Notes under the pieces: model-generated
What the model saw: the letters and a program-made list of their open reading frames with translations, nothing else
Told to the model about the DNA's origin: nothing
Database searches by the model: none
Position numbers and translations under genes: made by a program
Assembly: GCA_018436095.1 (NCBI GenBank)
Contig: JAHDMJ010000011.1
Span: 124,001 to 188,000, forward strand
DNA from: Clostridia bacterium
GTDB taxonomy: Bacteria > Bacillota > Peptococcia > DRI-13 > UBA5745
Length of the DNA stretch: 64,000 nt
Direction of reading: 5' to 3'
Shown here: piece by piece, positions 1 through 64,000 of the stretch
Position numbering within the stretch: position 1 is the first letter of the stretch
Layout: every line of letters starts with the position of its first letter

Positions 1-68
1 GAGCCGCAGCCCGCCGTCAAAACCAACAAACACACCATAATAACCGCAATCCATAAACTTTTTCTCAT
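1..68 (-). CDS. N-terminus of a lipoprotein (cut by window edge)
   Basis: Twenty-two codons are visible on the minus strand before the window ends. They start at an ATG (66-68) preceded by GAAGG at 6 nt. The translation MRKSLWIAVIMVCLLVLTAG-CG is a type II signal peptide: two basic residues, a hydrophobic core, then the lipobox LTAGC, so the protein should be lipid-anchored outside the membrane. The rest is missing, so its role cannot be told. A solute-binding protein would be typical, since the PLP enzyme gene upstream (113-1387) lies only 44 bp away on the same strand and may be co-transcribed. Confidence 0.7.
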   Translation of the reverse strand, partial: MRKSLWIAVIMVCLLVLTAGCG

Positions 69-112
69 TATTATCCTTCTTTCTCCTTTATTCTATATAT
101 TCCCGGCCATTA

Positions 113-1387
113 TTAGGAATGGCCGGCCATAAAAGCCTTTACCGCCTGAATTGTCCTTTCCACTTCCGCCAACGTATTGTAAGGGGCAAAGCCAATCCGG
201 ACCAAGCCGCCATTTTTTTGCCGGTCAAGAACTTCAAAGACCATCTTGATAGCATAGAAGCTGCCGGCCCAGACAAAGATGCCCTGTTGGGCCAGATAGG
301 CGGCGCAATCGGCTGCTTTTCTGTCTTTGATGGCAAAAGAAACCGTGGAAGTTCTGGGCTGGCCCGGCTGAGGACCAAAAAGGGTAATACCTTCTATCTC
401 ACCCAGCCCTGCCCGCAGCTTAGCAGCCAAGGTTTCTTCATAAGCGTCGATGGCCAGCATACCGGCCACAATATTTTTACGGCGGCCTGCCAGCCCTTTG
501 AGCTGCTCTGCAAAGCTATCCGTATATTTAGCGCCCAGGCCGGCAATAAACTCCACGGCTTCCGCCGCACCGCAAATAGCCTCAAAGCTGGGAGTGCCGA
601 TCTCGAATTTTTCCGGGGCTAAGGTATTGTCTAAAGCCAGCACCCGGATGGTATTGAGCCTATCCATTACCGAGGTTTTGGCATAAATAACACCCAGATG
701 AGGTCCAAAAAACTTATAGGCGGAGCAAATCAGGAAATCCGTATCGATATCCTGAACATCGATAGGCTTGTGAGCGGCATAATGAACGGCATCCACCACC
801 GTCAATGCTCCCACATGGTGGGCCATAGCGATAATTTTCTTAACGTCATTAATAGCTCCTACGGCGTTTGATGCCCAGTTGACGGCCACCACCTTCGTCA
901 TTTTAGAAAGCTTCGCCTGATAGTCTTCCATATCCAAGGTGCAATTGCGCTTATCCACTTTCACGCTTTTGACGATGGCCCCGTATTCCTCCAATAAACG
1001 CCAGGGTGAACGGTTGCCCTCATGGTCCAGATCGGTAATCAGCACTTCGTCCCCCGGCCTGATGCTGCGGGCTATAGATAAAGCCAGGCGAAAGTTATTG
1101 GAGGAAGAATTAAAGCCGAAAGATACCTCCTGCCAACGGCAGTTGAAAAAATCGGCATAGATTTCCCGGGCCTGCTGGACAAGGGCGTCGCTTTCCACCG
1201 AAGTAATAAACTTGCCATGAGTGTTGGCATTATGATGATAAAGGTAGTCATTAATTTTTTCCACCACCCGGACAGGAACTTGCGTACCGCCGGGGCCGTC
1301 GAAATAGATTGCCGGATGACCATTAACCTGTCTTTTTAGGGCGGGAAACTGATCGATGACCCATTGAACGTCAAAATTAAATACCAT
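113..1387 (-). CDS. Class V aminotransferase / cysteine-desulfurase-like PLP enzyme lacking the catalytic Cys
   Basis: This is a fold-type I PLP enzyme resembling the SufS/CsdA-like family (VC1184-type subfamily). Visible are the N-terminal YFDGPGGTQVP segment, the PLP-contacting VVDAVHYA motif (Asp about residue 199) and the Schiff-base lysine in SAYKFFGPH (about residue 225). True group II desulfurases carry a reactive Cys in an HCA motif near the C-terminus. Here that stretch reads GSFYAIKM with no Cys, so persulfide chemistry is unlikely and the substrate is unknown. I start it at the ATG at 1387 (AAGGGAG 8 nt upstream) rather than an earlier TTG, giving 424 aa. It has its own promoter, so it is not part of the TRAP operon upstream, which ends at the terminator at 1570-1601. 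Confidence 0.85.
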   Translation of the reverse strand: MVFNFDVQWVIDQFPALKRQVNGHPAIYFDGPGGTQVPVRVVEKINDYLYHHNANTHGKFITSVESDALVQQAREIYADFFNCRWQEVSFGFNSSSNNFRLALSIARSIRPGDEVLITDLDHEGNRSPWRLLEEYGAIVKSVKVDKRNCTLDMEDYQAKLSKMTKVVAVNWASNAVGAINDVKKIIAMAHHVGALTVVDAVHYAAHKPIDVQDIDTDFLICSAYKFFGPHLGVIYAKTSVMDRLNTIRVLALDNTLAPEKFEIGTPSFEAICGAAEAVEFIAGLGAKYTDSFAEQLKGLAGRRKNIVAGMLAIDAYEETLAAKLRAGLGEIEGITLFGPQPGQPRTSTVSFAIKDRKAADCAAYLAQQGIFVWAGSFYAIKMVFEVLDRQKNGGLVRIGFAPYNTLAEVERTIQAVKAFMAGHS

Positions 1388-1431
1388 ATATAACGCTCCC
1401 TTCAAAGCCCGTGAATTTAGGACTATTTGAA

Positions 1432-1460
1432 ATTGTATAAGAAGCTTCCAAATAAATCAA
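1432..1460 (-). promoter_or_regulatory. Sigma-A-type promoter of the PLP enzyme gene
   Basis: On the minus strand TTGATT (1455-1460) is separated by 17 nt from TACAAT (1432-1437), about 45 bp before the start codon at 1387. It lies just downstream of the TRAP operon terminator, as expected for a new transcription unit. Confidence 0.55.
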
Positions 1461-1569
1461 CCCTGAATTATTAACGACGAAATATCATACCATGATGCAG
1501 GCTGATTATTACTCTGCCGTAATGAATACTATATTTAATGTAGCCGATCCCGGGGATTTTTTACCGAGC

Positions 1570-1601
1570 AAAAAACAGAGGCGCCTGAAAAGGCGCCTCT
1601 G
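1570..1601 (-). terminator. Intrinsic terminator of the LarA-like/TRAP operon
   Basis: A perfect 11-bp stem (CAGAGGCGCCT) with a 4-nt loop is followed on the minus strand by TTTTTTG. It lies 48 bp after the dctM stop codon and closes the operon that starts at about 9.0 kb. Confidence 0.85.
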
Positions 1602-1648
1602 CAACCGATTTTTTCAATCTCGGCTCATTCATTCCCGGCCAATGGGGC

Positions 1649-2935
1649 TTATACTCCTATGCCAAAGAGCTTGGGCAGCAGCATGGAGATTGGTTCAATA
1701 TAGGTAATAAGCAGCAAAGCCACCACATTGAAAATCAGGAAGGGCACCGCTGCTTTTGATATCCGCTCGATGGATATCTTATTTATGCCGCAGGCCACAA
1801 ACAGGTTTACTCCCAGAGGCGGCGTACTCATACCAAGGGCCAGATTCACAATCATAATGATACCGAAGTGGATAGGACTTACCCCCAAAGCAGCGACTAT
1901 GGGCAGGAAAATCGGCGTCAGAATAATCAGGGCCGCATTGGTTTCCATAAAACAGCCTACCACTAAGAGCATCAGGTTAATAATCATTAGGATTACATAC
2001 TTATTTTCCGACCAACTCATCATGGTACGGGCCACGGCGTCGGGAATGCGCTCGCTGGTCATGATCCAGCCGAAAACTTTGGCCGTGGCGATAATCAGCA
2101 TGATCATTGCTGTCGTTACCGCAGCGTTGGTCAATACCTTGGGAATTTCTTTCAGTTTCAGCTCCCGGTAAACCACCGTGCCTACCAGCAGGCCATAAAA
2201 ACAGGCCACCGCGGCGGCTTCCGTGGGGGTAAAATAGCCGCCGTAAATCCCGCCCAGGATAATAACAGGCATAAGGATTGCCCAAAAAGCGTCCAGAAAA
2301 GCCTGTAAACGTTCTTTGCCGCTGGCCTTAACACCGGCTTTGCCATAGCCCTTTTTCTTGGCGATCTGCCAGGCACAGATCATCAGCGACAGGCCTACCA
2401 CGATACCGGGGATAAAACCGGCGGTAAACAAGCCGCTGATTGAAACGTTGGACATTACGGCAAAGGTTACCATAGGAATGGAGGGCGGAATAATAATGCC
2501 GATAGCGCCGGCTAATGCCATGACCGCAGCGGCATATCCCTTGTCATAACCGGCTTCCTGCATGGCCGGAATCATAATACCGCCGATAGCCGCTACTGTG
2601 GCGGGGCCGGAGCCGGAAATAGCCGCGAAAAACATGCAGGTAATGATGGCAACCAGGGCCAGGCCGCCGGTGAGATGGCCTACCATGCTGTTGGCCAGGC
2701 GAATCAGACGGCGGGAGATGCCGCCGAACTCCATCAATGAGCCGGCGATCATAAACAGGGGAATAGCCAGCAGGGGAAAGGAGTCTACGGCGGTAAACAT
2801 CTGCTGCGGTACCAAGGTGATAGGCATCAGGCTAAAAAACCATAAAGCGATAAACGAAGCCATGCCGAGAACGATGGCAATGGGCAGGCCCCAGATAGCA
2901 AAGACCGCAAAACAGGTCATTAAAGCAGCACCCAT
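1649..2935 (-). CDS. dctM: TRAP transporter large permease (DctM family)
   Basis: This is the 428-aa large membrane subunit of a tripartite ATP-independent periplasmic transporter, which drives solute uptake with an ion gradient. The sequence is almost entirely hydrophobic, about 12 helices, with family features such as SGSGPATVAAIGGIMIPAM and the PPSIPMV loop. The length is usual for DctM. Its ATG overlaps the dctQ stop as TAATG, pointing to translational coupling. It is the last gene of an operon with dctQ, dctP and the LarA-like racemase, so the substrate may be a 2-hydroxy acid; that part is inference. Confidence 0.93.
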   Translation of the reverse strand: MGAALMTCFAVFAIWGLPIAIVLGMASFIALWFFSLMPITLVPQQMFTAVDSFPLLAIPLFMIAGSLMEFGGISRRLIRLANSMVGHLTGGLALVAIITCMFFAAISGSGPATVAAIGGIMIPAMQEAGYDKGYAAAVMALAGAIGIIIPPSIPMVTFAVMSNVSISGLFTAGFIPGIVVGLSLMICAWQIAKKKGYGKAGVKASGKERLQAFLDAFWAILMPVIILGGIYGGYFTPTEAAAVACFYGLLVGTVVYRELKLKEIPKVLTNAAVTTAMIMLIIATAKVFGWIMTSERIPDAVARTMMSWSENKYVILMIINLMLLVVGCFMETNAALIILTPIFLPIVAALGVSPIHFGIIMIVNLALGMSTPPLGVNLFVACGINKISIERISKAAVPFLIFNVVALLLITYIEPISMLLPKLFGIGV

Positions 2936-3468
2936 TATACATTTCCCCCTTCCTCTTTACTGATGATTTCCGAGGTAACGGTCCCTTGGGCAATGGGTTC
3001 ATTAAAATTGCGGATCATATGGGCAATGGAACTCAAATAGCGGATGATCATTAATCCGGAGCCTACGGGCATAGCCGCATAAGGCCACCACATGGGGATG
3101 CGCATAGCCGGTGAAATCTGGCCGTACATCATCTGCTTTTGAATGATCCCAATACTATAGACAAAGACCACGCCGCAAAAGAAAATACAAATAAGATAAC
3201 CCAGAATGATAATGACTTTGCGGGCTTTTTCCGGAATCAGCATGGTGAATGCCTCTACGCCGATATGAGCGCCTCTTTTTACACCCAGGGAAGCGCCGAT
3301 GAAAGTAATCCAAACAGTTAAATAACGGGATGTTTCCTCGGACCAGGTTAAGGAACCGCCGGTCATGCGAAAAATCACCTGAAGAAATACAACGATGGCC
3401 ATGGTTCCCATTAGAATAGCCAAAGCATATTCTTCAAATTTGTCCAGGAATTGAAAAAACTTATTCAC
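2935..3468 (-). CDS. dctQ: TRAP transporter small permease (DctQ family)
   Basis: This is the small four-helix membrane subunit of the TRAP transporter. It shows the family signature of a tryptophan-rich SLTWSEETSRYLTVW segment after the first helices, a charged LGVKRGAHIGVE loop, then two further helices. I place the start at a GTG (3466-3468) because AAGGAGG lies 8 nt upstream; the longer reading frame to 3531 would put that site inside the coding region. The protein is then 177 aa, usual for DctQ. It sits between dctP and dctM and is co-transcribed with both. Confidence 0.9.
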   Translation of the reverse strand: MNKFFQFLDKFEEYALAILMGTMAIVVFLQVIFRMTGGSLTWSEETSRYLTVWITFIGASLGVKRGAHIGVEAFTMLIPEKARKVIIILGYLICIFFCGVVFVYSIGIIQKQMMYGQISPAMRIPMWWPYAAMPVGSGLMIIRYLSSIAHMIRNFNEPIAQGTVTSEIISKEEGGNV

Positions 3469-3543
3469 GAGTTCAACCTCCTTTTGCTTAGCGACCTTGC
3501 GACAGACTCCTTGGAATTGAGGCAAAACCATGTTTCAGCCGGA

Positions 3544-4557
3544 TCAGGGCTTGAAGTTTTGCACTTTTTCGATTAGCTCGGCAGGAATCTTGTCGGAACC
3601 CGTACCCTCAAATTTGTCGTATACCGATTGCACCGCCGCCCGGAATTCGGCTTTGTCAATTTCATTGATCTGTATGCCTTTTTCCACCAATTCCTTCAGC
3701 AGCCTGGCGTTCATTTCATCCAAAAGTCCCCGTTCATAATCTTGCGCTTCTTTGGCCGCTTCATAAACCGCATTCCTGACGTCTTCCGGCAAATTATTAT
3801 AATAGTCCAAAGCCATCAGAAAAGGAGCGGGAGCATAGAAATGCTCGGTTAAAGAAAGGTAAGTCTGCACCTCGTAAAACTTCGACGTATCCACAATGGC
3901 CAAGGGATTTTCCTGACCATCAATCGTTTTTTGCTGCAAAGCCGTAAACAGCTCGCCGAAAGCCATAGGAGTAGGATCGGCGCCCATAGCGGAAAAGGAA
4001 TCCATATGGATGGGATTTTCCATGGTGCGAATCTTAATTCCCTGGAGATCCTCAGGATGTTGAATAGGACGCCTTGAATTGGTTACGCTGCGGAAACCAT
4101 TTTCAAAATACAATAAGCCCTTAATGCCCTGGCTGGCCAGGTCCTCCAGCATCCCCATACCCACCTCGCTGTCTACGCAGCCTCTGGCGGTGGCAGTATC
4201 CGTAAAGATATAAGGCAAGTCAAATACCAGGAAATCACTGGTGAAACCGGATAGGGGAGCCGTGGAAACCAAGGCCATTTCCAGAGTGCCTAACTGGAGC
4301 CCCTCGATCATATCCCGTTCATTACCCAGCATAGAATTGGGAAATACCTCTACCCTGACCCGGCCATCGGTTTTCTCTTCCAATACCTTCTTAAAATAGT
4401 TCAATCCGTCGGTGTAGGGATGATCCGTAGCCAGAACATGTCCCACCCGAATAACGTAGTCCACTCCGGAGTCTGCTGCCCACACGCCTCGCTGACAGCC
4501 TCCGGCTACGCTTAACGCCATCAAAAAGCATAAAAGAAGCACCATCTTTTTTCTCAT
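3544..4557 (-). CDS. dctP: TRAP transporter solute-binding protein (DctP family)
   Basis: This is the extracytoplasmic binding protein that captures the ligand for the DctQM permease. It starts with MRKKMVLLLCFLMALSVAGG-C, a signal peptide with a plausible lipobox (AGGC). The mature part has DctP hallmarks: RVGHVLATDHPY near the N-terminus, GIKIRTMENPIH with the arginine that usually binds a ligand carboxylate, and QKTIDGQENP. An AGGAGG lies 8 nt before the ATG at 4557, so the seven extra upstream codons of the open frame are not used. Length 337 aa. The gap of 123 bp to the LarA-like gene shows no clear terminator. Confidence 0.92.
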   Translation of the reverse strand: MRKKMVLLLCFLMALSVAGGCQRGVWAADSGVDYVIRVGHVLATDHPYTDGLNYFKKVLEEKTDGRVRVEVFPNSMLGNERDMIEGLQLGTLEMALVSTAPLSGFTSDFLVFDLPYIFTDTATARGCVDSEVGMGMLEDLASQGIKGLLYFENGFRSVTNSRRPIQHPEDLQGIKIRTMENPIHMDSFSAMGADPTPMAFGELFTALQQKTIDGQENPLAIVDTSKFYEVQTYLSLTEHFYAPAPFLMALDYYNNLPEDVRNAVYEAAKEAQDYERGLLDEMNARLLKELVEKGIQINEIDKAEFRAAVQSVYDKFEGTGSDKIPAELIEKVQNFKP

Positions 4558-4680
4558 TTGCTCATCCTCCTCAGCCATTCCTCAATAATGTCTCCCTGAG
4601 GCCCTCTTGCCTTTTATACCGCTACTTTTACTCCTATATCGCCTCCTTTCACATCAAAAAATTCTGCGGCAGCCAGGCCT

Positions 4681-5937
4681 TTAAAAATCTTTGGCCAATT
4701 TTCCCTGCCGGTCAAAAGACAGTTCTTTGCCTCTTGCCAACATCTCCACGCCTTTCAGCTCTTCCAGCAAACTTTCCGACACCCACATTTTCTCTAAATG
4801 CAGCGTATTTTCAATAATTGCTACTTTAGCCTCCCGGCAGCAGAGATTGCCCAGGGTTTTAAATCCTGCATCCACCGCCTCCTTTTCCGTATCGAACCAG
4901 ACGGGGAGTTTGCCTCTTTCCAAATAGGTCGTAGCAATAAGATTAGCCTTCATGCTGTCATAATCGATGGCCTCTACCAGTTCCTTCGTAGTAATATCCG
5001 CCAGGCCAATGCCCAGGGCATTGCCGTAAGAAAGAGGATTGAGCCGAAGGACGATCAGCTTCTCCACCCAGGGCTTTTGAGGCTCCGGCACGCCGTTAAC
5101 CCTGATCCGCCCAATGACCTTCGTATCCATGCCGGTGCCGCTGAACATTTTACCAATCTCTTTAACAATCAACAAATCCAACCGGTCCATGGGCAGATGA
5201 GGTACTTGCTGCCTGGCCAAAACCAAAAGTCTGGCGTCTTCCTTTAAAAAATCCTCCGGCTTTATACCTTGCAGCTTCCAGGTTTCATCCCGGGAATTTT
5301 CCACAATAGCAAGGCCGCCCAGAATTGGAGCCTTTTCCAGGGCTACCCGGCAGACTTGGGGAATGGCGGCAGCCAGACCGTGGGCATGTAATGCAGAACA
5401 ACCTTTTTCATTGCCCAGGCCAATGGCGACCATTTTTACTATGCCGCTTTCGTTATCGGCAATAAAATCCGTATGGGGCTTAATCCGGTTAATTACGATA
5501 ATGCCGTCGGCTTCATAGGCTATCCGGTCAAAATAAACCGGAACACCTTCCTCCGTTTGCCCCAGCTCTACCACCTCCATGCCGGAACAGATGGGACAGC
5601 CCATAGCCGCCTCCGTTATTCCATAATGCTCCAGCACCTCCAACTGCCCCTCTGCCGTAGCTCCGCCATGGCTGCCCATAGCCGGAACAATAAAAGGCTG
5701 TCCCCCCCATTCTTTAACACAGTCCGCTGCCGCCCGGATAATTTCCGCAATATTGCTGATGCCCCGGCTGCCGGCGGTAATGGCTATCCTGGCTCCGCCG
5801 GATAATCTTTGGACCATGCCCAGAGAAATCATCTGCCTTTTTACCTCGCCGCCAATATCCTCTAGTTTTTCCCGGCCTAGCTTCTGCCGGATCAGGGTCA
5901 TTTGCGGATAGGCTATCGTCTCCGCCAGGGTTTTCAT
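4681..5937 (-). CDS. LarA-like nickel-pincer 2-hydroxyacid racemase homologue
   Basis: The 418-aa protein belongs to the lactate racemase (LarA/DUF2088) family, which epimerises 2-hydroxy acids using a nickel-pincer nucleotide cofactor. Visible are PAMGSHGGATAEGQ (His90), RIKPHTDF (His155) and SGIVKMVAIG...SALHAHG (Lys168, His184). In Lactiplantibacillus LarA the catalytic pair is His108/His174, the cofactor-bound lysine Lys184 and the nickel ligand His200; the spacings here (65, 13 and 16) are close to those (66, 10, 16), so the site looks intact. I start at the ATG at 5937 (GGAG just upstream), not the long frame to 6075. The cofactor-building enzymes LarB, LarC and LarE are not in this window. 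The substrate is unknown; the TRAP genes downstream suggest an imported acid. Confidence 0.82.
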   Translation of the reverse strand: MKTLAETIAYPQMTLIRQKLGREKLEDIGGEVKRQMISLGMVQRLSGGARIAITAGSRGISNIAEIIRAAADCVKEWGGQPFIVPAMGSHGGATAEGQLEVLEHYGITEAAMGCPICSGMEVVELGQTEEGVPVYFDRIAYEADGIIVINRIKPHTDFIADNESGIVKMVAIGLGNEKGCSALHAHGLAAAIPQVCRVALEKAPILGGLAIVENSRDETWKLQGIKPEDFLKEDARLLVLARQQVPHLPMDRLDLLIVKEIGKMFSGTGMDTKVIGRIRVNGVPEPQKPWVEKLIVLRLNPLSYGNALGIGLADITTKELVEAIDYDSMKANLIATTYLERGKLPVWFDTEKEAVDAGFKTLGNLCCREAKVAIIENTLHLEKMWVSESLLEELKGVEMLARGKELSFDRQGKLAKDF

Positions 5938-5957
5938 CTTTCTCCGCCCCCTTAAGC

Positions 5958-6566
5958 TTAAAGTTTTATTACCTGAGTCTCTTGCAGAGAGCCGGCAGCC
6001 AGAATCCCCTTCTGTCCCCGGCCGCTGCCGTCGGCGGCATAAAGCCAGGCCGCCGGCAAGTCTTCTTGCAAACAACGGTTGAACAACCGGTATCGCTCAT
6101 CGGGGTTCCAAAGCTTTTTTTGCCTTTCCCCCTCCAGAAATCTGTCACGCAAGGCCCGAGCCCGGCAAAACGGGCCGGCAAAGACAAAACCCGGCCCTCC
6201 CGGTCTGGCCCAAAGCACCAGATCCTTCTCCAACTCTTCCAAGCCGCCGTAGGCTGAAGCGGACTGGCGATGAGGAGAGCCGATGACGCCGCCGGTAGAG
6301 GCCTGCCGGCCTTTGACAGCTAAAACTGCCGCCGCTGCAGGCACCCACCGCAAGCAATGGCGGCTGAGCATTGCAGCCAAACACCGATCCAGCTCCACAG
6401 GATCCTGAGGCCATAAAATCTCCTCATCCTCTATGGCGGCTAAAGCTTTCTTTACCTGCAAGTTTTTTTCCCGGCTGCAAATGGCCCCAGCCGCCAGCCA
6501 GTATCCCTGGGGCCTTATTCTTATCTTTATCGCCAAAGCTGTATAATCCATGATCAGCAGACCCAC
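5958..6566 (-). CDS. Uncharacterised 202-aa protein of the LarA-like operon
   Basis: I do not recognise this protein. It is soluble, with no signal peptide or membrane helix, and is rich in Arg, Leu and Ala. Recognisable pieces are GYWLAAGAICSREKN near the N-terminus, a central GGVIGSPHRQSASAYGG segment and WARPGGPGFVFAGPF. The frame opens with a GTG that overlaps the preceding stop codon (TAGTG); an internal ATG (residue 6, MDYTALAIKIRIRPQGY) is an alternative start, and neither has a strong ribosome binding site. The gene is embedded in the operon, 20 bp before the LarA-like gene, so it probably belongs to the same pathway. Confidence 0.6.
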   Translation of the reverse strand: MGLLIMDYTALAIKIRIRPQGYWLAAGAICSREKNLQVKKALAAIEDEEILWPQDPVELDRCLAAMLSRHCLRWVPAAAAVLAVKGRQASTGGVIGSPHRQSASAYGGLEELEKDLVLWARPGGPGFVFAGPFCRARALRDRFLEGERQKKLWNPDERYRLFNRCLQEDLPAAWLYAADGSGRGQKGILAAGSLQETQVIKL

Positions 6567-7102
6567 TATTCCGACAATTTTATCTTAGCTGCGCTGGCGG
6601 GATATTGAGCCAGGACAGCTTCGGTCATTTGGCGGTTGATGATATCCAAATCCCTTACTCCCTCTTCATAGCTTCGGACAAAGGCTTCCATTGCAGCCTT
6701 AGCCTCCACATAAGGCCCCGGCAGATTGATGACCAAAGCCTCCTGCAGCCTGCCGCAGACCAGCTTGCACCACAAATGGCCATTCTTACCGTAAACCGAC
6801 CGGCTAAAGCAGTCTTGCAGCATCAGTTCCATGGCGCTATGCGTGTAGTCTTCGCATAGTGTGGAGCTAAAACGGTGGCCGCCGCCGCTGCCGCCAATCA
6901 GAATAACCAGATCTGCCGCTGCCGCCTCTTTTATGGCCTCTGCAATTACATCCTCCCTATCGGCAAGGGGGGGCCGCCGCTCCACACAACATAAGGGGTT
7001 TAACTTCAGCAGTTGCAGCATCACCTCGGGGCTGTCCGTATCGATAACCAAACCGTCACAGATCTCTTGGCCCGTAGGCAGAATCACGGCTTTCTCAATC
7101 AT
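6566..7102 (-). CDS. MoaB/MogA-fold (molybdopterin-binding-like) protein
   Basis: The 178-aa protein resembles the MoCF_biosynth fold shared by MoaB, MogA, MoeA and CinA. Matching parts are the opening VILPTGQEICDGLVIDTDSP (compare TG-E-i--G-v-DtN) and ADLVILIGGSGGGHRF (compare aD-vittGG-g-g). The C-terminal part (DYTHSAMELML, YGKNGHLWCKL, INLPGPYVEAKAAMEAF) is not typical of MogA. I start at the ATG at 7102, which overlaps the preceding stop by 8 nt and has GGTGG 8 nt upstream. With a LarA-like enzyme nearby, a role around a nucleotide-type cofactor or ligand is possible but unproven; no molybdoenzyme gene is nearby. Confidence 0.65.
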   Translation of the reverse strand: MIEKAVILPTGQEICDGLVIDTDSPEVMLQLLKLNPLCCVERRPPLADREDVIAEAIKEAAAADLVILIGGSGGGHRFSSTLCEDYTHSAMELMLQDCFSRSVYGKNGHLWCKLVCGRLQEALVINLPGPYVEAKAAMEAFVRSYEEGVRDLDIINRQMTEAVLAQYPASAAKIKLSE

Positions 7103-7469
7103 GCCTGATCCACCTTTCCCTGGCGCAAGCCGTTTGGGTTTTGCCTTCAAGCTCCGAATAACCTACTTCCATAATCCTCTTGGCTTCGGCAATTTCTGCC
7201 ACCTCCGTAGCGGTTATGCCTTGGCTTAGAGAAACAGCGGCAATAATTCCTTCTTCATCTTTTAAAAGCTGTTGGGGGTCTATGCCGTACACATCCATAT
7301 CCAGGGAACTGCCGGTGACGCCGATGACTCTGACGATAGTATTCAGTTTTGCCGTCAACAGCTCTTCCAGGCTGCGGGTATCCAGGCCCTTCACCTGAAG
7401 CCCGCTGATTTTCAGTACTGTTTTATCGGCATAAGCAATCACATAGGTCTTCTTGTCCAAGGCGTCCAT
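7095..7469 (-). CDS. Uncharacterised 124-aa protein of the LarA-like operon
   Basis: No family is recognised. The start at the ATG 7467-7469 is chosen because GAGGAG lies 7 nt upstream; the open frame extends 11 codons further without such a site. The small alpha/beta-looking protein has a beta-rich N-terminus (KKTYVIAYADKTVLKISGLQ), a middle segment with VRVIGVTGSSLDMDVYGIDP and a helical C-terminus (TATEVAEIAEAKRIMEVG). The distal end overlaps the MoaB-like gene by 8 nt, so the two are translated from one mRNA. It could be a small subunit of an enzyme formed with the 339-aa neighbour; that is inference from order and size only. Confidence 0.6.
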   Translation of the reverse strand: MDALDKKTYVIAYADKTVLKISGLQVKGLDTRSLEELLTAKLNTIVRVIGVTGSSLDMDVYGIDPQQLLKDEEGIIAAVSLSQGITATEVAEIAEAKRIMEVGYSELEGKTQTACARERWIRHD

Positions 7470-7508
7470 AGTTTGTCTCCTCTTGTTCCGCTGTTTTAGC
7501 ACTGCCGG

Positions 7509-8528
7509 CTATAGTGTCAATTGTTTATTAAGAACGAATTCTTCGGCAGCATGGTTTTTCGCTTCCTCTACGCCGGGAATGATTTCTTCCGCCCTGGCCA
7601 GCACTTCCTCTTTGGTCATGCTGCCTTTTTCCATGATCCATTCCCTGGTGCAGCCTACGCTATCAAGCTCCAGTTGAGCCGAAGGCGTGATTCTCTCCAC
7701 CGCAATTTCTGCCCCCATAGCCCTGGCCACGGCCAGCACCGCCGGCGCGCAGCCTAATTCCCGGGCTGGCACGCAGCCGCATTCCAAAGCCCGGATGATG
7801 GCCTGGGCTAAGATCTCTTTTGAGCAAACAATACAAGGAATTGTTTGCTTGAGGGTCTGGGCATATTCTCCCGAACCATGGGCTGTCTCACCGGCATGAA
7901 ACTGAGGATGGGGAAAGACCCGTCCAAACTTTTCCGCCACCGTCATGCCTATACCCACGGAAATGTGCCGGCCGGTAAAACCGGTCATTACTTCTCCGCC
8001 TTTGATGCAGGTCAACTGGCCTAAAATAGGAAAGATCAATTCCTCCATGGTTACAATATTCATCATTTCTGTAGCCGAATTATTGTTGGAAGCCCTGCCG
8101 CTAATCACCACATTATGCACCGGGATCAGCTTATCGGCAGGATTTGGTCCCCTATACAGTTTGCGTTGGGCAAAAAACGCCTGCCATTGTTTTAAATGAG
8201 GCTCATTTTTGATAATCTCCTCAGAATATTCGATTTCCGCCATGGACAAAATCCCAAAGTCATTATTGACCAGCCCCCGGTCGGCAGCGCCCATGCAAAC
8301 AATGGCCCCTTCAACCATCAACCCATCGCTGGTGGTGGTTACAGCGTCCATATCAAAAATATTAATAGCCGTAGGTCCCTCAAAGGCTTTGCCCAACCGC
8401 TGAATCGCCTCCCGGAAAGACAGCCCGCAGGCTTCAATATCTTTTTTATCCACAAATACAATGTTTACCGGGATGATTTTGCCGTCAATATACCCTTCTA
8501 AAATCACTTTATACGGTAAAGCTGTCAT
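7509..8528 (-). CDS. Uncharacterised 339-aa Cys/His-rich protein, likely core enzyme of the LarA-like operon
   Basis: I do not recognise this family. The ATG at 8528 follows an AGAGGG about 5 nt away. The sequence looks like a well-conserved soluble enzyme: N-terminal KVILEGYIDGKIIPVNIVF, then DMDAVTTTSDGLMVEGAIV, GRASNNNSATEMMNIVTMEE, GQLTCIKGGEVMTGFTGRH, VFPHPQFHAGETAHGSGEYA and PARELGCAPAVLAVARAMGA. Several His and Cys residues (PHPQFHAGETAH; CIVCSKE; ECGC; LGCAP; VGC) could bind a metal or act in catalysis. The last about 45 residues are helical and charged. It lies between two other unknowns at the head of the operon. Similarity to selenocysteine or pyruvoyl reductases was considered and not accepted. 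Confidence 0.65.
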   Translation of the reverse strand: MTALPYKVILEGYIDGKIIPVNIVFVDKKDIEACGLSFREAIQRLGKAFEGPTAINIFDMDAVTTTSDGLMVEGAIVCMGAADRGLVNNDFGILSMAEIEYSEEIIKNEPHLKQWQAFFAQRKLYRGPNPADKLIPVHNVVISGRASNNNSATEMMNIVTMEELIFPILGQLTCIKGGEVMTGFTGRHISVGIGMTVAEKFGRVFPHPQFHAGETAHGSGEYAQTLKQTIPCIVCSKEILAQAIIRALECGCVPARELGCAPAVLAVARAMGAEIAVERITPSAQLELDSVGCTREWIMEKGSMTKEEVLARAEEIIPGVEEAKNHAAEEFVLNKQLTL

Positions 8529-8611
8529 AGTATCCCTCTTTCCTCTATACTGCTTTTCCGGCTAATACTATTGCCGGCTCTCAAAATAAGGAATTCGTAT
8601 GAACTCCGGTT

Positions 8612-8992
8612 TCAGTGGAGCCCCACAGGAGGCCGGCGATCTTCTATCTCCCGGCAGCCGTCAAACAATGCTTCTTCCGTCGGGTGAAGAATATTGATCA
8701 CTTCCAAAATGATTTTTTGGGTTTGGCCATTTTTATCGACCCCTTTGATCAATACGGTATGCATTGTTTCCGGTATCCGGGGAATAACATCTATTTCAAC
8801 CTTGCTTATATTTTCTTTTGCTGCTATCTCTTCCACTGCCTCTTCAATCCGTCCGGTACGCAGGGACTGCATTTTAGCATATTGAAGATTTTCCAATCCC
8901 CTGATCTCGATGCCGCGGTCCGGAAAATATTTGACCACAGCTTTCTTCATCTTGGCAATAAACTCAGGAAGCTTAGTATGCATCAATTTCAT
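8612..8992 (-). CDS. Uncharacterised 126-aa protein, first gene of the LarA-like operon
   Basis: No family is recognised. I start it at the ATG 8990-8992, with AAGGAG 8 nt upstream; a GTG at 9001 overlaps that site and is unlikely. The protein begins MKLMHTKLPEFIAKMKKAVV and contains a likely beta-strand region (KVEIDVIPRIPETMHTVLIK) and an ILEVINILHPTEEALFDGC segment with one Cys. The size and fold pattern resemble the 124-aa protein two genes on, so both may be small subunits. It is the promoter-proximal gene, with its promoter and operator at 9047-9075. Confidence 0.6.
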   Translation of the reverse strand: MKLMHTKLPEFIAKMKKAVVKYFPDRGIEIRGLENLQYAKMQSLRTGRIEEAVEEIAAKENISKVEIDVIPRIPETMHTVLIKGVDKNGQTQKIILEVINILHPTEEALFDGCREIEDRRPPVGLH

Positions 8993-9046
8993 GCCGATCA
9001 CTCCTTTATTTTTTCAAGCACCTTTATATTCAGATTATTCGAAACC

Positions 9047-9075
9047 AGTATACTATATACCGGTATACCGGTCAA
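9047..9075 (-). promoter_or_regulatory. Promoter of the LarA-like/TRAP operon
   Basis: On the minus strand TTGACC (9070-9075) is spaced exactly 17 nt from TATACT (9047-9052), about 55 bp ahead of the first start codon (8992). The spacer contains most of a perfect palindrome (9059-9072), so a bound regulator would block RNA polymerase directly. Confidence 0.75.
9059..9072. promoter_or_regulatory. Palindromic operator, probably for the divergent GntR/FadR regulator
   Basis: ACCGGTATACCGGT is a perfect 14-bp palindrome inside the operon promoter. A second palindrome AGTATACT lies at 9047-9054 over the -10 box, so TATAC occurs three times in 21 bp. FadR-type GntR proteins bind short palindromes of this kind, usually in the gap to their target operon; the gene for one starts 97 bp away. 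Confidence 0.7.
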
Positions 9076-9109
9076 TCTTTTTTCTGTCCCTTTGCATGAA
9101 TACATTCTG

Positions 9110-9138
9110 TTGACCTTAAAAATATTGTCATATATAAT
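9110..9138 (+). promoter_or_regulatory. Promoter of the GntR regulator gene
   Basis: TTGACC (9110-9115), a 17-nt spacer and TATAAT (9133-9138) lie 30 bp before the start codon of the regulator. It is divergent from the operon promoter, with the operator between them. Confidence 0.75.
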
Positions 9139-9168
9139 GGATTCTAATTGAAATCTAAGAGGTATGAT

Positions 9169-9828
9169 ATGTACACCTACAAGAATCTCCAGGACCATGC
9201 CTACGACTATCTGCTGGAAGCTATCCTTACGGAAAAGCTGTTGCCTGGCCAAACCTACTCGGTGACTTTAATCGCCGAGCAAATCGGCATGTCCCGGACC
9301 CCTGTACGGGATGCGCTGCAGCGGCTCAGCCAGGAAAAATACGTAGATATTCTGCCCAGCAAAGGCTTTCTTGTTCACAGAATCAGTGAGCAGGACATAA
9401 AGGAGATTTTCGAGCTGCGCTGCGCCATCGAAGGGTACAGTTGTTTTTCTCTGGCTTCACAAATCACTACGGCTCAAGGCATTGAGGCTTTGGGTAAATT
9501 AGAGAATTGTCTGGCCCGCCAGCGGGAGATTGCCTACGATTTTGCCAATGCCGATATTTATCTCGAATACGACCGCCAATTCCACAATATCATTACCTCT
9601 TTTTCCGGCAACTCTTCTTTTATTAATATTATTGATACCAATAACTCCCGGATCACCCGTTTTGCCAGACGTTCCTTGCAGCAGCAAAAGTTTTTGCTGA
9701 AAACTTTTGAAGAGCACAATCATATTTATCAGGCTATAAGCTCCGGCGATGCCGAGGCCAGCTTCCAGGCCATGCTTGATCATTTGAAGACGCCTATGGC
9801 GGAAAACCTTCGTTCCCTCGGTTCCTGA
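9169..9828 (+). CDS. GntR-family (FadR/FCD subfamily) transcriptional regulator
   Basis: A winged-helix DNA-binding domain occupies about residues 5-70 (YDYLLEAILTEKLLPGQTYS, then MSRTPVRDALQRLSQEKYVD, the usual GntR recognition segment). It is followed by an FCD ligand domain of helices with the family metal/ligand pattern YDRQFHNII...SGN and EEHNHIYQAI. FCD domains commonly bind carboxylic acids through a metal ion. The ATG at 9169 has AGAGG 6 nt upstream; an in-frame TTG at 9148 is less likely. Being divergent from the LarA-like/TRAP operon and next to the operator at 9059-9072, it most likely controls that operon in response to its substrate acid. Confidence 0.92.
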   Translation: MYTYKNLQDHAYDYLLEAILTEKLLPGQTYSVTLIAEQIGMSRTPVRDALQRLSQEKYVDILPSKGFLVHRISEQDIKEIFELRCAIEGYSCFSLASQITTAQGIEALGKLENCLARQREIAYDFANADIYLEYDRQFHNIITSFSGNSSFINIIDTNNSRITRFARRSLQQQKFLLKTFEEHNHIYQAISSGDAEASFQAMLDHLKTPMAENLRSLGS

Positions 9829-9835
9829 GCATACC

Positions 9836-9889
9836 GGGTTTCTAAGGCCAACTGGGTTCCTAAGGCCAACTGGGTTTCTAAGGCCAACT
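9836..9889 (+). repeat. Three tandem 18-bp repeats
   Basis: The unit GGGTTTCTAAGGCCAACT occurs three times head to tail (9836-9853, 9854-9871, 9872-9889), with one change in the middle copy. It begins 7 bp after the GntR stop codon. Its end (AAGGCCAACT) matches the flank seen before other copies of the 20-nt motif in this window, and it abuts the first motif of the array that follows. Confidence 0.9.
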
Positions 9890-10199
9890 GCACAAAATTT
9901 CAAGTTTGTTAGTGGTGGCGGATCTACTTTGAGCAAAATTTCAAGTTTGTAGCGTGTCATTCTTTTAAGCTTAGTGCTTCGATTTATCCCTGGCCCTAGA
10001 TACAGCGAAAAACCCGTCTTTCAACATTTTTAATCAAATACAAACCTGCATTTTTGCTCATCTGAGGGCGGGACAGGCTACAAACCTGCATTTTTGCTCA
10101 TTTGAGGACGGGACCGGTTACAAACCTGCATTTTTGCTCATTTGAGGACGGGACCGGTTACAAACCTGCATTTTTGCTCATCTGAGGACGCGGCCCGCC
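9890..10199. repeat. Type A motif array: two forward copies, four inverted copies, 40-nt period
   Basis: Forward copies of the 20-nt motif (GCAAAATTTCAAGTTTGT type) start at about 9890 and 9931. After an 88-nt centre come four inverted copies (ACAAACCTGCATTTTTGCTC) at 10040, 10080, 10120 and 10160, each followed by a near-identical 20-nt spacer, so the right arm is a 40-bp tandem repeat. Together the arms form an imperfect inverted repeat. Related arrays are at 16562, 27148 and 58118. No gene is seen in this 530-bp gap. Confidence 0.85.
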
Positions 10200-10251
10200 T
10201 TAAATCCAAAATTCCTCAACCAAAGCATGGCAGCACAAAATCTAAAATCTA

Positions 10252-10301
10252 AAAGGGTTGTCTAAAATTGATTTTTCAAAACCAATTTAGACAACCCTTT
10301 T
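10252..10301 (-). terminator. Hairpin terminator after the HD-domain gene
   Basis: An 18-bp stem (AAAGGGTTGTCTAAATTG type, one bulged A) with an 11-12-nt loop has T-rich DNA on both sides, so it could work in both directions. It lies 60 bp past the stop of the minus-strand HD gene. Confidence 0.75.
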
Positions 10302-10360
10302 TTGCTTTTTTATAGAATCTGCCAAGGGACGCCGCTTCTACCTGCAACCGAAATTCCGGC

Positions 10361-10930
10361 TCATCCGGCCAATCCCAAGGGTTCGGCTACCTTACGCAGG
10401 GCCAGAATCGTCTGGCTGATCAATTCATCCAAAGGCATGCCCAGCATATCCGCCCCCTCCTGGATCACTTCCCGTTTGACGCCGGCAGCAAAAGCTTTGT
10501 CCTTCCATTTTTTCTTGACGGATTTAAGCTCCAGATCCAAAAGGCTGCGGCTGGGCCGCATCAGTGCGGCAGCCATAATCAGTCCCGTCAGCTCGTCGGT
10601 GGCATAAATTACTTTTTCCATAGGCAATTGAGGCTCCACATCGGTGCAAAGCTTCCAGCCGTGGGCCATTACCCCTCTGATCCAATCCTCAGGCCAGCCG
10701 GCCTCTTCCAGCATGACCTTTGTCATCTGGCAGTGCTGTTCGGGATATTTCTCATAATCCAGATCGTGACAAAGACCAATGATACCCCATTTGTCTTCAT
10801 CTTCTCCCAAAAGACCGGCAAAATGCCGCATGGTAGCTTCTACAGCAAGGGCGTGCTTCAGAAGGTTTTCTTGGCTATTATGGGCCAGAAATAAGGCCAT
10901 TGCTTCTTCCCGGGTCGGTATTTTTGTCAT
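10361..10930 (-). CDS. HD-domain hydrolase
   Basis: The 189-aa protein carries an HD-superfamily metal phosphohydrolase domain: KHALAVEATMRHFA (His26), GLCHDLDYEKYP (His55-Asp56, the HD pair), MAHGWK (His90) and YATDELTGL. Proteins of this small stand-alone type act on nucleotides or other phosphoesters, but the substrate cannot be told. No membrane helix or extra domain is present, and the length is usual for the family. It is a single-gene unit with its own terminator at 10252-10301. Confidence 0.85.
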   Translation of the reverse strand: MTKIPTREEAMALFLAHNSQENLLKHALAVEATMRHFAGLLGEDEDKWGIIGLCHDLDYEKYPEQHCQMTKVMLEEAGWPEDWIRGVMAHGWKLCTDVEPQLPMEKVIYATDELTGLIMAAALMRPSRSLLDLELKSVKKKWKDKAFAAGVKREVIQEGADMLGMPLDELISQTILALRKVAEPLGLAG

Positions 10931-11031
10931 AAGCTGTGCAATCCTTCCTTAACTATATAGTCTAATTCTATTTTTATTACATTTTACGCAAAAATCAAAG
11001 AAAAAACCAGTCTGAAATTACACTGCGGTAA

Positions 11032-11991
11032 TTATCCCAAAATCAACAGGACTAAAGGAATGGTGATGGCCGACAGCAGGGTACTCAAAAACACCGCTCT
11101 GGTACACCAACGGTCATCACCGCCGCAACTGCCGGCATAAATAGTCAAAATAGAGACGGCGGGACAGCTTAGCATTATGGCTAGCACCATCAGCATTGTA
11201 CGATTTGAGCAAACCAGGGTTCCCAGCCAATAAATGATTACGGGAAATACCACCAGCTTAATCGTACATATGACATAGAGCTTTTTGTCGCCGAATATTT
11301 CTTTTAAGCAGCAGGAGAATAATTTGCAGCCGATAATAATCATGGCCAGGGGCGCAGTGGCTTTTCCCGCCAATACCAGGCCCTGATGGGCTATTGCCGG
11401 CAAAGGAAGCCTGAAGAGCTGCAAGGCCAGTCCAGCTAGAAAGCCAATCATAGCCGGCGAGAAGAGCACTTTTCGGAAAGGCCTCTTCTCTTCCTGTGCT
11501 ACTCCGGCAAAATGCTGGATGAGGGGCTCCGCCAAACTGCCTAAAAGCAGATTAGTCAAAATAATAGCCACACCACTATATAAGATAGCTTCCCCCTGAT
11601 CCTTAATAAAGTCGGGATGGGCATATACGGACTGGACTACAGCCAAACCAATGTAGCCTACGTTGGGAAAAAGACAGCCGGCCAGCCAGGGTCCCAGGCA
11701 TTTGCCGCCCAATTCCTGCTTTTTAACCAGCAGGTAGCCGAACAATGCCATCAGGATCAGGCCCCCTAAATGCAAAGCCAGGTATTGCAAAGATTCCTTC
11801 AATTTATCTACAGAAAAGTAAGCGTAGAAAGAATTAAAGACGAGAATGGCCAGAAGCCAAGTGGTAACCAGGCGGGACAGCCATTGTACCCCTTCGTCTT
11901 TTAAAAGCCGGAAGCGGCACAGCAAATAGCCCAGCAAAATAAAAGCCAGCAGATAGAGCATTTTGCCCAGGGTAATCGTAAAAATCTCCGT
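11032..11991 (-). CDS. AEC-family transporter (auxin efflux carrier-like), possible ACG start
   Basis: This is a membrane carrier with two sets of about five helices, typical of the bacterial AEC family that exports or exchanges small carboxylic acids. A conserved-looking NVGYIGLAVVQSVY segment sits between them. The first ATG (11961) has no ribosome binding site. Ten codons upstream an ACG (11989-11991) lies 9 nt after a perfect AGGAGG and would give (M)EIFTITLGKMLYLLAFILLG, the kind of N-terminus AEC proteins normally have. I therefore annotate from the ACG (319 aa). An ATG-to-ACG sequence error is the alternative. Confidence 0.8.
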   Translation of the reverse strand, partial: TEIFTITLGKMLYLLAFILLGYLLCRFRLLKDEGVQWLSRLVTTWLLAILVFNSFYAYFSVDKLKESLQYLALHLGGLILMALFGYLLVKKQELGGKCLGPWLAGCLFPNVGYIGLAVVQSVYAHPDFIKDQGEAILYSGVAIILTNLLLGSLAEPLIQHFAGVAQEEKRPFRKVLFSPAMIGFLAGLALQLFRLPLPAIAHQGLVLAGKATAPLAMIIIGCKLFSCCLKEIFGDKKLYVICTIKLVVFPVIIYWLGTLVCSNRTMLMVLAIMLSCPAVSILTIYAGSCGGDDRWCTRAVFLSTLLSAITIPLVLLILG

Positions 11992-12079
11992 AGCTCTCCA
12001 CCTCCTTCCGTTCCGGCCGTTCCGTCCTTCCCGGACGGCTCCAATCCCGCTTTATCCTTCAACTTGCTCTCAACCCGCT

Positions 12080-12934
12080 TTATTTGATATCCAGCAAATC
12101 CGCAGCATTGTCATAAAAGATTGCCGTCAATTCTTCCCGGTTAAGACCCGACCGGATCAAGGCTTCTTTAGCGGCGTCAAACTCCGCCCAGGGGGCATCG
12201 GTGCCAAAAAGGGTGCGCTTCACGCCATGCTGCCGGATAAGAGCCGCAGCCTCCGCCGGCTCCATCCGCTCCGCCGCAAAGGAGGTATCAAACCACAGGT
12301 TTTCCCTGCCCGCCAGATATTGGCTTACCGCCTCATATTGGCGGTAGCCCCCCATATGGGCAGCCACAATGCGCCCTTGAGGAAATAGATCGCAAACCCT
12401 GGCAATCCTCCGGACATCGGCTTTTACCGGGGGCAAAAAGCCCGGGTCCTCTCCGGCGTGAAAATAAAGAATCAGATTCCGGTCAAATATGGCTTTATAA
12501 ATAGGCAATACTTTTTCCTCATCCGCAAAAAAGTCCTGGTATTCCGGATGCATCTTTACCCCTTTTAAACCCATGGCTTTGATGCGGTCCAACTCTTTTT
12601 CGTAATCCTCGAACTCCGGATGGATACTGCCAAAAGCATAAACCCCTTCCCCTATTTTCTCCGTCACCCAATCGTTTACGGCAACAGTCATTGCCGTATT
12701 GGTGGCGATGGGCAATAGGAGAAAACCGGCAGCGCCTCCTGCCCGCTCAAATTCCAGCAGGCTTTCAAAGCTGCCGTCGTGATAATTAGGAGCGTCGGCT
12801 CTGGCGGAAGTTAATGCTATGGCTTTAGCGGCCACTTTATCGGGAAACGCATGGGTATGCATGTCAAAAATTTTATAATCTTGCTTATAATCTTGCTTAT
12901 AGTTTTGCGTATAGTCTTGCTGACTGGCGGACAA
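12080..12934 (-). CDS. Amidohydrolase-family metal-dependent hydrolase (TIM barrel)
   Basis: This is an amidohydrolase_2-type protein: metal-binding HTH near the N-terminus (DMHTHAFPDK, His26/His28), GVKMHPEYQD, LYFHAGEDPGF and AAHMGGYRQYE on later strands, and FGTDAPW with the catalytic Asp. Such proteins hydrolyse or decarboxylate small acids, lactones and amides; the substrate is not evident. It starts at a TTG (12934) with AAGGGGGG 8 nt upstream. The first about 20 residues are a low-complexity run of Q-D/N-Y-K/T units from a 12-bp tandem repeat, ahead of the conserved barrel, and are probably dispensable. Confidence 0.88.
   Translation of the reverse strand: MSASQQDYTQNYKQDYKQDYKIFDMHTHAFPDKVAAKAIALTSARADAPNYHDGSFESLLEFERAGGAAGFLLLPIATNTAMTVAVNDWVTEKIGEGVYAFGSIHPEFEDYEKELDRIKAMGLKGVKMHPEYQDFFADEEKVLPIYKAIFDRNLILYFHAGEDPGFLPPVKADVRRIARVCDLFPQGRIVAAHMGGYRQYEAVSQYLAGRENLWFDTSFAAERMEPAEAAALIRQHGVKRTLFGTDAPWAEFDAAKEALIRSGLNREELTAIFYDNAADLLDIK
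12873..12920 (-). repeat. Four 12-bp tandem repeats inside the start of the amidohydrolase gene
   Basis: TTATAATCTTGC is repeated at 12873, 12885, 12897 and 12909, the two distal copies with changes. In the coding frame each unit adds four residues (Q-D-Y-K type). As 12 is a multiple of 3, copy number can change by slippage without a frameshift. Confidence 0.9.
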
Positions 12935-13019
12935 AACGAGGACCCCCCTTGATTATTTTGGATATTAACGATATCTATTGATAATACCATGTTCAGAGCT
13001 GTTTGTCATGGGGTAAGGC

Positions 13020-13052
13020 CATCCACTTCAGAGTCGCATCCACTTCAGAGCC
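13020..13052. repeat. Short tandem duplication
   Basis: ATCCACTTCAGAG is present twice in direct orientation, 17 bp apart. It lies in the 600-bp gap between the amidohydrolase and the flavin reductase genes, which otherwise holds a type B array and a terminator and no gene that I can support. Confidence 0.7.
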
Positions 13053-13107
13053 TGCTCATGAAAAACCCGGCAGACGCTCCAAGTCGGCGTTCGCTATAGC
13101 TAACTAC

Positions 13108-13267
13108 TCAAATTTTGAAGTTGTGTGACGGCAGGCAGCCGATTTGGCCTGAAATCAGGGTCAGAATGCACAAAAATCGAAGCTGTGCAGCTATATTTTA
13201 CTTAAATTATTGGAGTTTGCCTTATATCGCCCTGTTTTCCGTCACACAACTTCGTTTTTTGCACACT
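13108..13267. repeat. Type B motif array: two forward and one inverted copy, 60-nt spacing
   Basis: Forward motifs (CTCAAATTTTGAAGTTGTGT, then GCACAAAAATCGAAGCTGTG) begin about 60 nt apart (13108 and 13168). An inverted copy (GTCACACAACTTCG followed by TTTTTTGCACA) lies at 13240-13267. The outer motifs also share a GACGG/CCGTC extension, making an inverted repeat around a centre of about 110 nt. Same family as 26687-26906 and 61283-61442. Confidence 0.8.
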
Positions 13268-13340
13268 TTAGCCTTGTTTTCTTGCCCCCAATAAAGGGGC
13301 ATTGCCATTGCCATCGCCGCTCAACAACTCAACGAAATAA

Positions 13341-13376
13341 AAACAGGGGCGGCTCATTTATTTTGAGGCGGCCCCT
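13341..13376 (-). terminator. Terminator of the methyltransferase/flavin reductase unit
   Basis: On the minus strand CAGGGGC pairs with GCCCCTG through an interrupted stem with the inner pairs TCA/TGA, followed by TTTTTATTTC. It is about 160 bp past the stop codon at 13535. Confidence 0.6.
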
Positions 13377-13534
13377 GGTATGATGAAGCCTAAGCTTTCT
13401 CTGAGCGGGGCTTCTCTTTGGCTTCAGCTTATCCTTGGCTGAACTTGCTTAGTTTTTGCGTTTGTATGCAGCTCCGCATCCCTGCCTGCTTTTGCGGCAG
13501 TTTTACAATCTCTATTTCCTTTCAGCAGATAAGA

Positions 13535-14233
13535 CTACCAGGGTCTTGCTTTCTCCAGCCAGCCCTGCTCCTGCCAATAAGCCACATCCGCAGCATTGAA
13601 GCCCATCTTCCTTTGCATCAATCGCATAATATAAAATAAGCCTTTTACCTTTAAAGAAGGTTTGACGTTATTGCTGCCGGCCAGGATTTTTTGGGCCAGC
13701 TTTTTTACGTCAGCCCGGATCTGCAGCTTTATTTTTTCGTCAACGCCCTCCCAATCTGCCGCCCGTATATTTCTGCCAAAGCTGTGGACGCGGGCTACCC
13801 CCCAAAAGTTCATGCTGTCTTTCAAATCCTTCAGCGTCGATTTCGTTCCCGCACCTGCCGCCGTAGATATGAGGAGCGCCTGCTTTTTGAACATACTGGC
13901 CTTTGGCTGGTGGGGCATCCATCGGTAGCCAAAATGATCAAGAAAAGCTTTCATCTGGCCCGGTACATGGTAGACATAGACAGGCGCCGTAAAAATAAGC
14001 AGATCAGCTTCCTCCATAGCCTCGGTTATGGGTTTGAGGTATTCATAGTCCGGGCATTTCGTATAGTCGGTAAAGCATTGCCAGCAACCCCGGCAAAAAT
14101 TCGGCAGATCCCGGGGCAGAACAAATTCCTTAACGCTATCGCCTCCGGACAATAAGGCAATAAATTGCTGAGCAATATTGTAAGTGCTGGATTTGCTTTT
14201 GCGCTGAGTTCCGTAAACAACGGTGATTTTCAT
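13535..14233 (-). CDS. NAD(P)H-dependent FMN reductase / flavodoxin-fold oxidoreductase
   Basis: This is a 232-aa flavodoxin-like protein: MKITVVYGTQRKSKSSTYNI (FMN phosphate loop), FTAPVYVYHVPGQMKAFLDH (the usual isoalloxazine-side motif) and a Cys cluster (FCRGCWQCFTDYTKC) seen in the iron-sulfur flavoprotein-like branch. It probably reduces quinones, nitro compounds or metals with NAD(P)H. The C-terminal about 50 residues extend the fold with a helical tail. It lies 36 bp after the methyltransferase gene on the same strand and is probably co-transcribed. Confidence 0.87.
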   Translation of the reverse strand: MKITVVYGTQRKSKSSTYNIAQQFIALLSGGDSVKEFVLPRDLPNFCRGCWQCFTDYTKCPDYEYLKPITEAMEEADLLIFTAPVYVYHVPGQMKAFLDHFGYRWMPHQPKASMFKKQALLISTAAGAGTKSTLKDLKDSMNFWGVARVHSFGRNIRAADWEGVDEKIKLQIRADVKKLAQKILAGSNNVKPSLKVKGLFYIMRLMQRKMGFNAADVAYWQEQGWLEKARPW

Positions 14234-14268
14234 ATCAGCTTCACTCTTTTCATCAGCTTTACTATATT

Positions 14269-15048
14269 CTATCGTCTTTGCAGCAGCCAGGTAACGGCTA
14301 TAATTCTGTTGTCCAGATCATCACACTCATTGAGCTGACTTTGGATATATCTTTCAAACATCTCCCGTTTCTCAGGACATTTGGCAATTAACTCATTGGC
14401 TCGGGCAGCGATAGCTTTGTTGTCGGCATCAAAATCATATTCTTCAAAGTTTGGCAGCTCTTCAACAAGCTGTAAACCGGTATCTTTAAATAAACATAGC
14501 CATTGTTGATGGGTGAGGTAATCATAATTTTTATATTTTATTTCCTCATTAGTTAAATCATCAGGCAAATAGGCTTCATCAATTATGAGATATCCTTTGG
14601 GCTTAACGGTTTTAATCAGCTTATTTAAGGTTTCTAGCGGCCCACCCAAAATATTGCCCGCCGCACCGAAAATAACACAATCATAGTTGCTCTCTGCATT
14701 TACTACTTCATTGGCGTCGCCGCAGGCAAAATGGCACAAGCAATCCACCTGTAATTGCTTTGCCTTTTGTTTGGCGTAAGCGATAAAATCCTCCATTAAA
14801 TCAAATCCGTATACGTTGACATTGAGGCTTTCTGCAATTTTAATGGACACTGCACCTTTGCCGCAGGCTAAGTCCAATATTTTTGTTTCTTCCGCTATGG
14901 GCAAATGTTTTTTGATCAGCTTTATCATGTCTCTGGGGTTGCTGCCCAATTCCCATAAATCTTGAAGCAAATAGGGTAAAAAAGGCAGCAAATCTGTTGT
15001 TTCCGCCGTTAATGAGCAGGCTAATTTTTCTTCTGTCTCTTGTTTCAT
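14269..15048 (-). CDS. SAM-dependent class I methyltransferase
   Basis: The Rossmann-fold methyltransferase has motif I ILDLACGKGAVSIKIAE, an acidic residue after strand 2 (VYGFDLMEDF) and CVIFGAAGNILGG as motif IV, followed by LIIDEAYLPDD. The open frame begins at 15096, but the ATG at 15048 (MKQETEEKL) follows a GAGGGG and fits similar proteins better; its spacing is short (3-4 nt), so the start is uncertain. The substrate is unknown. The gene is divergent from the DUF421 gene. Confidence 0.82.
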   Translation of the reverse strand: MKQETEEKLACSLTAETTDLLPFLPYLLQDLWELGSNPRDMIKLIKKHLPIAEETKILDLACGKGAVSIKIAESLNVNVYGFDLMEDFIAYAKQKAKQLQVDCLCHFACGDANEVVNAESNYDCVIFGAAGNILGGPLETLNKLIKTVKPKGYLIIDEAYLPDDLTNEEIKYKNYDYLTHQQWLCLFKDTGLQLVEELPNFEEYDFDADNKAIAARANELIAKCPEKREMFERYIQSQLNECDDLDNRIIAVTWLLQRR

Positions 15049-15126
15049 TTTCCCCTCATTTCTGCCACTGCGGTTAAATAAGTTCATATTGACCATAATA
15101 AAATAAAAAGCCAGAGGTACATCAAT

Positions 15127-15831
15127 ATGACTTACTTAATCATTGCATTGCGGATTGTTTCCATAATGGCGCTGTTCCTGTTTTTGATTTTGAAAACCGG
15201 CAGGCGCAAGCTTGGCGAGCTTCCGGTCTACGACTTTTTATCGGTCATCGTAATCGGCAGCGTTATTGGCGCCGATATCGCAGAACCGGATATTCCCCAT
15301 ATGCCCACACTATTTGCAGTGGTGCTGATCATTGCTTTGCAATTTTTAGTAAGCAACTTATTGATCAACAACAAAAGAATTGCCCGTAAAATCACTTTTG
15401 GCCCCACCGTCATCATCCAAAAGGGCCAATTTATCAAGGCTAACATGAAAAGGTTGAAATACCCCGTAGAAAATGTGCTGATGGCCCTAAGAGAAAAGGA
15501 TATCTTCGACTTAAATGAGGTTGAATACGCTATTATTGAGGGCAGCGGCAATATCAGCGTTCTCAAGAAGTCCCAGTTTCTGCCCCTGACTCCCGCGGAT
15601 ATGAAACTACAGCCTGAATCAAAAGGCCTGCCTATTCCTCTTATTACCGATGGCCAGGTTCATGATAAAAATTTGCAGCAGCTTAAACGGGACAGGCCTT
15701 GGCTGGCTTCCCAATTAAGTCAAGCCGGCGTTCAGGATTTCAGCCAGGTGTTTTACGCCGATTACAGTGAGGGCGGCGGCTTGTATGTATCAAGGATATT
15801 GCAGACGGAAAAGGATGATTTTACTTTGTAG
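15127..15831 (+). CDS. DUF421 (YetF-type) membrane protein
   Basis: The 234-aa protein has three N-terminal membrane helices (about residues 5-23, 36-54 and 58-77) and a cytoplasmic two-part DUF421 domain. Recognisable motifs are GRRKLGELPVYDFLSVIVIG, then GPTVIIQKGQ and LREKDIFDLNEVEYAIIEGSGNISVLKK, all typical of the YetF/YcaP family. AGAGGT lies 8 nt before the ATG. The function of the family is unclear; in Bacillus, members are linked to spore germination and membrane processes. It stands alone, divergent from the methyltransferase. Confidence 0.9.
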   Translation: MTYLIIALRIVSIMALFLFLILKTGRRKLGELPVYDFLSVIVIGSVIGADIAEPDIPHMPTLFAVVLIIALQFLVSNLLINNKRIARKITFGPTVIIQKGQFIKANMKRLKYPVENVLMALREKDIFDLNEVEYAIIEGSGNISVLKKSQFLPLTPADMKLQPESKGLPIPLITDGQVHDKNLQQLKRDRPWLASQLSQAGVQDFSQVFYADYSEGGGLYVSRILQTEKDDFTL

Positions 15832-15917
15832 GGGATTTTTCTGCTGCAAATATTTTAATATTGGCTTTTATCTCCCAACAAATATGCAGATATCACCGAC
15901 TTCGCTGCCTATGGAAA

Positions 15918-16484
15918 TTAAACCCTTAGGGCGCTGCGGAAGCCCCTTGCCCCATAATAAGATTCCGCCCCATTGTGGTATACAAAGACGGTATCATAGC
16001 GGCGGTCACAAAAGATAGCTCCGCCCAGTGCCCTGATGTGAGAAGGGGTTTTTACCCAGCTTGAGGTTTTTGTATCAAAATTGCCAAGCTTCTGTAACTC
16101 CCGGTACTCTGTCTCGGTTAATAATTCAACGTCCATGGCAGCCGCCATGTCCATAGCATTGTTCTCCGGCTTATGTTCTTTCCTGGACTCAAGGGCGTCC
16201 CTGTCATAACAAATATTTCTGCGGCCCTTGGGGCTTTCCATCGAACAATCATAAAAAATGTATTGGCTTGTGCTATGATCAAAAGCCACAACATCCGGTT
16301 CGCCGCCGGTGCGTTCCATTTCGTTGAGGGACCAAAGTTTTTCAGCATTGGCTTCCAGCTTCGCTTGTACTTTTTCCCAGTCAAGCTCCTGATGGCGATT
16401 TCGATTTTTTTCAAAGCGGGCTTTTAATATGCCTAGCAGTTCTTCCCGCTCCGCCGGCGAAAGTTCGGCTTTGCCCTTTTTCAT
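15918..16484 (-). CDS. DUF4256 family protein
   Basis: This 188-aa soluble protein matches the DUF4256 family along its length: helical N-terminus (LSPAEREELLGILKARFEKN), WEKVQAKLEANAEKLWSLNE, MERTGGEPDVVAFD, YIFYDCSMESPKGRRNICYD and the C-terminal VFVYHNGAESYYGARGFR. The biochemical function is unknown. The start codon is well placed and no frameshift is seen. It converges with the DUF421 gene and is followed upstream by a repeat-filled gap. Confidence 0.88.
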   Translation of the reverse strand: MKKGKAELSPAEREELLGILKARFEKNRNRHQELDWEKVQAKLEANAEKLWSLNEMERTGGEPDVVAFDHSTSQYIFYDCSMESPKGRRNICYDRDALESRKEHKPENNAMDMAAAMDVELLTETEYRELQKLGNFDTKTSSWVKTPSHIRALGGAIFCDRRYDTVFVYHNGAESYYGARGFRSALRV

Positions 16485-16561
16485 CCTAATCGCCCCCCTT
16501 ATAAAAATTATCCGGTAACTCTGAGCAATGTCATTTAGTTAAGCAGCAGTAGCAGTTGGGG

Positions 16562-16813
16562 GTGCAAAATTGCAGGTTTGTCGTTGTTTGTCTAGGCTAA
16601 CTGTGCAAAATTGCAGGTTTGTTATCTTTAAATCCCTGCTTGGGAAACCAATTTAGCCTGAAACAGGTTGAATTTAGCCTGAGAACCCTATTTTTAAGCC
16701 AAATCATCTATTACAAACTTGCAGTTTTGCTCAAAATACTACGAACCTGGAAACAAACTTGCAATTTTGCACATTTCCAAGCACATGCCGGCTACAAACC
16801 TGCAATTTTGCTC
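16562..16813. repeat. Type A motif array: two forward, three inverted copies, 40-41-nt period
   Basis: Forward copies of GTGCAAAATTGCAGGTTTGT are at 16562 and 16603. Inverted copies (ACAAACTTGCAGTTTTGCTC and variants) are at 16713, 16753 and 16794. Motifs within each arm are 40-41 nt apart and the centre is about 90 nt. The centre (AATTTAGCCTGA twice, then CCTATTTTTAAGCC) is similar to that of the array at 58118. It fills the 400-bp gap between DUF4256 and the nitroreductase; no gene is seen there. Confidence 0.88.
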
Positions 16814-16884
16814 ACCCAGACATGTAAGCACAGGCACTAATTGCATCCCGAACCGCAATTTTTACACAGGCCCCCCCTGCTCCT

Positions 16885-17448
16885 TTAGCCGATGATTGTA
16901 ATTTTCTCCTGGTTCGGAAGGTGGGGCGGAAAAGTCTCTGCGGCATAGCCCAGTAAAATACCCATGCCACACTCATATCCCGCGGGGAATTTTAAGCGGC
17001 ATTTAAACTCTGGCCCTTTGCTTCCGGCAAAGGCCAACCCCGCAAAACCGCAATGCATATTGGCAACGCCAAGGGAGCTGGCGGCCAAAACGATATTTTG
17101 GGCAGCGATACCGCAGTCTATAAGCTCTGCCCCTTTCGGAAAAGCTTCTTTAATCGCAACAACTATCATGCAGGGGGCGTTGTAAAACAATTTGCCGCCC
17201 CGTTCCATGATCCGCTCATACATGGCTTTATTCTCCATAGAGGCCAGGATTTTCATCCCCTCTGCATCCATTTCGTCAATAATACTCTTGTCCTTCACGA
17301 TAATCACATGCCAATGTTGCCGGTTCATGCCGCTGGGGGCCTGGATGCCGGCCTGGGCAATGGCCATGAGTTCTTTTTCTCCCGGTATTTGATCGGTAAA
17401 CTTGCGGCAGGAAAACCTCTCCGCTATGATTTTCAATGTATCGTTCAT
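16885..17448 (-). CDS. Nitroreductase-family FMN enzyme
   Basis: The 187-aa nitroreductase-fold protein shows ERFSCRKFTDQ (FMN-binding arginines), AIQAPSGMNRQHWH-type substrate loop (IQAPSGMNRQHWHVIIVKD) and CGIAAQNIVLAASSLG, which packs against the flavin, with GYECGMGILLGYAAE near the end. It would use NAD(P)H to reduce nitro compounds, quinones or flavins. The length is typical of the small single-domain subgroup. It is the last gene of a short minus-strand run following the Lnu-like pair. Confidence 0.9.
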   Translation of the reverse strand: MNDTLKIIAERFSCRKFTDQIPGEKELMAIAQAGIQAPSGMNRQHWHVIIVKDKSIIDEMDAEGMKILASMENKAMYERIMERGGKLFYNAPCMIVVAIKEAFPKGAELIDCGIAAQNIVLAASSLGVANMHCGFAGLAFAGSKGPEFKCRLKFPAGYECGMGILLGYAAETFPPHLPNQEKITIIG

Positions 17449-17472
17449 CTTTTAGAACCTCTCATTTTTAAT

Positions 17473-17751
17473 TTATTTTTTGCGTCCGATTTCTGCCCTT
17501 ACATAAAGAAGTACATTTACTGCAAATACGGCAAAGGTAACCCACAAGGAGCGTTGAAAGGCATAAAAAAATCTTGCCCAGGACCAGCCCCGGTCTCCAA
17601 AGACCCCAAACAATGATTGCAAAATACTATGGGAGCCTATGCCGTCCTGCAGCTCAGGGATCAGAGAAAAACCAAAATTAAGGCCAAAATCAATGGAAAC
17701 AAATACGGCAATTACAAGGGCTATAAGCGCCGTAACCCTAAGCTTTATCAT
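17473..17751 (-). CDS. Small two-helix membrane protein
   Basis: The 92-aa protein has a hydrophobic helix at about residues 5-27 (VTALIALVIAVFVSIDFGLN), a polar loop with FGDRGWSWARFFYAF, and a second helix (SLWVTFAVFAVNVLLYV) ending in a basic tail. No family is recognised. Its ATG overlaps the stop of the Lnu-like gene as ATGA, so it is translated from the same message. A partner role with the nucleotidyltransferase is possible, but I see no direct evidence. Confidence 0.65.
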   Translation of the reverse strand: MIKLRVTALIALVIAVFVSIDFGLNFGFSLIPELQDGIGSHSILQSLFGVFGDRGWSWARFFYAFQRSLWVTFAVFAVNVLLYVRAEIGRKK

Positions 17752-18248
17752 AACGTATTCTTCTCCTGTTTATTCAAGTTTTCCATATCGATTAGATCAA
17801 CTTCCCTAAGCTCGTATCCGCTATGGAATATTTTTTGAGCTTCCGCAGAAATGCAGGGAATGACTCTATCGTCAAACACTGCCGTTGAAAACCACTCGGC
17901 CTTAAATTCATACCAATCATCATTTAATCCGGCTTGTTTGGCGCTGCCATCCTCACTTATTATTAAAGGGTGTATATCTATATACCCCAACTCCGGGTGG
18001 TAAAGCTCAATACGTGACGGGCGCCAGTCCGTCTCAATTGTATAGCCTTTTTCTTGTAATGCCGCTAATAAAGTCTCTGTGAATTCTCCATCAAAATCCA
18101 CATCAATATCTCTATGCTCCCTGTTTTGTTTGCCGATTAAAATATCTACGCCCCAGCCGCCGTCTATCCAATATTTTATTTTTAAATTATCGAGTAAATC
18201 TAAAACTTCGACTAGATTTTCCTTAGTGGTGATTTCTTTTTTGATCAT
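17748..18248 (-). CDS. Lincosamide nucleotidyltransferase-like protein (Lnu(A) type)
   Basis: The 166-aa protein closely follows staphylococcal LnuA/LinA as I know it: YWIDGGWGVDILIGKQNREH, RDIDVDFD (nucleotidyltransferase Asp pair), PSRIELYHPELGYIDIHPL, then DRVIPCISAEAQKIFHSGY. LnuA-type enzymes inactivate lincomycin and clindamycin by adding AMP to a hydroxyl group. The length matches (LnuA about 161 aa) and key motifs are intact, so it is probably active on a lincosamide or a related sugar. No transposase or integrase flanks it, so it looks like a chromosomal gene. It is coupled by ATGA overlap to the small membrane protein. Confidence 0.82.
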   Translation of the reverse strand: MIKKEITTKENLVEVLDLLDNLKIKYWIDGGWGVDILIGKQNREHRDIDVDFDGEFTETLLAALQEKGYTIETDWRPSRIELYHPELGYIDIHPLIISEDGSAKQAGLNDDWYEFKAEWFSTAVFDDRVIPCISAEAQKIFHSGYELREVDLIDMENLNKQEKNTL

Positions 18249-18284
18249 AAAAGCTCCTTATGCACTCATGGCTACGACTTAACA

Positions 18285-18818
18285 TCAGTCTAGCAGTTCA
18301 AATACGGCAACGTCTTCACTGGTATCGGAAGACGTTATTTTTAATTGCCTAAGCTCTGCCTCAAAGGGAGAAAAACTTTCCCAAAGAATTGAAAGCAGCT
18401 TTGCCTCTTGGCCCGGTTCGACGGCAGCAAGTGTGGTGTGGGGAACCCAGTTCTTTTGGCTAAGGGAATACAAACAGCCTTTGTCTGTGCAATGATCGTC
18501 GTACTTTTCACGTATTTTGGAATAGAGGCCCAACAAGTTATAATTGGAGCTGGGCGCTAAAAAGCAAAAGCGGCCGTCGGGGAAAAAACCAAAATGATTA
18601 AAGAAAACCGGAATCCTTTTGCCCTGTGCCGAAACCTGGCCAATCCATTGGGTCAAACTGGTTTCATCCAAATGGGTATATATACCAAAGGTTATATGAG
18701 GCTCATAGGCGTCAATAGATATTCCCTGGTTTTTCAACTTTTCCTTAATTCCGTATATTTCCCGGTTGGCTTGGCTATCGAATATCCCCATCACACATAG
18801 CGTTCTTAACTGGCTCAA
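18285..18818 (-). CDS. 2H phosphoesterase / 2'-5' RNA ligase-like protein
   Basis: Two HxTx motifs define the 2H superfamily: EPHITFGIY near the N-terminus and VPHTTLAAV in the second half, about 90 residues apart. These enzymes open cyclic phosphates or join RNA 2'-5'. I set the start at a TTG (18816-18818), because AAGGAGG lies 5 nt upstream; the open frame extends 21 codons further without a good site. The product has 177 aa (LSQLRTLCVMGIFDSQAN...). The function in this branch is unknown. It differs clearly from the ThpR-type 2H protein at 23863. Confidence 0.8.
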   Translation of the reverse strand: MSQLRTLCVMGIFDSQANREIYGIKEKLKNQGISIDAYEPHITFGIYTHLDETSLTQWIGQVSAQGKRIPVFFNHFGFFPDGRFCFLAPSSNYNLLGLYSKIREKYDDHCTDKGCLYSLSQKNWVPHTTLAAVEPGQEAKLLSILWESFSPFEAELRQLKITSSDTSEDVAVFELLD

Positions 18819-18886
18819 AACAACCTCCTTATTGTCCTCCGGAGAAATCACATGTCTTCGTGTTTCTACCCCATTGTACAATAAAA

Positions 18887-18926
18887 AGTAAAAGCAGTCG
18901 ATGTTTTACATTCGCCTGCTTTTACT
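18887..18926 (-). terminator. Terminator of the XRE membrane regulator gene
   Basis: An 11-bp stem (AGTAAAAGCAG) with an 18-nt loop is followed on the minus strand by TTTTTATTG. It is about 35 bp past the stop codon at 18962. Confidence 0.8.
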
Positions 18927-18961
18927 AATAAAGGGCCTCAGATGCCAAAATGATCTTCTGT

Positions 18962-19930
18962 TTATTGTTTAGATGCATGCAATAGGGAGGCGACTGCCGT
19001 AAAAACCAAGCCGGCCACCGGCCAGATTACCCAGGTGAACCCCCAGTTATTTGTATAAAAGCTCCATGCCAGATAAATAGCCACAACAACCGGCCAGTAG
19101 ACCCCGGCAAACTTTGCTACCCTTTTTCCCCGCTCCAATTCTTTAGGCTCATATTCCCCTTCACGCAATAGTTGGTCGTAGCTGCCTTTGATGGTCCCCG
19201 CGGTAATAAGCAGATATACCGCAGCGGCTACGGTAGCCAGCAGTAAAGCAGTAAGGAGCGCCAAAATCATGCGGGCAGCCTGGAATATACCGGCGACAAT
19301 AAGCGGCAAGGCGCACAAAATACAAAGGACAACACCAATCGCTGTGTCTCGAATATAGGTTTTTTCATAGGCCGAACGTTTTTCCTTTACAATACCGGAC
19401 AACCCGTACTCAAGCTCAAAGCCGCTGCTTTCAAGGTATTCAAAGGGTTTCATCTTAGCACTGCTGATCATAAAAATAGCGACGGCTCCCGAAACCATCA
19501 GCAGCAGCGCTGCAATACCGATGCCGTGGGAAATGCTTGCCGTTAAGACGGCGCCCTCTTCCGATAATGCGGAAAGGGCAATCAGCAGAACCGGGGAAAG
19601 AATGCATAAGGCAACACCTAAACCAACCCACCTCCCATAAGCGGCTTTACTTTTTAGAAACGCATTCATTTCCTGCAGCGTAAGCCGGGGATAATTTTCT
19701 GTATCATCGGCTTCGGAATACACCATGGTTTCAAGATCATCTTTTAATAAGTAGTCAGTAGTTACGCCAAAAAGCCGGGCCAGTTCCAATATCCGGTTAA
19801 TGTCCGGTATGACGGCGGCACTTTCCCATTTCGATATAGACTGTCTTGATACGTTCATTTTTTCCGCTAATTCTTCCTGGGACCATCCGTTATTTTTGCG
19901 CAGCGCTAAAATTTTGTCTGCTAAAATCAT
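18962..19930 (-). CDS. XRE-family regulator with C-terminal membrane domain
   Basis: The N-terminal helix-turn-helix ([40 protein letters not shown]) is a standard Cro/C1-type domain of about 65 residues. It is followed by four to five hydrophobic segments (about residues 100-125, 130-155, 205-225, 230-250 and 275-310). This domain pairing is common in Bacillota as a membrane-tethered repressor. The ATG at 19930 has AAGGGGG 7 nt upstream; a TTG two codons earlier is possible. Its target is not known. Confidence 0.9.
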
Positions 19931-20280
19931 TGCCAATCCCCCTTCATTAAATAACCGCTATGTCTCACAAAAATCATAACAATATTCTAAGTTGCAGACC
20001 ACCAATGAGGCTTGAAAAATCCGCAACCACCGGTTGCATTACCTTAAAACCATGGAAAACGGCAGCTAAATTACCACAGAAAGGTTACTATTTTCCGCTA
20101 GCCCGCAATAGTCAGCAATTCACATTCCTGTTTCAGATAATGAAGGGACTGATTTATATCCTCCTGTGCAAGACTGTCAAACAAAATGCTTTCAATAAAC
20201 TCATGGATATCTCATTGTACTATAAAAAATGGAAACCGTCGATATTTTGGCAGGCCGGAGCAATTTCAGCTCCTTATGAT
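19931..20280. other. Intergenic region of about 350 bp with a possible gene relic
   Basis: I see no intact gene. On the minus strand an open stretch of about 35 codons (roughly 20105-20212) reads DIHEFIESILFDSLAQEDIN then QSLHYLKQECELLTIAG before a stop. This looks protein-like but has a stop just before it and no start codon or ribosome binding site, so it may be the remnant of a deleted gene. Confidence 0.35.
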
Positions 20281-20310
20281 AAGAGGGCGCCTCGAATGAG
20301 GCGCCCTCTT
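20281..20310 (-). terminator. Strong hairpin after the TipAS-type regulator gene
   Basis: A perfect 13-bp stem (AAGAGGGCGCCTC) with a GAAT/ATTC loop lies 35 bp past the stop at 20346. The T-tract after it is weak (TTATCAT), so termination may be partial. Confidence 0.6.
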
Positions 20311-20345
20311 GGTGGTCCTGCATTGAAAAGCAAGCCCATAAATCG

Positions 20346-21092
20346 CTATTGTGCTTGGCCGTCCGCGTAAATTTTCATAGCCTCCGCCAGGAATTGAGAG
20401 AGTCCTGCTCCGTATTTGTCCACGTTCTCCGTAAACCTCACGTCTGTGATATACATTTGACCGACTCCGGCAAAGGCCTCCAGCGTATACTGATAGCCAA
20501 AGTTCTTGTTAAAGTGTTCGTACATCTTTGCCATGGCTTCCTGGGCAATAGCCGAAGCCGGATTCTCATGGCGGATTGCGGCCAGGCCGGTGAATAGCTG
20601 ATCCATGCCTTGAGCAATGGAGTTTTTCTCCTCTGCAGACAGCGATGCCACATGGGCATTGCTTTTATCCACGGCCTCATCGCCCCAAAGGCGGCGGGCC
20701 TCCTCTTCATAGGGATTGTTGTTCATATCAAAGCCGCCAAATTTTTCAGTCAGGCTCATGGTAATTTCTCCTTTCATTGATCGCATGGACCGCTTAAGGG
20801 TCTCCAGCATTGCCTCAATACGTTTTTTCTCATGCAGCAGGTATTTTTTCTGCAGTTGAAAGGCTTCCTCCCGATTAAAAGAAGAGCTGTTGAGCAATTT
20901 TTGAATTTTGGTCAAGGGGAAACCGCACTCTTTAAAAAACAGAATCTGCTGCAGCCGATCCATATCCTCCTCCGAGTATTGGCGATAGCCGTTTTCTTCA
21001 TTTCTGCCGGGGCAAAGCAGACCGATAGCATCATAATGATGGAGCGTGCGCACGCTGATCCCCGTTAATTTTGCTACTTCCTTGGCGTTCAT
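20346..21092 (-). CDS. MerR-family regulator with TipAS antibiotic-binding domain
   Basis: The N-terminal MerR domain (MNAKEVAKLTGISVRTLHHY DAIGLL) is followed by a dimerisation coiled coil to about residue 110 and a TipAS domain (about 125-245: NPYEEEARRLWGDEAV, GMDQLFTGLAAIRHENPAS, MYEHFNKNFGYQYTLEAFAG). TipAS domains bind thiopeptide and other antibiotics and turn the protein into an activator. Its own promoter has the 19-bp spacer typical of MerR control, with a dyad across it, so it is autoregulated. No obvious efflux gene is next to it. Confidence 0.92.
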   Translation of the reverse strand: MNAKEVAKLTGISVRTLHHYDAIGLLCPGRNEENGYRQYSEEDMDRLQQILFFKECGFPLTKIQKLLNSSSFNREEAFQLQKKYLLHEKKRIEAMLETLKRSMRSMKGEITMSLTEKFGGFDMNNNPYEEEARRLWGDEAVDKSNAHVASLSAEEKNSIAQGMDQLFTGLAAIRHENPASAIAQEAMAKMYEHFNKNFGYQYTLEAFAGVGQMYITDVRFTENVDKYGAGLSQFLAEAMKIYADGQAQ

Positions 21093-21116
21093 GGATGTTT
21101 CCCCCTTCCGAAGCTT

Positions 21117-21147
21117 ATTATAGACTATTACGTTACGTTATAGTCAA
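21117..21147 (-). promoter_or_regulatory. MerR-type promoter with 19-bp spacer and dyad operator
   Basis: On the minus strand TTGACT (21142-21147) and TATAAT (21117-21122) are 19 bp apart, longer than the usual 17, and a GACTAT...ATAGTC dyad (21123-21128 and 21140-21145) lies between them. This is the classical design activated by MerR proteins that twist the DNA, and the adjacent gene encodes one. Confidence 0.88.
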
Positions 21148-21160
21148 GATTGTTTTTATA

Positions 21161-21203
21161 AAAAAAAGATTGAGCAAGATGAGGGCTCCATCTTGTCCAA
21201 TCT
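21161..21203 (-). terminator. Terminator of the SPL-like radical SAM gene
   Basis: The interrupted stem AGATTG-x2-CAAGATG / CATCTTG-x2-CAATCT has a 7-nt loop and is followed on the minus strand by seven T. It separates the radical SAM unit from the MerR-type promoter that starts 14 bp further on. Confidence 0.88.
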
Positions 21204-21259
21204 AATCAGCTTGTTAGAGTTAACGGGGCTATCCTTTCATCCGGTATCGCCCTTGATGC

Positions 21260-22123
21260 TCAAAAAAGCGATAACTGCTGCCGGTCATCTTCCATGGAAT
21301 CCAGATAGGCAAACACCGGCCCCCCGCCATGCAGCAGCTTATGCTGCTTACAAAAATCCCCGATCAGCTTGTCGAGGACTTTTCCTTTCGGGCTTCCAAT
21401 GACGTAGGACGAACCGAAACTGCGCATATATTGTTGCTTCAGCCCGGGGAAATGCTGGTCCAGCTTCCGGTAGAAATATTCCCTGTTGCCCCGGCGCAGG
21501 GTCATGCCCACGCCGAAGGTAATAATGCCCTTCACTCCGGCCTCACCGCAGTATTCCAGCAGTCCTTTGATGTTTTCCGGCCTGTCGTTAATAAAGGGCA
21601 GAATGGGCGTCAGCCACACCACTGTAGGAATGCCTGCCTTCTGCAATTCTTTAAGGACCTCAAAACGCCTGTAGGTGGTGGCCACATTGGGTTCCAAGAT
21701 ACGGCAAAGCTCTTCATCCCAAGTGGTCAGGGTCATCTGCACCACAGCTTTAGCCTTGCTGTTGATGCTTTGCAGCAGGTCAAGGTCACGCAGCACCAGA
21801 TCCGATTTCGTGATGCAGGAAAAGCCGAAGCCCCGGCGCTCAATGATTTCCAGGCAGCGGCGTGTAAGCTCTTCGGTTTTCTCAATAGGCAGATAGGGAT
21901 CGGTCATGGCGCCTGTACCGATCATGCAGCGGCTGCGCTTTCTCTTTAAGGCAGCTTCCAAAAGCTCCGGGCCATTGCGCTTTACTCCAACATCCTCAAA
22001 GGTCTCCGTCATCCCATAGCATTCGCTGCGGCTGTCGCAATAGATGCAGCCATGGGTACAGCCCCGGTAAAGGTTCATGCCGTTTTTCGGGCTGAGGATG
22101 GATTTCGCTTCAATGTCGTGCAC
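21260..22123 (-). CDS. SPL-family radical SAM protein
   Basis: The 287-aa radical SAM enzyme has the 4Fe-4S motif CTHGCIYC (Cys22, Cys26, Cys29) preceded by SPKNGMNLYRG, as in the spore photoproduct lyase-like subgroup (Rv2578c type). Other matching parts are GTGAMTDPYLPIEK, ITKSDLVLRDLDLL and VVWLTPILPFINDRPENI. The function of this subgroup is not established; true SplB is encoded separately at 24521. The start is probably a GTG (22123). It is the last gene of a minus-strand run with the zinc-ribbon and DUF3788 genes, 16 bp after the latter. Confidence 0.88.
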   Translation of the reverse strand: MHDIEAKSILSPKNGMNLYRGCTHGCIYCDSRSECYGMTETFEDVGVKRNGPELLEAALKRKRSRCMIGTGAMTDPYLPIEKTEELTRRCLEIIERRGFGFSCITKSDLVLRDLDLLQSINSKAKAVVQMTLTTWDEELCRILEPNVATTYRRFEVLKELQKAGIPTVVWLTPILPFINDRPENIKGLLEYCGEAGVKGIITFGVGMTLRRGNREYFYRKLDQHFPGLKQQYMRSFGSSYVIGSPKGKVLDKLIGDFCKQHKLLHGGGPVFAYLDSMEDDRQQLSLF

Positions 22124-22139
22124 GGAAGGCCCGCCTTTC

Positions 22140-22568
22140 TCACTTCTTTTTCTTCACCCGCAGATCAATCAACATTTTCACATCCTCTAATATTGCCTCA
22201 GAGGTGACCTCAATCATCAACCAGCGGCCGCCGTTAAAAACCCGGGTATTTCTGTAGAGTTCCTGCAGATATGACGTGCAGGAGGGGAGCAGCAGCTCCG
22301 CCTCCATTGCCTCTTTGCTGCCTACAGATACCAGGCAGGTAAAAAAACCTTGGGCGGGATAAAGGGTGCAAAGAGCCCGTCCGCCTTTTTTATATTTGAT
22401 ATTCCATCCCGGCGCACCGGAACAGACGCTATGCTCTATCACAGGGGAAATGCCGTAAATGCTTTCCACATGCTCACATAACCGGTTCCACAACGGGCTC
22501 TCGATGTAAACCGCTATGGCCGTTAAGTCAGGCCGGCAGCCTTTGCTATATAGCTCTTTCCACTCCAT
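22140..22568 (-). CDS. DUF3788 family protein
   Basis: This 142-aa soluble protein has the pattern of DUF3788: AIAVYIESPLWNRLCEHVES, APGWNIKYKKGGRALCTLYP, FFTCLVSVG and a C-terminal GGRWLMIEVTSEAILEDVKM LIDLR. It is started at the ATG at 22568, with GGAGG 8 nt upstream; a TTG five codons earlier overlaps that site. The function of the family is unknown. It sits in a row with the zinc-ribbon gene (28 bp upstream) and the SPL-like gene (16 bp downstream). Confidence 0.85.
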   Translation of the reverse strand: MEWKELYSKGCRPDLTAIAVYIESPLWNRLCEHVESIYGISPVIEHSVCSGAPGWNIKYKKGGRALCTLYPAQGFFTCLVSVGSKEAMEAELLLPSCTSYLQELYRNTRVFNGGRWLMIEVTSEAILEDVKMLIDLRVKKKK

Positions 22569-22596
22569 AGGCCCTGCCTCCAATAGTTGCTTGGGA

Positions 22597-22875
22597 TTAC
22601 TTGCCTTGCCAGCGTTTGAGGCTGGGCAAAAATTGTTCCATCATCTGCCGGGCCTGTTTCTCCGTCATACCCGGATTATGCTCTACCATAGGGGGAACGC
22701 AAAGCGTAATCATCTCCTCTATGGTGCCGTCAAAGGTGAAAGCTCCCTTTTCATAGCAGTATTGGCAGTAGTCCCCGCTTTTGCTGCCGTCGGCCTCCAG
22801 ACCGTAGAGCTCGTCGCTGTTTCCCATGGGCATACCGCAGCTTTGGCAAAATCTTTGGTTTTCATAATTATTCAT
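22597..22875 (-). CDS. Putative zinc-ribbon domain protein
   Basis: The 92-aa protein has an N-terminal zinc-ribbon-like arrangement FCQSCGMPMG...GDYCQYCYEKG (two CxxC pairs about 25 residues apart), then a helical domain (TIEEMITLCVPPMVEHNPGM; QARQMMEQFLPSLKRW). Such proteins are widespread in Bacillota next to YafY/WYL regulators; their role is unknown. The start at 22875 is set by AGGAG 9 nt upstream. A dyad operator 48 bp ahead suggests control by the WYL protein encoded just upstream. Confidence 0.85.
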   Translation of the reverse strand: MNNYENQRFCQSCGMPMGNSDELYGLEADGSKSGDYCQYCYEKGAFTFDGTIEEMITLCVPPMVEHNPGMTEKQARQMMEQFLPSLKRWQGK

Positions 22876-22922
22876 ATTTTTGCTCTCCTTAATTTGATAA
22901 TCCCATTCTATCAAAGTTAACC

Positions 22923-22938
22923 TGACAGCTATCTGTCA
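22923..22938. promoter_or_regulatory. Dyad operator ahead of the zinc-ribbon gene
   Basis: TGACAG-CTAT-CTGTCA is a perfect 6-bp inverted repeat. On the minus strand it begins with a TTGACA -35 box, followed by a weak TTTGAT 18 nt on, so binding would cover the promoter. It overlaps the last codon of the WYL regulator gene, the likely binder. Confidence 0.6.
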
Positions 22939-23850
22939 AGTTCTATGGTGGGCAGCAATTTTTTCTGCGTATTCCGCAAGAGATTGCCCCAGACCGCGGG
23001 GCTCCAGCACTTCCAAATCGGCGCCAAAAGAAAAGAGATAGCTTATGACCCAGCTATCCATAGGAAAATCCGCCTCCACCAAAAAGCTGCCCTCCGGCTC
23101 CGGCGTAATATTGCTGCGGTCAAACTCATCGTACACCCGGAAAGCCAGGGCTTTTGCGATACGCAGCTTGAGATGCACCATAGAAAAGGGCGGCGCTTCC
23201 GCATCAAGAGGCGGGATATCATCTCCATAATCCTCGGTAAAGGTATCGCCGGTGGGTGAAGCCTCGACGATTCTCCCCATTTTAAACAGGCGAAAATCGT
23301 TGGCATGCAGGCAATATCCTTGCAGGTACCAGTGCTTATCCTTGTAAATCAATTTAAGAGGGTGAATCTTACGCTGTGTTGTTGCCCCCGATGTCCCGCA
23401 ATAGGTGAGGGCTAATACCTGCCGGCCTAAAATGGCGGTTTTCAACAGTTCAAACCGGGCAGTATCTGTTTGCCCCATCCCCCAACGGGAAAAATCCACT
23501 TCGATCCAGTTGTGAGCCGGCTTTTGAAAAGCCGCCCCCATCTTGCGAAGCAGCGGTTCCACATTCTGGTTCGTTGCCTTCATGCTTTGAACGGCAAAGA
23601 GAAGCTGATTTTGCTCCTCGTCAGAAAGCAACGTTTTATCAAAAGTATAACCGGGCAGCAGGGAGATGCCGCCGCCTTTGCCTGCCGCCGCATAAACCGG
23701 AACACCGGCCATGGACAGCGTATCCACATCCCGATAGATGGTCCGTACAGATACTTCTAAAATCCGGGAAAGATCCGGCGCCGTCATATGCCCCCTTGCC
23801 AATAACAAGTAAAGCAACTGAAACAGCCTGTCGTTTTTCATAAAACTCAC
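22936..23850 (-). CDS. YafY-type HTH/WYL-domain transcriptional regulator
   Basis: A DeoR-like winged helix (about residues 5-60: DRLFQLLYLLLARGHMTAPD LSRILEVSVRTIYRDVDTLS) is followed by a WYL domain (about 140-220, with KLIYKDKHWYLQGYC) and a C-terminal WCX extension. These repressors sense small ligands through the WYL barrel. Start at GTG 23850 or ATG 23841, both weakly supported. It follows the ThpR gene by 12 bp and precedes the zinc-ribbon gene whose promoter holds a dyad. Confidence 0.9.
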   Translation of the reverse strand: MSFMKNDRLFQLLYLLLARGHMTAPDLSRILEVSVRTIYRDVDTLSMAGVPVYAAAGKGGGISLLPGYTFDKTLLSDEEQNQLLFAVQSMKATNQNVEPLLRKMGAAFQKPAHNWIEVDFSRWGMGQTDTARFELLKTAILGRQVLALTYCGTSGATTQRKIHPLKLIYKDKHWYLQGYCLHANDFRLFKMGRIVEASPTGDTFTEDYGDDIPPLDAEAPPFSMVHLKLRIAKALAFRVYDEFDRSNITPEPEGSFLVEADFPMDSWVISYLFSFGADLEVLEPRGLGQSLAEYAEKIAAHHRT

Positions 23851-23862
23851 CGACCTTCGTCA

Positions 23863-24381
23863 CTACTGCGCAGCCTTCTCATATACCGCCGTATATCTCA
23901 GTTTGCCGCCAATTCGCTCCGATTTCATAAGCTCAATCTTATCAACGGTTTCTCCAAAAGGTTCCGTCCTCCATGGCGAAACCTCTGTCATCACTTGGCG
24001 GCCCAGGGTAATATGGGGAGTGTATTTGCGTTTTTCAAGGGCGAAGCCGGCGGCAATCAGCTTTTCCGTCAACCGGCGCTGCAAATCCAGTAAAGGCTCA
24101 TTCTCTTTCACTCCCACCCACCAAACATCGCCGCCCTCACGCTTGAACCGCCCAACATCCTCGATGCTGACAGGAAAGGGCTTAAAGCAAATTGTATCCA
24201 TTGCGGCTTTTACGGCGGCCGTCTGATCCGGGTTGCACTCGCCGAGAAAGGCCAGGGTCAGATGGAGATTCTCAGGAGCGCTGAAATTGCCCCGTTGGGA
24301 ACGGGAACGCAATTCATCACGCAGGGTAAGCAGCCGGGAAACCGTTTTTGTATTGAAGTTTACTGCAACAAACAGCCGCAT
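23863..24381 (-). CDS. thpR: RNA 2',3'-cyclic phosphodiesterase (ThpR family)
   Basis: The 172-aa 2H-superfamily enzyme starts MRLFVAVNF and has both HxTx motifs: NLHLTLAFLGE (His40) and TPHITLGRQ (His123). ThpR opens 2',3'-cyclic phosphates on RNA ends to 2'-phosphates and was first described as a 2'-5' RNA ligase. Length and motif spacing are typical. The gene is the first of a minus-strand row with the WYL regulator (12 bp downstream) and is divergent from splB. Confident family, routine RNA metabolism. Confidence 0.93.
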   Translation of the reverse strand: MRLFVAVNFNTKTVSRLLTLRDELRSRSQRGNFSAPENLHLTLAFLGECNPDQTAAVKAAMDTICFKPFPVSIEDVGRFKREGGDVWWVGVKENEPLLDLQRRLTEKLIAAGFALEKRKYTPHITLGRQVMTEVSPWRTEPFGETVDKIELMKSERIGGKLRYTAVYEKAAQ

Positions 24382-24520
24382 AGTCTTTGCCCCTTTCCAG
24401 CTAAGTAATATAATACATATTGCTTCATAAAAAGATTTTCTGTTTACACCTTTTACACCTTCAAACCGGAAATAGTCTCTGCCATTTCTGGCAAACTATA
24501 AGCGTTGGGAGGTATTCAAC

Positions 24521-25522
24521 ATGAACATGAATTTTGATGCGGTGTATTATGAGTCGGATGCTCTTAATTATAAGCTGGGACGGCTGCTGCAGAGCAAATA
24601 CGCCGGCCTGCCCTGGATTCAGATAGAAAACCACAACCGTATACCGGAAATGACCGCCGCGGCCAACCGGGACTTTCCAAAGTTAAAAAAGCATCTGATC
24701 GTCGGCATCAGAAAGACCCACCGCTATATGCCGAACCATAAGGTTTCCGATTGGCTGGTGCCCTATACTTCCTCAGGTTGCAGGGCAATGTGCCTATACT
24801 GCTATCTGGTGTGCAATTACAATAAATGCGCTTATTTGCGCCTGTTTGTCAACCGGGAACAAATGCTGGACAGACTGCTCAAAAAGGCTGCTGCGGCGCC
24901 CTTGGCCCAAACCTTTGAAATTGGCAGCAACAGCGACTTGCTGCTGGAAAACACTATAACAGATAATTTGCTCTATACAATTGAGCGGTTTGCCCGGGAG
25001 GGCCGCGGCAGCCTGACCTTTCCCACAAAATTTGATATGGTAAAACCCCTGCTTAGCCTTAACCACAAAGGGAAGACCATATTCCGCATGAGCGTAAACC
25101 CCCAGGAAATCATAAGCCGCATAGAATTGGGCACCTCGCCGCTGCCTGCCAGAATCCGCGCCCTCAACGACATGGCGGAGGCAGGATATCCGGTAGGGCT
25201 GCTGATTGCGCCCATAATTCTTCTGCCGGACTGGCGGCGCCTATACGGAGAACTGATAGAACGGCTGGCCGATGAGCTGAGTCCCAAGGTTAAGCAAGAA
25301 GGGTTTATCGAGATCATACTGATGACATACAGCTATGTACATAATATGATTAACACGGAGGCCTTTCCCAATGCCCTGCAGCTTTTCGACCGGCAAAGGA
25401 TGACCGGCCGGGGGCGGGGCAAATACTGCTACCGCAATGATATTCGCGCAGAGGCCGAGGCTTTTTTGCGGCAAGAGCTTTCTCGGCAGTTGGGCACTAT
25501 GCCGATACTGTATATTTCATAA
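24521..25522 (+). CDS. splB: Spore photoproduct lyase
   Basis: SplB repairs the spore photoproduct (5-thyminyl-5,6-dihydrothymine) in germinating spores using a radical SAM cluster. The 333-aa protein has the SPL-type motif CRAMCLYC (Cys87, Cys91, Cys94) followed by YLVCNYNKCAYLRLFVN, then FEIGSNSDLLLEN, FPTKFDMV and SVNPQEIISRIE, all at the expected places. GGGAGG lies 8 nt before the ATG at 24521. Its presence implies a spore-forming organism or a recent descendant of one. It stands alone on the plus strand and ends at a shared terminator. Confidence 0.95.
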   Translation: MNMNFDAVYYESDALNYKLGRLLQSKYAGLPWIQIENHNRIPEMTAAANRDFPKLKKHLIVGIRKTHRYMPNHKVSDWLVPYTSSGCRAMCLYCYLVCNYNKCAYLRLFVNREQMLDRLLKKAAAAPLAQTFEIGSNSDLLLENTITDNLLYTIERFAREGRGSLTFPTKFDMVKPLLSLNHKGKTIFRMSVNPQEIISRIELGTSPLPARIRALNDMAEAGYPVGLLIAPIILLPDWRRLYGELIERLADELSPKVKQEGFIEIILMTYSYVHNMINTEAFPNALQLFDRQRMTGRGRGKYCYRNDIRAEAEAFLRQELSRQLGTMPILYIS

Positions 25523-25613
25523 AATAATATTGGTATAGGATACCGGCTAATTCTGCCGCCTCTTCGGCCTAATGACTCATAACTGCTTCTAATCAGTCAG
25601 TGATCCCGAATAA

Positions 25614-25655
25614 AAAAAGGCATAACCTTCCCTTAACGGAAAGCTATGCCTTTTT
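25614..25655. terminator. Bidirectional terminator between splB and the SIMPL gene
   Basis: An 11-bp stem (AAAAAGGCATA / TATGCCTTTTT) has a 20-nt loop, with A-rich and T-rich ends on either side. The genes converge here, so it serves both. Confidence 0.88.
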
Positions 25656-25670
25656 GGGAGTAATAAAGAT

Positions 25671-26420
25671 TTATTTGAGCGCATAATGAAGCTGTACAGA
25701 AATAAACATGGTTTTTTCCCGTGACCAGGTGTTGAAGGCGCCGCCGGCGGTATAAGAATCGGTAGCCGAATTTTGTGCGGTAATTTGAAAAGTACCCAAA
25801 TCAGCGCCCAACAGCTTATCCACCTTACCCTTTGCCTGTTCTGCCATAATGTCTATACGCGCCTTGGCATCCGCTGTAGCTGCGTCAATCAATTCCAGTT
25901 TTAGCTCACCGAGTTTGGTATAGTAATATTCCGGCGCCTCCGAAGAAAAATTAACGCCCGAACCGATTAGCTCCGTGATATCCCGGGAGATAACTTCAAT
26001 ATTATCCACATCTGTCGATTGAATGGTCAACCTTTGGTTCAGAGAATAGCCGACAAGCTCCGAACCGATATTGTTGCCGTAATCATTATAAATCTGCCGG
26101 TAATCCGGGCTGATGTCCACCGAGGAAAAAACAATGCTTTCTTTGGGGACATTATGGGCAATTAGATATTCTTCGATTATTCCGGCGTCCCTTTTAATAA
26201 TTTCATACGCCGCTGTGGTGGATTGCCCATAAGCAGAAAAACTGCCCCGCCACACAATTAAATCAGAGCTGAAATCACAAGTTGCCGAGCCTGTGGCGCT
26301 AATGCCGCCGCCGGCATTTTGCTTATACCCCACAAAACCGTTAATTGCAAGAGCGACGGCAATAATTAAGCTAACGCCTGCGATAAATGTAGCAATGACA
26401 CGGCTTCTCATCCACATCAT
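25671..26420 (-). CDS. SIMPL-domain (DUF541) protein
   Basis: The 249-aa protein has an N-terminal membrane anchor (IATFIAGVSLIIAVALAING) followed by an extracytoplasmic SIMPL domain: ISATGSATCDFSSDLIVWRG, the ESIVFSSVDISPDY segment, YSLNQRLTIQSTDVDNIEVI and AKARIDIMAEQAKGKVDKLL near the end. SIMPL proteins are poorly understood; some are linked to oxidative stress. AAGGTG precedes the ATG at 26420. No neighbours suggest a specific partner. Confidence 0.88.
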   Translation of the reverse strand: MMWMRSRVIATFIAGVSLIIAVALAINGFVGYKQNAGGGISATGSATCDFSSDLIVWRGSFSAYGQSTTAAYEIIKRDAGIIEEYLIAHNVPKESIVFSSVDISPDYRQIYNDYGNNIGSELVGYSLNQRLTIQSTDVDNIEVISRDITELIGSGVNFSSEAPEYYYTKLGELKLELIDAATADAKARIDIMAEQAKGKVDKLLGADLGTFQITAQNSATDSYTAGGAFNTWSREKTMFISVQLHYALK

Positions 26421-26636
26421 AAATCACCTTATTTCCACTTTTTTGATATTATATCACAATTGCAGGCGAATGGCACTACAGCTTTCTTTTGATTATTGAC
26501 AATATCTTTTTTATGCTATTTCAAAATTATAATTTTTCAAGGTTAATATCAAGGACAATCGGGCAAATAGAGCTTGCGATGAAAAAGACACTTACTTTAT
26601 TCCATGGGGGCGTAAATCTGTGTTGGGTTGGAGTTA

Positions 26637-26679
26637 GGTTTGGTTTGGTTTGGTTTGGTTTGGTTAGATTAGATTAGAT
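26637..26679 (+). repeat. Pentanucleotide microsatellite
   Basis: Five copies of GGTTT (26637-26661) run into GGTTA and GATTA units (to 26679). It directly precedes the type B array. This lies in an 1,150-bp gap (26421-27570) with no gene that I can support. Confidence 0.9.
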
Positions 26680-26686
26680 CCGGCCG

Positions 26687-26906
26687 CTCAAAAATCGAAG
26701 TTGTGTCACAGCGGACATCAAATTTAGGCTAAAAGCAGAGGCTAACTGCACAAAAATCGAAGTTGTGTTGTGCTATTTCCTTTAAATTGGCTCAGATTAC
26801 GAAAAGCTGCCCTATAATCCGTCACACAACCTCGATTTTTGTGCATCCGGAAGCGAAAACAGGTAAAATCCCCTGCTTGCCGTCACACAACCTCGATTTT
26901 TGTGCA
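26687..26906. repeat. Type B motif array: two forward, two inverted copies, 60-61-nt spacing
   Basis: Forward motifs (CTCAAAAATCGAAGTTGTGT at about 26687; GCACAAAAATCGAAGTTGTG at about 26747) are 60 nt apart. Two inverted copies (GTCACACAACCTCGATTTTT, each followed by GTGCA) at about 26820 and 26881 are 61 nt apart. The centre between arms is about 50 nt. This is the most symmetrical example of the type B family. Confidence 0.88.
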
Positions 26907-27000
26907 GTTAGCTATAGGGAACGGGTTGTGCTTGCCCAATCCGGCAACGCAAGCCAAGTCTCAAAGCTCACCTTCATCTTCATAGGCAATGGATGAGCTT

Positions 27001-27054
27001 ACGAACCCCTTGGTGCCGTATCCAGCCTGAGTTCCCGCAAAATTAAACCATACA
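27001..27054. repeat. Two dispersed sequence copies side by side
   Basis: ACGAACCCCTTGGTGCCGTA-TCCAG (27001-27025) recurs with one change at 27710-27734, inside the tRNA-like segment. TCCCGCAAAATTAAACCATA-CA (27033-27054) recurs at 57937-57958. Their joining here looks like the result of past rearrangement between intergenic repeats. Confidence 0.75.
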
Positions 27055-27147
27055 TCGAGAAAAGATGCCAATGATCAGGTTTGTCTTGCCAAGCTTGACC
27101 TGAAATTCGCTTTCATCTGCTCTGTAGGTTTTATCGCACCCCTCTCT

Positions 27148-27378
27148 GTGCAAAAATGCAGGTTTGTATCCAATAAGAGCGCCAGTTGAGCAAAAATGCA
27201 GGTTTGTAGACACCCCCTAGAGTTATGAAGGCCCCAAAACAGGTGGAAAGATATGACTCGACTATATCTAGTGTCCTGGCAGAAACGAGTTCGCTACCAA
27301 ACTGCTGAAAGTGCTTAAAGCGTTCTCCTATTTCCTCTGACAGGGGTTCTAGACGAAGACAAACTTGCAATTTTGCAC
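27148..27378. repeat. Type A motif array: two forward copies, one inverted
   Basis: Forward copies GTGCAAAAATGCAGGTTTGT (27148) and GAGCAAAAATGCAGGTTTGT (27188) are 40 nt apart. One inverted copy (ACAAACTTGCAATTTTGCAC) is at 27359-27378. The centre, about 150 nt, is longer than in the other arrays and unrelated to them at sight. Confidence 0.85.
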
Positions 27379-27570
27379 AGAGGGGGGACCTCAATAAGTT
27401 AACCACCCCCTGCCGGTGAGGGGATGCCCATTTCTTTCCATTAGGGATAAGCCAATATAGTTTGAATCCCCCTTATCCTCGCCGGCGGATCAGCGTGGGG
27501 TAGCGGAAATAACCAAAATTGCAAGTTTAAATGGGAACTCAGGATCCAGGATTCCTCCGCAGCAAAACCC

Positions 27571-27618
27571 GTAGATAACAAGAGACCGTGCTGCAAAGCA
27601 CGGTCTCTTGTTATCTAC
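27571..27618. terminator. Perfect 22-bp hairpin with GCAA/TTGC loop
   Basis: GTAGATAACAAGAGACCGTG-CT pairs perfectly with its complement around a 4-nt loop. On the minus strand it is followed by GGGTTTTGC. It begins right after the tRNA-like segment's 3' end (27619), so it probably terminates that transcript; the stem is unusually long. Confidence 0.7.
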
Positions 27619-27753
27619 GGACAGACAGGGATACTCTCACTCAGCCTCACGGCTGGCTCGAGACTGCGTCGAAGGCTTGCCTATCTGGGCGGCGCAAGCC
27701 AAGCCTTCGACGAACCCCTTGGCGCCGTATCCAGGGCCCGGGCCGTTCTGTCC
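27619..27753 (-). ncRNA. tRNA-Ser-like structured segment (possible tRNA relic or small RNA)
   Basis: On the minus strand this 135-nt segment begins with GGACAGA and ends with TCTGTCC, the same 7-bp acceptor stem as the neighbouring tRNA-Ser. The last nucleotides (ATCCCTGTCTGTCCGTA, running into the next hairpin) are identical to the tRNA 3' end. Inside, CGTCGAAGGCTTG pairs perfectly with CAAGCCTTCGACG, and AGCC/GGCT form a second stem. There is no anticodon arm or TTCGAAT loop, so it is not a functional tRNA. It could be a rearranged tRNA copy or the site of a small insertion. Confidence 0.45.
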
Positions 27754-27756
27754 GCA

Positions 27757-27790
27757 CAAAAAAAATCATGCCTTTCAGCATGATTTTTTT
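27757..27790 (-). terminator. Terminator of tRNA-Ser
   Basis: AATCATGC and GCATGATT with long A and T runs form a 13-14-bp stem with a 6-nt loop, and a run of eight T follows on the minus strand. The palindrome extends outward: CTGTCCGCAC beyond it is complementary to the tRNA's 3' acceptor strand on the other side. Confidence 0.85.
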
Positions 27791-27793
27791 GTA

Positions 27794-27883
27794 CGGACAG
27801 ACAGGGATTCGAACCCTGGATACGCTGTTAACGTATACACGATTTCCAGTCGTGCGCCTTAAACCAAACTCGGCCATCTGTCC
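27794..27883 (-). tRNA. tRNA-Ser (anticodon GGA)
   Basis: The minus strand folds as a class II tRNA: acceptor GGACAGA/TCTGTCC with discriminator G, D-arm TGGCCGAGTTTGGTTTAAGG, anticodon stem CACGACT-GGA-AATCGTG, a long variable arm (TATACGTTAACAGCGTA) and T-arm CAGGGTTCGAATCCCTG. The GGA anticodon reads UCC/UCU. No CCA is encoded, so it is added after transcription. It lies alone, with its terminator at 27757-27790. Confidence 0.97.
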
Positions 27884-28011
27884 AGAAAAAACTTATTCAA
27901 TTGCCGACTTAAAAAAGACGGCTTCGATACCTATACGATATTAACGGAAAAGGCCTGCTTTGTCAAGGGTTTGCAAGGAAAAAAATATGCCGCATTACAC
28001 CCTTGCCTTAT

Positions 28012-28200
28012 TTATCCAAACTTGCCCAATTCTTTCTCCATTAGCGCCACAGCAATACGGAATGCCTTGATTCTACGTATGAGCAGCGTATGCTGGGAAG
28101 TCCCTTCTTTTAGCTTAGGCAATACTTTCTCACACTTGCCGATAGTTGAAACAATAGCCCGAATGGCTTCCTTCAATTCTTCTTTCGTAAAATCTTCCAT
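28012..28200 (-). CDS. Small helical protein of 62 aa
   Basis: The short open frame MEDFTKEELKEAIRAIVSTI ends with RIKAFRIAVALMEKELGKFG and is preceded by GTGAGG 9 nt upstream. It is highly charged and looks like a two- to three-helix bundle; composition and codon use look like a real gene. I know of no function. It lies between the tRNA-Ser and the MBL gene as a single unit. Confidence 0.65.
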   Translation of the reverse strand: MEDFTKEELKEAIRAIVSTIGKCEKVLPKLKEGTSQHTLLIRRIKAFRIAVALMEKELGKFG

Positions 28201-28348
28201 TTAATTGAACCTCACCTTCTCACCGGTTTGGGTTACTGGAATTATTCATCTATTATATCTTAAAAATTTCGCGGCCGCATCTCCCTCTAGCCTTTCAAGC
28301 CGCAACAGGCATATTGTTGCCTTATTTTCCCCTCTTAAAACTTAGCCT

Positions 28349-28377
28349 TTGACAGGGCTTATGCCTCGTGCTACTTT
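28349..28377 (+). promoter_or_regulatory. Probable promoter of the MBL-fold hydrolase gene
   Basis: TTGACA (28349-28354) is followed at 17 nt by TACTTT (28372-28377), about 60 bp before the ATG at 28437. Confidence 0.5.
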
Positions 28378-28436
28378 ATTCTTAACGCCTTTACGGCAAC
28401 AAACGATCGTCTGTGATCGGTTTTGGAGGTTTTGCT

Positions 28437-29561
28437 ATGTCTTATCCGTCCGGCTCCAGCCCATTATCGAATAACCATTCTGAATCAGCTTATTCGGCCA
28501 ACTCTACCGGCGTTCAGCCCCTGGGCTGGCAAGCAGCTTTGCCCCGCCCGGAATATCAGGCCTACGAAAGGATTACTCTTGAGGAGGACTGCGGCTGGTA
28601 TGAAGTTTACCGGATTTTGCCGGCCGTTTACGCTATTTATGAGCCGGGCCATTTTCAAGAAGTCATTTCTTATTTGATTTTAGGGAGCGAAAGGGCCCTG
28701 CTGTGGGATACGGGCATGGGCATTGCCCCTATCCGGCCTTTAGCGGAAAGCCTGACGCATCTGCCAATCCTGGCCGTTAACAGCCACAATCATTTTGATC
28801 ATGTGGGGGGCAATTGGGAATTCCCAGAAGTTCTGGGCTGGCCGGGGCCCGGCAGTGAGGCCAGGGCTGCCGCCGGCTACAGCCGGGAATTTTTGCTGCC
28901 GATGATGGCTGAGGATTCTTTAGCCAAGTCTTTGCCCGCCGGCTTTCAAACTGCCGGCTACGCTATCCGGCCCTGGCATCTGGCGGCTTTGCCTCTAAAG
29001 GCCAGCGGCTGCCTGGCAGGAGATGCTGCCCTTCCTTCGCCAGCCCCTTCTTCTGCTGCCGAGCCAACTGCCGCGTCTTCCCCCGCCGCTCCTGCCTTAG
29101 CCGGCTGCCTCATCCCCTCGCCGCCGCCAAATTTGCCCGCTGCCGCCGCCGGCCTCTGCACCGGCCTGGCCTTCGATTTAGGCGGCCGCCGCCTGGAACT
29201 GCTCCATACGCCGGGCCACACGCCGGACAGCATTATGCTGCTGGACGCCGCTGCCGGCATTTTGTTCACCGGTGATACCGTTTACCCCGCCGCCCTTTAT
29301 GCCCATTTCGACAGCAGTGAATACGGCCAATCATCCCTGGATGTTTATGCAAATACAATGAATTCTCTTCAATCGCTGACTCCCGCTCTTTCCTGCCTTT
29401 GCTGTTCCCATAATGTACCGCTAAACAAGCCTGCTTTGCTCCGGGATATTGCCGCAGGCTTTCAAAATATCCTTAACGGCCAAAGCGCCGGCTATCTTGA
29501 CGAGGAAGGCCTGCTGCGCCATGATTTTCAGGGCTTTGCCATCATCACCAACAACCGTTAA
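28437..29561 (+). CDS. Metallo-beta-lactamase-fold hydrolase with an Ala/Pro-rich insertion
   Basis: The 374-aa MBL-fold protein has NSHNHFDHVGG (His117, His119, Asp121, His122), HTPGHTPDS (His261) and FTGD (Asp280), a complete dinuclear metal site. It most resembles glyoxalase II-like or general MBL hydrolases, and the substrate is unknown. Between about residues 191 and 240 there is a low-complexity insert rich in Ala, Ser and Pro (for example SPAPSSAAEPTAASSPAAPA), which interrupts the domain and is probably a flexible loop. GGAGG lies 7 nt before the ATG at 28437. Confidence 0.88.
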   Translation: MSYPSGSSPLSNNHSESAYSANSTGVQPLGWQAALPRPEYQAYERITLEEDCGWYEVYRILPAVYAIYEPGHFQEVISYLILGSERALLWDTGMGIAPIRPLAESLTHLPILAVNSHNHFDHVGGNWEFPEVLGWPGPGSEARAAAGYSREFLLPMMAEDSLAKSLPAGFQTAGYAIRPWHLAALPLKASGCLAGDAALPSPAPSSAAEPTAASSPAAPALAGCLIPSPPPNLPAAAAGLCTGLAFDLGGRRLELLHTPGHTPDSIMLLDAAAGILFTGDTVYPAALYAHFDSSEYGQSSLDVYANTMNSLQSLTPALSCLCCSHNVPLNKPALLRDIAAGFQNILNGQSAGYLDEEGLLRHDFQGFAIITNNR

Positions 29562-29605
29562 TAATGAATACGTATACCTTCTTCAGAAAATACCAAAATA
29601 AAAGC

Positions 29606-29634
29606 TTGCAATTGACTGCATACTTATGTATAAT
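29606..29634 (+). promoter_or_regulatory. Promoter of the amino acid ABC transporter operon
   Basis: TTGCAA (29606-29611), a 17-nt spacer and TATAAT (29629-29634) lie 90 bp before the binding-protein gene. Confidence 0.65.
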
Positions 29635-29723
29635 AGCACTTGTCATGACGGGGGTTTTGTACTGGCAAATCAGCGCCGGCACTACTCTGGAATCGTCCGA
29701 TATAATGAGGGAGGATATTAAAA

Positions 29724-30548
29724 ATGCAAAAGATATTTAAAAGTTTTTTACCTGTTTTGTTGATTCTTGTCCTGGCTTTGGCCGGCTGCGGCCAGCAGGC
29801 TCAGACTCCGGCTCCTACCGGCGGCAGCGACGCCCCTACTGATGCTACCCAGGCCGAGCAGACCGTCTGGGAAAAAATCCAGGAAGCCGGCGTTATCACC
29901 GTAGGCAACAGCCCTGACTATGAGCCCTTTGAGTATGAAGACGGCGCAGGCAATGTGATTGGTTTTGACATTGACCTTCTGGGCCTGATCTGCGAAGAGT
30001 TGGGTATTGATTATGAGCTGGTTCCCATCACCTTTGAAAACATCGAGACGGCTGTTCAGACCGGCCAGGTCAATATCGGCATGTCCGGCTTCTCCATTAC
30101 TCCTGAGCGTCAGCAAACCTTTGATTTCAGCACGCCTTACTTTAGCGGCGGCCAGGCCATTGCCGTAAATCCTGATTCCGGCTATAAAACCGTTGAAGAC
30201 CTGATCGGCAAAACCATTACGGTAGGCATGGGCACCAGCGGTATGGAAGCTGCCGAAGCAAACATCCAGGATGCGGACATTATCGGCATGGACAACTACG
30301 CTTTGGCTTTCATGCAGCTGAAGAATAAAGGCGCCGACGCTGCCGTAGCCGATCTGCCCGTAGTTCAGAAGTATGCGGCCAAAGACGGTTTCGTTGTTCT
30401 GGAAGAGATCCTCAGCTACGAGGACAACGCCATTCTGGTGAAAAAAGGCAATGAAGATTTGCTCAAAGTTCTGAATGATACCATTCAGAAGTTAAAGGAT
30501 GAGGGCAAAATCGACGAACTGATCGAGAAATGGATGACCAACGAATAA
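29724..30548 (+). CDS. Polar amino acid ABC transporter, solute-binding lipoprotein
   Basis: The 274-aa family 3 binding protein starts with a lipoprotein signal (LPVLLILVLALAGC), then a flexible Thr/Ala/Pro linker. The mature domain shows GVITVGNSPDYEPFEYEDGA, GFDIDLLGLICEELG and MSGFSITPERQQTFDFSTPY, the standard ligand-site signature for glutamine, arginine or cystine binders. The exact amino acid cannot be told. It is followed by a hairpin and then the permease and ATPase genes. Confidence 0.94.
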   Translation: MQKIFKSFLPVLLILVLALAGCGQQAQTPAPTGGSDAPTDATQAEQTVWEKIQEAGVITVGNSPDYEPFEYEDGAGNVIGFDIDLLGLICEELGIDYELVPITFENIETAVQTGQVNIGMSGFSITPERQQTFDFSTPYFSGGQAIAVNPDSGYKTVEDLIGKTITVGMGTSGMEAAEANIQDADIIGMDNYALAFMQLKNKGADAAVADLPVVQKYAAKDGFVVLEEILSYEDNAILVKKGNEDLLKVLNDTIQKLKDEGKIDELIEKWMTNE

Positions 30549-30614
30549 TTGCCAATATTAAACTATTCTTTGTAATCCTATTGGCTATATAAGAATTCCC
30601 TTATCAGGCCTTAT

Positions 30615-30643
30615 AAAACCTGCTGGCGACGGCAGGTTTTTTT
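30615..30643 (+). terminator. Intra-operon terminator or attenuator after the binding-protein gene
   Basis: AAAACCTGC / GCAGGTTTT forms a 9-bp stem with an 8-nt loop followed by T residues. Located between the binding protein and its permease, it would let more binding protein than membrane parts be made, a common layout in such operons. Confidence 0.75.
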
Positions 30644-30705
30644 CTTGAAAAGCCTGGTCAAATCTGATAGTATGGTAATCGCTAAAGCACGAACGGAGTT
30701 GAATT

Positions 30706-31380
30706 ATGGATTTTTCCCTTCTTCTGAAACATTATGACCTGCTGCTTACCGGAGCTAAGCTTACCGTCGTCATGACCGTGGGGGCTATCACCTTAGGGGT
30801 GATCTTGGGTACGCTCCTGGGCCTGATGCGGATTGCCCGTTTAAGCATATTGCGGGCTGTTTCCGGCGTTTATCTGCAGATTTTTCGGGGCACCCCCATG
30901 CTGCTGCAGATAGCCTTTCTTTACTTTGCTTTGCCTCCGATTTTTGGTTCCGGCATCTGGAAAAATCCGTTTATCCCTGATGCGGCTCTGGCCGGCATCG
31001 TGGCCCTGGGTTTAAACAGCGGCGCTTATATTGCCGAGATTATCCGCTCCGGCATTCAAGGAGTGGACATAGGCCAGACGGAAGCCGCCCGGGCCTTGGG
31101 CTTAAGCCATTTGCAGACCATGCAGCTCGTCATTATGCCTCAGGCCTTTCGCCGGGTGATTCCCCCCCTGTGCAATGAATTTATTGTGCTGCTGAAAGAC
31201 ACCTCCCTGGTCTCCGCCATTGGCGCCAAAGAGCTGATGTATCAGGCCAGGGCCATGGGCGCCAAGTATTATGAGTATTTTGTCTTTATGGTAGGGGCGG
31301 CGATCATCTATTTTTGCCTTACCTTTGTTTTGACCCAGATCTCCAATTATATCGAAAGGAGGCTGGCTGTCAGTGATTAA
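30706..31380 (+). CDS. Polar amino acid ABC transporter permease
   Basis: The 224-aa HisM/GlnP-type permease has about five membrane helices. The conserved ABC-contact loop [20 protein letters not shown] is followed by [23 protein letters not shown]. The N-terminal [18 protein letters not shown] is the family signature. Only one permease gene is present, so the channel is probably a homodimer. It overlaps the ATPase gene by 8 nt, showing translational coupling. Confidence 0.94.
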
Positions 31381-32095
31381 AGTATATGGTCTTCACAAAT
31401 ATTTTGGTAAGAACCACGTATTGCGGGGTATTGACTTGGAAGTAGCCAAAGGTTCCGTGGTTTGCATCATCGGCCCCTCGGGCTCCGGCAAGTCCACTTT
31501 ACTGCGCTGCATGAATCTTTTGGAAACCCCCAATGAAGGACAAGTTCTTATCGACGGCGTCGATATTACCGCCGCCGGCCACAATATTGACGAACTGCGG
31601 GCCGAGGCCGGTATGGTTTTTCAGCGGTTTAACCTGTTTCCTCATATGACGGTACTTGACAATATCACCTTGGCGCCCATGAAGGTGCGTAAGGTTTCCC
31701 AAGCAGAAGCGGAGAAACAAGCCCATGAAGTACTGCGCCGGGTGGGTTTGGAAGAAAAAGCTCCCGCCTATCCCAAGCAGCTTTCCGGCGGCCAGCAGCA
31801 GCGGGTGGCTATCGCCCGGGCTTTGGCCATGAAGCCTAAGCTTTTTCTCTTTGATGAGCCTACCTCCGCCTTGGACCCGGAGCTGGTAGGCGAAGTTTTG
31901 GACGTTATGAAGGGCATGGCTCTGGAAGGCACCACTATGGTAGTGGTAACCCATGAGATGCAGTTTGCCAAAGAAGTGGCGGACCGGGTGATTTTTATGG
32001 ATGGCGGCGTTATCATGGAAGAAGGACCGCCGGAATTGATTTTCAGCCAGCCCCAAAACGACCGCACCAAAGCCTTTCTCGACCGGGTGCTTTAA
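31373..32095 (+). CDS. glnQ: Polar amino acid ABC transporter ATP-binding protein (GlnQ-like)
   Basis: This 240-aa ATPase energises the amino acid transporter. It has Walker [15 protein letters not shown]-loop [13 protein letters not shown], signature [17 protein letters not shown], Walker [16 protein letters not shown] and the H-loop [15 protein letters not shown]. All are intact and the length is usual. It is the last gene of the operon, ending at the terminator at 32151-32186. The gene symbol indicates family only; the transported amino acid is not determined. Confidence 0.94.
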
Positions 32096-32150
32096 GCCTA
32101 GTATTCTGTGTCCACTAAAAGCACTAGCTTCGAATTGCATATTCAAAGAC

Positions 32151-32186
32151 AAGGTGTCGCCGCAAATTTGCGGCAACACCTTTTTC
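32151..32186 (+). terminator. Terminator of the amino acid ABC operon
   Basis: AGGTGT-C-GCCGCAAA pairs with TTTGCGGC-A-ACACCT, a stem of 14 pairs with one mismatch and almost no loop, followed by TTTTTCTTTTT. Just before it (32096-32127) lies CCTAGTATTCTGTGTCCACT, resembling the end of the element at 33507. Confidence 0.88.
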
Positions 32187-32244
32187 TTTTTGATCCCTCT
32201 ATTTTTTTAATCCTCTATTTATGCTTTTTCCCTTGGCCCCGGGC

Positions 32245-33417
32245 TTAAATATAATGACGGTCCACCCGCACCACAGTCCGCCATCTTTCATTAAATTCCC
32301 GGGTTCTTTGGCGAATCAGGTGTTTAAGTTCCATATCCTCCATGGTGAAGCCGAAGTCCACTACCACATCAAAAATCAGATTGCTGTGGGTTTCTCCCGG
32401 TACCATGCGGAAGTCATGAAATGTCATTTCCGGATTAATGGTTTTAAGAATATCTTCGATTCTTTCCCTGGCGTAATTGACTTTCTCATCATTGAGCAGC
32501 ACCGGGTCCATATGAATGGTCAAAGGAATCTGTAATTTATAGCCGAACTCCGCTTCGATGTCATCAATGAGGTCGTGGCATTCCAGAATGTCCCGCTCTG
32601 CCGGCACCTCCGCATGGACGGTGACAAAAGAACGGCCGGGACCATAATTATGAATCATCAAATCATGATAACCCAGAACTATCTCCCCCTCGTACTCCCG
32701 GAGTTTTTGCCAGATCCTCTCCACCAGTTCTTCATCGGGGGTAGTGCCTAAAAGCGGATCGATAGTCTCCCGGGTAATGCCAATGCCGGAATAGATAATA
32801 AAGGCTGCCACCAGCAAACCCATATAGCCGTCCAGCTCAAAGCCGGTGAAATGGCTGATCAGTGCGCTGATTAAAACCGCCGAAGTGCTGATCACATCGT
32901 TTAAGCTGTCGGCGGCGGTAGCAATCAGAGCTTGGGAGCGAATCAGCCGGCCCAGTTTTTTGTTGAAGCGGCTTTGCCATAGCTTGATTAAAATAGATGC
33001 CGCTAAAATAAAAGCAAAAACCCAATTAAAATCCGTTTTCTCCGGAAAACGGATTTTATTGATAGAGGCCAGCAGCAACTGAAAACCGATTAAAATGATA
33101 ATAAAAGAAACGATGAGTCCGGCGATGTATTCGTAGCGTCCGTGACCGTAAGGATGCTCCTTATCTGCCGGCAGGCCGGACAAATGGAAGCCCACCAGAG
33201 TCACAATGGAGGAACCGGCGTCCGATAAGTTGTTGACGGCGTCGGCAGTAATGGCGATGCTGCCGGAAAGCAGGCCGGTAATAATTTTCATAACGAACAA
33301 AATCAAATTGGAGATAATGCCCACTATGCCGGCCAGCTTGCCGTAGCTTTCTCTCACTTTGGGATCTTCTTTATTTTCACTGTCTTTAATAAACAACCGG
33401 GTCAAAAAATTAACCAT
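32245..33417 (-). CDS. Cation diffusion facilitator (CDF) family transporter
   Basis: The 390-aa protein is a metal-ion/proton antiporter of the CDF family. Six membrane helices span about residues 28-210, with the metal-site motifs ADAVNNLSDAGSS on helix 2 and ATAADSLNDVISTS on helix 5, and HPYGHGRYEY between helices 2 and 3. The cytoplasmic C-terminal domain contains GYHDLMIHNYGPG and FVTVHAEVP, and is longer than usual by about 80 residues (with FHDFRMVPGETHSNLIFDVV). It probably exports manganese, zinc or iron. It is a single-gene unit. Confidence 0.93.
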   Translation of the reverse strand: MVNFLTRLFIKDSENKEDPKVRESYGKLAGIVGIISNLILFVMKIITGLLSGSIAITADAVNNLSDAGSSIVTLVGFHLSGLPADKEHPYGHGRYEYIAGLIVSFIIILIGFQLLLASINKIRFPEKTDFNWVFAFILAASILIKLWQSRFNKKLGRLIRSQALIATAADSLNDVISTSAVLISALISHFTGFELDGYMGLLVAAFIIYSGIGITRETIDPLLGTTPDEELVERIWQKLREYEGEIVLGYHDLMIHNYGPGRSFVTVHAEVPAERDILECHDLIDDIEAEFGYKLQIPLTIHMDPVLLNDEKVNYARERIEDILKTINPEMTFHDFRMVPGETHSNLIFDVVVDFGFTMEDMELKHLIRQRTREFNERWRTVVRVDRHYI

Positions 33418-33506
33418 TTTACCAACAGGCCTTCCTTATTCTCATGAAGTATTTGCCTTAGTGTATTGTCTCATTGAAACTTGAAGTTACTGCGCAAGCA
33501 GTAAGC

Positions 33507-33674
33507 CTAGTGCTGTGTGTCAGCTAAAACTTGTCAGTGATCGGCGAGAATTTTTTTCGTCAGGCAAGGCGGAGGAAGAAGGCATACCCGTGGTGGTATG
33601 GCGCCTGACGACAACGCCGCCTGACGGAAAAAAGGCCGGCGAGCAGTAAAGTTTTAGCTGACACATTGCACTAG
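33507..33674. mobile_element. 168-bp MITE-like element with 26-bp terminal inverted repeats
   Basis: CTAGTGCTGTGTGTCAGCTA-AAACTT at 33507-33532 matches, inverted, the sequence AAGTTTTAGCTGACAC-ATTGCACTAG at 33649-33674. Inside are a second inverted pair (TCAGGC...GCCTGA) and CCGTCAGG/CCTGACGG-like arms, so the whole element can fold into a long hairpin. It holds no reading frame. Flanking CTAG may be the target site. A related end fragment is at about 32096. Confidence 0.72.
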
Positions 33675-33695
33675 TGTTCAGTGAGGCAGTGTACA

Positions 33696-34250
33696 CTACG
33701 GCAGCTCCAGGGTTTCCGGCTCATCGTATTCGACGCCGAAGGTATCTACCGTAACCGTTTCCATAATGTTGCTGGTCAGAGGCCGGTCCGCCCGGTCCCT
33801 GGGCGCATTAATAATAGCATCTACCGTTTCCATGCCGGAAACCACCCGCCCAAAGGCCGCATACTGTCCGTCCAGATGAGGGGCCGCTTCCGCCATAATG
33901 AAGAACTGGCTGCCGGCAGAATTGGGTTGCTGGCTCCTGGCCATAGAAATCACTCCCCGGGTATGCTTCAGGGGATTCTTCACGCCGTTTGAGGCAAACT
34001 CACCGGGCAGATAATAATCGGGGCCTCCCGTACCGTTGCCGTCGGGGCAGCCGCCCTGAATCATGAAGCCGGGGATGACGCGGTGAAAGCAAAGACCGTC
34101 GTAGTAGCCCCGGGAAGCCAGGTAAATAAAATTATTCACCGTATTGGGGGCCGCCTCGGGGTCCAGCTCAATGAGAATATCCGGTTTATCTTCCAGTTCC
34201 ACATTAACATATTTCCTCATTTTGATTGTCACTTGGGGTTTGGGGGTCAT
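33696..34250 (-). CDS. Peptidyl-prolyl cis-trans isomerase (cyclophilin type)
   Basis: The cyclophilin domain is complete: LDPEAAPNTVNNFIYLASRG, FHRVIPGFMIQGGCPDGNGT with the catalytic Arg, ISMARSQQPNSAGSQFFIM, HLDGQYAAFGRVV. It catalyses proline isomerisation in protein folding and, lacking a signal peptide, acts in the cytoplasm. The ATG at 34250 (MTPKPQVTIKM) fits the family start best; the open frame goes nine codons further. The gene overlaps the end of the Asp23 gene by about 46 bp in another frame, which is unusually long but consistent with one transcript. Confidence 0.92.
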   Translation of the reverse strand: MTPKPQVTIKMRKYVNVELEDKPDILIELDPEAAPNTVNNFIYLASRGYYDGLCFHRVIPGFMIQGGCPDGNGTGGPDYYLPGEFASNGVKNPLKHTRGVISMARSQQPNSAGSQFFIMAEAAPHLDGQYAAFGRVVSGMETVDAIINAPRDRADRPLTSNIMETVTVDTFGVEYDEPETLELP

Positions 34251-34623
34251 CTTCTTCCATGCTCCTCTCTTTTTCAAAACGAATTAATTTAGTAATATAA
34301 ACATCCACAGCCAGCACATCGTAGCCTGTAAATTTCTTTATGCGCTCCGAGGCCTCCCGGCGGATTTTGGCTACCATTTGGGGAATAGCCGCTCCATAAA
34401 GGACTGCCGCCTTGATCTCCAGTGCTATCTGCTCTTGGCTTTCCTCATCGGGCCCCGGCCATTTGATAGTGATGACTGGTTTAACGCTTTTATCCCCCAG
34501 CAAGGGCGCCAAGGGACTCTTGGGCTCATAGCTGTAGATACCTTCCACTTCCTCCAGCACCAGGCGGACAATTTCCCGAAATACATCCTCATGGATATTT
34601 GTGGTGCCCATTACCATACTCAT
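34204..34623 (-). CDS. Asp23/Gls24 family envelope stress protein
   Basis: This 139-aa protein has the Asp23 fold pattern: NIHEDVFREIVRLVLEEVEG, then the beta-rich VKPVITIKW, IALEIKAAVLYGAAIPQMVA KIRREASERIKKFTG and DVLAVDVYITKLI. Members are small cytoplasmic proteins that associate with the membrane or help fatty acid and envelope functions. The C-terminal acidic tail (EEDDPQTPSDNQNEE) is variable. Its ATG overlaps the pyridoxal kinase stop as ATGA, so they form an operon with the cyclophilin. Confidence 0.88.
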   Translation of the reverse strand: MSMVMGTTNIHEDVFREIVRLVLEEVEGIYSYEPKSPLAPLLGDKSVKPVITIKWPGPDEESQEQIALEIKAAVLYGAAIPQMVAKIRREASERIKKFTGYDVLAVDVYITKLIRFEKERSMEEDDPQTPSDNQNEEIC

Positions 34624-35507
34624 TCCTCCCTTTCATCCAGCCATTCGTAGCTGCCTAATAATACAGGTCCATTCAAACTGCTGAGTACCCGCTCCAGCAA
34701 AATACCGTTGCGCCGGGGATAATCGAAGCCGTAGCTGGCCCGGATGGCCTGAGTGACAAATTGGACGCTGCGGTCCAAGGCTACGGGTAAGCTATCCCCT
34801 TGCAGCAGGCTGCCGGTCAGTACACTGGTAAATACATCGCCGGTACCGGGGTAATTGGCGGGAATATAGACACAGGGCACCCGCCAGAAATGCCGGCTTT
34901 TGCGGTTAAAAGCCACCACGCTGGTAACCTTGCCCCGGCTGTCCAGAGGGGCGCTGGTGATTACCACCGTCTCCGGCCCCATATCGGCCAGCCGCTGCAG
35001 CCAGCTTTTTAGCGCCTCCTCCCCTAAATCCGGCCGGTACTCTTCTCCCAGCAACAAAGCCGCCTCCGTCAGATTAGGCGTAATAATGCCGGCGTGGCCG
35101 ATCAATTGCCGCATACCCGTTACCATATCCATATCCATGGTGGCATAAAGCTTGCCATTGTCGGCTAAAACCGGGTCGATCACCACCAGGGGATCGTTTT
35201 TCTGCTGGTAGGTAATGAAATCCTGCACCAGCTCCACCTGGGCCGGCGAGCCCAGAAAACCGCTGTAGATGCAATGAAAACGAATATCCAACTGATTCCA
35301 ATGAAGAATAGCCTTTTCCATAAAGCCGGTAAGATCCTCAAAAGCATAGCCTTCAAAGCCGCCGGTATGGGTGGAAAGCACCGCCGTAGGCAAGGGTACA
35401 ACCTGGGAGCCCATGGTGGATAATATAGGAATCACCACAGACAACGAATTGCGGCCGAAACCGGACAAGTCATGAATAGCGGCTACCCTCGGTATATATG
35501 GGGCCAT
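34620..35507 (-). CDS. Pyridoxal/pyridoxamine kinase (PdxK/PdxY family)
   Basis: The ribokinase-fold kinase phosphorylates B6 vitamers for PLP salvage. It shows VAAIHDLSGFGRNSLSVVIP, PTAVLSTHTGGFEG, IDPVLADNGKLYATMDMDMV, ITPNLTEAALLLGE and YPGTGDVFTSVLTGSLLQG with the catalytic Asp. These match PdxY-type kinases of Bacillota and Actinobacteria. I start at the ATG at 35507 (MAPYIPRVAAIHD); AAAGGA is 12 nt upstream, which is a little far. It is first in the operon with the Asp23 and cyclophilin genes. Confidence 0.9.
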   Translation of the reverse strand: MAPYIPRVAAIHDLSGFGRNSLSVVIPILSTMGSQVVPLPTAVLSTHTGGFEGYAFEDLTGFMEKAILHWNQLDIRFHCIYSGFLGSPAQVELVQDFITYQQKNDPLVVIDPVLADNGKLYATMDMDMVTGMRQLIGHAGIITPNLTEAALLLGEEYRPDLGEEALKSWLQRLADMGPETVVITSAPLDSRGKVTSVVAFNRKSRHFWRVPCVYIPANYPGTGDVFTSVLTGSLLQGDSLPVALDRSVQFVTQAIRASYGFDYPRRNGILLERVLSSLNGPVLLGSYEWLDEREE

Positions 35508-35709
35508 AATGGCAAACATTCCTTTCTTAAGCCTTATAAAAATCTCTATAGATTTATAAGCCGGTTCTCCGTATAATTGAGACAGCAGTATGCAGCTTGG
35601 AAACAATTCTAGAATAGTATATCATAAAAACAGCCGCAGATTAAAGGCCCATCGGCTGCAGGCCACCAATTTTGTGCAAGAATGCTTGAATATAATGCTG
35701 GGAGGATTT

Positions 35710-37554
35710 ATGTCGAATTACGATAAAAAGGCAGATAGAGATTTGTTAGAGGCTGTTAAAGCGGCCAGAGCCGCAAAAGTCTCAAAACCTGCCACAGAAG
35801 CAGGACCGGAGAACCCAGAAGCAGGGACAGGCCCGGCGCATACAGGGGCGGACCCGGCAGCCTCCCCTGTCCCCGCCTCCGGCGGCGGCCATCACTACAA
35901 AGCTCTGCTCCTTCGCCGCAAGGCCCAGCGCCGCCAGCGTTTCTTCACCTTTACCATCTCTATAGCTTTCCTCTTGGCGGTAGGCAGCCTGCTGGGCTTT
36001 TGGGCAGTCCATCTCGCCGGCCAGCATAAGTCCACGGCAACGGTAGCTTTAATCCCCTTAGACAGCCGGCCCGTCAATACGGATCTGGTTCAGCAGTTGG
36101 CAGCTATCGCCGGCGTTACGGTCACCATGCCGGAACGGGAGCTGCTGGATCAATTCCTTATCCCCAGTGAACCCCAGCCCCTTTACTCCTGGCTTACCGG
36201 CAGCAAAGAGAGCGATCAGGATATTACTATCATTCATGTCAACGAATTGCTTTTCGGCGGCCTTTTAAACTCTCGGGAGGCCTCCCAATACCAGCACACC
36301 AATGATAAGATGACTTCCCTCCATGACTATCTGTTGCAGCGGACCAGAACCCCCAGAAAAAAAACGATTTTAGTCTATATCATGCCCCGGCTGCTGCCCA
36401 GCCAATACGACGAGGAGATGTGGACTTACGAAAAAGAGCTGCCCCAGCTGTCCCAGTTAAAGCACCGGCTGGCTTTAGAACCGGGCAATACTCAACTGAC
36501 CGCTGAGCTGGCTGAATTGAATCAACGAATTCCCCGGGAAATAATCGAAAGATACGAGACGATTTATGTGGAGGCCTACAATGCAGGCCTTAATCTTCTG
36601 GACTGGCTGCGGGAAGGGCTTATCGACGAAGTGGTCATCGGTCTGGATGACAGCGCGGAATTCGGTTTGAATGTTAAAGCTTTTCGTGATTTAAAGGCCG
36701 GCGCCGCTCAGCGGAATCAGCAGGAAGCTTATTTTCTCCATGGGGCGGACGAGCTGACGCCGCTGATCATTGCCCGCCATTGCCTCAATTATGGCGGCGA
36801 TCAACAATCCTTTGCCTTATCTTATCTGACGCCGGGGCAGGAAGAAGTAATCCTGCCCTATGAGGCAATCCCTCTGAAGGAGAATTTTCAGGAGAAAACG
36901 GATTATTTATTTGCCGGCAAGTCCGAGGATAGCATCAATACCGTCAGAAAGAAATACATTTATCTTTATACCAGTCAGGAAGCCGGAGAAGCTGAATTGG
37001 CCGACTGCTGGAAGACGATTCGCAGCGACAAAAACCGGCCTGCCGGCGCTTTGGTGGGCTTGGCCGATATCGCCAAGGTCAATGGATCCTGGGCGCCATT
37101 TATCGAAAGCGCAGGGCCGGCTCAGGTCTATAAATATGTGGATGCCTATGCCGGCTGGAATACGGCAGGCAATAGCCTGGGCACCGTCATGGCCCATTTG
37201 CTTTTTTGGGAAGGGGCTCAGGAGTTTTCCGGCCCCGCCATGAAAAAAGCTTCCGCCAATCATGAGGATTTGCAGAAGCTGCGGCTTTTGGACGACTATT
37301 TCTTTCAGGCCAAGGTGCGTCAGGAACTGATTGAGTGGACAAGGAAAGAAGGCTTTCCTTACCTGACCTTCGACGGCCGCTGGATGGAGGCTAATGCCAA
37401 ACTCCAGGAGCTTATGGAGGCCGCCTTGACGGATTGGCCCCAGATGAAGCCTTCCCAAGCTGCCGGGTCTTGGCGGCAGGATGAAACCTACCCTTACCGG
37501 TTTACTTTCCCCTGGCCCCGAAGCTTCGAGATTTGGATCCAACAAGGGCAGTGA
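35710..37554 (+). CDS. DUF4127 family membrane-anchored protein
   Basis: This 614-aa protein has a cytoplasmic Ala/Pro-rich N-terminus (about 70 residues), one membrane helix (about 82-105) and a long extracytoplasmic DUF4127 domain: VALIPLDSRPVNTDLVQQLA, ITIIHVNELLFGGLLNSREA, LVYIMPRLLPSQYDEEMWTY, VVIGLDDSAEFGLNVKA and KYVDAYAGWNTAGNSLGTVM. The conserved Asp, Arg and Asn residues suggest an enzyme acting on envelope or extracellular material, but the function is unknown. The start at 35710 has GGAGG 4-5 nt upstream; 40 further upstream codons are not used. Confidence 0.9.
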   Translation: MSNYDKKADRDLLEAVKAARAAKVSKPATEAGPENPEAGTGPAHTGADPAASPVPASGGGHHYKALLLRRKAQRRQRFFTFTISIAFLLAVGSLLGFWAVHLAGQHKSTATVALIPLDSRPVNTDLVQQLAAIAGVTVTMPERELLDQFLIPSEPQPLYSWLTGSKESDQDITIIHVNELLFGGLLNSREASQYQHTNDKMTSLHDYLLQRTRTPRKKTILVYIMPRLLPSQYDEEMWTYEKELPQLSQLKHRLALEPGNTQLTAELAELNQRIPREIIERYETIYVEAYNAGLNLLDWLREGLIDEVVIGLDDSAEFGLNVKAFRDLKAGAAQRNQQEAYFLHGADELTPLIIARHCLNYGGDQQSFALSYLTPGQEEVILPYEAIPLKENFQEKTDYLFAGKSEDSINTVRKKYIYLYTSQEAGEAELADCWKTIRSDKNRPAGALVGLADIAKVNGSWAPFIESAGPAQVYKYVDAYAGWNTAGNSLGTVMAHLLFWEGAQEFSGPAMKKASANHEDLQKLRLLDDYFFQAKVRQELIEWTRKEGFPYLTFDGRWMEANAKLQELMEAALTDWPQMKPSQAAGSWRQDETYPYRFTFPWPRSFEIWIQQGQ

Positions 37555-37583
37555 AAAAGTCGATCAAACCCCAATGCTTATCC

Positions 37584-37649
37584 AAAAAATCAAGTTTAAA
37601 TACGCTAAATACAGTGTCGAATCCCTCAAGCATTTAAACTTGATTTTTT
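37584..37649. terminator. Bidirectional terminator after DUF4127
   Basis: An 18-bp stem (AAAAAATCAAGTTTAAAT and its complement) encloses a 30-nt loop. T-runs stand on each side, and the genes converge. Confidence 0.8.
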
Positions 37650-37730
37650 GTCTATTTCCCAGCGCCCTCGTATCCGCTGGGCCTGTTTACTCATGCTTTC
37701 GTCCTGAGGCTGTTTGCTTATGCTCTTGCT

Positions 37731-39122
37731 TTACCCCTGGCTGGCCCGCAACATCTTGCGAAGCTGCTGCATAATGGTGGCTTTTTTGGTGCGGACAGCC
37801 TCAAGGCCATCCCTTTCATCAGCCAGGAAAATAGTCACCCACTGAATAGCATCCATCATTTGATGGATAGACTCTTGATAAAGAATCTGGATTTTGCCGT
37901 ACTCCGCCAAAACCTCGGCAGTGATGGTCAATATCTCGTCTTTGATCATATCGGCGGCGGCTTTATCCATGCGCCGGTATAAAACATCATATAATTCTTC
38001 ATTTGAATAAGTTTTATGAAGCACCAGGACGAAAAGCTCCAGATCCTCAATGGCATTGCCGTCTTCAATTTCAAAAAGCATTTTGAAAAAAACGTGCCAC
38101 TCGTAATCGGTATTGGCCAGATACTGCAGGCGGCGGCCCAAGATCAGGCTGAAATTATTGTCGGCCTGAAAATCCCGGCCAAAAATGACTTTTTCTTCGA
38201 AATCGGTTTTCTTATCCCGGGCTTGGACAAATTTTCCGGAAAGGCGAAACAGCATCTGCCGCAGCTCTTCTTCGCTGGCGTCACTGCTTTTGCGGGCTAC
38301 ATAAAAGCCCAGCACTTCGCAGGTCTTGCGAAAATCTACGGTAAAGCCTAAAGAATCCGCCATTTTCTTCATGTAAAGATCGCTGATCATCATGGCCAGA
38401 AAATTGCCGTAACCCAGATCTTCAAAAACATGGCGGGTCTCCTTCTTAGGGGCCAGCCGCAGCGACAGATTCATCAGCATATTATCTATGCCGTCAAGGT
38501 TGTTTTTTAAGGTATCCAGAGTACTGCGAATAAACTCGTCATTGGGCAGGTAGGCATTGTTTTTATAAATAAGCTCATGCTCCACCTCAGACCAGAAGGA
38601 GTTGATCATGGATTTGACCTGCAGCTCAAAACGTATGGGCGCATCATCCTTAAGATAAAGACCGTCCACCCGGTAAACGGCCAGGCCGTTTTTTTGGGTT
38701 TGGGGCTGGGGCACCGCCAGCCAAAAAAACAGATTGGGCAATGCGGGATCATAATACAGTCCTTCGTCAGTGGTTAAGAAGAAGTTTTCTTTCAGTCGGG
38801 TATAGATCCGTACTTCATCGGCGGTAAAACGGCACTCCGCCAAAACGCCAATAATATCGGGTATACTGTTTAGAATCATTTGAGGATTCCGGTACTGTTT
38901 ATACAGTTCCCGGCGAATAATCTTTTCCTTCAGACTGGTCTTCGTTTTCAGCCGGGCTTTGAAGGCAATGATTTGTTGGTTATCCTCCTGAAGCACCGTA
39001 GTCAAAAGACCTACTATTTCATTGAGAGCGGCCTCGTAGACCTGGCGGTTGCGGTCCAAAAGAGCTGTGGTCTCATCAATGATATCAAAAAGTTCCATTC
39101 TTTGGCTTTCTTCTTTAGCCAT
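37731..39122 (-). CDS. RelA/SpoT-domain protein with divergent active site
   Basis: The 463-aa protein contains a (p)ppGpp synthetase-like domain at about residues 30-190: ARLKTKTSLKEKI (58-69), DIIGVLAECRF (89-99) and FELQVKSMINSFWSEVEHEL IYKN (165-188, with Glu/Gln and Glu181-His182). In active synthetases the second motif has an Arg right after D-x-x-G-[VI]; here it is Leu, and the YxSxH motif is not seen. The remaining about 270 residues are helical with no known domain. GGAGG lies 7 nt before the ATG at 39122. Synthesis of ppGpp is doubtful; a regulatory role is possible. It follows the 39139 gene by 16 bp. Confidence 0.8.
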   Translation of the reverse strand: MAKEESQRMELFDIIDETTALLDRNRQVYEAALNEIVGLLTTVLQEDNQQIIAFKARLKTKTSLKEKIIRRELYKQYRNPQMILNSIPDIIGVLAECRFTADEVRIYTRLKENFFLTTDEGLYYDPALPNLFFWLAVPQPQTQKNGLAVYRVDGLYLKDDAPIRFELQVKSMINSFWSEVEHELIYKNNAYLPNDEFIRSTLDTLKNNLDGIDNMLMNLSLRLAPKKETRHVFEDLGYGNFLAMMISDLYMKKMADSLGFTVDFRKTCEVLGFYVARKSSDASEEELRQMLFRLSGKFVQARDKKTDFEEKVIFGRDFQADNNFSLILGRRLQYLANTDYEWHVFFKMLFEIEDGNAIEDLELFVLVLHKTYSNEELYDVLYRRMDKAAADMIKDEILTITAEVLAEYGKIQILYQESIHQMMDAIQWVTIFLADERDGLEAVRTKKATIMQQLRKMLRASQG

Positions 39123-39138
39123 CGGCAATCCTCCAAAT

Positions 39139-39738
39139 TTAATTCATTAAGGCAGGGAATTGGTCACCGGTAACGCTTTGATAAATCTCTTTCGCTCTGG
39201 TCAAACAATTGCCTTTGTTCAGCTTGGCACCCAGTTCCATCTTGCCCATGGCTTCGGCACAATCCCAAAGCACAGCCAAATCCTCGCCGCTGCCAACATA
39301 TTTGCAGTAAATCCTCTCCAACAAGGCAAAAACCGAGGCAGAGGCACAAAAGTCAAAGTGCCGGCCGTTGCTGAATAAGCCGAAGCCCATATAAGCGAAG
39401 CGAAAATGAAGCTTGTCCCGAAACAGCAGGGAGGAACTGATGGCGCTTTTGGCATAGCCTTTATATTCGATAACCCTGGCCGGCAGAGAAAACTGCCGGT
39501 CTTCGTCCCAATTAACGGCTTTTTCCAGGCCCTGGCCTAAGCGCAACTGCTTTTGAATCTCCGTGGCGGCGGATAATGTTAATTTTTTATCCACCAACAG
39601 CCGGGCGGTATATAAGCAAAAAAACAGCAGGTCCGGATAGCGGGAGGGCTGCTCCGCCGGCGTCACATATAGATGGCCGATAACATCCAGCTTGCGGCCG
39701 TAAAAAGCCCACTCCGATTGCAAATCATTTAAAAACAT
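39139..39738 (-). CDS. Uncharacterised 199-aa protein paired with the RelA/SpoT-like gene
   Basis: I do not recognise a family. The soluble protein has aromatic-rich segments (FLNDLQSEWAFYGRKLDVIG, YPDLLFFCLYTARLLVDKKL, LHFRFAYMGFGLFSNGRHFD) and a helical C-terminus with ALLERIYCKYVGSGEDLAVL WDCAE. There is no signal peptide or membrane span. Its stop is 16 bp before the start of the RelA/SpoT-like gene and both share one strand, so they probably form a two-gene operon and may act together. Confidence 0.65.
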   Translation of the reverse strand: MFLNDLQSEWAFYGRKLDVIGHLYVTPAEQPSRYPDLLFFCLYTARLLVDKKLTLSAATEIQKQLRLGQGLEKAVNWDEDRQFSLPARVIEYKGYAKSAISSSLLFRDKLHFRFAYMGFGLFSNGRHFDFCASASVFALLERIYCKYVGSGEDLAVLWDCAEAMGKMELGAKLNKGNCLTRAKEIYQSVTGDQFPALMN

Positions 39739-39782
39739 TAATTCTCTCCTTACCTATCGGGGTGAAATACGGATACATAAGA

Positions 39783-39814
39783 AATAAAGGAGTGACTTTC
39801 GTCACTCCTTTATT
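39783..39814. terminator. Terminator of the opp operon
   Basis: A perfect 14-bp stem (AATAAAGGAGTGAC) with a TTTC/GAAA loop is followed on the minus strand by TTTATTTC. It is about 60 bp past the stop of the oligopeptide-binding protein gene. Confidence 0.8.
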
Positions 39815-39871
39815 ATACCTTAGTTTATCTGATTGCTCAACCAAGCAATGATTGAAAGCCCTTAATTTCTC

Positions 39872-41425
39872 TTAGGAGAAGGACAATTCGGAAATGTAGA
39901 TCCGGCTGTCCTGACGCAGAGTCCAGTTCAGGTTTTCGGCGCCGCCATGGAGATCGTCCAGAACCAGCAGGTAGATGGCGAAAGGATCGTCATACAGCTT
40001 CTGAACCAGGCTGTCGTAGATTTCCTGACGTTTTTCCAGATCCATCTCGGATTTGGCTTCTTCGATCATGGCATTGTATTCGGCATTGTCAACAGCAGAC
40101 TGGGTACCGGTCTTGTGAACCAATGCGGAGTAGGTGCGGTCCATATCGAAGAATTCGTTGGAGGTGCAGGAGAACTGCATATCGGGAGTCTTGTTGGGAT
40201 CGAATAAGGTGTCCAGCCATTCCTGCCAGCTGACGAACTTAGTCTCAATCTTGAAACCGGCTTCGCCCAATTGAGCTGCCACAGCCTCGGTGAGCTCGCC
40301 GTCTTTCAGCCAGCGGCCCCGCTCGGAGAGGAGCTGAATGGGTTCGCCTTTATAACCGGCTTCTTCCAGCAAAGCTTTGGCTTTTTCTACATCGTAAGGA
40401 TATTTCTCAACTTTGTCGGAGAAACCGAAGTAGCCGTCACGGCCCATCTGGCCTTCGCAGGGACGGGCATAGCCGCCAAAGAGAGCTTCGGCCAAGCCTT
40501 CTAAGTCAATGGCGTAGTTGGCAGCCAGACGCATGTTTTTGTCTTTCATGATACCGGAACGCTGATTGAAACGGACCCAGGAAGTCTCGGTGCCGATACC
40601 GGAGAAGACTTTGGGCAGATCGGCAACGTATTCGGGGTACATGTTCAAGGCGATGTCAATTTCGCCGGTTTTCAGAGCGGCAGCCCGGGTTACCACTTCT
40701 TCAATGAAACGGTAAGTGGCTTTTTCCAGAACAGGCTTCTCACCCCAGTAACTGTCATTGCGGACGATAGTGATGTACTGGCCGCGGGTCCAGTTATCCA
40801 GCTTGTAAGGGCCGGTGCCGTTGGCAACCTGGGTCAACTGATCCATGGTTTTGCCTTCGGTGAAGGATTTGGATACCATATCCAGCTTGGTCAATCTCTT
40901 CAGCAGAATAGGATCGGGAACGCTGGTGGTGATGGTCAGATTTTTATCGTCTACTTTCTCAGCTTTGGCGATAGACTCGAAATCGGAGAAAATCTGGGAG
41001 TTGTATTCGGGGTCAATGATGCGGTTGATGGAGTATACAGCATCATCAACGGTGAAGGCGCTGCCGTCATGGAAGGTCACGCCGTCACGAATGGTGAATT
41101 TCCAAGTCAGGTCGTCAACGATCTCGTAATCGGTAGCCAGGCAGGGGATGGGCTCCAAAGTGACGCCGTCCAGCTTGTAAAGAGGCTCAAAGACGCTCCA
41201 GGTGATGGTGCGCATGTTGCCGTCATCAGGATACTGGGTATCCAAAGTGGTAGGCTCGCCTTGGATGGCGATGGTGATCTCTGTCTTAGGAGCCGCAGGA
41301 GCAGCACCGGTGGCTTCAGTGGGTGTGGTGCTTGTGGTCGGCGCCGTTGTGCCGGAGCTGCCGCAGCCGGCCAGGATACCCAATGCAAATACACAGATCA
41401 GCAGGATACTTAAAGTTTTTTTCAT
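39872..41425 (-). CDS. Oligopeptide/dipeptide ABC transporter, solute-binding lipoprotein
   Basis: The 517-aa family 5 binding protein starts with a lipoprotein signal ending in GILAGC, then a Thr/Ala/Pro linker. The mature part has PTTLDTQYPDDG, FEPLYKLDGVTLEPIPCLAT, WKFTIRDGVTFHDGSAFTVD DAVYS and GTGPYKLDNW, typical of DppA/OppA/NikA proteins. It captures peptides or nickel-like complexes; the ligand is not evident. It lies 276 bp after oppF and has its own promoter, which would raise its level over the membrane subunits. Confidence 0.93.
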   Translation of the reverse strand: MKKTLSILLICVFALGILAGCGSSGTTAPTTSTTPTEATGAAPAAPKTEITIAIQGEPTTLDTQYPDDGNMRTITWSVFEPLYKLDGVTLEPIPCLATDYEIVDDLTWKFTIRDGVTFHDGSAFTVDDAVYSINRIIDPEYNSQIFSDFESIAKAEKVDDKNLTITTSVPDPILLKRLTKLDMVSKSFTEGKTMDQLTQVANGTGPYKLDNWTRGQYITIVRNDSYWGEKPVLEKATYRFIEEVVTRAAALKTGEIDIALNMYPEYVADLPKVFSGIGTETSWVRFNQRSGIMKDKNMRLAANYAIDLEGLAEALFGGYARPCEGQMGRDGYFGFSDKVEKYPYDVEKAKALLEEAGYKGEPIQLLSERGRWLKDGELTEAVAAQLGEAGFKIETKFVSWQEWLDTLFDPNKTPDMQFSCTSNEFFDMDRTYSALVHKTGTQSAVDNAEYNAMIEEAKSEMDLEKRQEIYDSLVQKLYDDPFAIYLLVLDDLHGGAENLNWTLRQDSRIYISELSFS

Positions 41426-41559
41426 TTAAATTTTCCCTCCCAATTAATGATAATTTGTCTAAACCCAAACATGTGCAACAGAGCTTACAACAACCTTCGA
41501 GTAAATCTCCGGAAAAAGTTGGCTGCTTCTCCCCCCTCCTCAATCAATCTGCACAGTGC

Positions 41560-41588
41560 ATCTTAACTATACGGAATACTATTGCCAA
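41560..41588 (-). promoter_or_regulatory. Probable internal promoter of the binding-protein gene
   Basis: TTGGCA (41583-41588) and TAAGAT (41560-41565) are 17 nt apart on the minus strand, inside the 276-bp gap between oppF and the binding-protein gene. The rest of this gap is leader with GGAGGGGGG-type runs and no reading frame. Confidence 0.5.
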
Positions 41589-41701
41589 TTTTCGCACACA
41601 GTAAATAGAGATTCTACGGAATTTACAGAATTCCTTCTGGTTGCCAAGATTTTGTTAACAGTTTGTAAAACGGTATATTAGGAACGCCTGATTAAAGAGA
41701 T

Positions 41702-42724
41702 TTAACTGATCTCGGAATCCCCTTCAAAGTTTTCAAAGCAAGCTACCCAGTGACCGGGGCGCCGTTCCAAAAGGGGCGGCGTCTCTTTGAAGCAGCGCTC
41801 GGAAGCCAGCTTGCAGCGGGCGGCAAAACGGCAGCCCGGTGGCGGATCAACGGGAGAAGGCACCTCGCCCAAAAGAATCTCCCTCTTGATGTGGCGGTTT
41901 CTGGGATCCTCGATAGGTACGGCGCAAAGAAGAGCTTCCGTATAGGGATGGAGCCGGTGGGCAAAGATTTCTTCCGTCTCGCCGTACTCCACCAGTTTGC
42001 CCACGTACATTACGGCAATATGGGAAGACAGCCAGCGTACCACCCGGATATCGTGGGAAATAAACATGTAGGTAAGATTGTGGCTGGCCTGCAGATCCTT
42101 CAGCAGATTAAGAACCATGGCCCGGACGGAAACGTCCAGGGCGGAGATGGGCTCGTCGGCCACGATGAAGTCGGGATTCAAAGCGATGGAGCGGGCAATA
42201 CCGATACACTGCTTTTGACCGGCGGCCAGGGTGTGAGGATATTCGTGCATCAGCTCAGGCTTTAAGCCTACGGTGCGCAACAGCTCGGCTACCCGGTCTT
42301 CTAATTCACTGCCGCTGCAAACATTATGGACTTCCAAAGGCTCGCCGATAATCTTGCCGATTTTATTGCGGCTGTCGAAAGAGCTGAAGGAGTCCTGGAA
42401 AATAAGCTGGGCCCTGGTGCGGAATTTCTTTTCCTGCTCGGCGGTATATTTGTAAATATCCTCGCCTTGGAAATAGATTTCACCGCTGCTCTTGTTCAAA
42501 AGCTTCAGAGCCAGGCGGCCCATGGTAGTTTTGCCGCAGCCGGATTCACCTACGAGACCCAGCGTTTGCCCGGCATAGACGTCCAGAGTTACGTCGTCTA
42601 CGGCGTGAACGTTTGATTTAGCTTTACTGATCAAACCGCCGCCAATGGGGAAATATTTCTTTAAATTACGAACGGATAACAGAGTTTCTTTTGCTTTGGC
42701 ATCGATTTCAGTCATGTTCTGCAC
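41702..42724 (-). CDS. oppF: Oligopeptide ABC transporter ATP-binding protein (OppF/DppF)
   Basis: The 340-aa second ATPase of the peptide transporter has Walker A GESGCGKTTMGRL, Q-loop LIFQDSFSSFDSR, signature LAAGQKQCIGIARSIAL, Walker B DFIVADEPISALD and an H-loop MFISHDIRVVRWL. The C-terminal oligopeptide extension carries a four-Cys motif (GCRFAARCKLASERC...HWVACFE) that fits an iron-sulfur cluster seen in DppD/OppF-type proteins. The signature LSGGQ is replaced by LAAGQ. It is the fourth gene of the opp operon, 6 bp after oppC. Confidence 0.93.
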   Translation of the reverse strand: MQNMTEIDAKAKETLLSVRNLKKYFPIGGGLISKAKSNVHAVDDVTLDVYAGQTLGLVGESGCGKTTMGRLALKLLNKSSGEIYFQGEDIYKYTAEQEKKFRTRAQLIFQDSFSSFDSRNKIGKIIGEPLEVHNVCSGSELEDRVAELLRTVGLKPELMHEYPHTLAAGQKQCIGIARSIALNPDFIVADEPISALDVSVRAMVLNLLKDLQASHNLTYMFISHDIRVVRWLSSHIAVMYVGKLVEYGETEEIFAHRLHPYTEALLCAVPIEDPRNRHIKREILLGEVPSPVDPPPGCRFAARCKLASERCFKETPPLLERRPGHWVACFENFEGDSEIS

Positions 42725-42730
42725 CCCCCT

Positions 42731-43615
42731 CTACATTTTTACGGCCAGGGGATCGAATTCATCCCGGATCCAGTTACCCACCAGAGTAAGGCAAAGTACG
42801 GTGAGACCAATGAATAAGCCGGGGAATAAAACGATCCACGGGGCTTGGGTAAGATATTTACGCCCTTCGCCGATCATCAGGCCCCAGGAGGTCTGGGGAG
42901 GCTGAACACCGAAGCCCAGGAAGCTCAGGTTGGCTTCAGCATTGATGAAGTGAGCCAGCTCCAGAACGTAGGTAGTGACCAGAGGAGAGATGATATTAGG
43001 CATGATGTGTTTAAATAAGATCCGGTTGGTGGAGGCGCCGATGGCGTGGCCCGATTCCACCATGGCGGAGCTGCGGATAACCAGCACCTGACTTCTGGCC
43101 ATACGGCAAAACAGCGTCCAGCTATTGACCAAAAGAGCGATGATCAGGTTTCTCATACCGGGGCCCAGAACCATAACGAAGGTAAGAGCGATCAGCAAAG
43201 TGGGAGAAGAGGCCCAGACGTCTACCAGACGCATAATGATCATATCGGTCCAGCCGCCGAAGTAACCGGCGATCATTCCCAGGGTAATACCGATCAGGGC
43301 GCCGACGCTGCCGACTACGAAACCTACGGTCAAGGAAACCCGGCCGCCCCAGATCAGGCGGGAGTAGATGTCACGACCCAACTGATCGGTACCCAGAATA
43401 TGGGCGGGACCGCCTTTGGCAGTGGGCTCAAAAGAAGGTGCTGACAAACGGTTATACAAGTCGCTTTGGGCTGCATCATAAGAGGTGACCAGAGGAGCGA
43501 AAATCAACATCAGGAAAATGATAATTAAAATAATCAAAGAAATCAGAGCCGCTTTGTTGTAACGAAAACGATCCCATAAAGTAACTTTTTTCTTGGAAGT
43601 TGCTAAATTTGCCAT
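42731..43615 (-). CDS. oppC: Oligopeptide ABC transporter permease (OppC/DppC)
   Basis: The 294-aa permease has an N-terminal helix (ALISLIILIIIFLMLIFAPL), a periplasmic part with HILGTDQLGRDIYSRLIWGG and five further helices. The ATPase-contact loop VESGHAIGASTNRILFKHIM PNIISPL is present. These are hallmarks of OppC/DppC. It pairs with OppB to form the channel. The gene lies between oppB (14 bp upstream) and oppF (6 bp downstream). Confidence 0.94.
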   Translation of the reverse strand: MANLATSKKKVTLWDRFRYNKAALISLIILIIIFLMLIFAPLVTSYDAAQSDLYNRLSAPSFEPTAKGGPAHILGTDQLGRDIYSRLIWGGRVSLTVGFVVGSVGALIGITLGMIAGYFGGWTDMIIMRLVDVWASSPTLLIALTFVMVLGPGMRNLIIALLVNSWTLFCRMARSQVLVIRSSAMVESGHAIGASTNRILFKHIMPNIISPLVTTYVLELAHFINAEANLSFLGFGVQPPQTSWGLMIGEGRKYLTQAPWIVLFPGLFIGLTVLCLTLVGNWIRDEFDPLAVKM

Positions 43616-43629
43616 GTGTTTCCCCCTCC

Positions 43630-44553
43630 TTAATACCGGATGCGAGGATCAAATGCGGCGTACAAAATATCCACCAGCAAGTTGATCATGCATACGATAA
43701 GCGCTACGAAAAATACCTCTGCCTGGAGAAGCGGGAAATCCATGTTGTCAATGGTTTCGGAAATCAGATGGCCAAAGCCGGGGAAACCGAAAACTACTTC
43801 TACGGAAGCACTGAGTCCTCCTAGCTGTTTGGTAAAGTCGCTGCCGATCATGGTGATGGAAGCCGTCATGATGTTCTTCAGAGCATGCTTGAACAAGACG
43901 GCCATCTCGGTAACGCCCTTGGCCCGGGCGGTAATAACATATAGTCCGTTTAACTGCTGCATCATTTCAAAACGGACAATCTGGGAAAGCTGACCCATAG
44001 GCCGGAAGGAAATAGCCAAGGCCGGCAGGATCATGTGCTTCCAGGTACCGATACCGGAGGTGGGCAGCCAGCCCAGCTTCACGGAAAATACCAGCATCAG
44101 CATCAAACCGATCCAGAAGGGTGGCAGACAAATACCGCCCAGTGAAATAATCGTCAGGACCCGGTCCAAAAACGAACCTTTGTGGTAAGCTGCGGCGATA
44201 CCCAAGGGGATAGCCACAATTACCGAGATGCAGGATGCGAAGAAAATTAATAATGCAGTAAGGGGCAGGTCATCCATGATAACTTCCATGCAAGGTCTGC
44301 GCTGCCACCAGGACATACCGAAGTCTAAAGTAGCCGCGTCTTTCAAAAACGTGCCCAACTGCTCGATCATAGGCTTATCAAGTCCTAGCTGCTGGCTCAG
44401 CAGTTGCCGCTGTTCTTCCGTAGCGGTCAGAGGGAGCATGATGTCAACGGGGTTGCCGACCATGTGGGTGATGACAAAAACCAGAATTGAAATACCAATT
44501 ACTACAAGCACGGTAAAGGCAAGGCGCTGTAGTATGTATTTACCCATTCCCAT
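43630..44553 (-). CDS. oppB: Oligopeptide ABC transporter permease (OppB/DppB)
   Basis: The 307-aa permease begins MGMGKYILQRLAFTVLVVIG and has six helices with a long external part after the first (GNPVDIMLPLTATEEQRQLL). The EAA-type loop VITARAKGVTEMAVLFKHAL faces the ATPases. I start at the ATG at 44553 because AGGAGG lies 7 nt upstream; the open frame extends 11 codons more. It is the second gene of the operon. Confidence 0.93.
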   Translation of the reverse strand: MGMGKYILQRLAFTVLVVIGISILVFVITHMVGNPVDIMLPLTATEEQRQLLSQQLGLDKPMIEQLGTFLKDAATLDFGMSWWQRRPCMEVIMDDLPLTALLIFFASCISVIVAIPLGIAAAYHKGSFLDRVLTIISLGGICLPPFWIGLMLMLVFSVKLGWLPTSGIGTWKHMILPALAISFRPMGQLSQIVRFEMMQQLNGLYVITARAKGVTEMAVLFKHALKNIMTASITMIGSDFTKQLGGLSASVEVVFGFPGFGHLISETIDNMDFPLLQAEVFFVALIVCMINLLVDILYAAFDPRIRY

Positions 44554-44606
44554 AAATATACCTCCTGCTTCCTGGCCCGCCGCCAAGGAGGGCCATATTT
44601 TAACCT

Positions 44607-45605
44607 TTATTTACTTTTATTTAAAGGGAAATGACAGCGTACCCAATGGTCTCCGGTACCGCTTAAATCCGTATACCCCGGCTCTTCCGTTTTGCAGATA
44701 TCCTGGCAATAGTCGCAGCGGGGATGGAATTTACAGCCGGAAGGCAAAGCCATCAGATCCGGCGGGTCACCGGAAATAATATTGAGCCGGCCGCCTTCTT
44801 TCATGGCGGTAATAGATCCCATAATACCTCGGGTGTAGGGGTGAGCCGAGTTTTCGAACAGGGTAAATACATCGCAGATTTCGATAAGCTGGCCGGCATA
44901 CATGATAGCTACCCGGTCGGCCATTTCCGCCACGATGCCCAAGTCGGAAGTGATGAAAAGGATTGTGGTATCAATTTCTTTTCTTAACTGCTGCATCAAG
45001 CGCAGGATCTGAGCCTGGATGGTTACGTCCAGGGAGCAGGTAGGCTCATCAGCGATGAGCACCTTAGGCCGGCAGGACAAGGCTATCGCAATCATAATAC
45101 GCTGCTTCATACCGCCGGACAGCTCATGAGGATAGTTATAATAACGTTTTTCCGGAGAAGGAATACGAACGATGCCCAGCATTTCAATAGCTTTTTTCTT
45201 GGCTTCCTCTCCTTTTAGGCCCTGGTTGATCTCTACGGCCTCCTGGATCTGCTGGCCGATGGTCTGGGATGGATTCAGCGAAGACATAGGTTCCTGAAGA
45301 ATCATGGCCATGCCTTTACCCCGGACATCCTTCATGCTTTTCATGGGCAGGTCAAAAACACTAACGCCGTCCAGAACTACTTCGCCGGATTTGATTTTGC
45401 CGGGAGGCCAAACCACAAGACGAAGCATGGAAAGAGCTGTTACCGTTTTGCCGCTGCCGCTTTCGCCCACCAGCGCCAGGCATTCTCCTTTTCTGACGGA
45501 AAAGGATACGCCGTCAACGGCTTTCACTTCGCCTTCCCGGAGGAAGAAGGAAGTACTTAAGTCCTTGACGCTAAGAATAATATCCTTGGTTTTAGTCTCT
45601 TCCAA
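44607..45605 (-). CDS. oppD: Oligopeptide ABC transporter ATP-binding protein (OppD/DppD)
   Basis: The first gene of the opp operon encodes a 332-aa ATPase: Walker [16 protein letters not shown]-loop [13 protein letters not shown], signature [17 protein letters not shown], Walker [16 protein letters not shown], and the Cys-rich C-terminal motif ([15 protein letters not shown]) of DppD proteins. It is started at a TTG (45605) because AGGAGG lies 8 nt upstream; a GTG three codons earlier overlaps that site. With OppF it forms the ATPase heterodimer. Confidence 0.93.
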
Positions 45606-46216
45606 AATGAACACCTCCTATTTTACTAACCATAGCAAAAAATCCCTCTCCCCCTTTTTTGATCTATCAGAACTTTAACTTCTCGCAGCTTAGCCAGCCT
45701 GGAGAAAGGTTCTTCCCGAACGAAAAACATTGGTTATCTTTTGACATTAACGTAGGTTAATATAGATTGGAAAAAAAATAATAAGTCTTCGCTTATGTCT
45801 ATGCAAATTGCTTAAACATTAGCCTATATTTTCTTTCCGACAAAGCTCGGCATTTTCCTCATTTTTTATGGAAAAAGGCACAAAAAAGTAAAGAAAATGA
45901 AAACATAGGCTTAATAATTCTCCGCTAGTTGCAAAACTCCTGCAAGAACGGGAATATACTATGCTGTTTTTTGCAGCCAAAATTATAAAAATATACGGCA
46001 AAAAGCATAATAAATAGTCAAATGCGTATAAATATAACAGGATATAATTTTCAGACTATTTATTCATAACCGATGTTAAGAAAAAAAGGCTATAAGGCAA
46101 TAGTCACTTAATGAAATTTAGCTGTTTTATTCTTTTATTAGTTACAGTTTATCCCGAAGTTAACCTAGACTAATTTTAATGTATAAATATTTTTATTATT
46201 TCATAGAATTGGCAAT
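45606..46216. other. AT-rich gap of about 610 bp upstream of the opp operon
   Basis: No gene can be supported. It is clearly richer in A and T than its surroundings. ATTAGCCTAT (45828) recurs inverted as ATAGGCTTAAT (about 45905), a TTAAC-CTAC-GTTAA-like dyad lies near 45748-45762, and several TATAAT-like boxes occur on both strands. It must contain the opp promoter, whose exact place I cannot fix. Confidence 0.5.
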
Positions 46217-46219
46217 AAA

Positions 46220-46259
46220 ATACCGCTGTGCCGGAGAAAGGCAGACAGCGGTATCTTTT
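46220..46259 (-). terminator. Terminator of the P-loop ATPase gene
   Basis: ATACCGCTGT pairs with ACAGCGGTAT around a 15-nt loop, with TTTTATT following on the minus strand. It is 20 bp past the stop at 46280. Confidence 0.8.
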
Positions 46260-46279
46260 TCAGCTTATTTCTTTAAATC

Positions 46280-47356
46280 TTATTTTAATCCGCCGCCGGC
46301 CAGGAATTCCCGGATCAGCACTTCTTTCTCCATTTCCAGAGCGGTAAAATCCATGGCCTTGACGTAATAAGTTTCCAGATGATCATGAATTTTTTTATTT
46401 TCCGCCATTAGCTTCTGGGCCCGTTGCCGGGCGTCCTCAATAGCCGTCAGCAAAAACTCGGCTTCCAGCTCGTTGCGCCCGTTTAGGTTCTTATGATACC
46501 AACGCTCCAGTTCTACGGTTTTGCATTTGTCGCCGGGGGCTTCACCGTTAAGATAATAAAGGGCTTTTAATTCCGGCAAAAAAACGGCATTTAGGGCATC
46601 GGGCTCCTGGGGATCATGAACAAACCAAACGCCATAGCCTTTGCCTTGGGCCTTAGTACCAATATAGTTCAGCACTTTGGTGCCGATAGCCAGGTCATCG
46701 GTAATAAACTGATAGCCCTTTTCCGCTTGCTCAAAAAGCTCGTCAAAATGGCTGACCAGGCCTTGGGGGGCCATAATGGTGTAAAACCGGTGCCGGCTGG
46801 GTTCTTTCGGTATACTGTTGCCCACTAGCTGCTCTTTCAATAACTGATCCAGCCAGGCCTCCATACCCTCTTCATCCAATCTGATCTTGTAAAGGCTTTG
46901 GCGCCGTTCTGCAAAATCCCGGGCTTTTTTCAATAAAGCATAAATTTCTAAAAACATCTTTTTGTTTTCATTGGTAAGAGAGAGTATTTCCTGCCGGTAT
47001 TCTTTGAGGATATCCCGGCGCCAAAAGCGGCCCAGGTCTACAATCATATCCCGTACCCCGGGGTAGACCGGATCCCGGGTATGGGGGGCCGTACCATCCA
47101 TAATCGCCAGGCTGAAATCCCGGATGATCACACCGTCCAGAGAGCGGGCGTCGGAGGAACACCACAAAAGCTCCGTTTCCAGCCCGGCTTCAGCCAAAGC
47201 CTTGCCGATACGGCGCATTAAAGTAGCCTTGCCTGTACCTGGCCCTCCTTTTAAAATATACAACTGATCAATACCCTCCAGATTGGTATCCCAATGAGAT
47301 AAGTATCCTTGGTAGGTAATGGCCCCGGGGAAGTATTGTCTGATATTCTTTTCCAT
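46280..47356 (-). CDS. P-loop ATPase of the PRK06851-like type with altered Walker A
   Basis: The 358-aa protein resembles a family of uncharacterised Clostridia ATPases: YFPGAITYQGYLSHWDTN, then ILKGGPGTGKATLMRRIG and CSSDARSLDGVIIRDFSLAI MDGTAPH. The Walker A reads GGPGTGKA-T; the Ser/Thr that normally follows the Lys and binds Mg2+ is Ala44 here, with Thr45 after it. The second half has FDELFEQAEKGYQFITDDLA and a long helical C-terminus (ALEMEKEVLIREFLAGGG). Function unknown; it may bind but not efficiently hydrolyse ATP. It stands alone just after the Agr-like kinase gene, on the same strand. Confidence 0.82.
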   Translation of the reverse strand: MEKNIRQYFPGAITYQGYLSHWDTNLEGIDQLYILKGGPGTGKATLMRRIGKALAEAGLETELLWCSSDARSLDGVIIRDFSLAIMDGTAPHTRDPVYPGVRDMIVDLGRFWRRDILKEYRQEILSLTNENKKMFLEIYALLKKARDFAERRQSLYKIRLDEEGMEAWLDQLLKEQLVGNSIPKEPSRHRFYTIMAPQGLVSHFDELFEQAEKGYQFITDDLAIGTKVLNYIGTKAQGKGYGVWFVHDPQEPDALNAVFLPELKALYYLNGEAPGDKCKTVELERWYHKNLNGRNELEAEFLLTAIEDARQRAQKLMAENKKIHDHLETYYVKAMDFTALEMEKEVLIREFLAGGGLK

Positions 47357-47453
47357 AGTAACCCCCTTTGCTGGTCATGCGGCTAAACTTTACTTCATAT
47401 AATATGCCGCCTGATTTACCGAGGTGCCCGCTCGGGGAGATATATCTGCCCCG

Positions 47454-48755
47454 TTAATGGGGCCTGGGGATGAACAGGTGAAGCCGAAAAGTACCGTTGC
47501 TGACGAAAACTCTCATCTGACCACCGTATTTATCAACGGCAGCCTGCATGCTTTCCAGACCGAGGCCCCGGCCCTTTTCCCCTTGCTTGCCGGGGAGCCG
47601 GGAGCCCCGGTATCTTTCTATGGGCTTTGCAGCTATGGGGTTTTCAATTTCACAATAGATACCTTCGTCGAAGAGGAACGTAAGAGCAATACCTAAGGAA
47701 GGGTCTTGCTGCGGCAAACGGCCGCATTCTTCTAAGGCGTTGTCCAGAGCATTGCCCAGCAAGGCCACCATATCAGCGGCATCCAGCCAGGGCAGCTCTT
47801 CCGGCAAAGTGCCTGAGGATTGGAGGGGAATACCCATTTCTGCACCTTGCCGTTTTTTTAAAAAAAGGATGGCGTCTACAGTGAAGTTGCCCGTAAATAA
47901 AGGCGGCTCCAGCTTTTGCCGCAATCCCTGAATATATTGAGAGATGCCTTCTTCCCTGCCGGCGGCAGAAAGCATCTCCAAATAGCCGATATGCTTGCGG
48001 ATATCGTGGAGAGTATGCTCCATTTGGGCAAAAGAGAATTTCAACTCCCGGTTATGCTGGTCCTGAAAGGCTTTTAGCTTTTCCAAAAGACGAAGGCGTT
48101 CTTCACTAAAGCTTTTATGATCCTGAAAACATAGATAGGAAAACACCGCCAGCATTACCAGCAAGGCAAAAAAACAGCCCAAAACCAAAAAAAGAATTTG
48201 TTTCTTTGTAAAATCCCCTAAGGGAAACATCTGAAACAGCAAGAGGGAAGTATAGAGGGCCAGCACAAAGAAAATCAGCCAATGGCGGCGGTCGCCGTCC
48301 TTACGGAAAAAGCTTCTGATGAAGAAAGCTAATATTAATGGAAGCAAAGAACGGAAAAAAAAGATGAGGATGTTGAGACTGATATCCTGAGCGGCAGCGG
48401 TTGGCGGCCAAAGCTCCGGCTGGAACAGGCAGATAATGATGGCGGTAATCCCATCGCAGGCCGTAAAAATCGTATAGGTCACAGCTATTAGAAGGGATTT
48501 CCGTTTGAGACTGCCGCGGAAGAAGAGGTGGGCCAGCAGAAAATCCGCCAGCCAGTTAACCAAAAGCCCCTGCCAATAGGCCCCGGGCCAATACAACCGG
48601 TTAATCAACTGGTAAAAGATTTGTCCCAGAAAAAAGCATAAGACGGGGCCTGCACCGGGCCGCCGGCGGGGCAGCAAAGAAGCCAGCAAAAAGAAGGTGG
48701 TAAGTGCATCAAAAAACATCATGAGACAATCGATAAATGCAATCAATAGCTCCAC
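47454..48755 (-). CDS. AgrC-like sensor histidine kinase (GHKL, HPK10 type)
   Basis: The 433-aa membrane kinase has six to seven N-terminal helices (to about residue 215), the usual AgrC sensor for a cyclic peptide. It is followed by a dimerisation region with the phospho-acceptor HTLHDIRKHIGYLEML, and a GHKL ATPase domain with the N-box ALLGNALDNALEECGRL and G-box GEKGRGLGLESMQAAVDKYG. The start overlaps the response-regulator gene by 13 bp. It should sense the peptide made from the agrBD genes just upstream on the other strand. Confidence 0.9.
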   Translation of the reverse strand: MELLIAFIDCLMMFFDALTTFFLLASLLPRRRPGAGPVLCFFLGQIFYQLINRLYWPGAYWQGLLVNWLADFLLAHLFFRGSLKRKSLLIAVTYTIFTACDGITAIIICLFQPELWPPTAAAQDISLNILIFFFRSLLPLILAFFIRSFFRKDGDRRHWLIFFVLALYTSLLLFQMFPLGDFTKKQILFLVLGCFFALLVMLAVFSYLCFQDHKSFSEERLRLLEKLKAFQDQHNRELKFSFAQMEHTLHDIRKHIGYLEMLSAAGREEGISQYIQGLRQKLEPPLFTGNFTVDAILFLKKRQGAEMGIPLQSSGTLPEELPWLDAADMVALLGNALDNALEECGRLPQQDPSLGIALTFLFDEGIYCEIENPIAAKPIERYRGSRLPGKQGEKGRGLGLESMQAAVDKYGGQMRVFVSNGTFRLHLFIPRPH

Positions 48756-49486
48756 CTTTCCACCTCTTTCAGTAGTTTGATATAAAGGCTTTTGCTGATC
48801 GGCAATAATTGGCCGTTAGCCAAAAGAAGCTGACGCCGGGACTTGTCTATTTCTTTGATCCATCCAAGATTAACGATAAGGGAACGGTGGATTTTAACGA
48901 ATTGCCGGGGCAGCTGCCCTTCCAGCTCCCCCAGTTTGCCATACCAGCTATAGCAGCCTTGGTAAGGATAGGCTTTGATCAGGCGGCCGCAACTTTCAAA
49001 GTAAAGCAGGGAATCTAAAGGGGGCAAAAAAATTTTCGTTTTATTGAAGATAAAAAAATGCCTTTCGTTTGTAAAAGGCAGCAGGTACAGCTCATCAATA
49101 ATCCGTTTAACCTTCTGCCGGGATATGGGCTTAACCAGATAGTCGAAAGCCCGGATATCATAGCCTTGCAGAGCGAATTCCCGGTAATGGGTAACGATGA
49201 CGATTGTTACAAAGGGCTGGAGTTTGCGCAGCTCCCGGGCCGTATGCAAACCGTCCAGGCCCGGCATTTGAATGTCCAAAAAAATTAGATGCGGGGGCTC
49301 CTTTTCACAGAGCCGCAGCAAATCCAATCCGTTGGTAAAGCAGTACACCGCTCCTTGCTCCGGCAAATATTCGTTAACCAATTGGCTCATTTGGTTTAAA
49401 AAAACCGGATCGTCGTCGCATAAAGCTATGCGCCTTATTCCTTTTTCACAGCCCCAAGAAGAGGCCATACTTTGATGGTCAAGCAT
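48743..49486 (-). CDS. AgrA-like LytTR response regulator
   Basis: The receiver domain (about residues 17-135: IRRIALCDDDPVFLNQM, IFLDIQMPGLDGLHTARELR with the phospho-Asp, and AFDYLVKPISRQKVKRI) is joined to a LytTR DNA-binding domain (about 145-245: KTKIFLPPLDSLLYFESCGR, KLGELEGQLPRQFVKIHRSL IVNL). This is the AgrA/VirR type that binds short direct repeats ahead of quorum-sensing genes. It starts at the ATG at 49486; an internal ATG six codons on is possible. It pairs with the kinase by gene overlap. Confidence 0.92.
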   Translation of the reverse strand: MLDHQSMASSWGCEKGIRRIALCDDDPVFLNQMSQLVNEYLPEQGAVYCFTNGLDLLRLCEKEPPHLIFLDIQMPGLDGLHTARELRKLQPFVTIVIVTHYREFALQGYDIRAFDYLVKPISRQKVKRIIDELYLLPFTNERHFFIFNKTKIFLPPLDSLLYFESCGRLIKAYPYQGCYSWYGKLGELEGQLPRQFVKIHRSLIVNLGWIKEIDKSRRQLLLANGQLLPISKSLYIKLLKEVERWSY

Positions 49487-49598
49487 TTCACTACATTTCC
49501 TCTCCTATCTGTGACAAGGTCAGCTTAAGCAAGATGATTCCGGCTATAGTAGGTGTAAAACCCCTGGCACAAGGACCATGGGTGGCGGGAGGTATGCC
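49487..49598. promoter_or_regulatory. Divergent control region of the Agr-like locus
   Basis: The 112-bp gap separates agrA-type and agrB genes. A TATAGT (49545-49550) could be the plus-strand -10 box, without a good -35, as is common when a LytTR activator is needed. GGTCAGCTTAAGCAAGATG upstream of it is a plausible activator site; I see no perfect direct repeat. Confidence 0.4.
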
Positions 49599-50183
49599 TT
49601 GGCCTATACATTGGCGATAAAAATCAGCCGTTATCTCATCAAACGGGGCGCCGCCGCCGCCGAAGATGAAGACGTGCTGGCCTATGGCCTTTTTGACCTA
49701 TTGGCCGCTATGGAGCAAAATCTGATCTTACTGTTTTTGGGGCTTATTTTCGGTGTATTACCGCAGATTTTTTGTTATGAGCTTTTCTTTTGCCTGCTGA
49801 AGCCCAATATCGGCGGCGCCCATGCCAAAACTCACGGCAGCTGCCTGTTGATTTTTACGACGATGGCTTTTCTTACGGCTAAAGGCTCCTTCTTGTTACC
49901 TCAGTCCTGGCTTTGGCCCGGGGCTTTTGTTGGCGCCGGCCTGGCCCTGCTGCTGGTTCTCTGGCGGGGGCCCGTAATCCATCCCAATGCCCCGGCCAGT
50001 ATGCAGAAGAGAAAAAAATTCCGAGTAATCGGAATCTGCGTTGCTCTAAGCCAGACCATAGCGATCTTTTTGGCCTATAAAATTGCCGGAGAATGGGCGG
50101 CCGGGGTTGCTTTTTGCGGAAGTATGGGAGAGGCCACAGCGTCGCTGTCCCTGCTAATCCCATCACCTGACAATAATCCCTAG
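49599..50183 (+). CDS. agrB: AgrB-family peptide protease/exporter
   Basis: AgrB cuts the AgrD precursor and forms the thiolactone before export. The 194-aa membrane protein has the catalytic pair in KPNIGGAHAKTHGSC (His75 and Cys82; spacing of 7 as in Staphylococcus AgrB His77/Cys84), preceded by ISRYLIKRGAAAAEDEDVLA YGL as in other AgrB proteins, and about five helices. I set the start at a TTG (49599) because GGGAGG lies 6 nt upstream; the open frame begins seven codons earlier. agrD follows at 18 bp, and the kinase/regulator pair is divergent. Confidence 0.93.
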   Translation: MAYTLAIKISRYLIKRGAAAAEDEDVLAYGLFDLLAAMEQNLILLFLGLIFGVLPQIFCYELFFCLLKPNIGGAHAKTHGSCLLIFTTMAFLTAKGSFLLPQSWLWPGAFVGAGLALLLVLWRGPVIHPNAPASMQKRKKFRVIGICVALSQTIAIFLAYKIAGEWAAGVAFCGSMGEATASLSLLIPSPDNNP

Positions 50184-50201
50184 GAAAGGAGTGAAGCATA
50201 C

Positions 50202-50345
50202 TTGAAACAGGTTCCTAAGAGCGTACCCTTCCTGCTGCGGCAAGCCTCAACCTTAGCACAAACAAATGCCCGTCGCACCGCTGGGTTCTTCTGCAAAACA
50301 CATTTGTTTCAACCGCCAGTCCCGGACAAATTGAAGGACAAATAA
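50202..50345 (+). CDS. agrD: AgrD-like cyclic autoinducer peptide precursor (47 aa)
   Basis: A short frame begins with TTG (50202), 10 nt after AAAGGAG, 18 bp past agrB. The 47-residue product starts MKQVPKSVPFLLRQASTLAQ (amphipathic leader, basic and hydrophobic) and continues TNARRTAGFFCKTHLFQPPV PDKLKDK. It has AgrD layout: leader, a Cys-containing core, then the conserved C-terminal Q-P-x-x-P-x-x-L tail. By analogy with clostridial AgrD (C-L-W-F-T before H-Q-P-E-E-P), the ring is predicted as CKTHL, a five-residue thiolactone with GFF or more ahead. It is followed directly by a terminator. Confidence 0.88.
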   Translation: MKQVPKSVPFLLRQASTLAQTNARRTAGFFCKTHLFQPPVPDKLKDK

Positions 50346-50352
50346 ACCCTCA

Positions 50353-50377
50353 GCACCCGCCCAGCCGGGTGCCTTTT
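50353..50377 (+). terminator. Terminator of agrBD
   Basis: GCACCCG / CGGGTGC stem with a 6-nt loop followed by CTTTTT, 8 bp after the agrD stop codon. Confidence 0.85.
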
Positions 50378-50548
50378 TATTATATATTACCAATATGATA
50401 TTTTCAAGCAAATAAATATAGCAATAAGAATAAATTATATGATCATTAATATCACTAGGCTTAAAATAGTCAGAATTAGATAACATTTCCTTAATTTGAA
50501 CTATTATAATGGAGGTAGCTGCCAGGCTGGCGTATTGGGAGGGTTCAA

Positions 50549-50944
50549 ATGATTGGAAAGCGTTTGAAGGCATTGAGGGATGAGGCGGGAATGTCACAGG
50601 CGGAGCTGGCTGCTCTGATCAATGTTTCTCCCGGCATGATTTCAAAATATGAAAACGATGAGAGCAATCCTATCGATGAAAATAAGGTCAAGCTGGCAAA
50701 AGAGCTGAATACCACCACCGACTATTTGCTGGGAGCTTCCGACGAAATGCATCCCGTTGCTTACCAAATCCCTCGATACTTTCTGGAGAATGATACAGAT
50801 ACGTTAAACGAAATTATGGGTTATTTTATGTATAAGAGCGACGGAAAAACCAAGGAAATGCTGACTCTTTGGGAAAGACTGCCGGAGAAGAAAAAAGAAA
50901 GATATTTGTGGTTGATTAAAGACGAGCTAAATATAGAAGACTGA
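50549..50944 (+). CDS. XRE-family transcriptional regulator
   Basis: The 131-aa protein has an N-terminal helix-turn-helix of Cro/C1 type (MIGKRLKALRDEAGMSQAEL AALINVSPGMISKYENDESN) and a short C-terminal helical domain ending in LWERLPEKKKERYLWLIKDE, common in Clostridia. A strong GGAGGG lies 7 nt before the ATG. The 200-bp gap to agrD is AT-rich and holds only its promoter. It may regulate the Agr locus or itself; there is no direct evidence. Confidence 0.9.
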   Translation: MIGKRLKALRDEAGMSQAELAALINVSPGMISKYENDESNPIDENKVKLAKELNTTTDYLLGASDEMHPVAYQIPRYFLENDTDTLNEIMGYFMYKSDGKTKEMLTLWERLPEKKKERYLWLIKDELNIED

Positions 50945-50995
50945 AGTAGCGCGGGCAAAGCAGCGCAGGCGAAGTAATGTAATATAAGGCAAACT

Positions 50996-51045
50996 AAGGG
51001 GATGTACCAAAATGACTTTAATGAAGTCATTAGGAACATCCCCTT
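50996..51045. terminator. Large hairpin between the XRE gene and the enolase-superfamily operon
   Basis: AAGGGGATGT pairs with ACATCCCCTT, and within it ATGACTT with AAGTCAT. There is no T-run on the plus strand; TTAGTTTGCCTT follows on the minus. Probably a weak bidirectional terminator for the converging genes. A lone type B half-motif (CTCAAAAATTGAAGTTATGT) lies at 51066-51086. Confidence 0.6.
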
Positions 51046-51107
51046 GCTGTTTACTAAGGCTAAACACTCAAAAATTGAAGTTATGTGCTGGCAGCCTCAA
51101 CCGCCGG

Positions 51108-52310
51108 CTACTGGTTTGCCGGAGCGTATTCGTTGACTTCGCTGTGCATAAGCGCAGTTTTAATGGCAAAGTCGGAAAGCTCCTGGCCCAGGCCCGGCCG
51201 GTCGGGTACAATATATTTGCCGTTGACGGGCTGCATTTCGTATTTGCCTAAAACGTTAATGCAATCCTGGGTGGTGCGGAAATGATGCTCATGGATGCCG
51301 AAATTAGGAATAGCGGCTTCCAGGTGCAGGGAAGCGGCGTTGGTTATGACGGCGCCGGCCACATGGACCTGAACCCGGGCATCGAAAACATGGGCCATAT
51401 CCGCAATCTTCTTCAGCTCGCTGATGCCGCCGCAGTTGCAGGCGTCGGGCTGGATCAATTGAATAGAGTTGTCTTTAAAGAAATTATAGTAACCCCAGCG
51501 GGAGTAAATGCGCTCACCGGCAGCCAACGGCGTGCGGATGCGTTGGCGCAGTTCCTTCATCATTTCCGGATTCAGCATGGTTACGGGTTCCTCATAGGCC
51601 ATCATGTTGTATTTGTCGCAAAGCTCCCCAATGCGGATGGCGGAGTTGAGGTCGGTCTGGCAATGGTTTTCCACAATGATATCGATATCCGGAAATTCTT
51701 CCCGGATGGCGGCCATCCGTCCTTCTATGCGCTTATACAGGCTGCGGTCGGGAAAGCCTTCTTTAGCCAGATGGGAGATGGTTTTAGCGTTTTCATCATA
51801 AGTCGTAAAATCGATTTTTACGGCGTCATAGCCTTCGCCGGCAGCATGGCGGACGATTTCCACATATTCCTTGTCGCTGCCCCAGGGGCCGATCTTCGTG
51901 GTCCAGCCGAATTGCAGCTGCGACGCATAGCAGCGCAGCTCATCCCGGCATTTGCCCCCCAGCAGTTTATAGATAGGCACGCCCAGGGCCTTGCCCTTGA
52001 TGTCCCACAAGGCAATATCCAGGGCCGACATGCCGGCAAATACCACTACGCCGCCTCCTTGGCCCCAAAAGCTACCCTTGAGAATCTGTTCCCATATCAG
52101 TTCGGTATTCATGGGGTCCTGACCGATGACATGCCTGGCCATGTCGATGACCATGCCGTAAGCAGCGGTATAACCGGTGCCGTAAGCGATGCCGGCCTCG
52201 CCGTCGCCATAGATGCCCTCGTCGGTATGAACCCGGCAGCAGATGGGCATTCTTTTGCCCCGCTGCTCGCCGGCATCCAGGACATAGACGTCTACCTTAG
52301 TAATTTTCAT
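51108..52310 (-). CDS. Enolase-superfamily (mandelate racemase-like) acid-sugar dehydratase 1
   Basis: The 400-aa protein has an N-terminal capping domain and a modified TIM barrel with KID (Lys165/Asp167), VENH (metal ligand Glu214, base His216), YEEP (Glu240), AAGERIYS (Glu266) and VQVHVAG (His316). The spacing 214-240-266-316 equals that of E. coli galactonate dehydratase (183-209-235-285), except that the first ligand is Glu rather than Asp. It most likely removes water from an aldonic or uronic acid after uptake by the TRAP system. It is the last gene of the operon; a homologue precedes it. Confidence 0.9.
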   Translation of the reverse strand: MKITKVDVYVLDAGEQRGKRMPICCRVHTDEGIYGDGEAGIAYGTGYTAAYGMVIDMARHVIGQDPMNTELIWEQILKGSFWGQGGGVVVFAGMSALDIALWDIKGKALGVPIYKLLGGKCRDELRCYASQLQFGWTTKIGPWGSDKEYVEIVRHAAGEGYDAVKIDFTTYDENAKTISHLAKEGFPDRSLYKRIEGRMAAIREEFPDIDIIVENHCQTDLNSAIRIGELCDKYNMMAYEEPVTMLNPEMMKELRQRIRTPLAAGERIYSRWGYYNFFKDNSIQLIQPDACNCGGISELKKIADMAHVFDARVQVHVAGAVITNAASLHLEAAIPNFGIHEHHFRTTQDCINVLGKYEMQPVNGKYIVPDRPGLGQELSDFAIKTALMHSEVNEYAPANQ

Positions 52311-52369
52311 GCGGTAACCTCCCTGTAAATAATATTTCTATTACGCCCTCCCGGGCGGCAGATCCGGGT

Positions 52370-53548
52370 TTATTGAACGGTGACCCTATCACAATTGCGG
52401 AAGGCCGTTTCCGAAAGCTCGTTGCCCAGGCCCGGCAGATCCGGCACCTCGAATTTGCCTTCTGCCGGCTGGTAATCATAGATGCACAGCTCCCGGTTAT
52501 ATCTGGTTCTGGCATAAGTATGGTGCTCATGGATGGCAAAATTAGGGATGGCACACTCTATATGCAGGGCGGCGGCGGTGGAAAGGGGACTGCCACAGGC
52601 ATGAATCTGAACGCCCACATCAAAGGTATAAGCCATATCGCAAACCTTTTTTGTTTCCGTAATACCGCCGCAAGTGCCGATATCCGGCTGAATGACCTGG
52701 ATGGCATTTTCCAGGAAGTATTCAATAAACTGCCAGCGGGTGTAGATACGCTCACCGTTGGCAATGGGCAGGCCCGTTTCTTCGTGGACAAATTTAGACA
52801 GCCGGGGGGTGGGGGTAGTAGGCTCTTCATAGTAGAAGATGCCGTATTTTTTCAGGGCATTACCCAATTGGCTGGACGAAAGTGCATCGGTAAAGGAGTG
52901 GTTTTCCATAATGATGTCCACGTCGGGGCCGATGGCCTCCCGCACCGCTTTAATCCGGCCTTCGATTACATTGACATAGGACGGGCTTAAGAGCCCCAAA
53001 CGGTCCTCGTCGCCATACTTGCCCCCTTCGGGAGTAAAGGTAAAGAAGTCGATTTTGATGGCGTCGTAACCCTCGGCCACAGCCTTTCGCGCCTCCCGGG
53101 CGTAGTCTTGGGGCGAAAGCTGAGGCACGATATCCTCCCCCCAGCCGAACTGAAGCTGGCTGGCGTAGGTGCGCAGCCGGCTGCGCCGCTTGCCGCCCAG
53201 CAACTGGTAGAGTGGTGCATTATAGTATTTGCCTTTGATATCCCAGAGAGCGATATCGATGGCGCTGATGCCGGAGAAAATCACCGGACCGCCGTTTTGG
53301 CCCCAAAAAGTACTGCGGTAGAGTTTATCCCAGATGATCTCGTGATTCAGGGGATCCATGCCGATAATCAGCTTAGCAAAATTCTGCAGCATACCGAAAG
53401 CGGCAAACTGGGCTTCACCGTAAGCCAGAGCAGCTTCGCCATCGCCGTAAATACCTTCATCAGTATAAATGCGGCAGACAATAGGCCGCCAATGGCCGTC
53501 CTTCAGGCCGGTTTTGAGGTGAAGCACATCTACCTTGGTAATTTTCAT
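52370..53548 (-). CDS. Enolase-superfamily (mandelate racemase-like) acid-sugar dehydratase 2
   Basis: This is a paralogue of the preceding protein, 392 aa, with the same site: KID (Lys165/Asp167), MENH (Glu215, His217), YYEEP (Glu241), ANGERIYT (Glu266) and VQIHACG (His316). Loops near the active site differ (an insert with TPEGGKYGDEDRLGLLSPSY), which implies a different substrate or stereochemistry. Two such enzymes may act on two epimers of one sugar acid. It lies 62 bp before the stop-proximal paralogue and after dctM. Confidence 0.9.
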   Translation of the reverse strand: MKITKVDVLHLKTGLKDGHWRPIVCRIYTDEGIYGDGEAALAYGEAQFAAFGMLQNFAKLIIGMDPLNHEIIWDKLYRSTFWGQNGGPVIFSGISAIDIALWDIKGKYYNAPLYQLLGGKRRSRLRTYASQLQFGWGEDIVPQLSPQDYAREARKAVAEGYDAIKIDFFTFTPEGGKYGDEDRLGLLSPSYVNVIEGRIKAVREAIGPDVDIIMENHSFTDALSSSQLGNALKKYGIFYYEEPTTPTPRLSKFVHEETGLPIANGERIYTRWQFIEYFLENAIQVIQPDIGTCGGITETKKVCDMAYTFDVGVQIHACGSPLSTAAALHIECAIPNFAIHEHHTYARTRYNRELCIYDYQPAEGKFEVPDLPGLGNELSETAFRNCDRVTVQ

Positions 53549-53610
53549 AATGCGGTATCTCCTATCTTCATTTTTGTAAATCTTTACTATTTGCGGGAAT
53601 TAAGCGCCGG

Positions 53611-54879
53611 CTAACCGACGATAAAGAGGGAAATTTGCGGTATAAAGGCAACGATAAAAAATGCCAGGATCAGGCCAAGAATAAATACTGCCGCCGCCCT
53701 GGTGATTTTGTCGATGCTGATGCCGGTCATAGAGGCCCCCACAAAAAGGTTCAAGGCCACCGGCGGCGTGACGAAGGCGATAGCCAACCCCAGAACCATG
53801 ATCACGCCGAAGTGGATAGGCGTAACGCCTACCTGCTGTACCACCGCCAGCAAGGTGGGAGCAAGGATGACCACAGCGGGAGTGGTCTGAACAAACATGC
53901 CGGTAATGAAGAGGATAATAAAGATCAAAGTCAAGACCATAAAATAGTTGCTGGATATACCGAAAATAAAGTTGCTGACGGCTTCGTTAACCCCTAGAAA
54001 GGCAAAGACGGAGCCGGTGGCCCGGGCCGGAGCCATGACGAACATGGTGCCGGCAATAAACACGGCATTGTCCTTAAAGATTTCCCACAGCTTTTTCAGC
54101 TTTAGCTCTTTGTAAATGAAAAACCCTACCAGAATACCGTATACGGCGGAAACCACAGCAGCTTCCGTGGCGGTGAAGATACCGCCGTAAATGCCGCCCA
54201 GGATGATCAGCGGCATAACCAAAGCCGCCTTGGCATCCCAAAAGCTCTTAAGCATATTGTTGAAGTTGAATTTGTTTCGGCCCTTCAGACCATGCTTTTT
54301 GCAGTAGACATAATTGATGACCATCAATATACCTCCCACCACCAGAGCCGGACCCAGGCCGGCGATAAAAAGATCACCGATAGAGACGTTGCAGGTAACG
54401 CCGTATAGCACCATGGGATAGCTGGGGGGCACGATAATGCCCAGGCCGCCGGCCACACAGATCAAACCTGTAGCGTAAAACTTGTTATAGCCCTCCCTTA
54501 CCATCATCGGAATCATGATGGTCCCGATGGCGGCAACCGTGGCCGGAGCGGAACCGGAGACGGCGCCGAAAAACATGCAGGCAATGATGGTCACCATGCC
54601 CAGGCTGCCGGTAATGCCGCCCACCATGGCATTGGCCGCATTGACCAGCCGCTTGGACAATCCGCCGGTTTCCATGATCGCCCCGGCCACCATGAAGAAG
54701 GGCAGGGCCAGCATGGTGAAGTTGGCCACGCCGGAATACAGGGATTGGGCAAGGTAATTGGCGGTAGTAACGGGATTCAGGCCGATTAAAACGAACAAAG
54801 AGATGAATAGGGCTACGGCTATGGGCACCCCCATGAACATCAGGCCGAACATTGCAAGAAACATAATACCCGTTGCCAT
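53611..54879 (-). CDS. dctM: TRAP transporter large permease (DctM family), second system
   Basis: The 422-aa large membrane subunit has about 12 helices; typical parts are SGSAPATVAAIGTIMIPMMV and PPSYPMVLYGVTCNVSIGDL. It forms the transport channel with DctQ and the DctP protein encoded upstream. The start overlaps the dctQ stop as TAATG. Compared with the first DctM (1649-2935) it is clearly a different lineage rather than a recent duplicate. Context suggests sugar acids as cargo. Confidence 0.94.
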   Translation of the reverse strand: MATGIMFLAMFGLMFMGVPIAVALFISLFVLIGLNPVTTANYLAQSLYSGVANFTMLALPFFMVAGAIMETGGLSKRLVNAANAMVGGITGSLGMVTIIACMFFGAVSGSAPATVAAIGTIMIPMMVREGYNKFYATGLICVAGGLGIIVPPSYPMVLYGVTCNVSIGDLFIAGLGPALVVGGILMVINYVYCKKHGLKGRNKFNFNNMLKSFWDAKAALVMPLIILGGIYGGIFTATEAAVVSAVYGILVGFFIYKELKLKKLWEIFKDNAVFIAGTMFVMAPARATGSVFAFLGVNEAVSNFIFGISSNYFMVLTLIFIILFITGMFVQTTPAVVILAPTLLAVVQQVGVTPIHFGVIMVLGLAIAFVTPPVALNLFVGASMTGISIDKITRAAAVFILGLILAFFIVAFIPQISLFIVG

Positions 54880-55454
54880 TAAACGCTCTCTCCTTTCTCC
54901 AGCCCCGCAGCAAATTGCTGATACTCCCGTTCACAAGCCTCCAGATCCAGAGAAGGCTTGGATGCCCCTAATTCCGCCGCGTTTTCCCTGGTCAGCTTCA
55001 TGGTATCCTGGACGATACGGAAAACGGTGAGAATCAGGGAAACAGGGATAATTGAGTAGACCACCGCCTTAGGCATGCGCAGCATGGTGGTAACGCTGGA
55101 GCCCAGCAGTTGAATGACATTCACCATAACTATGCAGATATAGACGTTGAAGGCGCCGAAAATGATATTGGAAAAAATCAAAAGGAAACGTTTAACCTTG
55201 AAAGGCACCATGTCAAGCACGAAATCGATGCGCAGGTGTTTGCGGTAGGTTACGGCTCCTGAAACGCCGAAGTAGATCATCCAGACGAACATGATGGTGC
55301 CCAGCTCTTCCATCCAGGTAAAGGAGTGTTGCAGAGCATAACGGCTGATAACCTGAAGGGTCAGCAGAATCGTCAGAATGAAGAAGCAAATAGTGGCGGT
55401 ATAGACTTCAAAATTATTTAAAAAAGTTTTTAAATTAAACTTACCCTCCTTCAA
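54879..55454 (-). CDS. dctQ: TRAP transporter small permease (DctQ family), second system
   Basis: The 191-aa small subunit has four helices with ALQHSFTWMEELGTIMFVWM as the family signature and TYRKHLRIDFVLD in the first loop. A TTG start (55454) is used: AAGGGG lies 5 nt ahead and no ATG or GTG is found before the first helix. The C-terminal cytoplasmic tail (ASKPSLDLEACEREYQQF) is slightly long. It is coupled to dctM by a 1-bp overlap. Confidence 0.92.
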   Translation of the reverse strand: MKEGKFNLKTFLNNFEVYTATICFFILTILLTLQVISRYALQHSFTWMEELGTIMFVWMIYFGVSGAVTYRKHLRIDFVLDMVPFKVKRFLLIFSNIIFGAFNVYICIVMVNVIQLLGSSVTTMLRMPKAVVYSIIPVSLILTVFRIVQDTMKLTRENAAELGASKPSLDLEACEREYQQFAAGLEKGESV

Positions 55455-55499
55455 TTAAACCCCTTCTTTCGCATTGTGTTTTGGGAAAAAGCCGCCCTG

Positions 55500-56609
55500 C
55501 TATTTTTTGCCGGCCATATAATCATCTACAAATTTGATGAGCCTATTGAAGTCTTCCGTTCCCATGTTTTCCTCCACCTTGGCCCAGACCGTCTTGACCT
55601 TATCCTGGAACAGCCGCAGCTCGTCAGTGGTGGGCTCATAAATTTGGACGCCGCTGTCGGCAATGGTCTTCAGGAAGCCGTCGGCAAAAACTTGGGTTTT
55701 TTCCCGGCCTTTATTTTGAGCTTCAATCATCAGCTCTCTGATCAGCTGCTGTTCCTCGGCGGAAAGCTTGCTCCAGAATATAGGACTGGCGGCGGGAATA
55801 GTGGCGGTATAATTGTGGTTGGTAATCGTCATATAAGGCTGCAGCTCATAAACCTTGGAAGAGACGATGTTGGATACGGGATTTTCCTGGCCGTCCACCA
55901 TTTTCTGCTGCAAGGCTGTGTAAAGCTCGGAATAGGCCACCGGCGTCACAGCTGCTCCCAAGGCGGACCAGGCAGCCATCTGGATATCGTCCACCATGGT
56001 GCGCAGCTTAATGCCCTTCAGATCATCGGGGGTGCGCACTTCCCGTACCGAGTTGGTCAGTTCCCGAAAGCCGATATCAAAGTAGGCCAGAGGAATAACA
56101 GATGTATCTGCCTCCGCCTTCTGCCGCCAGCTCTGGCCCAGCTCGGAGTCCAAGACGGCGTAGGCGGTATCAAAATCAAAGTAGAGATAGGGAATATTCA
56201 GACCGGCAAAAGCATTGGTATAGTCCGACCAGGAACCGTTATTCATGATGCCGACATCGAAGGAGCCGCTTTGCAAGCCGCCGATATATTCCTCGGAAGT
56301 GGAGGCCAGCTGGCCGTCGGGGAAAACCTTGGCGGTAATGCGGCCATCCGTGCGGGCTTCGATCTCTTTGACGAAGTAATTGACGCAGACGCCCAAAGCG
56401 GTAGTACCCTCACCGTTAAATTCTACGGTAGGGGAAGAAGAAGCGATGCGGATATTGATTTTTTCGCCTACTGCGGCAGCGGAGCTGCCCGAACCGCTGC
56501 CGGCAGGTGTGCCGCCGCCGGAGGGTGCGGTGCTGCCGCAAGCTGATAAAGAAAGAGCCAGGGTCAGGGAAAGGATGCCGGTGATCATACGTTTAATTTT
56601 GTTATTCAC
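55500..56609 (-). CDS. dctP: TRAP transporter solute-binding protein (DctP family), second system
   Basis: The 369-aa binding protein begins at a GTG (AAAGGAG 9 nt upstream) with the lipoprotein signal MITGILSLTLALSLSAC, so it is lipid-anchored. The ligand domain has GIKLRTMVDDIQMAAWSALG with the carboxylate-binding Arg, YTALQQKMVDGQENPVSNIV and other DctP motifs. It is the first gene of the sugar-acid operon and is divergent from a LysR-type regulator, which probably controls it. Confidence 0.93.
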   Translation of the reverse strand: MNNKIKRMITGILSLTLALSLSACGSTAPSGGGTPAGSGSGSSAAAVGEKINIRIASSSPTVEFNGEGTTALGVCVNYFVKEIEARTDGRITAKVFPDGQLASTSEEYIGGLQSGSFDVGIMNNGSWSDYTNAFAGLNIPYLYFDFDTAYAVLDSELGQSWRQKAEADTSVIPLAYFDIGFRELTNSVREVRTPDDLKGIKLRTMVDDIQMAAWSALGAAVTPVAYSELYTALQQKMVDGQENPVSNIVSSKVYELQPYMTITNHNYTATIPAASPIFWSKLSAEEQQLIRELMIEAQNKGREKTQVFADGFLKTIADSGVQIYEPTTDELRLFQDKVKTVWAKVEENMGTEDFNRLIKFVDDYMAGKK

Positions 56610-56676
56610 GTTGTCTGTCTCCTTTCGTTTTAAGAGTATTCCATCTTTTCTGAACCAGATCCCTTCCCCACTTTTA

Positions 56677-56705
56677 TTTACATTTAACCCATTTATTTAT
56701 ATAAT
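56677..56705 (+). promoter_or_regulatory. Promoter of the LysR-type regulator gene
   Basis: TTTACA (56677-56682), a 17-nt spacer and TATAAT (56700-56705). The divergent 236-bp region to dctP would hold the LysR sites; TTGGAC-N18-TACATT on the minus strand (about 56771-56800) is a possible dctP promoter, less certain. Confidence 0.6.
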
Positions 56706-56845
56706 GGTGAGTAAATGCAGAAAAAAGGCAGGGCCGGTTTAGCTCATCACATTCCCAATGTAGCAAGAAAAATCTGGAGTGTCCAATTCCTTTTGGAATC
56801 TGATTCATTACTTCCGCACATGTGTTATCAGAAGGGAAGGCGTTT

Positions 56846-57811
56846 ATGAATTATCAATCGCTGATTTATTTCAAAACGGTAGCGGAGCTGCAGCATTATA
56901 CCCGGGCCGCCAATGAGCTGTACATTACGCAGCCGGCTCTTTCCAAAGCCATCCGCAACCTGGAAAGCGAATTCGGCACCGCCCTGTTTCAGAAAGATGG
57001 CCGAAACGTAACCCTGACCAAAAGCGGCAAGCTGTTTTATGAGTATGTGAAACGCTCCGTAGATGAAATTGACGAGGGCATCGCCGCCGTCCGCCGCCTG
57101 ACGGATATAGAGCGCAATACTATTTTCCTGTCGGCTTTATTCTCCATGTACGCTATCTATTTGCCCGACAAGGTTCTGCGTTTTCGCCATCAAAATCCCG
57201 GCTGCCGCTTCTCAATGGAGTATAAATATACCACCGCAATTCTTCATGACGTTTTGAAAGGCCGGGCAGAATTAGGAATTTGCAGCGATTTCGATACGAA
57301 AGGCGAATTTTCCTCATTAAAAAAGCTTGTCTTATATAAAGAACCCATCAGTTTGTTGGTTGGCAAAGACCATCCTTTTGCCGGCCGCAAGAAAATCAGT
57401 GTGGAAGAGCTCAGGGGGGAACGTTTTATTGTTTACATACGCAGCAATCTGGGCACCAATAAGATCATTGCCGATTTGTGCAGGCCCTACGGTTTCGAGC
57501 CCAATATCGTAGCCGAGGCTTACAATGATTACGGCGTTTTCGGCATGGTTTCGGCCGGAGACGGCATTGCTATTATTCCCACCATCGGCGTTCTTAATTT
57601 TAACGGCATTACCCAAGTGGCTCTGGATGTGGACTTCCCCCTTACCCGGGATATCAACATCGTATGGAAGGCCAATAGCCAGCTATCGCCTATGGCCGCT
57701 CGCTTTCGCAATATGCTGGTGGAATGCTCCAGATTAGAGGCTGCCGAACAAGCCGCCGGCCAAGATACCGTACAAGATGCCGGCCGGGATACCGGCCTAG
57801 CCTCTGATTGA
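56846..57811 (+). CDS. LysR-family transcriptional regulator
   Basis: The 321-aa protein has the LysR helix-turn-helix (residues 1-60: YFKTVAELQHYTRAANELYI TQPALSKAIRNLESEFGTAL FQKDGRNVTLTKSGK) and a periplasmic-binding-like effector domain (about 90-300). The start at the ATG at 56846 has GAAGG 5 nt ahead. The C-terminal tail contains degenerate repeats (QDTVQDAGRDTG). It is divergent from the TRAP/dehydratase operon and most likely activates it on a sugar acid or its product. Confidence 0.93.
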   Translation: MNYQSLIYFKTVAELQHYTRAANELYITQPALSKAIRNLESEFGTALFQKDGRNVTLTKSGKLFYEYVKRSVDEIDEGIAAVRRLTDIERNTIFLSALFSMYAIYLPDKVLRFRHQNPGCRFSMEYKYTTAILHDVLKGRAELGICSDFDTKGEFSSLKKLVLYKEPISLLVGKDHPFAGRKKISVEELRGERFIVYIRSNLGTNKIIADLCRPYGFEPNIVAEAYNDYGVFGMVSAGDGIAIIPTIGVLNFNGITQVALDVDFPLTRDINIVWKANSQLSPMAARFRNMLVECSRLEAAEQAAGQDTVQDAGRDTGLASD

Positions 57812-57857
57812 CCGGCTCCGCATTTTACGGCAAGCGGAACTAAAGAAAGCACAAAAC

Positions 57858-57906
57858 AATGCAGACAGTTTATGGGGGGTGCCCCGCAAACTGCCTGCAT
57901 TATTTT
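57858..57906 (+). terminator. Terminator of the LysR gene
   Basis: AATGCAG-A-CAGTTT pairs with AAACTG-C-CTGCATT around GGGG/CCCC, followed by ATTTTG; about 45 bp past the stop. Confidence 0.7.
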
Positions 57907-58117
57907 GAGGATGAGAGAGTAATAAAGAATCTAAACTCCCGCAAAATTAAACCATACAGCGAAAAAGTCAATAATTATAGCTTATTCCTCTGGCTCTGGA
58001 TCAAAAGGGAAAAGTTTGCTTTAGGCACAGGCTTTGCAGCAAATTTGCATTATTGTGCAGGCCGCTCCGTTAAAAGTTGCTGCTCGCTGAGAGCTGGCCC
58101 CCATTTTCTTGAAAAAT

Positions 58118-58317
58118 GTGCAAAATTGCAGGTTTGTTATCGTTTGGTTAGGCTAACTGTGCAAAATTGCAGGTTGGTCACCCTCAAATTACTGCTTTGT
58201 ACCAGATTTAGCCCGAAAATGGGGTGAAAACCCTATTTCCAGGCCAAAACACCTCCTACAAACTTGCAGTTTTGCACAAAAACCCCTTCGCCAAAGTACA
58301 AACTTGCAATTTTGCAC
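58118..58317. repeat. Type A motif array: two forward, two inverted copies, 40-41-nt period
   Basis: GTGCAAAATTGCAGGTTTGT at 58118 and a variant at 58159; inverted ACAAACTTGCAGTTTTGCAC at 58258 and ACAAACTTGCAATTTTGCAC at 58298. The centre (about 80 nt, with AGATTTAGCC and CCCTATTTCCAGGCC) is similar to that of the array at 16562. GGCTAACTG precedes the second forward copy in both. The 57812-58722 gap holds no gene that I can support. Confidence 0.88.
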
Positions 58318-58632
58318 AAACGAGGCTCCACACCCCCAACGAAGGGCATTTTATAGAGGCCGCAACCGTCACCACTGCATAGCCATTACTACTGCACAAC
58401 GCTAATATCTGCAATCCAGTAGGCAGCGGCTTGGTCAGGCTGCCTTGGCTCAGCACCCGGCGTCAGGGCAGGGTTCGATGGCATCCGTATTGTTTAATTC
58501 TGCGGGAAGTCAGGAAAAGAAAGAAGGAGAAAATGATTTCTTTTAGTAACGGATCTATAAATGAAACAGAGAAACCTTGATATAGCAAGGCTTTCCGGCC
58601 CGGCTTCAAAAAGGGAGGAAGCCGGCGGCGGC

Positions 58633-58661
58633 TTGCCCTGAGAACAGGCAATAGATATAAT
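58633..58661 (+). promoter_or_regulatory. Promoter of the DUF401 gene
   Basis: TTGCCC (58633-58638), a 17-nt spacer and TATAAT (58656-58661), about 60 bp before the TTG start. Confidence 0.65.
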
Positions 58662-58722
58662 AGGGAAAATTCACCATCGGATTTGCCGGCGCCGGCAATC
58701 CACAGGAAAGAGGTGGCAGGGT

Positions 58723-59955
58723 TTGAGACAACTCATTGCAGTTTTGCTGGCTATTGCCTGTATTCCCGTTTTATTAAAAAGAAAAATTGCCGTCGGGCCC
58801 ACACTGTTGCTGGCCGGAATACTTGCCGGCGGCCTGGCGGGTATTTTGCCCGCCGCTATTTTGGAAGCCTTTACTGATGTATTTACCAACCGGGCCAGCC
58901 TTTCCTCCGTTTTAATTGTCATCGAAATAGGTATGCTGAGCTATCTCATGAACTGCTACGGCATTCTCAAGGAGGCAGAGACAGCCCTGCGGATACTGGT
59001 GCCTAATCCCCGGGCCATTATTATGCTTATGCCCACCATGGTTGGCGCTTTGCAAGCTCCCGGCGGCGCGGCTTTATCCGCCCCCTTTGTCAACAACCTG
59101 GGCAAAGAAATGGGACTGAGCAAGGCTCAGCGGGCCAACATCAACATGATTGCCCGTCATGTGCTGATGCTGCTGCTGCCCTTTTCTACCAATATGCTGA
59201 TTGTTCACGACCTGGTGCCGGATCTGAGCATCCCGGGACTGGCCGCCCTTAATCTGGGTTTTGTGGTTTTGATGCAGGCGTCAGGCTACTTTTTCTTGCT
59301 GCGCAGCAGCCAGCCTATAGATATGCCCAAGTCAGCCCCGCCGGAGAGACTAAAGGCCCTGGGCCGGCTGCTCTTTGCTCTTGCTCCCATTTATCTGGTG
59401 ATCATGCTCAAGGCAATTTTTAATATTCCGTATACGGCGGCCTTAATCTTTTCTATGCTGGCTGTCTTTTTTATGAGCAATAAAGAGGATTTCCGGAGGC
59501 GTTTAATAGCCAGCTTCAACCGCAATACAGCCATGATGATTGTGGGCATCTATTTCTTTCAAAATATTGTAGGCGGTATGGATGAGATGCTGGAGCTTTT
59601 CCGCCGTCTGATCGGCGGCCAAACGGGCTGGGCTTTTTTGGCTTTGGTGGCCCTGGCGGGAACAGTCTTTGGCTTAGCCACCGGGCTAATGTATCTTTCC
59701 GTGGGCATCTTGATTCCTATTGCCGCCAGTCTGCCTTATGCCAGCGAAGGCGCAAGGCTCATCGCCTTGTCCTATACCTTTTGCTGGAGTTTTCTGGGCT
59801 ACTATTTTTCGCCTATCCACCTCTGCCAGTTGCTGACGGACCAGGAAGTAGGCTGTACAGTGGGAGAGCGCTACCGTAATTACCTGCCTTTCATGGTGGT
59901 TTTACCGGCAATTACCGTAATGCTCTATTTTGTGTATCATCTGATTCTCCCTTAA
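58723..59955 (+). CDS. DUF401 family membrane protein (putative transporter)
   Basis: The 410-aa protein has about ten membrane helices. DUF401 features include LKEAETALRILVPNPRAIIM LMPTMVGALQAPGGAALSAP and LSKAQRANINMIARHVLMLL LPFSTN, then a second half ending SPIHLCQLLTDQEVGC. The family belongs to the wider ion-transporter superfamily, and the substrate is unknown. It starts with TTG (58723) after GAGG. It is a single-gene unit. Confidence 0.9.
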   Translation: MRQLIAVLLAIACIPVLLKRKIAVGPTLLLAGILAGGLAGILPAAILEAFTDVFTNRASLSSVLIVIEIGMLSYLMNCYGILKEAETALRILVPNPRAIIMLMPTMVGALQAPGGAALSAPFVNNLGKEMGLSKAQRANINMIARHVLMLLLPFSTNMLIVHDLVPDLSIPGLAALNLGFVVLMQASGYFFLLRSSQPIDMPKSAPPERLKALGRLLFALAPIYLVIMLKAIFNIPYTAALIFSMLAVFFMSNKEDFRRRLIASFNRNTAMMIVGIYFFQNIVGGMDEMLELFRRLIGGQTGWAFLALVALAGTVFGLATGLMYLSVGILIPIAASLPYASEGARLIALSYTFCWSFLGYYFSPIHLCQLLTDQEVGCTVGERYRNYLPFMVVLPAITVMLYFVYHLILP

Positions 59956-59998
59956 TGGCCGCTCTCACGTTATCTGCCTCATACGGTAGAAAGGGCAA

Positions 59999-60027
59999 TT
60001 GACAGTAGGGTAGGAGCGTCCTATGAT
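59999..60027 (+). promoter_or_regulatory. Promoter of the EamA transporter gene, with a 160-nt leader
   Basis: TTGACA (59999-60004), a 17-nt spacer and TATGAT (60022-60027). The start codon is 165 bp on. The leader has two similar segments, ACAGCCCTTACT (about 60083) and GCAGCCCTTGCT (about 60115), and small inverted repeats, but I recognise no known riboswitch. Confidence 0.65.
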
Positions 60028-60191
60028 ATAGGGAAAGATCAATATGTGCGGGTTGCATCTCTCTATTGAGAGTACAGCCCTTACTCATAGAACTATATGC
60101 AGATGCGATAGCGCAGCCCTTGCTGAAAGAAGGTTAAAATGATAGAATGAAAAAGTTACACAATTTCAATAGATAAAAGGATTACAGAAAA

Positions 60192-61154
60192 ATGACGGAG
60201 CAACAAGAGACACAGCAAGAAACTCAACAGGTCCAAAAGAAGAATAGATTAAAAAGCCAAGCCCCCCGGCTGGCTTTATTTATGGCGACGCTGATTTGGG
60301 GCAGCTCTTTTGTAATGATGAAAAATGCCGTAGGCGCTTTCCCGCCCAATTATTTGCTGATGATCCGCTTCGGCGTTTCCTGCCTGTTTTTAAGCCTGAT
60401 TTTTTGGCGGCGTTTAAAAGCCATCGACAGAAGCTATCTGACGCAAACGGCTATTATCGGCTTGTGCTTATCTCTGGCCTATACGCTGCAAACCTTAGGC
60501 ATTCAACATACCACGCCGGGGAAAAACGCTTTTTTGACGGCAATCTATGTTATTATCGTGCCTTTTCTCCACTGGTTTGTGGAAAAGCAAAAGCCCGGCG
60601 GCAAAAACCTGCTGGCGGCTGTAGTCTGCCTGGCCGGTATCGGCCTGATTTCTCTGACCAGCCAATTAACCATCGGGCTTGGAGATGGCTATACACTGCT
60701 GGGCGGGTTCTTTTTCGCAGCCCACATGGTATGCGTAGGCTTTTTCAGCCAGGATAAAGATCCTATATTAATCACTATTCTGCAATTTGGTTATTGTGCG
60801 CTGTTCTTTGGTATTGCAGCCCTTTCTTTAGAGACTTTCCCCCGGACTATTGATGCCGCCGGAGCCTTTAATCTGTTTTATTTGACGTTTTTCTGCACCA
60901 GCCTGGCCCTTTTGCTGCAGAATTACGGCCAAAAATACACCAGCCCCTCCACCGCCTCCTTGCTGCTAAGTCTGGAATCCATTTTCGGCGTTTTGTTTTC
61001 CGTATTTTTTTACGACGAGGTTCTTACTCTCCGTCTGGTTATCGGTTTTGCCTTGGTTTTCGGAGCTATCCTGATTGCCGAGGGCAATTTTTCGCTAAAA
61101 AGCCGTTCCGAGCTGAGCCTGGCCGGCAATGAAGCAGCAGAGCAACAAAATTAG
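60192..61154 (+). CDS. EamA/DMT superfamily transporter
   Basis: The 320-aa protein has ten helices in two EamA repeats: LALFMATLIWGSSFVMMKNA ... PPNYLLMIRFGVSCLFL, and YTSPSTASLLLSLESIFGVL FSVFFYDEVLT near the end. Such carriers export amino acids or other metabolites. The N-terminus is polar with a QQETQ repeat. No ribosome binding site of usual strength precedes the ATG (TACAGAAAA), so translation may be weak or controlled through the leader. Its terminator follows at 61189. Confidence 0.9.
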   Translation: MTEQQETQQETQQVQKKNRLKSQAPRLALFMATLIWGSSFVMMKNAVGAFPPNYLLMIRFGVSCLFLSLIFWRRLKAIDRSYLTQTAIIGLCLSLAYTLQTLGIQHTTPGKNAFLTAIYVIIVPFLHWFVEKQKPGGKNLLAAVVCLAGIGLISLTSQLTIGLGDGYTLLGGFFFAAHMVCVGFFSQDKDPILITILQFGYCALFFGIAALSLETFPRTIDAAGAFNLFYLTFFCTSLALLLQNYGQKYTSPSTASLLLSLESIFGVLFSVFFYDEVLTLRLVIGFALVFGAILIAEGNFSLKSRSELSLAGNEAAEQQN

Positions 61155-61188
61155 AAGCCTTTGAGCCTATCCATTTATAACGATTTAT

Positions 61189-61234
61189 AACGATGGGGCT
61201 GTTTCTTAATTTGAAACCGCCTCATCGTTTTTTC
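61189..61234 (+). terminator. Terminator of the EamA gene
   Basis: AACGATG...GTTTC pairs with GAAAC...CATCGTT through an interrupted stem, followed by TTTTTTC. Confidence 0.8.
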
Positions 61235-61282
61235 TTTGCCTGCACAGTGCTGACGGCGCTGACGGCACTGCGGCACCGAAGT

Positions 61283-61442
61283 GTGCAAAAATCGAGGTTG
61301 TACAAGAAGTTAGCATCTGCTTATACGGGATCAACCGAAAAAATTTCAGATCCGGGCAAGAAATGGGTATAAAGCCGAAAATATTACGGCCGTTTAGCTT
61401 GAAGACCTGAGAAATCAATGCACAACCTCGATTTTTTGTGCA
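61283..61442. repeat. Type B element: one forward and one inverted copy
   Basis: GTGCAAAAATCGAGGTTGTA (61283-61302) and its inverted partner TGCACAACCTCGATTTTTTG (61419 onwards) flank a 116-nt centre. It is the simplest member of the type B family and looks like a MITE with 20-bp ends. Confidence 0.82.
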
Positions 61443-61536
61443 GACGGGTCAACGCGGCAACGCAGCAGCGGGTCAGCGGGTCAGCGGGGCAGACGGGTCC
61501 CGGGGCGGGCAATAGCATCATCAAGGCAACGCAGCA
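61440..61536. repeat. GC-rich direct repeats
   Basis: GCAGACGGGTC (61440 and 61489), GGCAACGCAGCAG (61456 and 61524) and GGGTCAGC in tandem. They fill the gap between the type B element and the AEC gene; no gene seen. Confidence 0.7.
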
Positions 61537-61566
61537 GCCGTAAAGCCTGCAATGTGATTGCAGCCC

Positions 61567-62568
61567 TTAAATCAGGGCCAGGGTCTTTAGTATATATAAG
61601 GCTGCCGTAGTGGTAAATACGGAAAATACCGTCGAAAACAGAGTCCCCGCAGCCGCCAGGCTGCCGTCTCCCCCCATGGCTGCCGTCATTACATAGGTAG
61701 CGGAAGGATTGGCAGCAGTAAACAGTATAGCGATGATCGCCAAATCCAAACCCCGAAAACCAAGCATCACCGCTACCGGCACTACCAGCATAGCCAAAAA
61801 CAAGGTTTTAATCAAAGCCGCCGTCACCCCATAAAATAAACGGCTTTTTATTTTGCTGACCTCCAGGCCGGCGCCGATGCAAAGCAAGGCTAAGGGTACG
61901 GCGATATCGCCGAGATATTGGACGGGTTTTAGCACCAGATGGGGCAGCTTGATGCTCATTATACTAAAGGGCAGACCGAGCAGCACCGCCAGAATCAAAG
62001 GGTTAGTAACCAGCTTGGCGCCAATGTCTTTAATCCCGGCTCCCAGGATGGGATTTTCCCCGTCCTCTTTGCTATCACTTTGGGAAAGGCAAAGAACCGC
62101 CAGGACGTTATACACCAGGGCCACCATAGCAAACAAGGGCGCACATTTAGCCGCCCCGGCTTCCCCCGCCATGTTGCGAACCATGGATAGACCTAAAATG
62201 GTAAAGCTGCTGCGGTAGGCGACGTGAATAAAAGCTCCTACGCTTTCCCGCCGTTTAATAAAGCGGCGGGCCAATACCCAGATAATTACATAGGTGATTA
62301 TTGTTGCAAAAAAGCAATACATCGTCATTCTCAGATCTTTCATCTGATTGACGTCGGCGCCACTGACATCAAGAAAAATCCGGCTGGATATACACCAGGT
62401 AAAAACCGCTCCTCCGATTTTGTTCATCGCCCGCCGCTCCATGACGCCAAAATAAACCGCTAATGCGCCTAATAGAATCATTGTAAATGTAGGCAGCACT
62501 ACATTTAAGCAAAAAATCAGGTTTTCCAGCAAAACAAATAAACCCCCTTTATAGCCGCTAAGCGCCAT
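61567..62568 (-). CDS. AEC-family transporter (auxin efflux carrier-like)
   Basis: The 333-aa (or 321-aa) membrane carrier has ten helices in two halves: FTMILLGALAVYFGVMERRA MNKIGGAVF, and IAVPLALLCIGAGLEVSKIK followed by TAANPSATYVMTAAMGGDG. Family members transport malate and similar acids. The frame opens at 62568, but AAAGGGGG lies 10 nt ahead of an internal TTG (62532), which may be the true start. It is third in the minus-strand set after the GarR-like and AmaS-like genes, so it may carry their substrate. Confidence 0.88.
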   Translation of the reverse strand: MALSGYKGGLFVLLENLIFCLNVVLPTFTMILLGALAVYFGVMERRAMNKIGGAVFTWCISSRIFLDVSGADVNQMKDLRMTMYCFFATIITYVIIWVLARRFIKRRESVGAFIHVAYRSSFTILGLSMVRNMAGEAGAAKCAPLFAMVALVYNVLAVLCLSQSDSKEDGENPILGAGIKDIGAKLVTNPLILAVLLGLPFSIMSIKLPHLVLKPVQYLGDIAVPLALLCIGAGLEVSKIKSRLFYGVTAALIKTLFLAMLVVPVAVMLGFRGLDLAIIAILFTAANPSATYVMTAAMGGDGSLAAAGTLFSTVFSVFTTTAALYILKTLALI

Positions 62569-62646
62569 TATTTACGGCAAAAACAAGGAGAAAGCATGCC
62601 CGGCATCAAGGCACACTCTCCCCGCTCCCTGTTTATTAGGTTTTTA

Positions 62647-63534
62647 TCACAGCCTTACTTCCGTTCCGGTAATACTCTCCAACAAAGTGACAATTACCGA
62701 AGCATCCTCTTCACCCCGGCCGCCGGAGAGGGCTGCCAAAAAATACTGCTGAGCCATAGCACCCATAATCACCGGCACCTGAAGCTCCCGGGCCAGGGTA
62801 GTGGCCAGATTCATGTCCTTGTGTTGAAGCCTGGCCTTGAAACCGCCGTTAAAATTTCTTTTGAAAACAAAGCCCGGCATTTTTACCCGGGAGGAGTAGC
62901 TTTCACCGGAACTGGAGTTAATGACCTGTAACAACAGCCTCGGATCAATACCCGCCTTCATGCCCAAAACCATGCCTTCGCATATTCCTACCAGATTAAT
63001 GCCCGTCAACATATTGTTGATCAGCTTGATAGTCTGGCCGTTGCCGGTTTGCCCTACATAAAAGACTTCCTCCCCCATAGCTTGAAGCAGCGGCAGGCAG
63101 GTTTGGTAAGCTTGCTCATCACCGCTGGCGATAATGCTCAAGGTGCCCTCCGAGGCTTTGGCCACGCCGCCGCTGACGGGGGCATCGATATAGGCTATCT
63201 CTTTTGCCGCCAAGGCGGCTGCTATTTCTTTTGCTATCGTAGGAGAGCCGGTGCACATATCGATAACGGTTATACCGGGCCTCATGGCTTCTGCCGCTCC
63301 CCCTGGATCCAGCAAGGCGCTTTTGGTGTCTTTCGACTCCGGCAACATAGTGATGACAATATCGGAATCCGCCGCCACTGCCTTGATGCCGCTGCCTTTT
63401 TTTACACCCAGGGCCGCAGCTTTTTCCATATTGGCGGCCACGATATCGTAGCCCGTCACTTCATAGCCCTTTTTTACCAGGTTGGCGGCCATTAACGCTC
63501 CCATTGTACCTGTACCGATAAAACCAATCCTCAT
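62647..63534 (-). CDS. 3-hydroxyacid dehydrogenase (3-hydroxyisobutyrate/tartronate semialdehyde reductase family)
   Basis: The 295-aa NAD(P)-dependent enzyme has MRIGFIGTGTMGALMAANLV (Rossmann loop), VSGGVAKASEGTLSIIASG (substrate loop), and KLINNMLTGINLVGICEGM with the catalytic Lys. It closely matches the GarR/HIBADH/glyoxylate reductase group, so it reduces or oxidises a beta-hydroxy acid. The ATG at 63534 is preceded by AAGGA at 11 nt; a TTG two codons earlier has better spacing. It is 18 bp after the AmaS-like gene. Confidence 0.92.
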   Translation of the reverse strand: MRIGFIGTGTMGALMAANLVKKGYEVTGYDIVAANMEKAAALGVKKGSGIKAVAADSDIVITMLPESKDTKSALLDPGGAAEAMRPGITVIDMCTGSPTIAKEIAAALAAKEIAYIDAPVSGGVAKASEGTLSIIASGDEQAYQTCLPLLQAMGEEVFYVGQTGNGQTIKLINNMLTGINLVGICEGMVLGMKAGIDPRLLLQVINSSSGESYSSRVKMPGFVFKRNFNGGFKARLQHKDMNLATTLARELQVPVIMGAMAQQYFLAALSGGRGEEDASVIVTLLESITGTEVRL

Positions 63535-63552
63535 GATCAATCTGTTCCTTTC

Positions 63553-64000
63553 TCAGCGAATGCCGTCGCCGACAATCTCCTCTTTTTTGAGGCCGCCTAA
63601 GCGGGGCAAGGGTCTGCCGTTGTCGGCAAAAGCGGCGATAATCACCAGCTCATCATTTTTAGGAGCATCGGCTACCCTTACTTCCATGGCATCAAAATGG
63701 GATCGCACCAGGTTAGCCTCCCGGTGGACTAAGGGAACACATAATGGAGTACCGGCGGCGCCCCGAACTATCGTGGAGGGAATAATCGTTTTACAGGGAT
63801 AGTTCAACGCCTGCCGCATACCATTACCGAATTTGACATGATTCATGGCGGCGCCGTGCTCAATTTCACCATCGCAGCCTACGATAGCGCCTTTGCCAAA
63901 GCTCTCGATATTTTCCCGGCCCAGAATTTCCATGGCTTTCTCCGTCAGAAGGACTCCAAGCTGGCCTCCCTTATCGATAAAAGGCTGCAGCTCCTCCAGG
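63553..64000 (-). CDS. 'Amino acid synthesis' family protein (DUF1185), C-terminal part, cut by window end
   Basis: The frame stays open to the edge. Visible sequence includes QPFIDKGGQLGVLLTEKAME, GKGAIVGCDGEIEHGAAMNH, MRQALNYPCKTIIPSTIVRG, and the C-terminal GRPLPRLGGLKKEEIVGDGIR-like end, typical of the DUF1185/AmaS family. Its precise reaction is uncertain; family names are historical. About 149 residues are present of a normal length of about 190-200. With the dehydrogenase and AEC carrier it forms a hydroxy-acid or amino-acid related operon. Confidence 0.82.
   Translation of the reverse strand, partial: LEELQPFIDKGGQLGVLLTEKAMEILGRENIESFGKGAIVGCDGEIEHGAAMNHVKFGNGMRQALNYPCKTIIPSTIVRGAAGTPLCVPLVHREANLVRSHFDAMEVRVADAPKNDELVIIAAFADNGRPLPRLGGLKKEEIVGDGIR

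What the first reader, a model, noticed from the sequence alone, without database searches (positions are those of the whole stretch)
49599..50345. Agr-like locus with an overlooked 47-codon agrD and a predicted polar thiolactone
agrB (His75/Cys82) is followed by a short TTG-started gene whose product has a leader, a Cys core and the Q-P-x-x-P-x-x-L tail. The predicted ring C-K-T-H-L is unusually polar; known AgrD rings end in bulky hydrophobic residues. The kinase and LytTR regulator genes are divergent, unlike the usual agrBDCA order.
Basis: partly seen in the sequence, partly recalled or inferred. Interest (0 to 1): 0.72.

Follow-up and report, generated by a model that had tools for sequence, protein, structure and literature searches.

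The report
Agr-type peptide signalling locus, polar ring
This is a complete cell-to-cell signalling locus of the known Agr kind (a processing enzyme, a tiny signal-peptide gene, a sensor and a regulator), conserved in one sister species, whose predicted five-residue ring signal is among the most polar we could find and whose two halves point away from each other, an arrangement seen in no other lineage we sampled.

Summary
agrB (49599-50183, His75/Cys82) is followed 18 nt later by a 47-codon agrD (50202-50345). A same-genus genome (L032) has the same locus: its AgrD differs at 3 residues apart from the start codon (TTG here, ATG there), ring and tail are identical, and dN/dS is about 0.14. The product fits the [C/S]-x4-[Y/H/F]-[Q/E]-P-x-x-P rule shared by AgrDs beside AgrB across the phylum (108 distinct rings here). 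An MS-proven C. thermocellum peptide places the cut before the aromatic residue, so the ring is C31-K-T-H-L35.

CKTHL is very polar (rank 3-4 of 108) but ends in leucine, and 41 of 108 rings end in non-bulky or polar residues. Other very polar rings lie in the same AgrB clade. The leader is also unusually polar, so the curated AgrD model fails (12.3 bits against 19) and annotation would probably miss the gene. The divergent agrAC/agrBD layout is real: 2 of 141 sampled AgrB loci, both in this genus. Split agrBD/agrCA operons are already known.

Verdict: a genuine, probably functional Agr system, a new member of a known kind. Peptide, sensing and targets are untested.

The parts
49599..50183 (+). 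agrB, membrane cysteine protease that processes AgrD (194 aa, TTG start)
   Evidence: PF04647 E 2.7e-26; His75 and Cys82 in columns invariant in 135/135 AgrBs; 83.5% identical in L032
50202..50345 (+). agrD, 47-aa signal precursor (TTG start; leader 1-30, ring Cys31-Lys-Thr-His-Leu35, recognition tail Phe36-Lys47)
   Evidence: Position 18 nt after agrB; shared tail rule in 108 distinct AgrD cores; conserved in L032 with dN/dS about 0.14; TIGR04223 12.3 bits, below the cut-off of 19
48743..49486 (-). agrA-like response regulator, receiver plus LytTR DNA-binding domain
   Evidence: PF00072 E 3.4e-21, PF04397 E 4.2e-17; 89.9% identical in L032
47454..48755 (-). agrC-like sensor kinase: membrane N-terminal part, H-box LHDIRKH, N-box GNALDNALEE, GHKL ATPase; overlaps the agrA end by 13 nt
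   Evidence: PF14501 HATPase_c_5 E 8.3e-12; motifs read in the translation; 78.6% identical in L032
49487..49598 (.). 112-bp shared control region between agrA and agrB; block GGTnAGCTTAAGCAnGATnATTCCGGCTATAGTnGGTGTAAAACCCC conserved in L032
   Evidence: Alignment; no clear LytTR direct repeat found, so the AgrA site is not shown
50353..50380 (+). intrinsic terminator after agrD (GCACCCGCCCAGCCGGGTGC then CTTTTTATTA)
   Evidence: stem and T run identical in L032

Best explanation
A complete one-copy Agr-type quorum-sensing locus made of two divergent operons, agrBD (+) and agrAC (-), that share a 112-bp control region. Shown from sequence: the genes, catalytic residues, motifs, conservation and terminator. 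Inferred from homology: AgrB cuts AgrD between Leu35 and Phe36, and the Cys31 thiol closes a five-residue thiolactone Cys-Lys-Thr-His-Leu. An unidentified protease removes the leader, leaving none or a few residues (for example FF or GFF) in front of Cys31. The AgrC-like kinase senses the secreted peptide and phosphorylates the LytTR regulator, which acts on the shared control region and on other genes not identified here.
For: AgrB family and catalytic residues. AgrD conserved in the sister genome under purifying selection, with identical ring and tail. The core matches the phylum-wide rule [CS]-x4-[YHF]-[QE]-P-x-x-P next to AgrB. In C. thermocellum the same spacing (nucleophile to second Pro, 10 residues) was shown by LC-MS/MS to give a five-residue ring cut before Tyr30 (PMC5322536). 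LytTR regulator and GHKL kinase adjacent and syntenic in both genomes. Chance expectation for the core downstream of agrB about 0.0003.
Against: TIGR04223 is below its cut-off (12.3 against 19), and the leader matches neither that model nor the signal-peptide-like leaders of most relatives. Only two genomes carry this version, and other family members sampled lack AgrB. No AgrA binding repeats were found. Nothing links the kinase to the peptide except adjacency.
Confidence: 0.86

Rival explanations
1. agrBD works, but the final product is a homodetic cyclopeptide or a linear peptide, because an exotail-free Cys-thiolactone rearranges by S-to-N acyl shift.
For: Exotail-free AIPs such as that of Listeria rearrange spontaneously, and exotail-free peptides occur in several Gram-positive species (PMC11297923). 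The exotail here cannot be predicted.
Against: The leader lacks the Ala-x-Ala-type end directly before Cys that many relatives show (compare), so Phe residues may stay attached and protect the thiolactone.
Confidence: 0.25
2. The ring has six residues, Cys-Lys-Thr-His-Leu-Phe, as predicted for C. acetobutylicum-type systems.
For: Six-residue rings are reported and predicted in some clostridia (PMC10301443; CVLVTL in PMC12312760). It would end in Phe.
Against: Spacing from nucleophile to Q-P-x-x-P equals that of the MS-proven five-residue C. thermocellum ring, whose cut lies before the aromatic residue (PMC5322536).
Confidence: 0.08
3. The small ORF is a chance reading frame or a decayed remnant and the locus is a plain AgrB-like protease beside an unrelated two-component system.
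For: TTG start, no Pfam hit, sub-threshold TIGR04223.
Against: Conserved in L032 with ATG at the same start, purifying selection, ribosome-binding site, position and core motif.
Confidence: 0.03

Closest known systems
Agr systems with separate agrBD and agrCA operons in Clostridium acetobutylicum (PMC10301443, PMC12312760)
   Same: AgrB, AgrD, GHKL kinase and regulator encoded together but in separate transcription units
   Different: Here agrBD and the two-component operon are divergent and the regulator gene precedes the kinase gene; the C. acetobutylicum ring is six residues, CVLVTL
Clostridium thermocellum AgrD Clo1313_2818 (PMC5322536)
   Same: Five-residue core followed by an aromatic residue, with the same 10-residue spacing to the second Pro
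   Different: Ser lactone instead of Cys, and not beside recognisable agrB, agrC or agrA genes
Staphylococcus aureus agrBDCA
   Same: Same set of parts; AgrB His/Cys pair; five-residue Cys ring; LytTR regulator
   Different: One BDCA operon plus RNAIII there; ring rich in hydrophobic residues (CDFIM, CSSLF, CDFLL, CYFIM; PMC12312760)
AgrBD loci of the same class (L004, L005, L015, L050, L061)
   Same: Same AgrB clade in the tree (support 0.94) and also very polar rings (CDGPF, CDGPY, CSGPY, SRDDF); QPPVP tail shared with L005 and L061
   Different: Kinase upstream on the same strand, hydrophobic leaders, AgrB only about 25-30% identical

Membership tests
AgrB (PF04647) | Profile match above the curated cut-off | tested here: met
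   92.5 bits against 23
AgrB (PF04647) | Catalytic His and Cys in GGxHA-x6-C spacing | tested here: met
   His75 and Cys82, columns invariant in 135/135
AgrD | Small gene next to agrB on the same strand | tested here: met
   18 nt downstream, 47 codons
AgrD | Cys or Ser, four residues, aromatic or His, then [QE]PxxP | tested here: met
   CKTHL-F-QPPVP fits the rule seen in 108 distinct cores
AgrD (TIGR04223) | Curated model above cut-off | tested here: not met
   12.3 bits against 19, match limited to residues 31-45; six other AgrDs from the sample score 32-45 bits
AgrD | Amphipathic or hydrophobic leader that holds it at the membrane | tested here: inconclusive
   Second most polar leader of 108; maximum helical moment 0.54, reached by 6.8% of shuffles
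AgrC/AgrA two-component pair | Polytopic GHKL kinase with H, N and G boxes, and a LytTR regulator | tested here: met
   PF14501, PF00072, PF04397; motifs in the translation
Agr quorum sensing | Secreted cyclic peptide sensed by the adjacent kinase | not testable with these tools
   Needs culture, MS and a reporter strain

The most novel reading that the evidence does not exclude
A cationic, aromatic-free autoinducer ring (CKTHL) that its receptor reads by polar or charged contacts rather than by the usual hydrophobic patch, made from a leader that is processed differently from the signal-peptide-like leaders of relatives, as part of a clade with a tendency to polar rings.
Probability: 0.15. 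Interest if true: 0.5.

Novelty: new member of a known kind. Interest (0 to 1): 0.32.

Why it matters
It adds a complete and conserved Agr locus in a poorly known clostridial lineage, with a signal gene that standard models miss. The same genome-context search (AgrB plus the C/S-x4-[YHF]-[QE]-P-x-x-P rule) would recover other missed signal genes. A cationic ring without aromatic residues would test how far the hydrophobic-patch model of AIP-AgrC recognition, built on staphylococci, holds elsewhere.

Tried and rejected
A search for LytTR-type direct repeats in the shared control region gave only one 11-nt pair with 55-nt spacing that is absent from the sister genome. Sigma-70-like promoters near agrB were not convincing. 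A second agrB or agrD in the same genome: none found (for AgrB; for AgrD, weak hits only). Loci L083 and L087 first seemed to share a divergent kinase; the divergent ORFs in L087 and the complete one in L083 are about 175-aa membrane proteins without a visible kinase domain, so they were not counted as parallels. A 16S search to name the organism found nothing. The clostridial cyclopeptide paper of Molloy et al. 2021 is not held, so it was not used as evidence.

Full report
What is there. On the plus strand an AgrB gene starts with TTG at 49599 behind GGGAGG and ends at 50183. Pfam gives AgrB (PF04647) with E 2.7e-26. In an alignment of 135 AgrBs, its His75 and Cys82 fall on the two invariant catalytic columns, and the invariant Gly73 and Pro125 are present too. 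Eighteen nucleotides later a 47-codon gene starts with TTG at 50202 behind AAAGGAG; its product is MKQVPKSVPFLLRQASTLAQTNARRTAGFFCKTHLFQPPVPDKLKDK. A G+C-rich hairpin with a T run follows at 50353. On the minus strand, divergent from agrB with 112 bp between them, lie a LytTR response regulator (49486-48743) and a membrane GHKL sensor kinase (48755-47454), which overlap by 13 nt.

Is agrD real? The genome G004 in the same genus, which has the same locus as the record L032 (MAG: Clostridia bacterium isolate SM1-B15.1), carries all four genes in the same order. Its AgrD has ATG where the window has TTG, behind the same ribosome-binding site. Apart from the start codon only three residues differ, all in codons 5-8. 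The remaining four codon differences are synonymous. dN is 0.029 and dS 0.21 (few sites, so rough). The core pattern occurs once in the window in six frames, and about 0.0003 would be expected in 400 nt downstream of agrB.

What ring? I collected AgrB loci from relatives and across the phylum and read the small genes beside AgrB. This gave 108 distinct cores that follow Cys/Ser, four residues, Tyr/His/Phe, Gln/Glu, Pro, two residues, Pro. The window's C-KTHL-F-Q-P-PV-P fits exactly. Sixty-eight use Cys and forty use Ser. For one such precursor, C. thermocellum Clo1313_2818, the ring Ser25-Phe29 with a cut before Tyr30 was confirmed by LC-MS/MS, and its conserved Pro is at 35 (PMC5322536). The spacing from nucleophile to that Pro is 10 in both, so a five-residue ring CKTHL is the best prediction. 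Six-residue rings are reported for C. acetobutylicum-type systems (PMC10301443, PMC12312760) and are not excluded.

How unusual is it? By Kyte-Doolittle sum of the four ring residues CKTHL ranks 4th most polar of 108, by the Wimley-White interface scale 3rd. It is one of 15 without an aromatic residue, the only one with Lys directly after the nucleophile and the only one with His at ring position 4. It is not the extreme: SRDDF and CDGPY are more polar. Those two, with CSGPY and CDGPF, come from loci (L005, L015, L050, L004) that fall in the same AgrB clade as the window (13 tips, support 0.94, long branch), so polar rings look like a tendency of that clade. The claim that known rings end in bulky hydrophobic residues fails as a contrast on two counts: this ring ends in Leu, and 41 of 108 rings end in H, G, A, S, N, R, T, Q or K. 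The leader is the second most polar of 108 (mean Kyte-Doolittle 0.06 against a median of 1.47). This is why TIGR04223 matches only residues 31-45 and stays below its cut-off (12.3 against 19), whereas six other AgrDs from the sample score 32-45 bits. Automatic annotation would therefore probably miss the gene; whether it did was not checked.

Gene order. Among 141 distinct AgrB loci with about 1.5 kb of flank, a LytTR gene divergent from and upstream of agrB was seen in only two, the window and its sister. Where both partners were found, the usual pattern was kinase upstream and regulator downstream of agrB, all on one strand (28 loci). Many loci had neither partner within the flank, so the count is a lower bound. 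Reports of split agrBD and agrCA operons exist (PMC10301443, PMC12312760), so separation as such is known. I found no description of the divergent form, in a library that lacks most subscription papers.

How it most likely works. AgrB removes the tail and closes the thiolactone; a second, unknown protease removes the leader; the AgrC-like kinase senses the product and the LytTR regulator acts on the shared 112-bp region. The genes and their conservation are shown; every step after transcription is inferred from the family. A conserved block in the control region may hold the AgrA site, but no direct repeats of LytTR type were found. AgrC's membrane part is 82.7% and its kinase part 77.3% identical between the two genomes, while the ring is identical, so both species probably share one signal.

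Limits. The locus is known from two genomes. Other genomes sampled in the family lack AgrB, some of them incomplete. The organism could not be named beyond the sister record. Functional claims need the experiments listed.

Noticed in passing
L016:1006-1458, L017, L024 and many loci from the order and class: An ORF of about 150 aa sits directly upstream of agrB in many relatives. It matched the iterated full-length kinase profile but not the kinase-domain profile, and two examples have no Pfam family. Possibly a divergent partner protein of these AgrBD pairs.
   Followed up: partly
for example L005, L010, L011, L018, L083: Forty of 108 distinct AgrD cores in the phylum carry Ser instead of Cys, so lactone rather than thiolactone signals are probably common.
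   Followed up: partly
L022/L044 (G018:C166) and L072 (G129:C59): agrB is interrupted by an in-frame TGA while an intact-looking agrD remains in L022/L044.
   Followed up: no
window 50202-50548: agrD and the stretch downstream to the XRE-family gene are unusually conserved at the DNA level against L032 (93% and 89%; agrD dS 0.21 against 0.55-0.90 for neighbours), which might reflect an overlapping regulatory element.
   Followed up: no
window 50549-50944: Small XRE-type repressor (HTH_3, best NCBIfam similarity RstR/DicA, below cut-offs) directly after the agrBD terminator, 94.7% identical in the sister genome.
   Followed up: no
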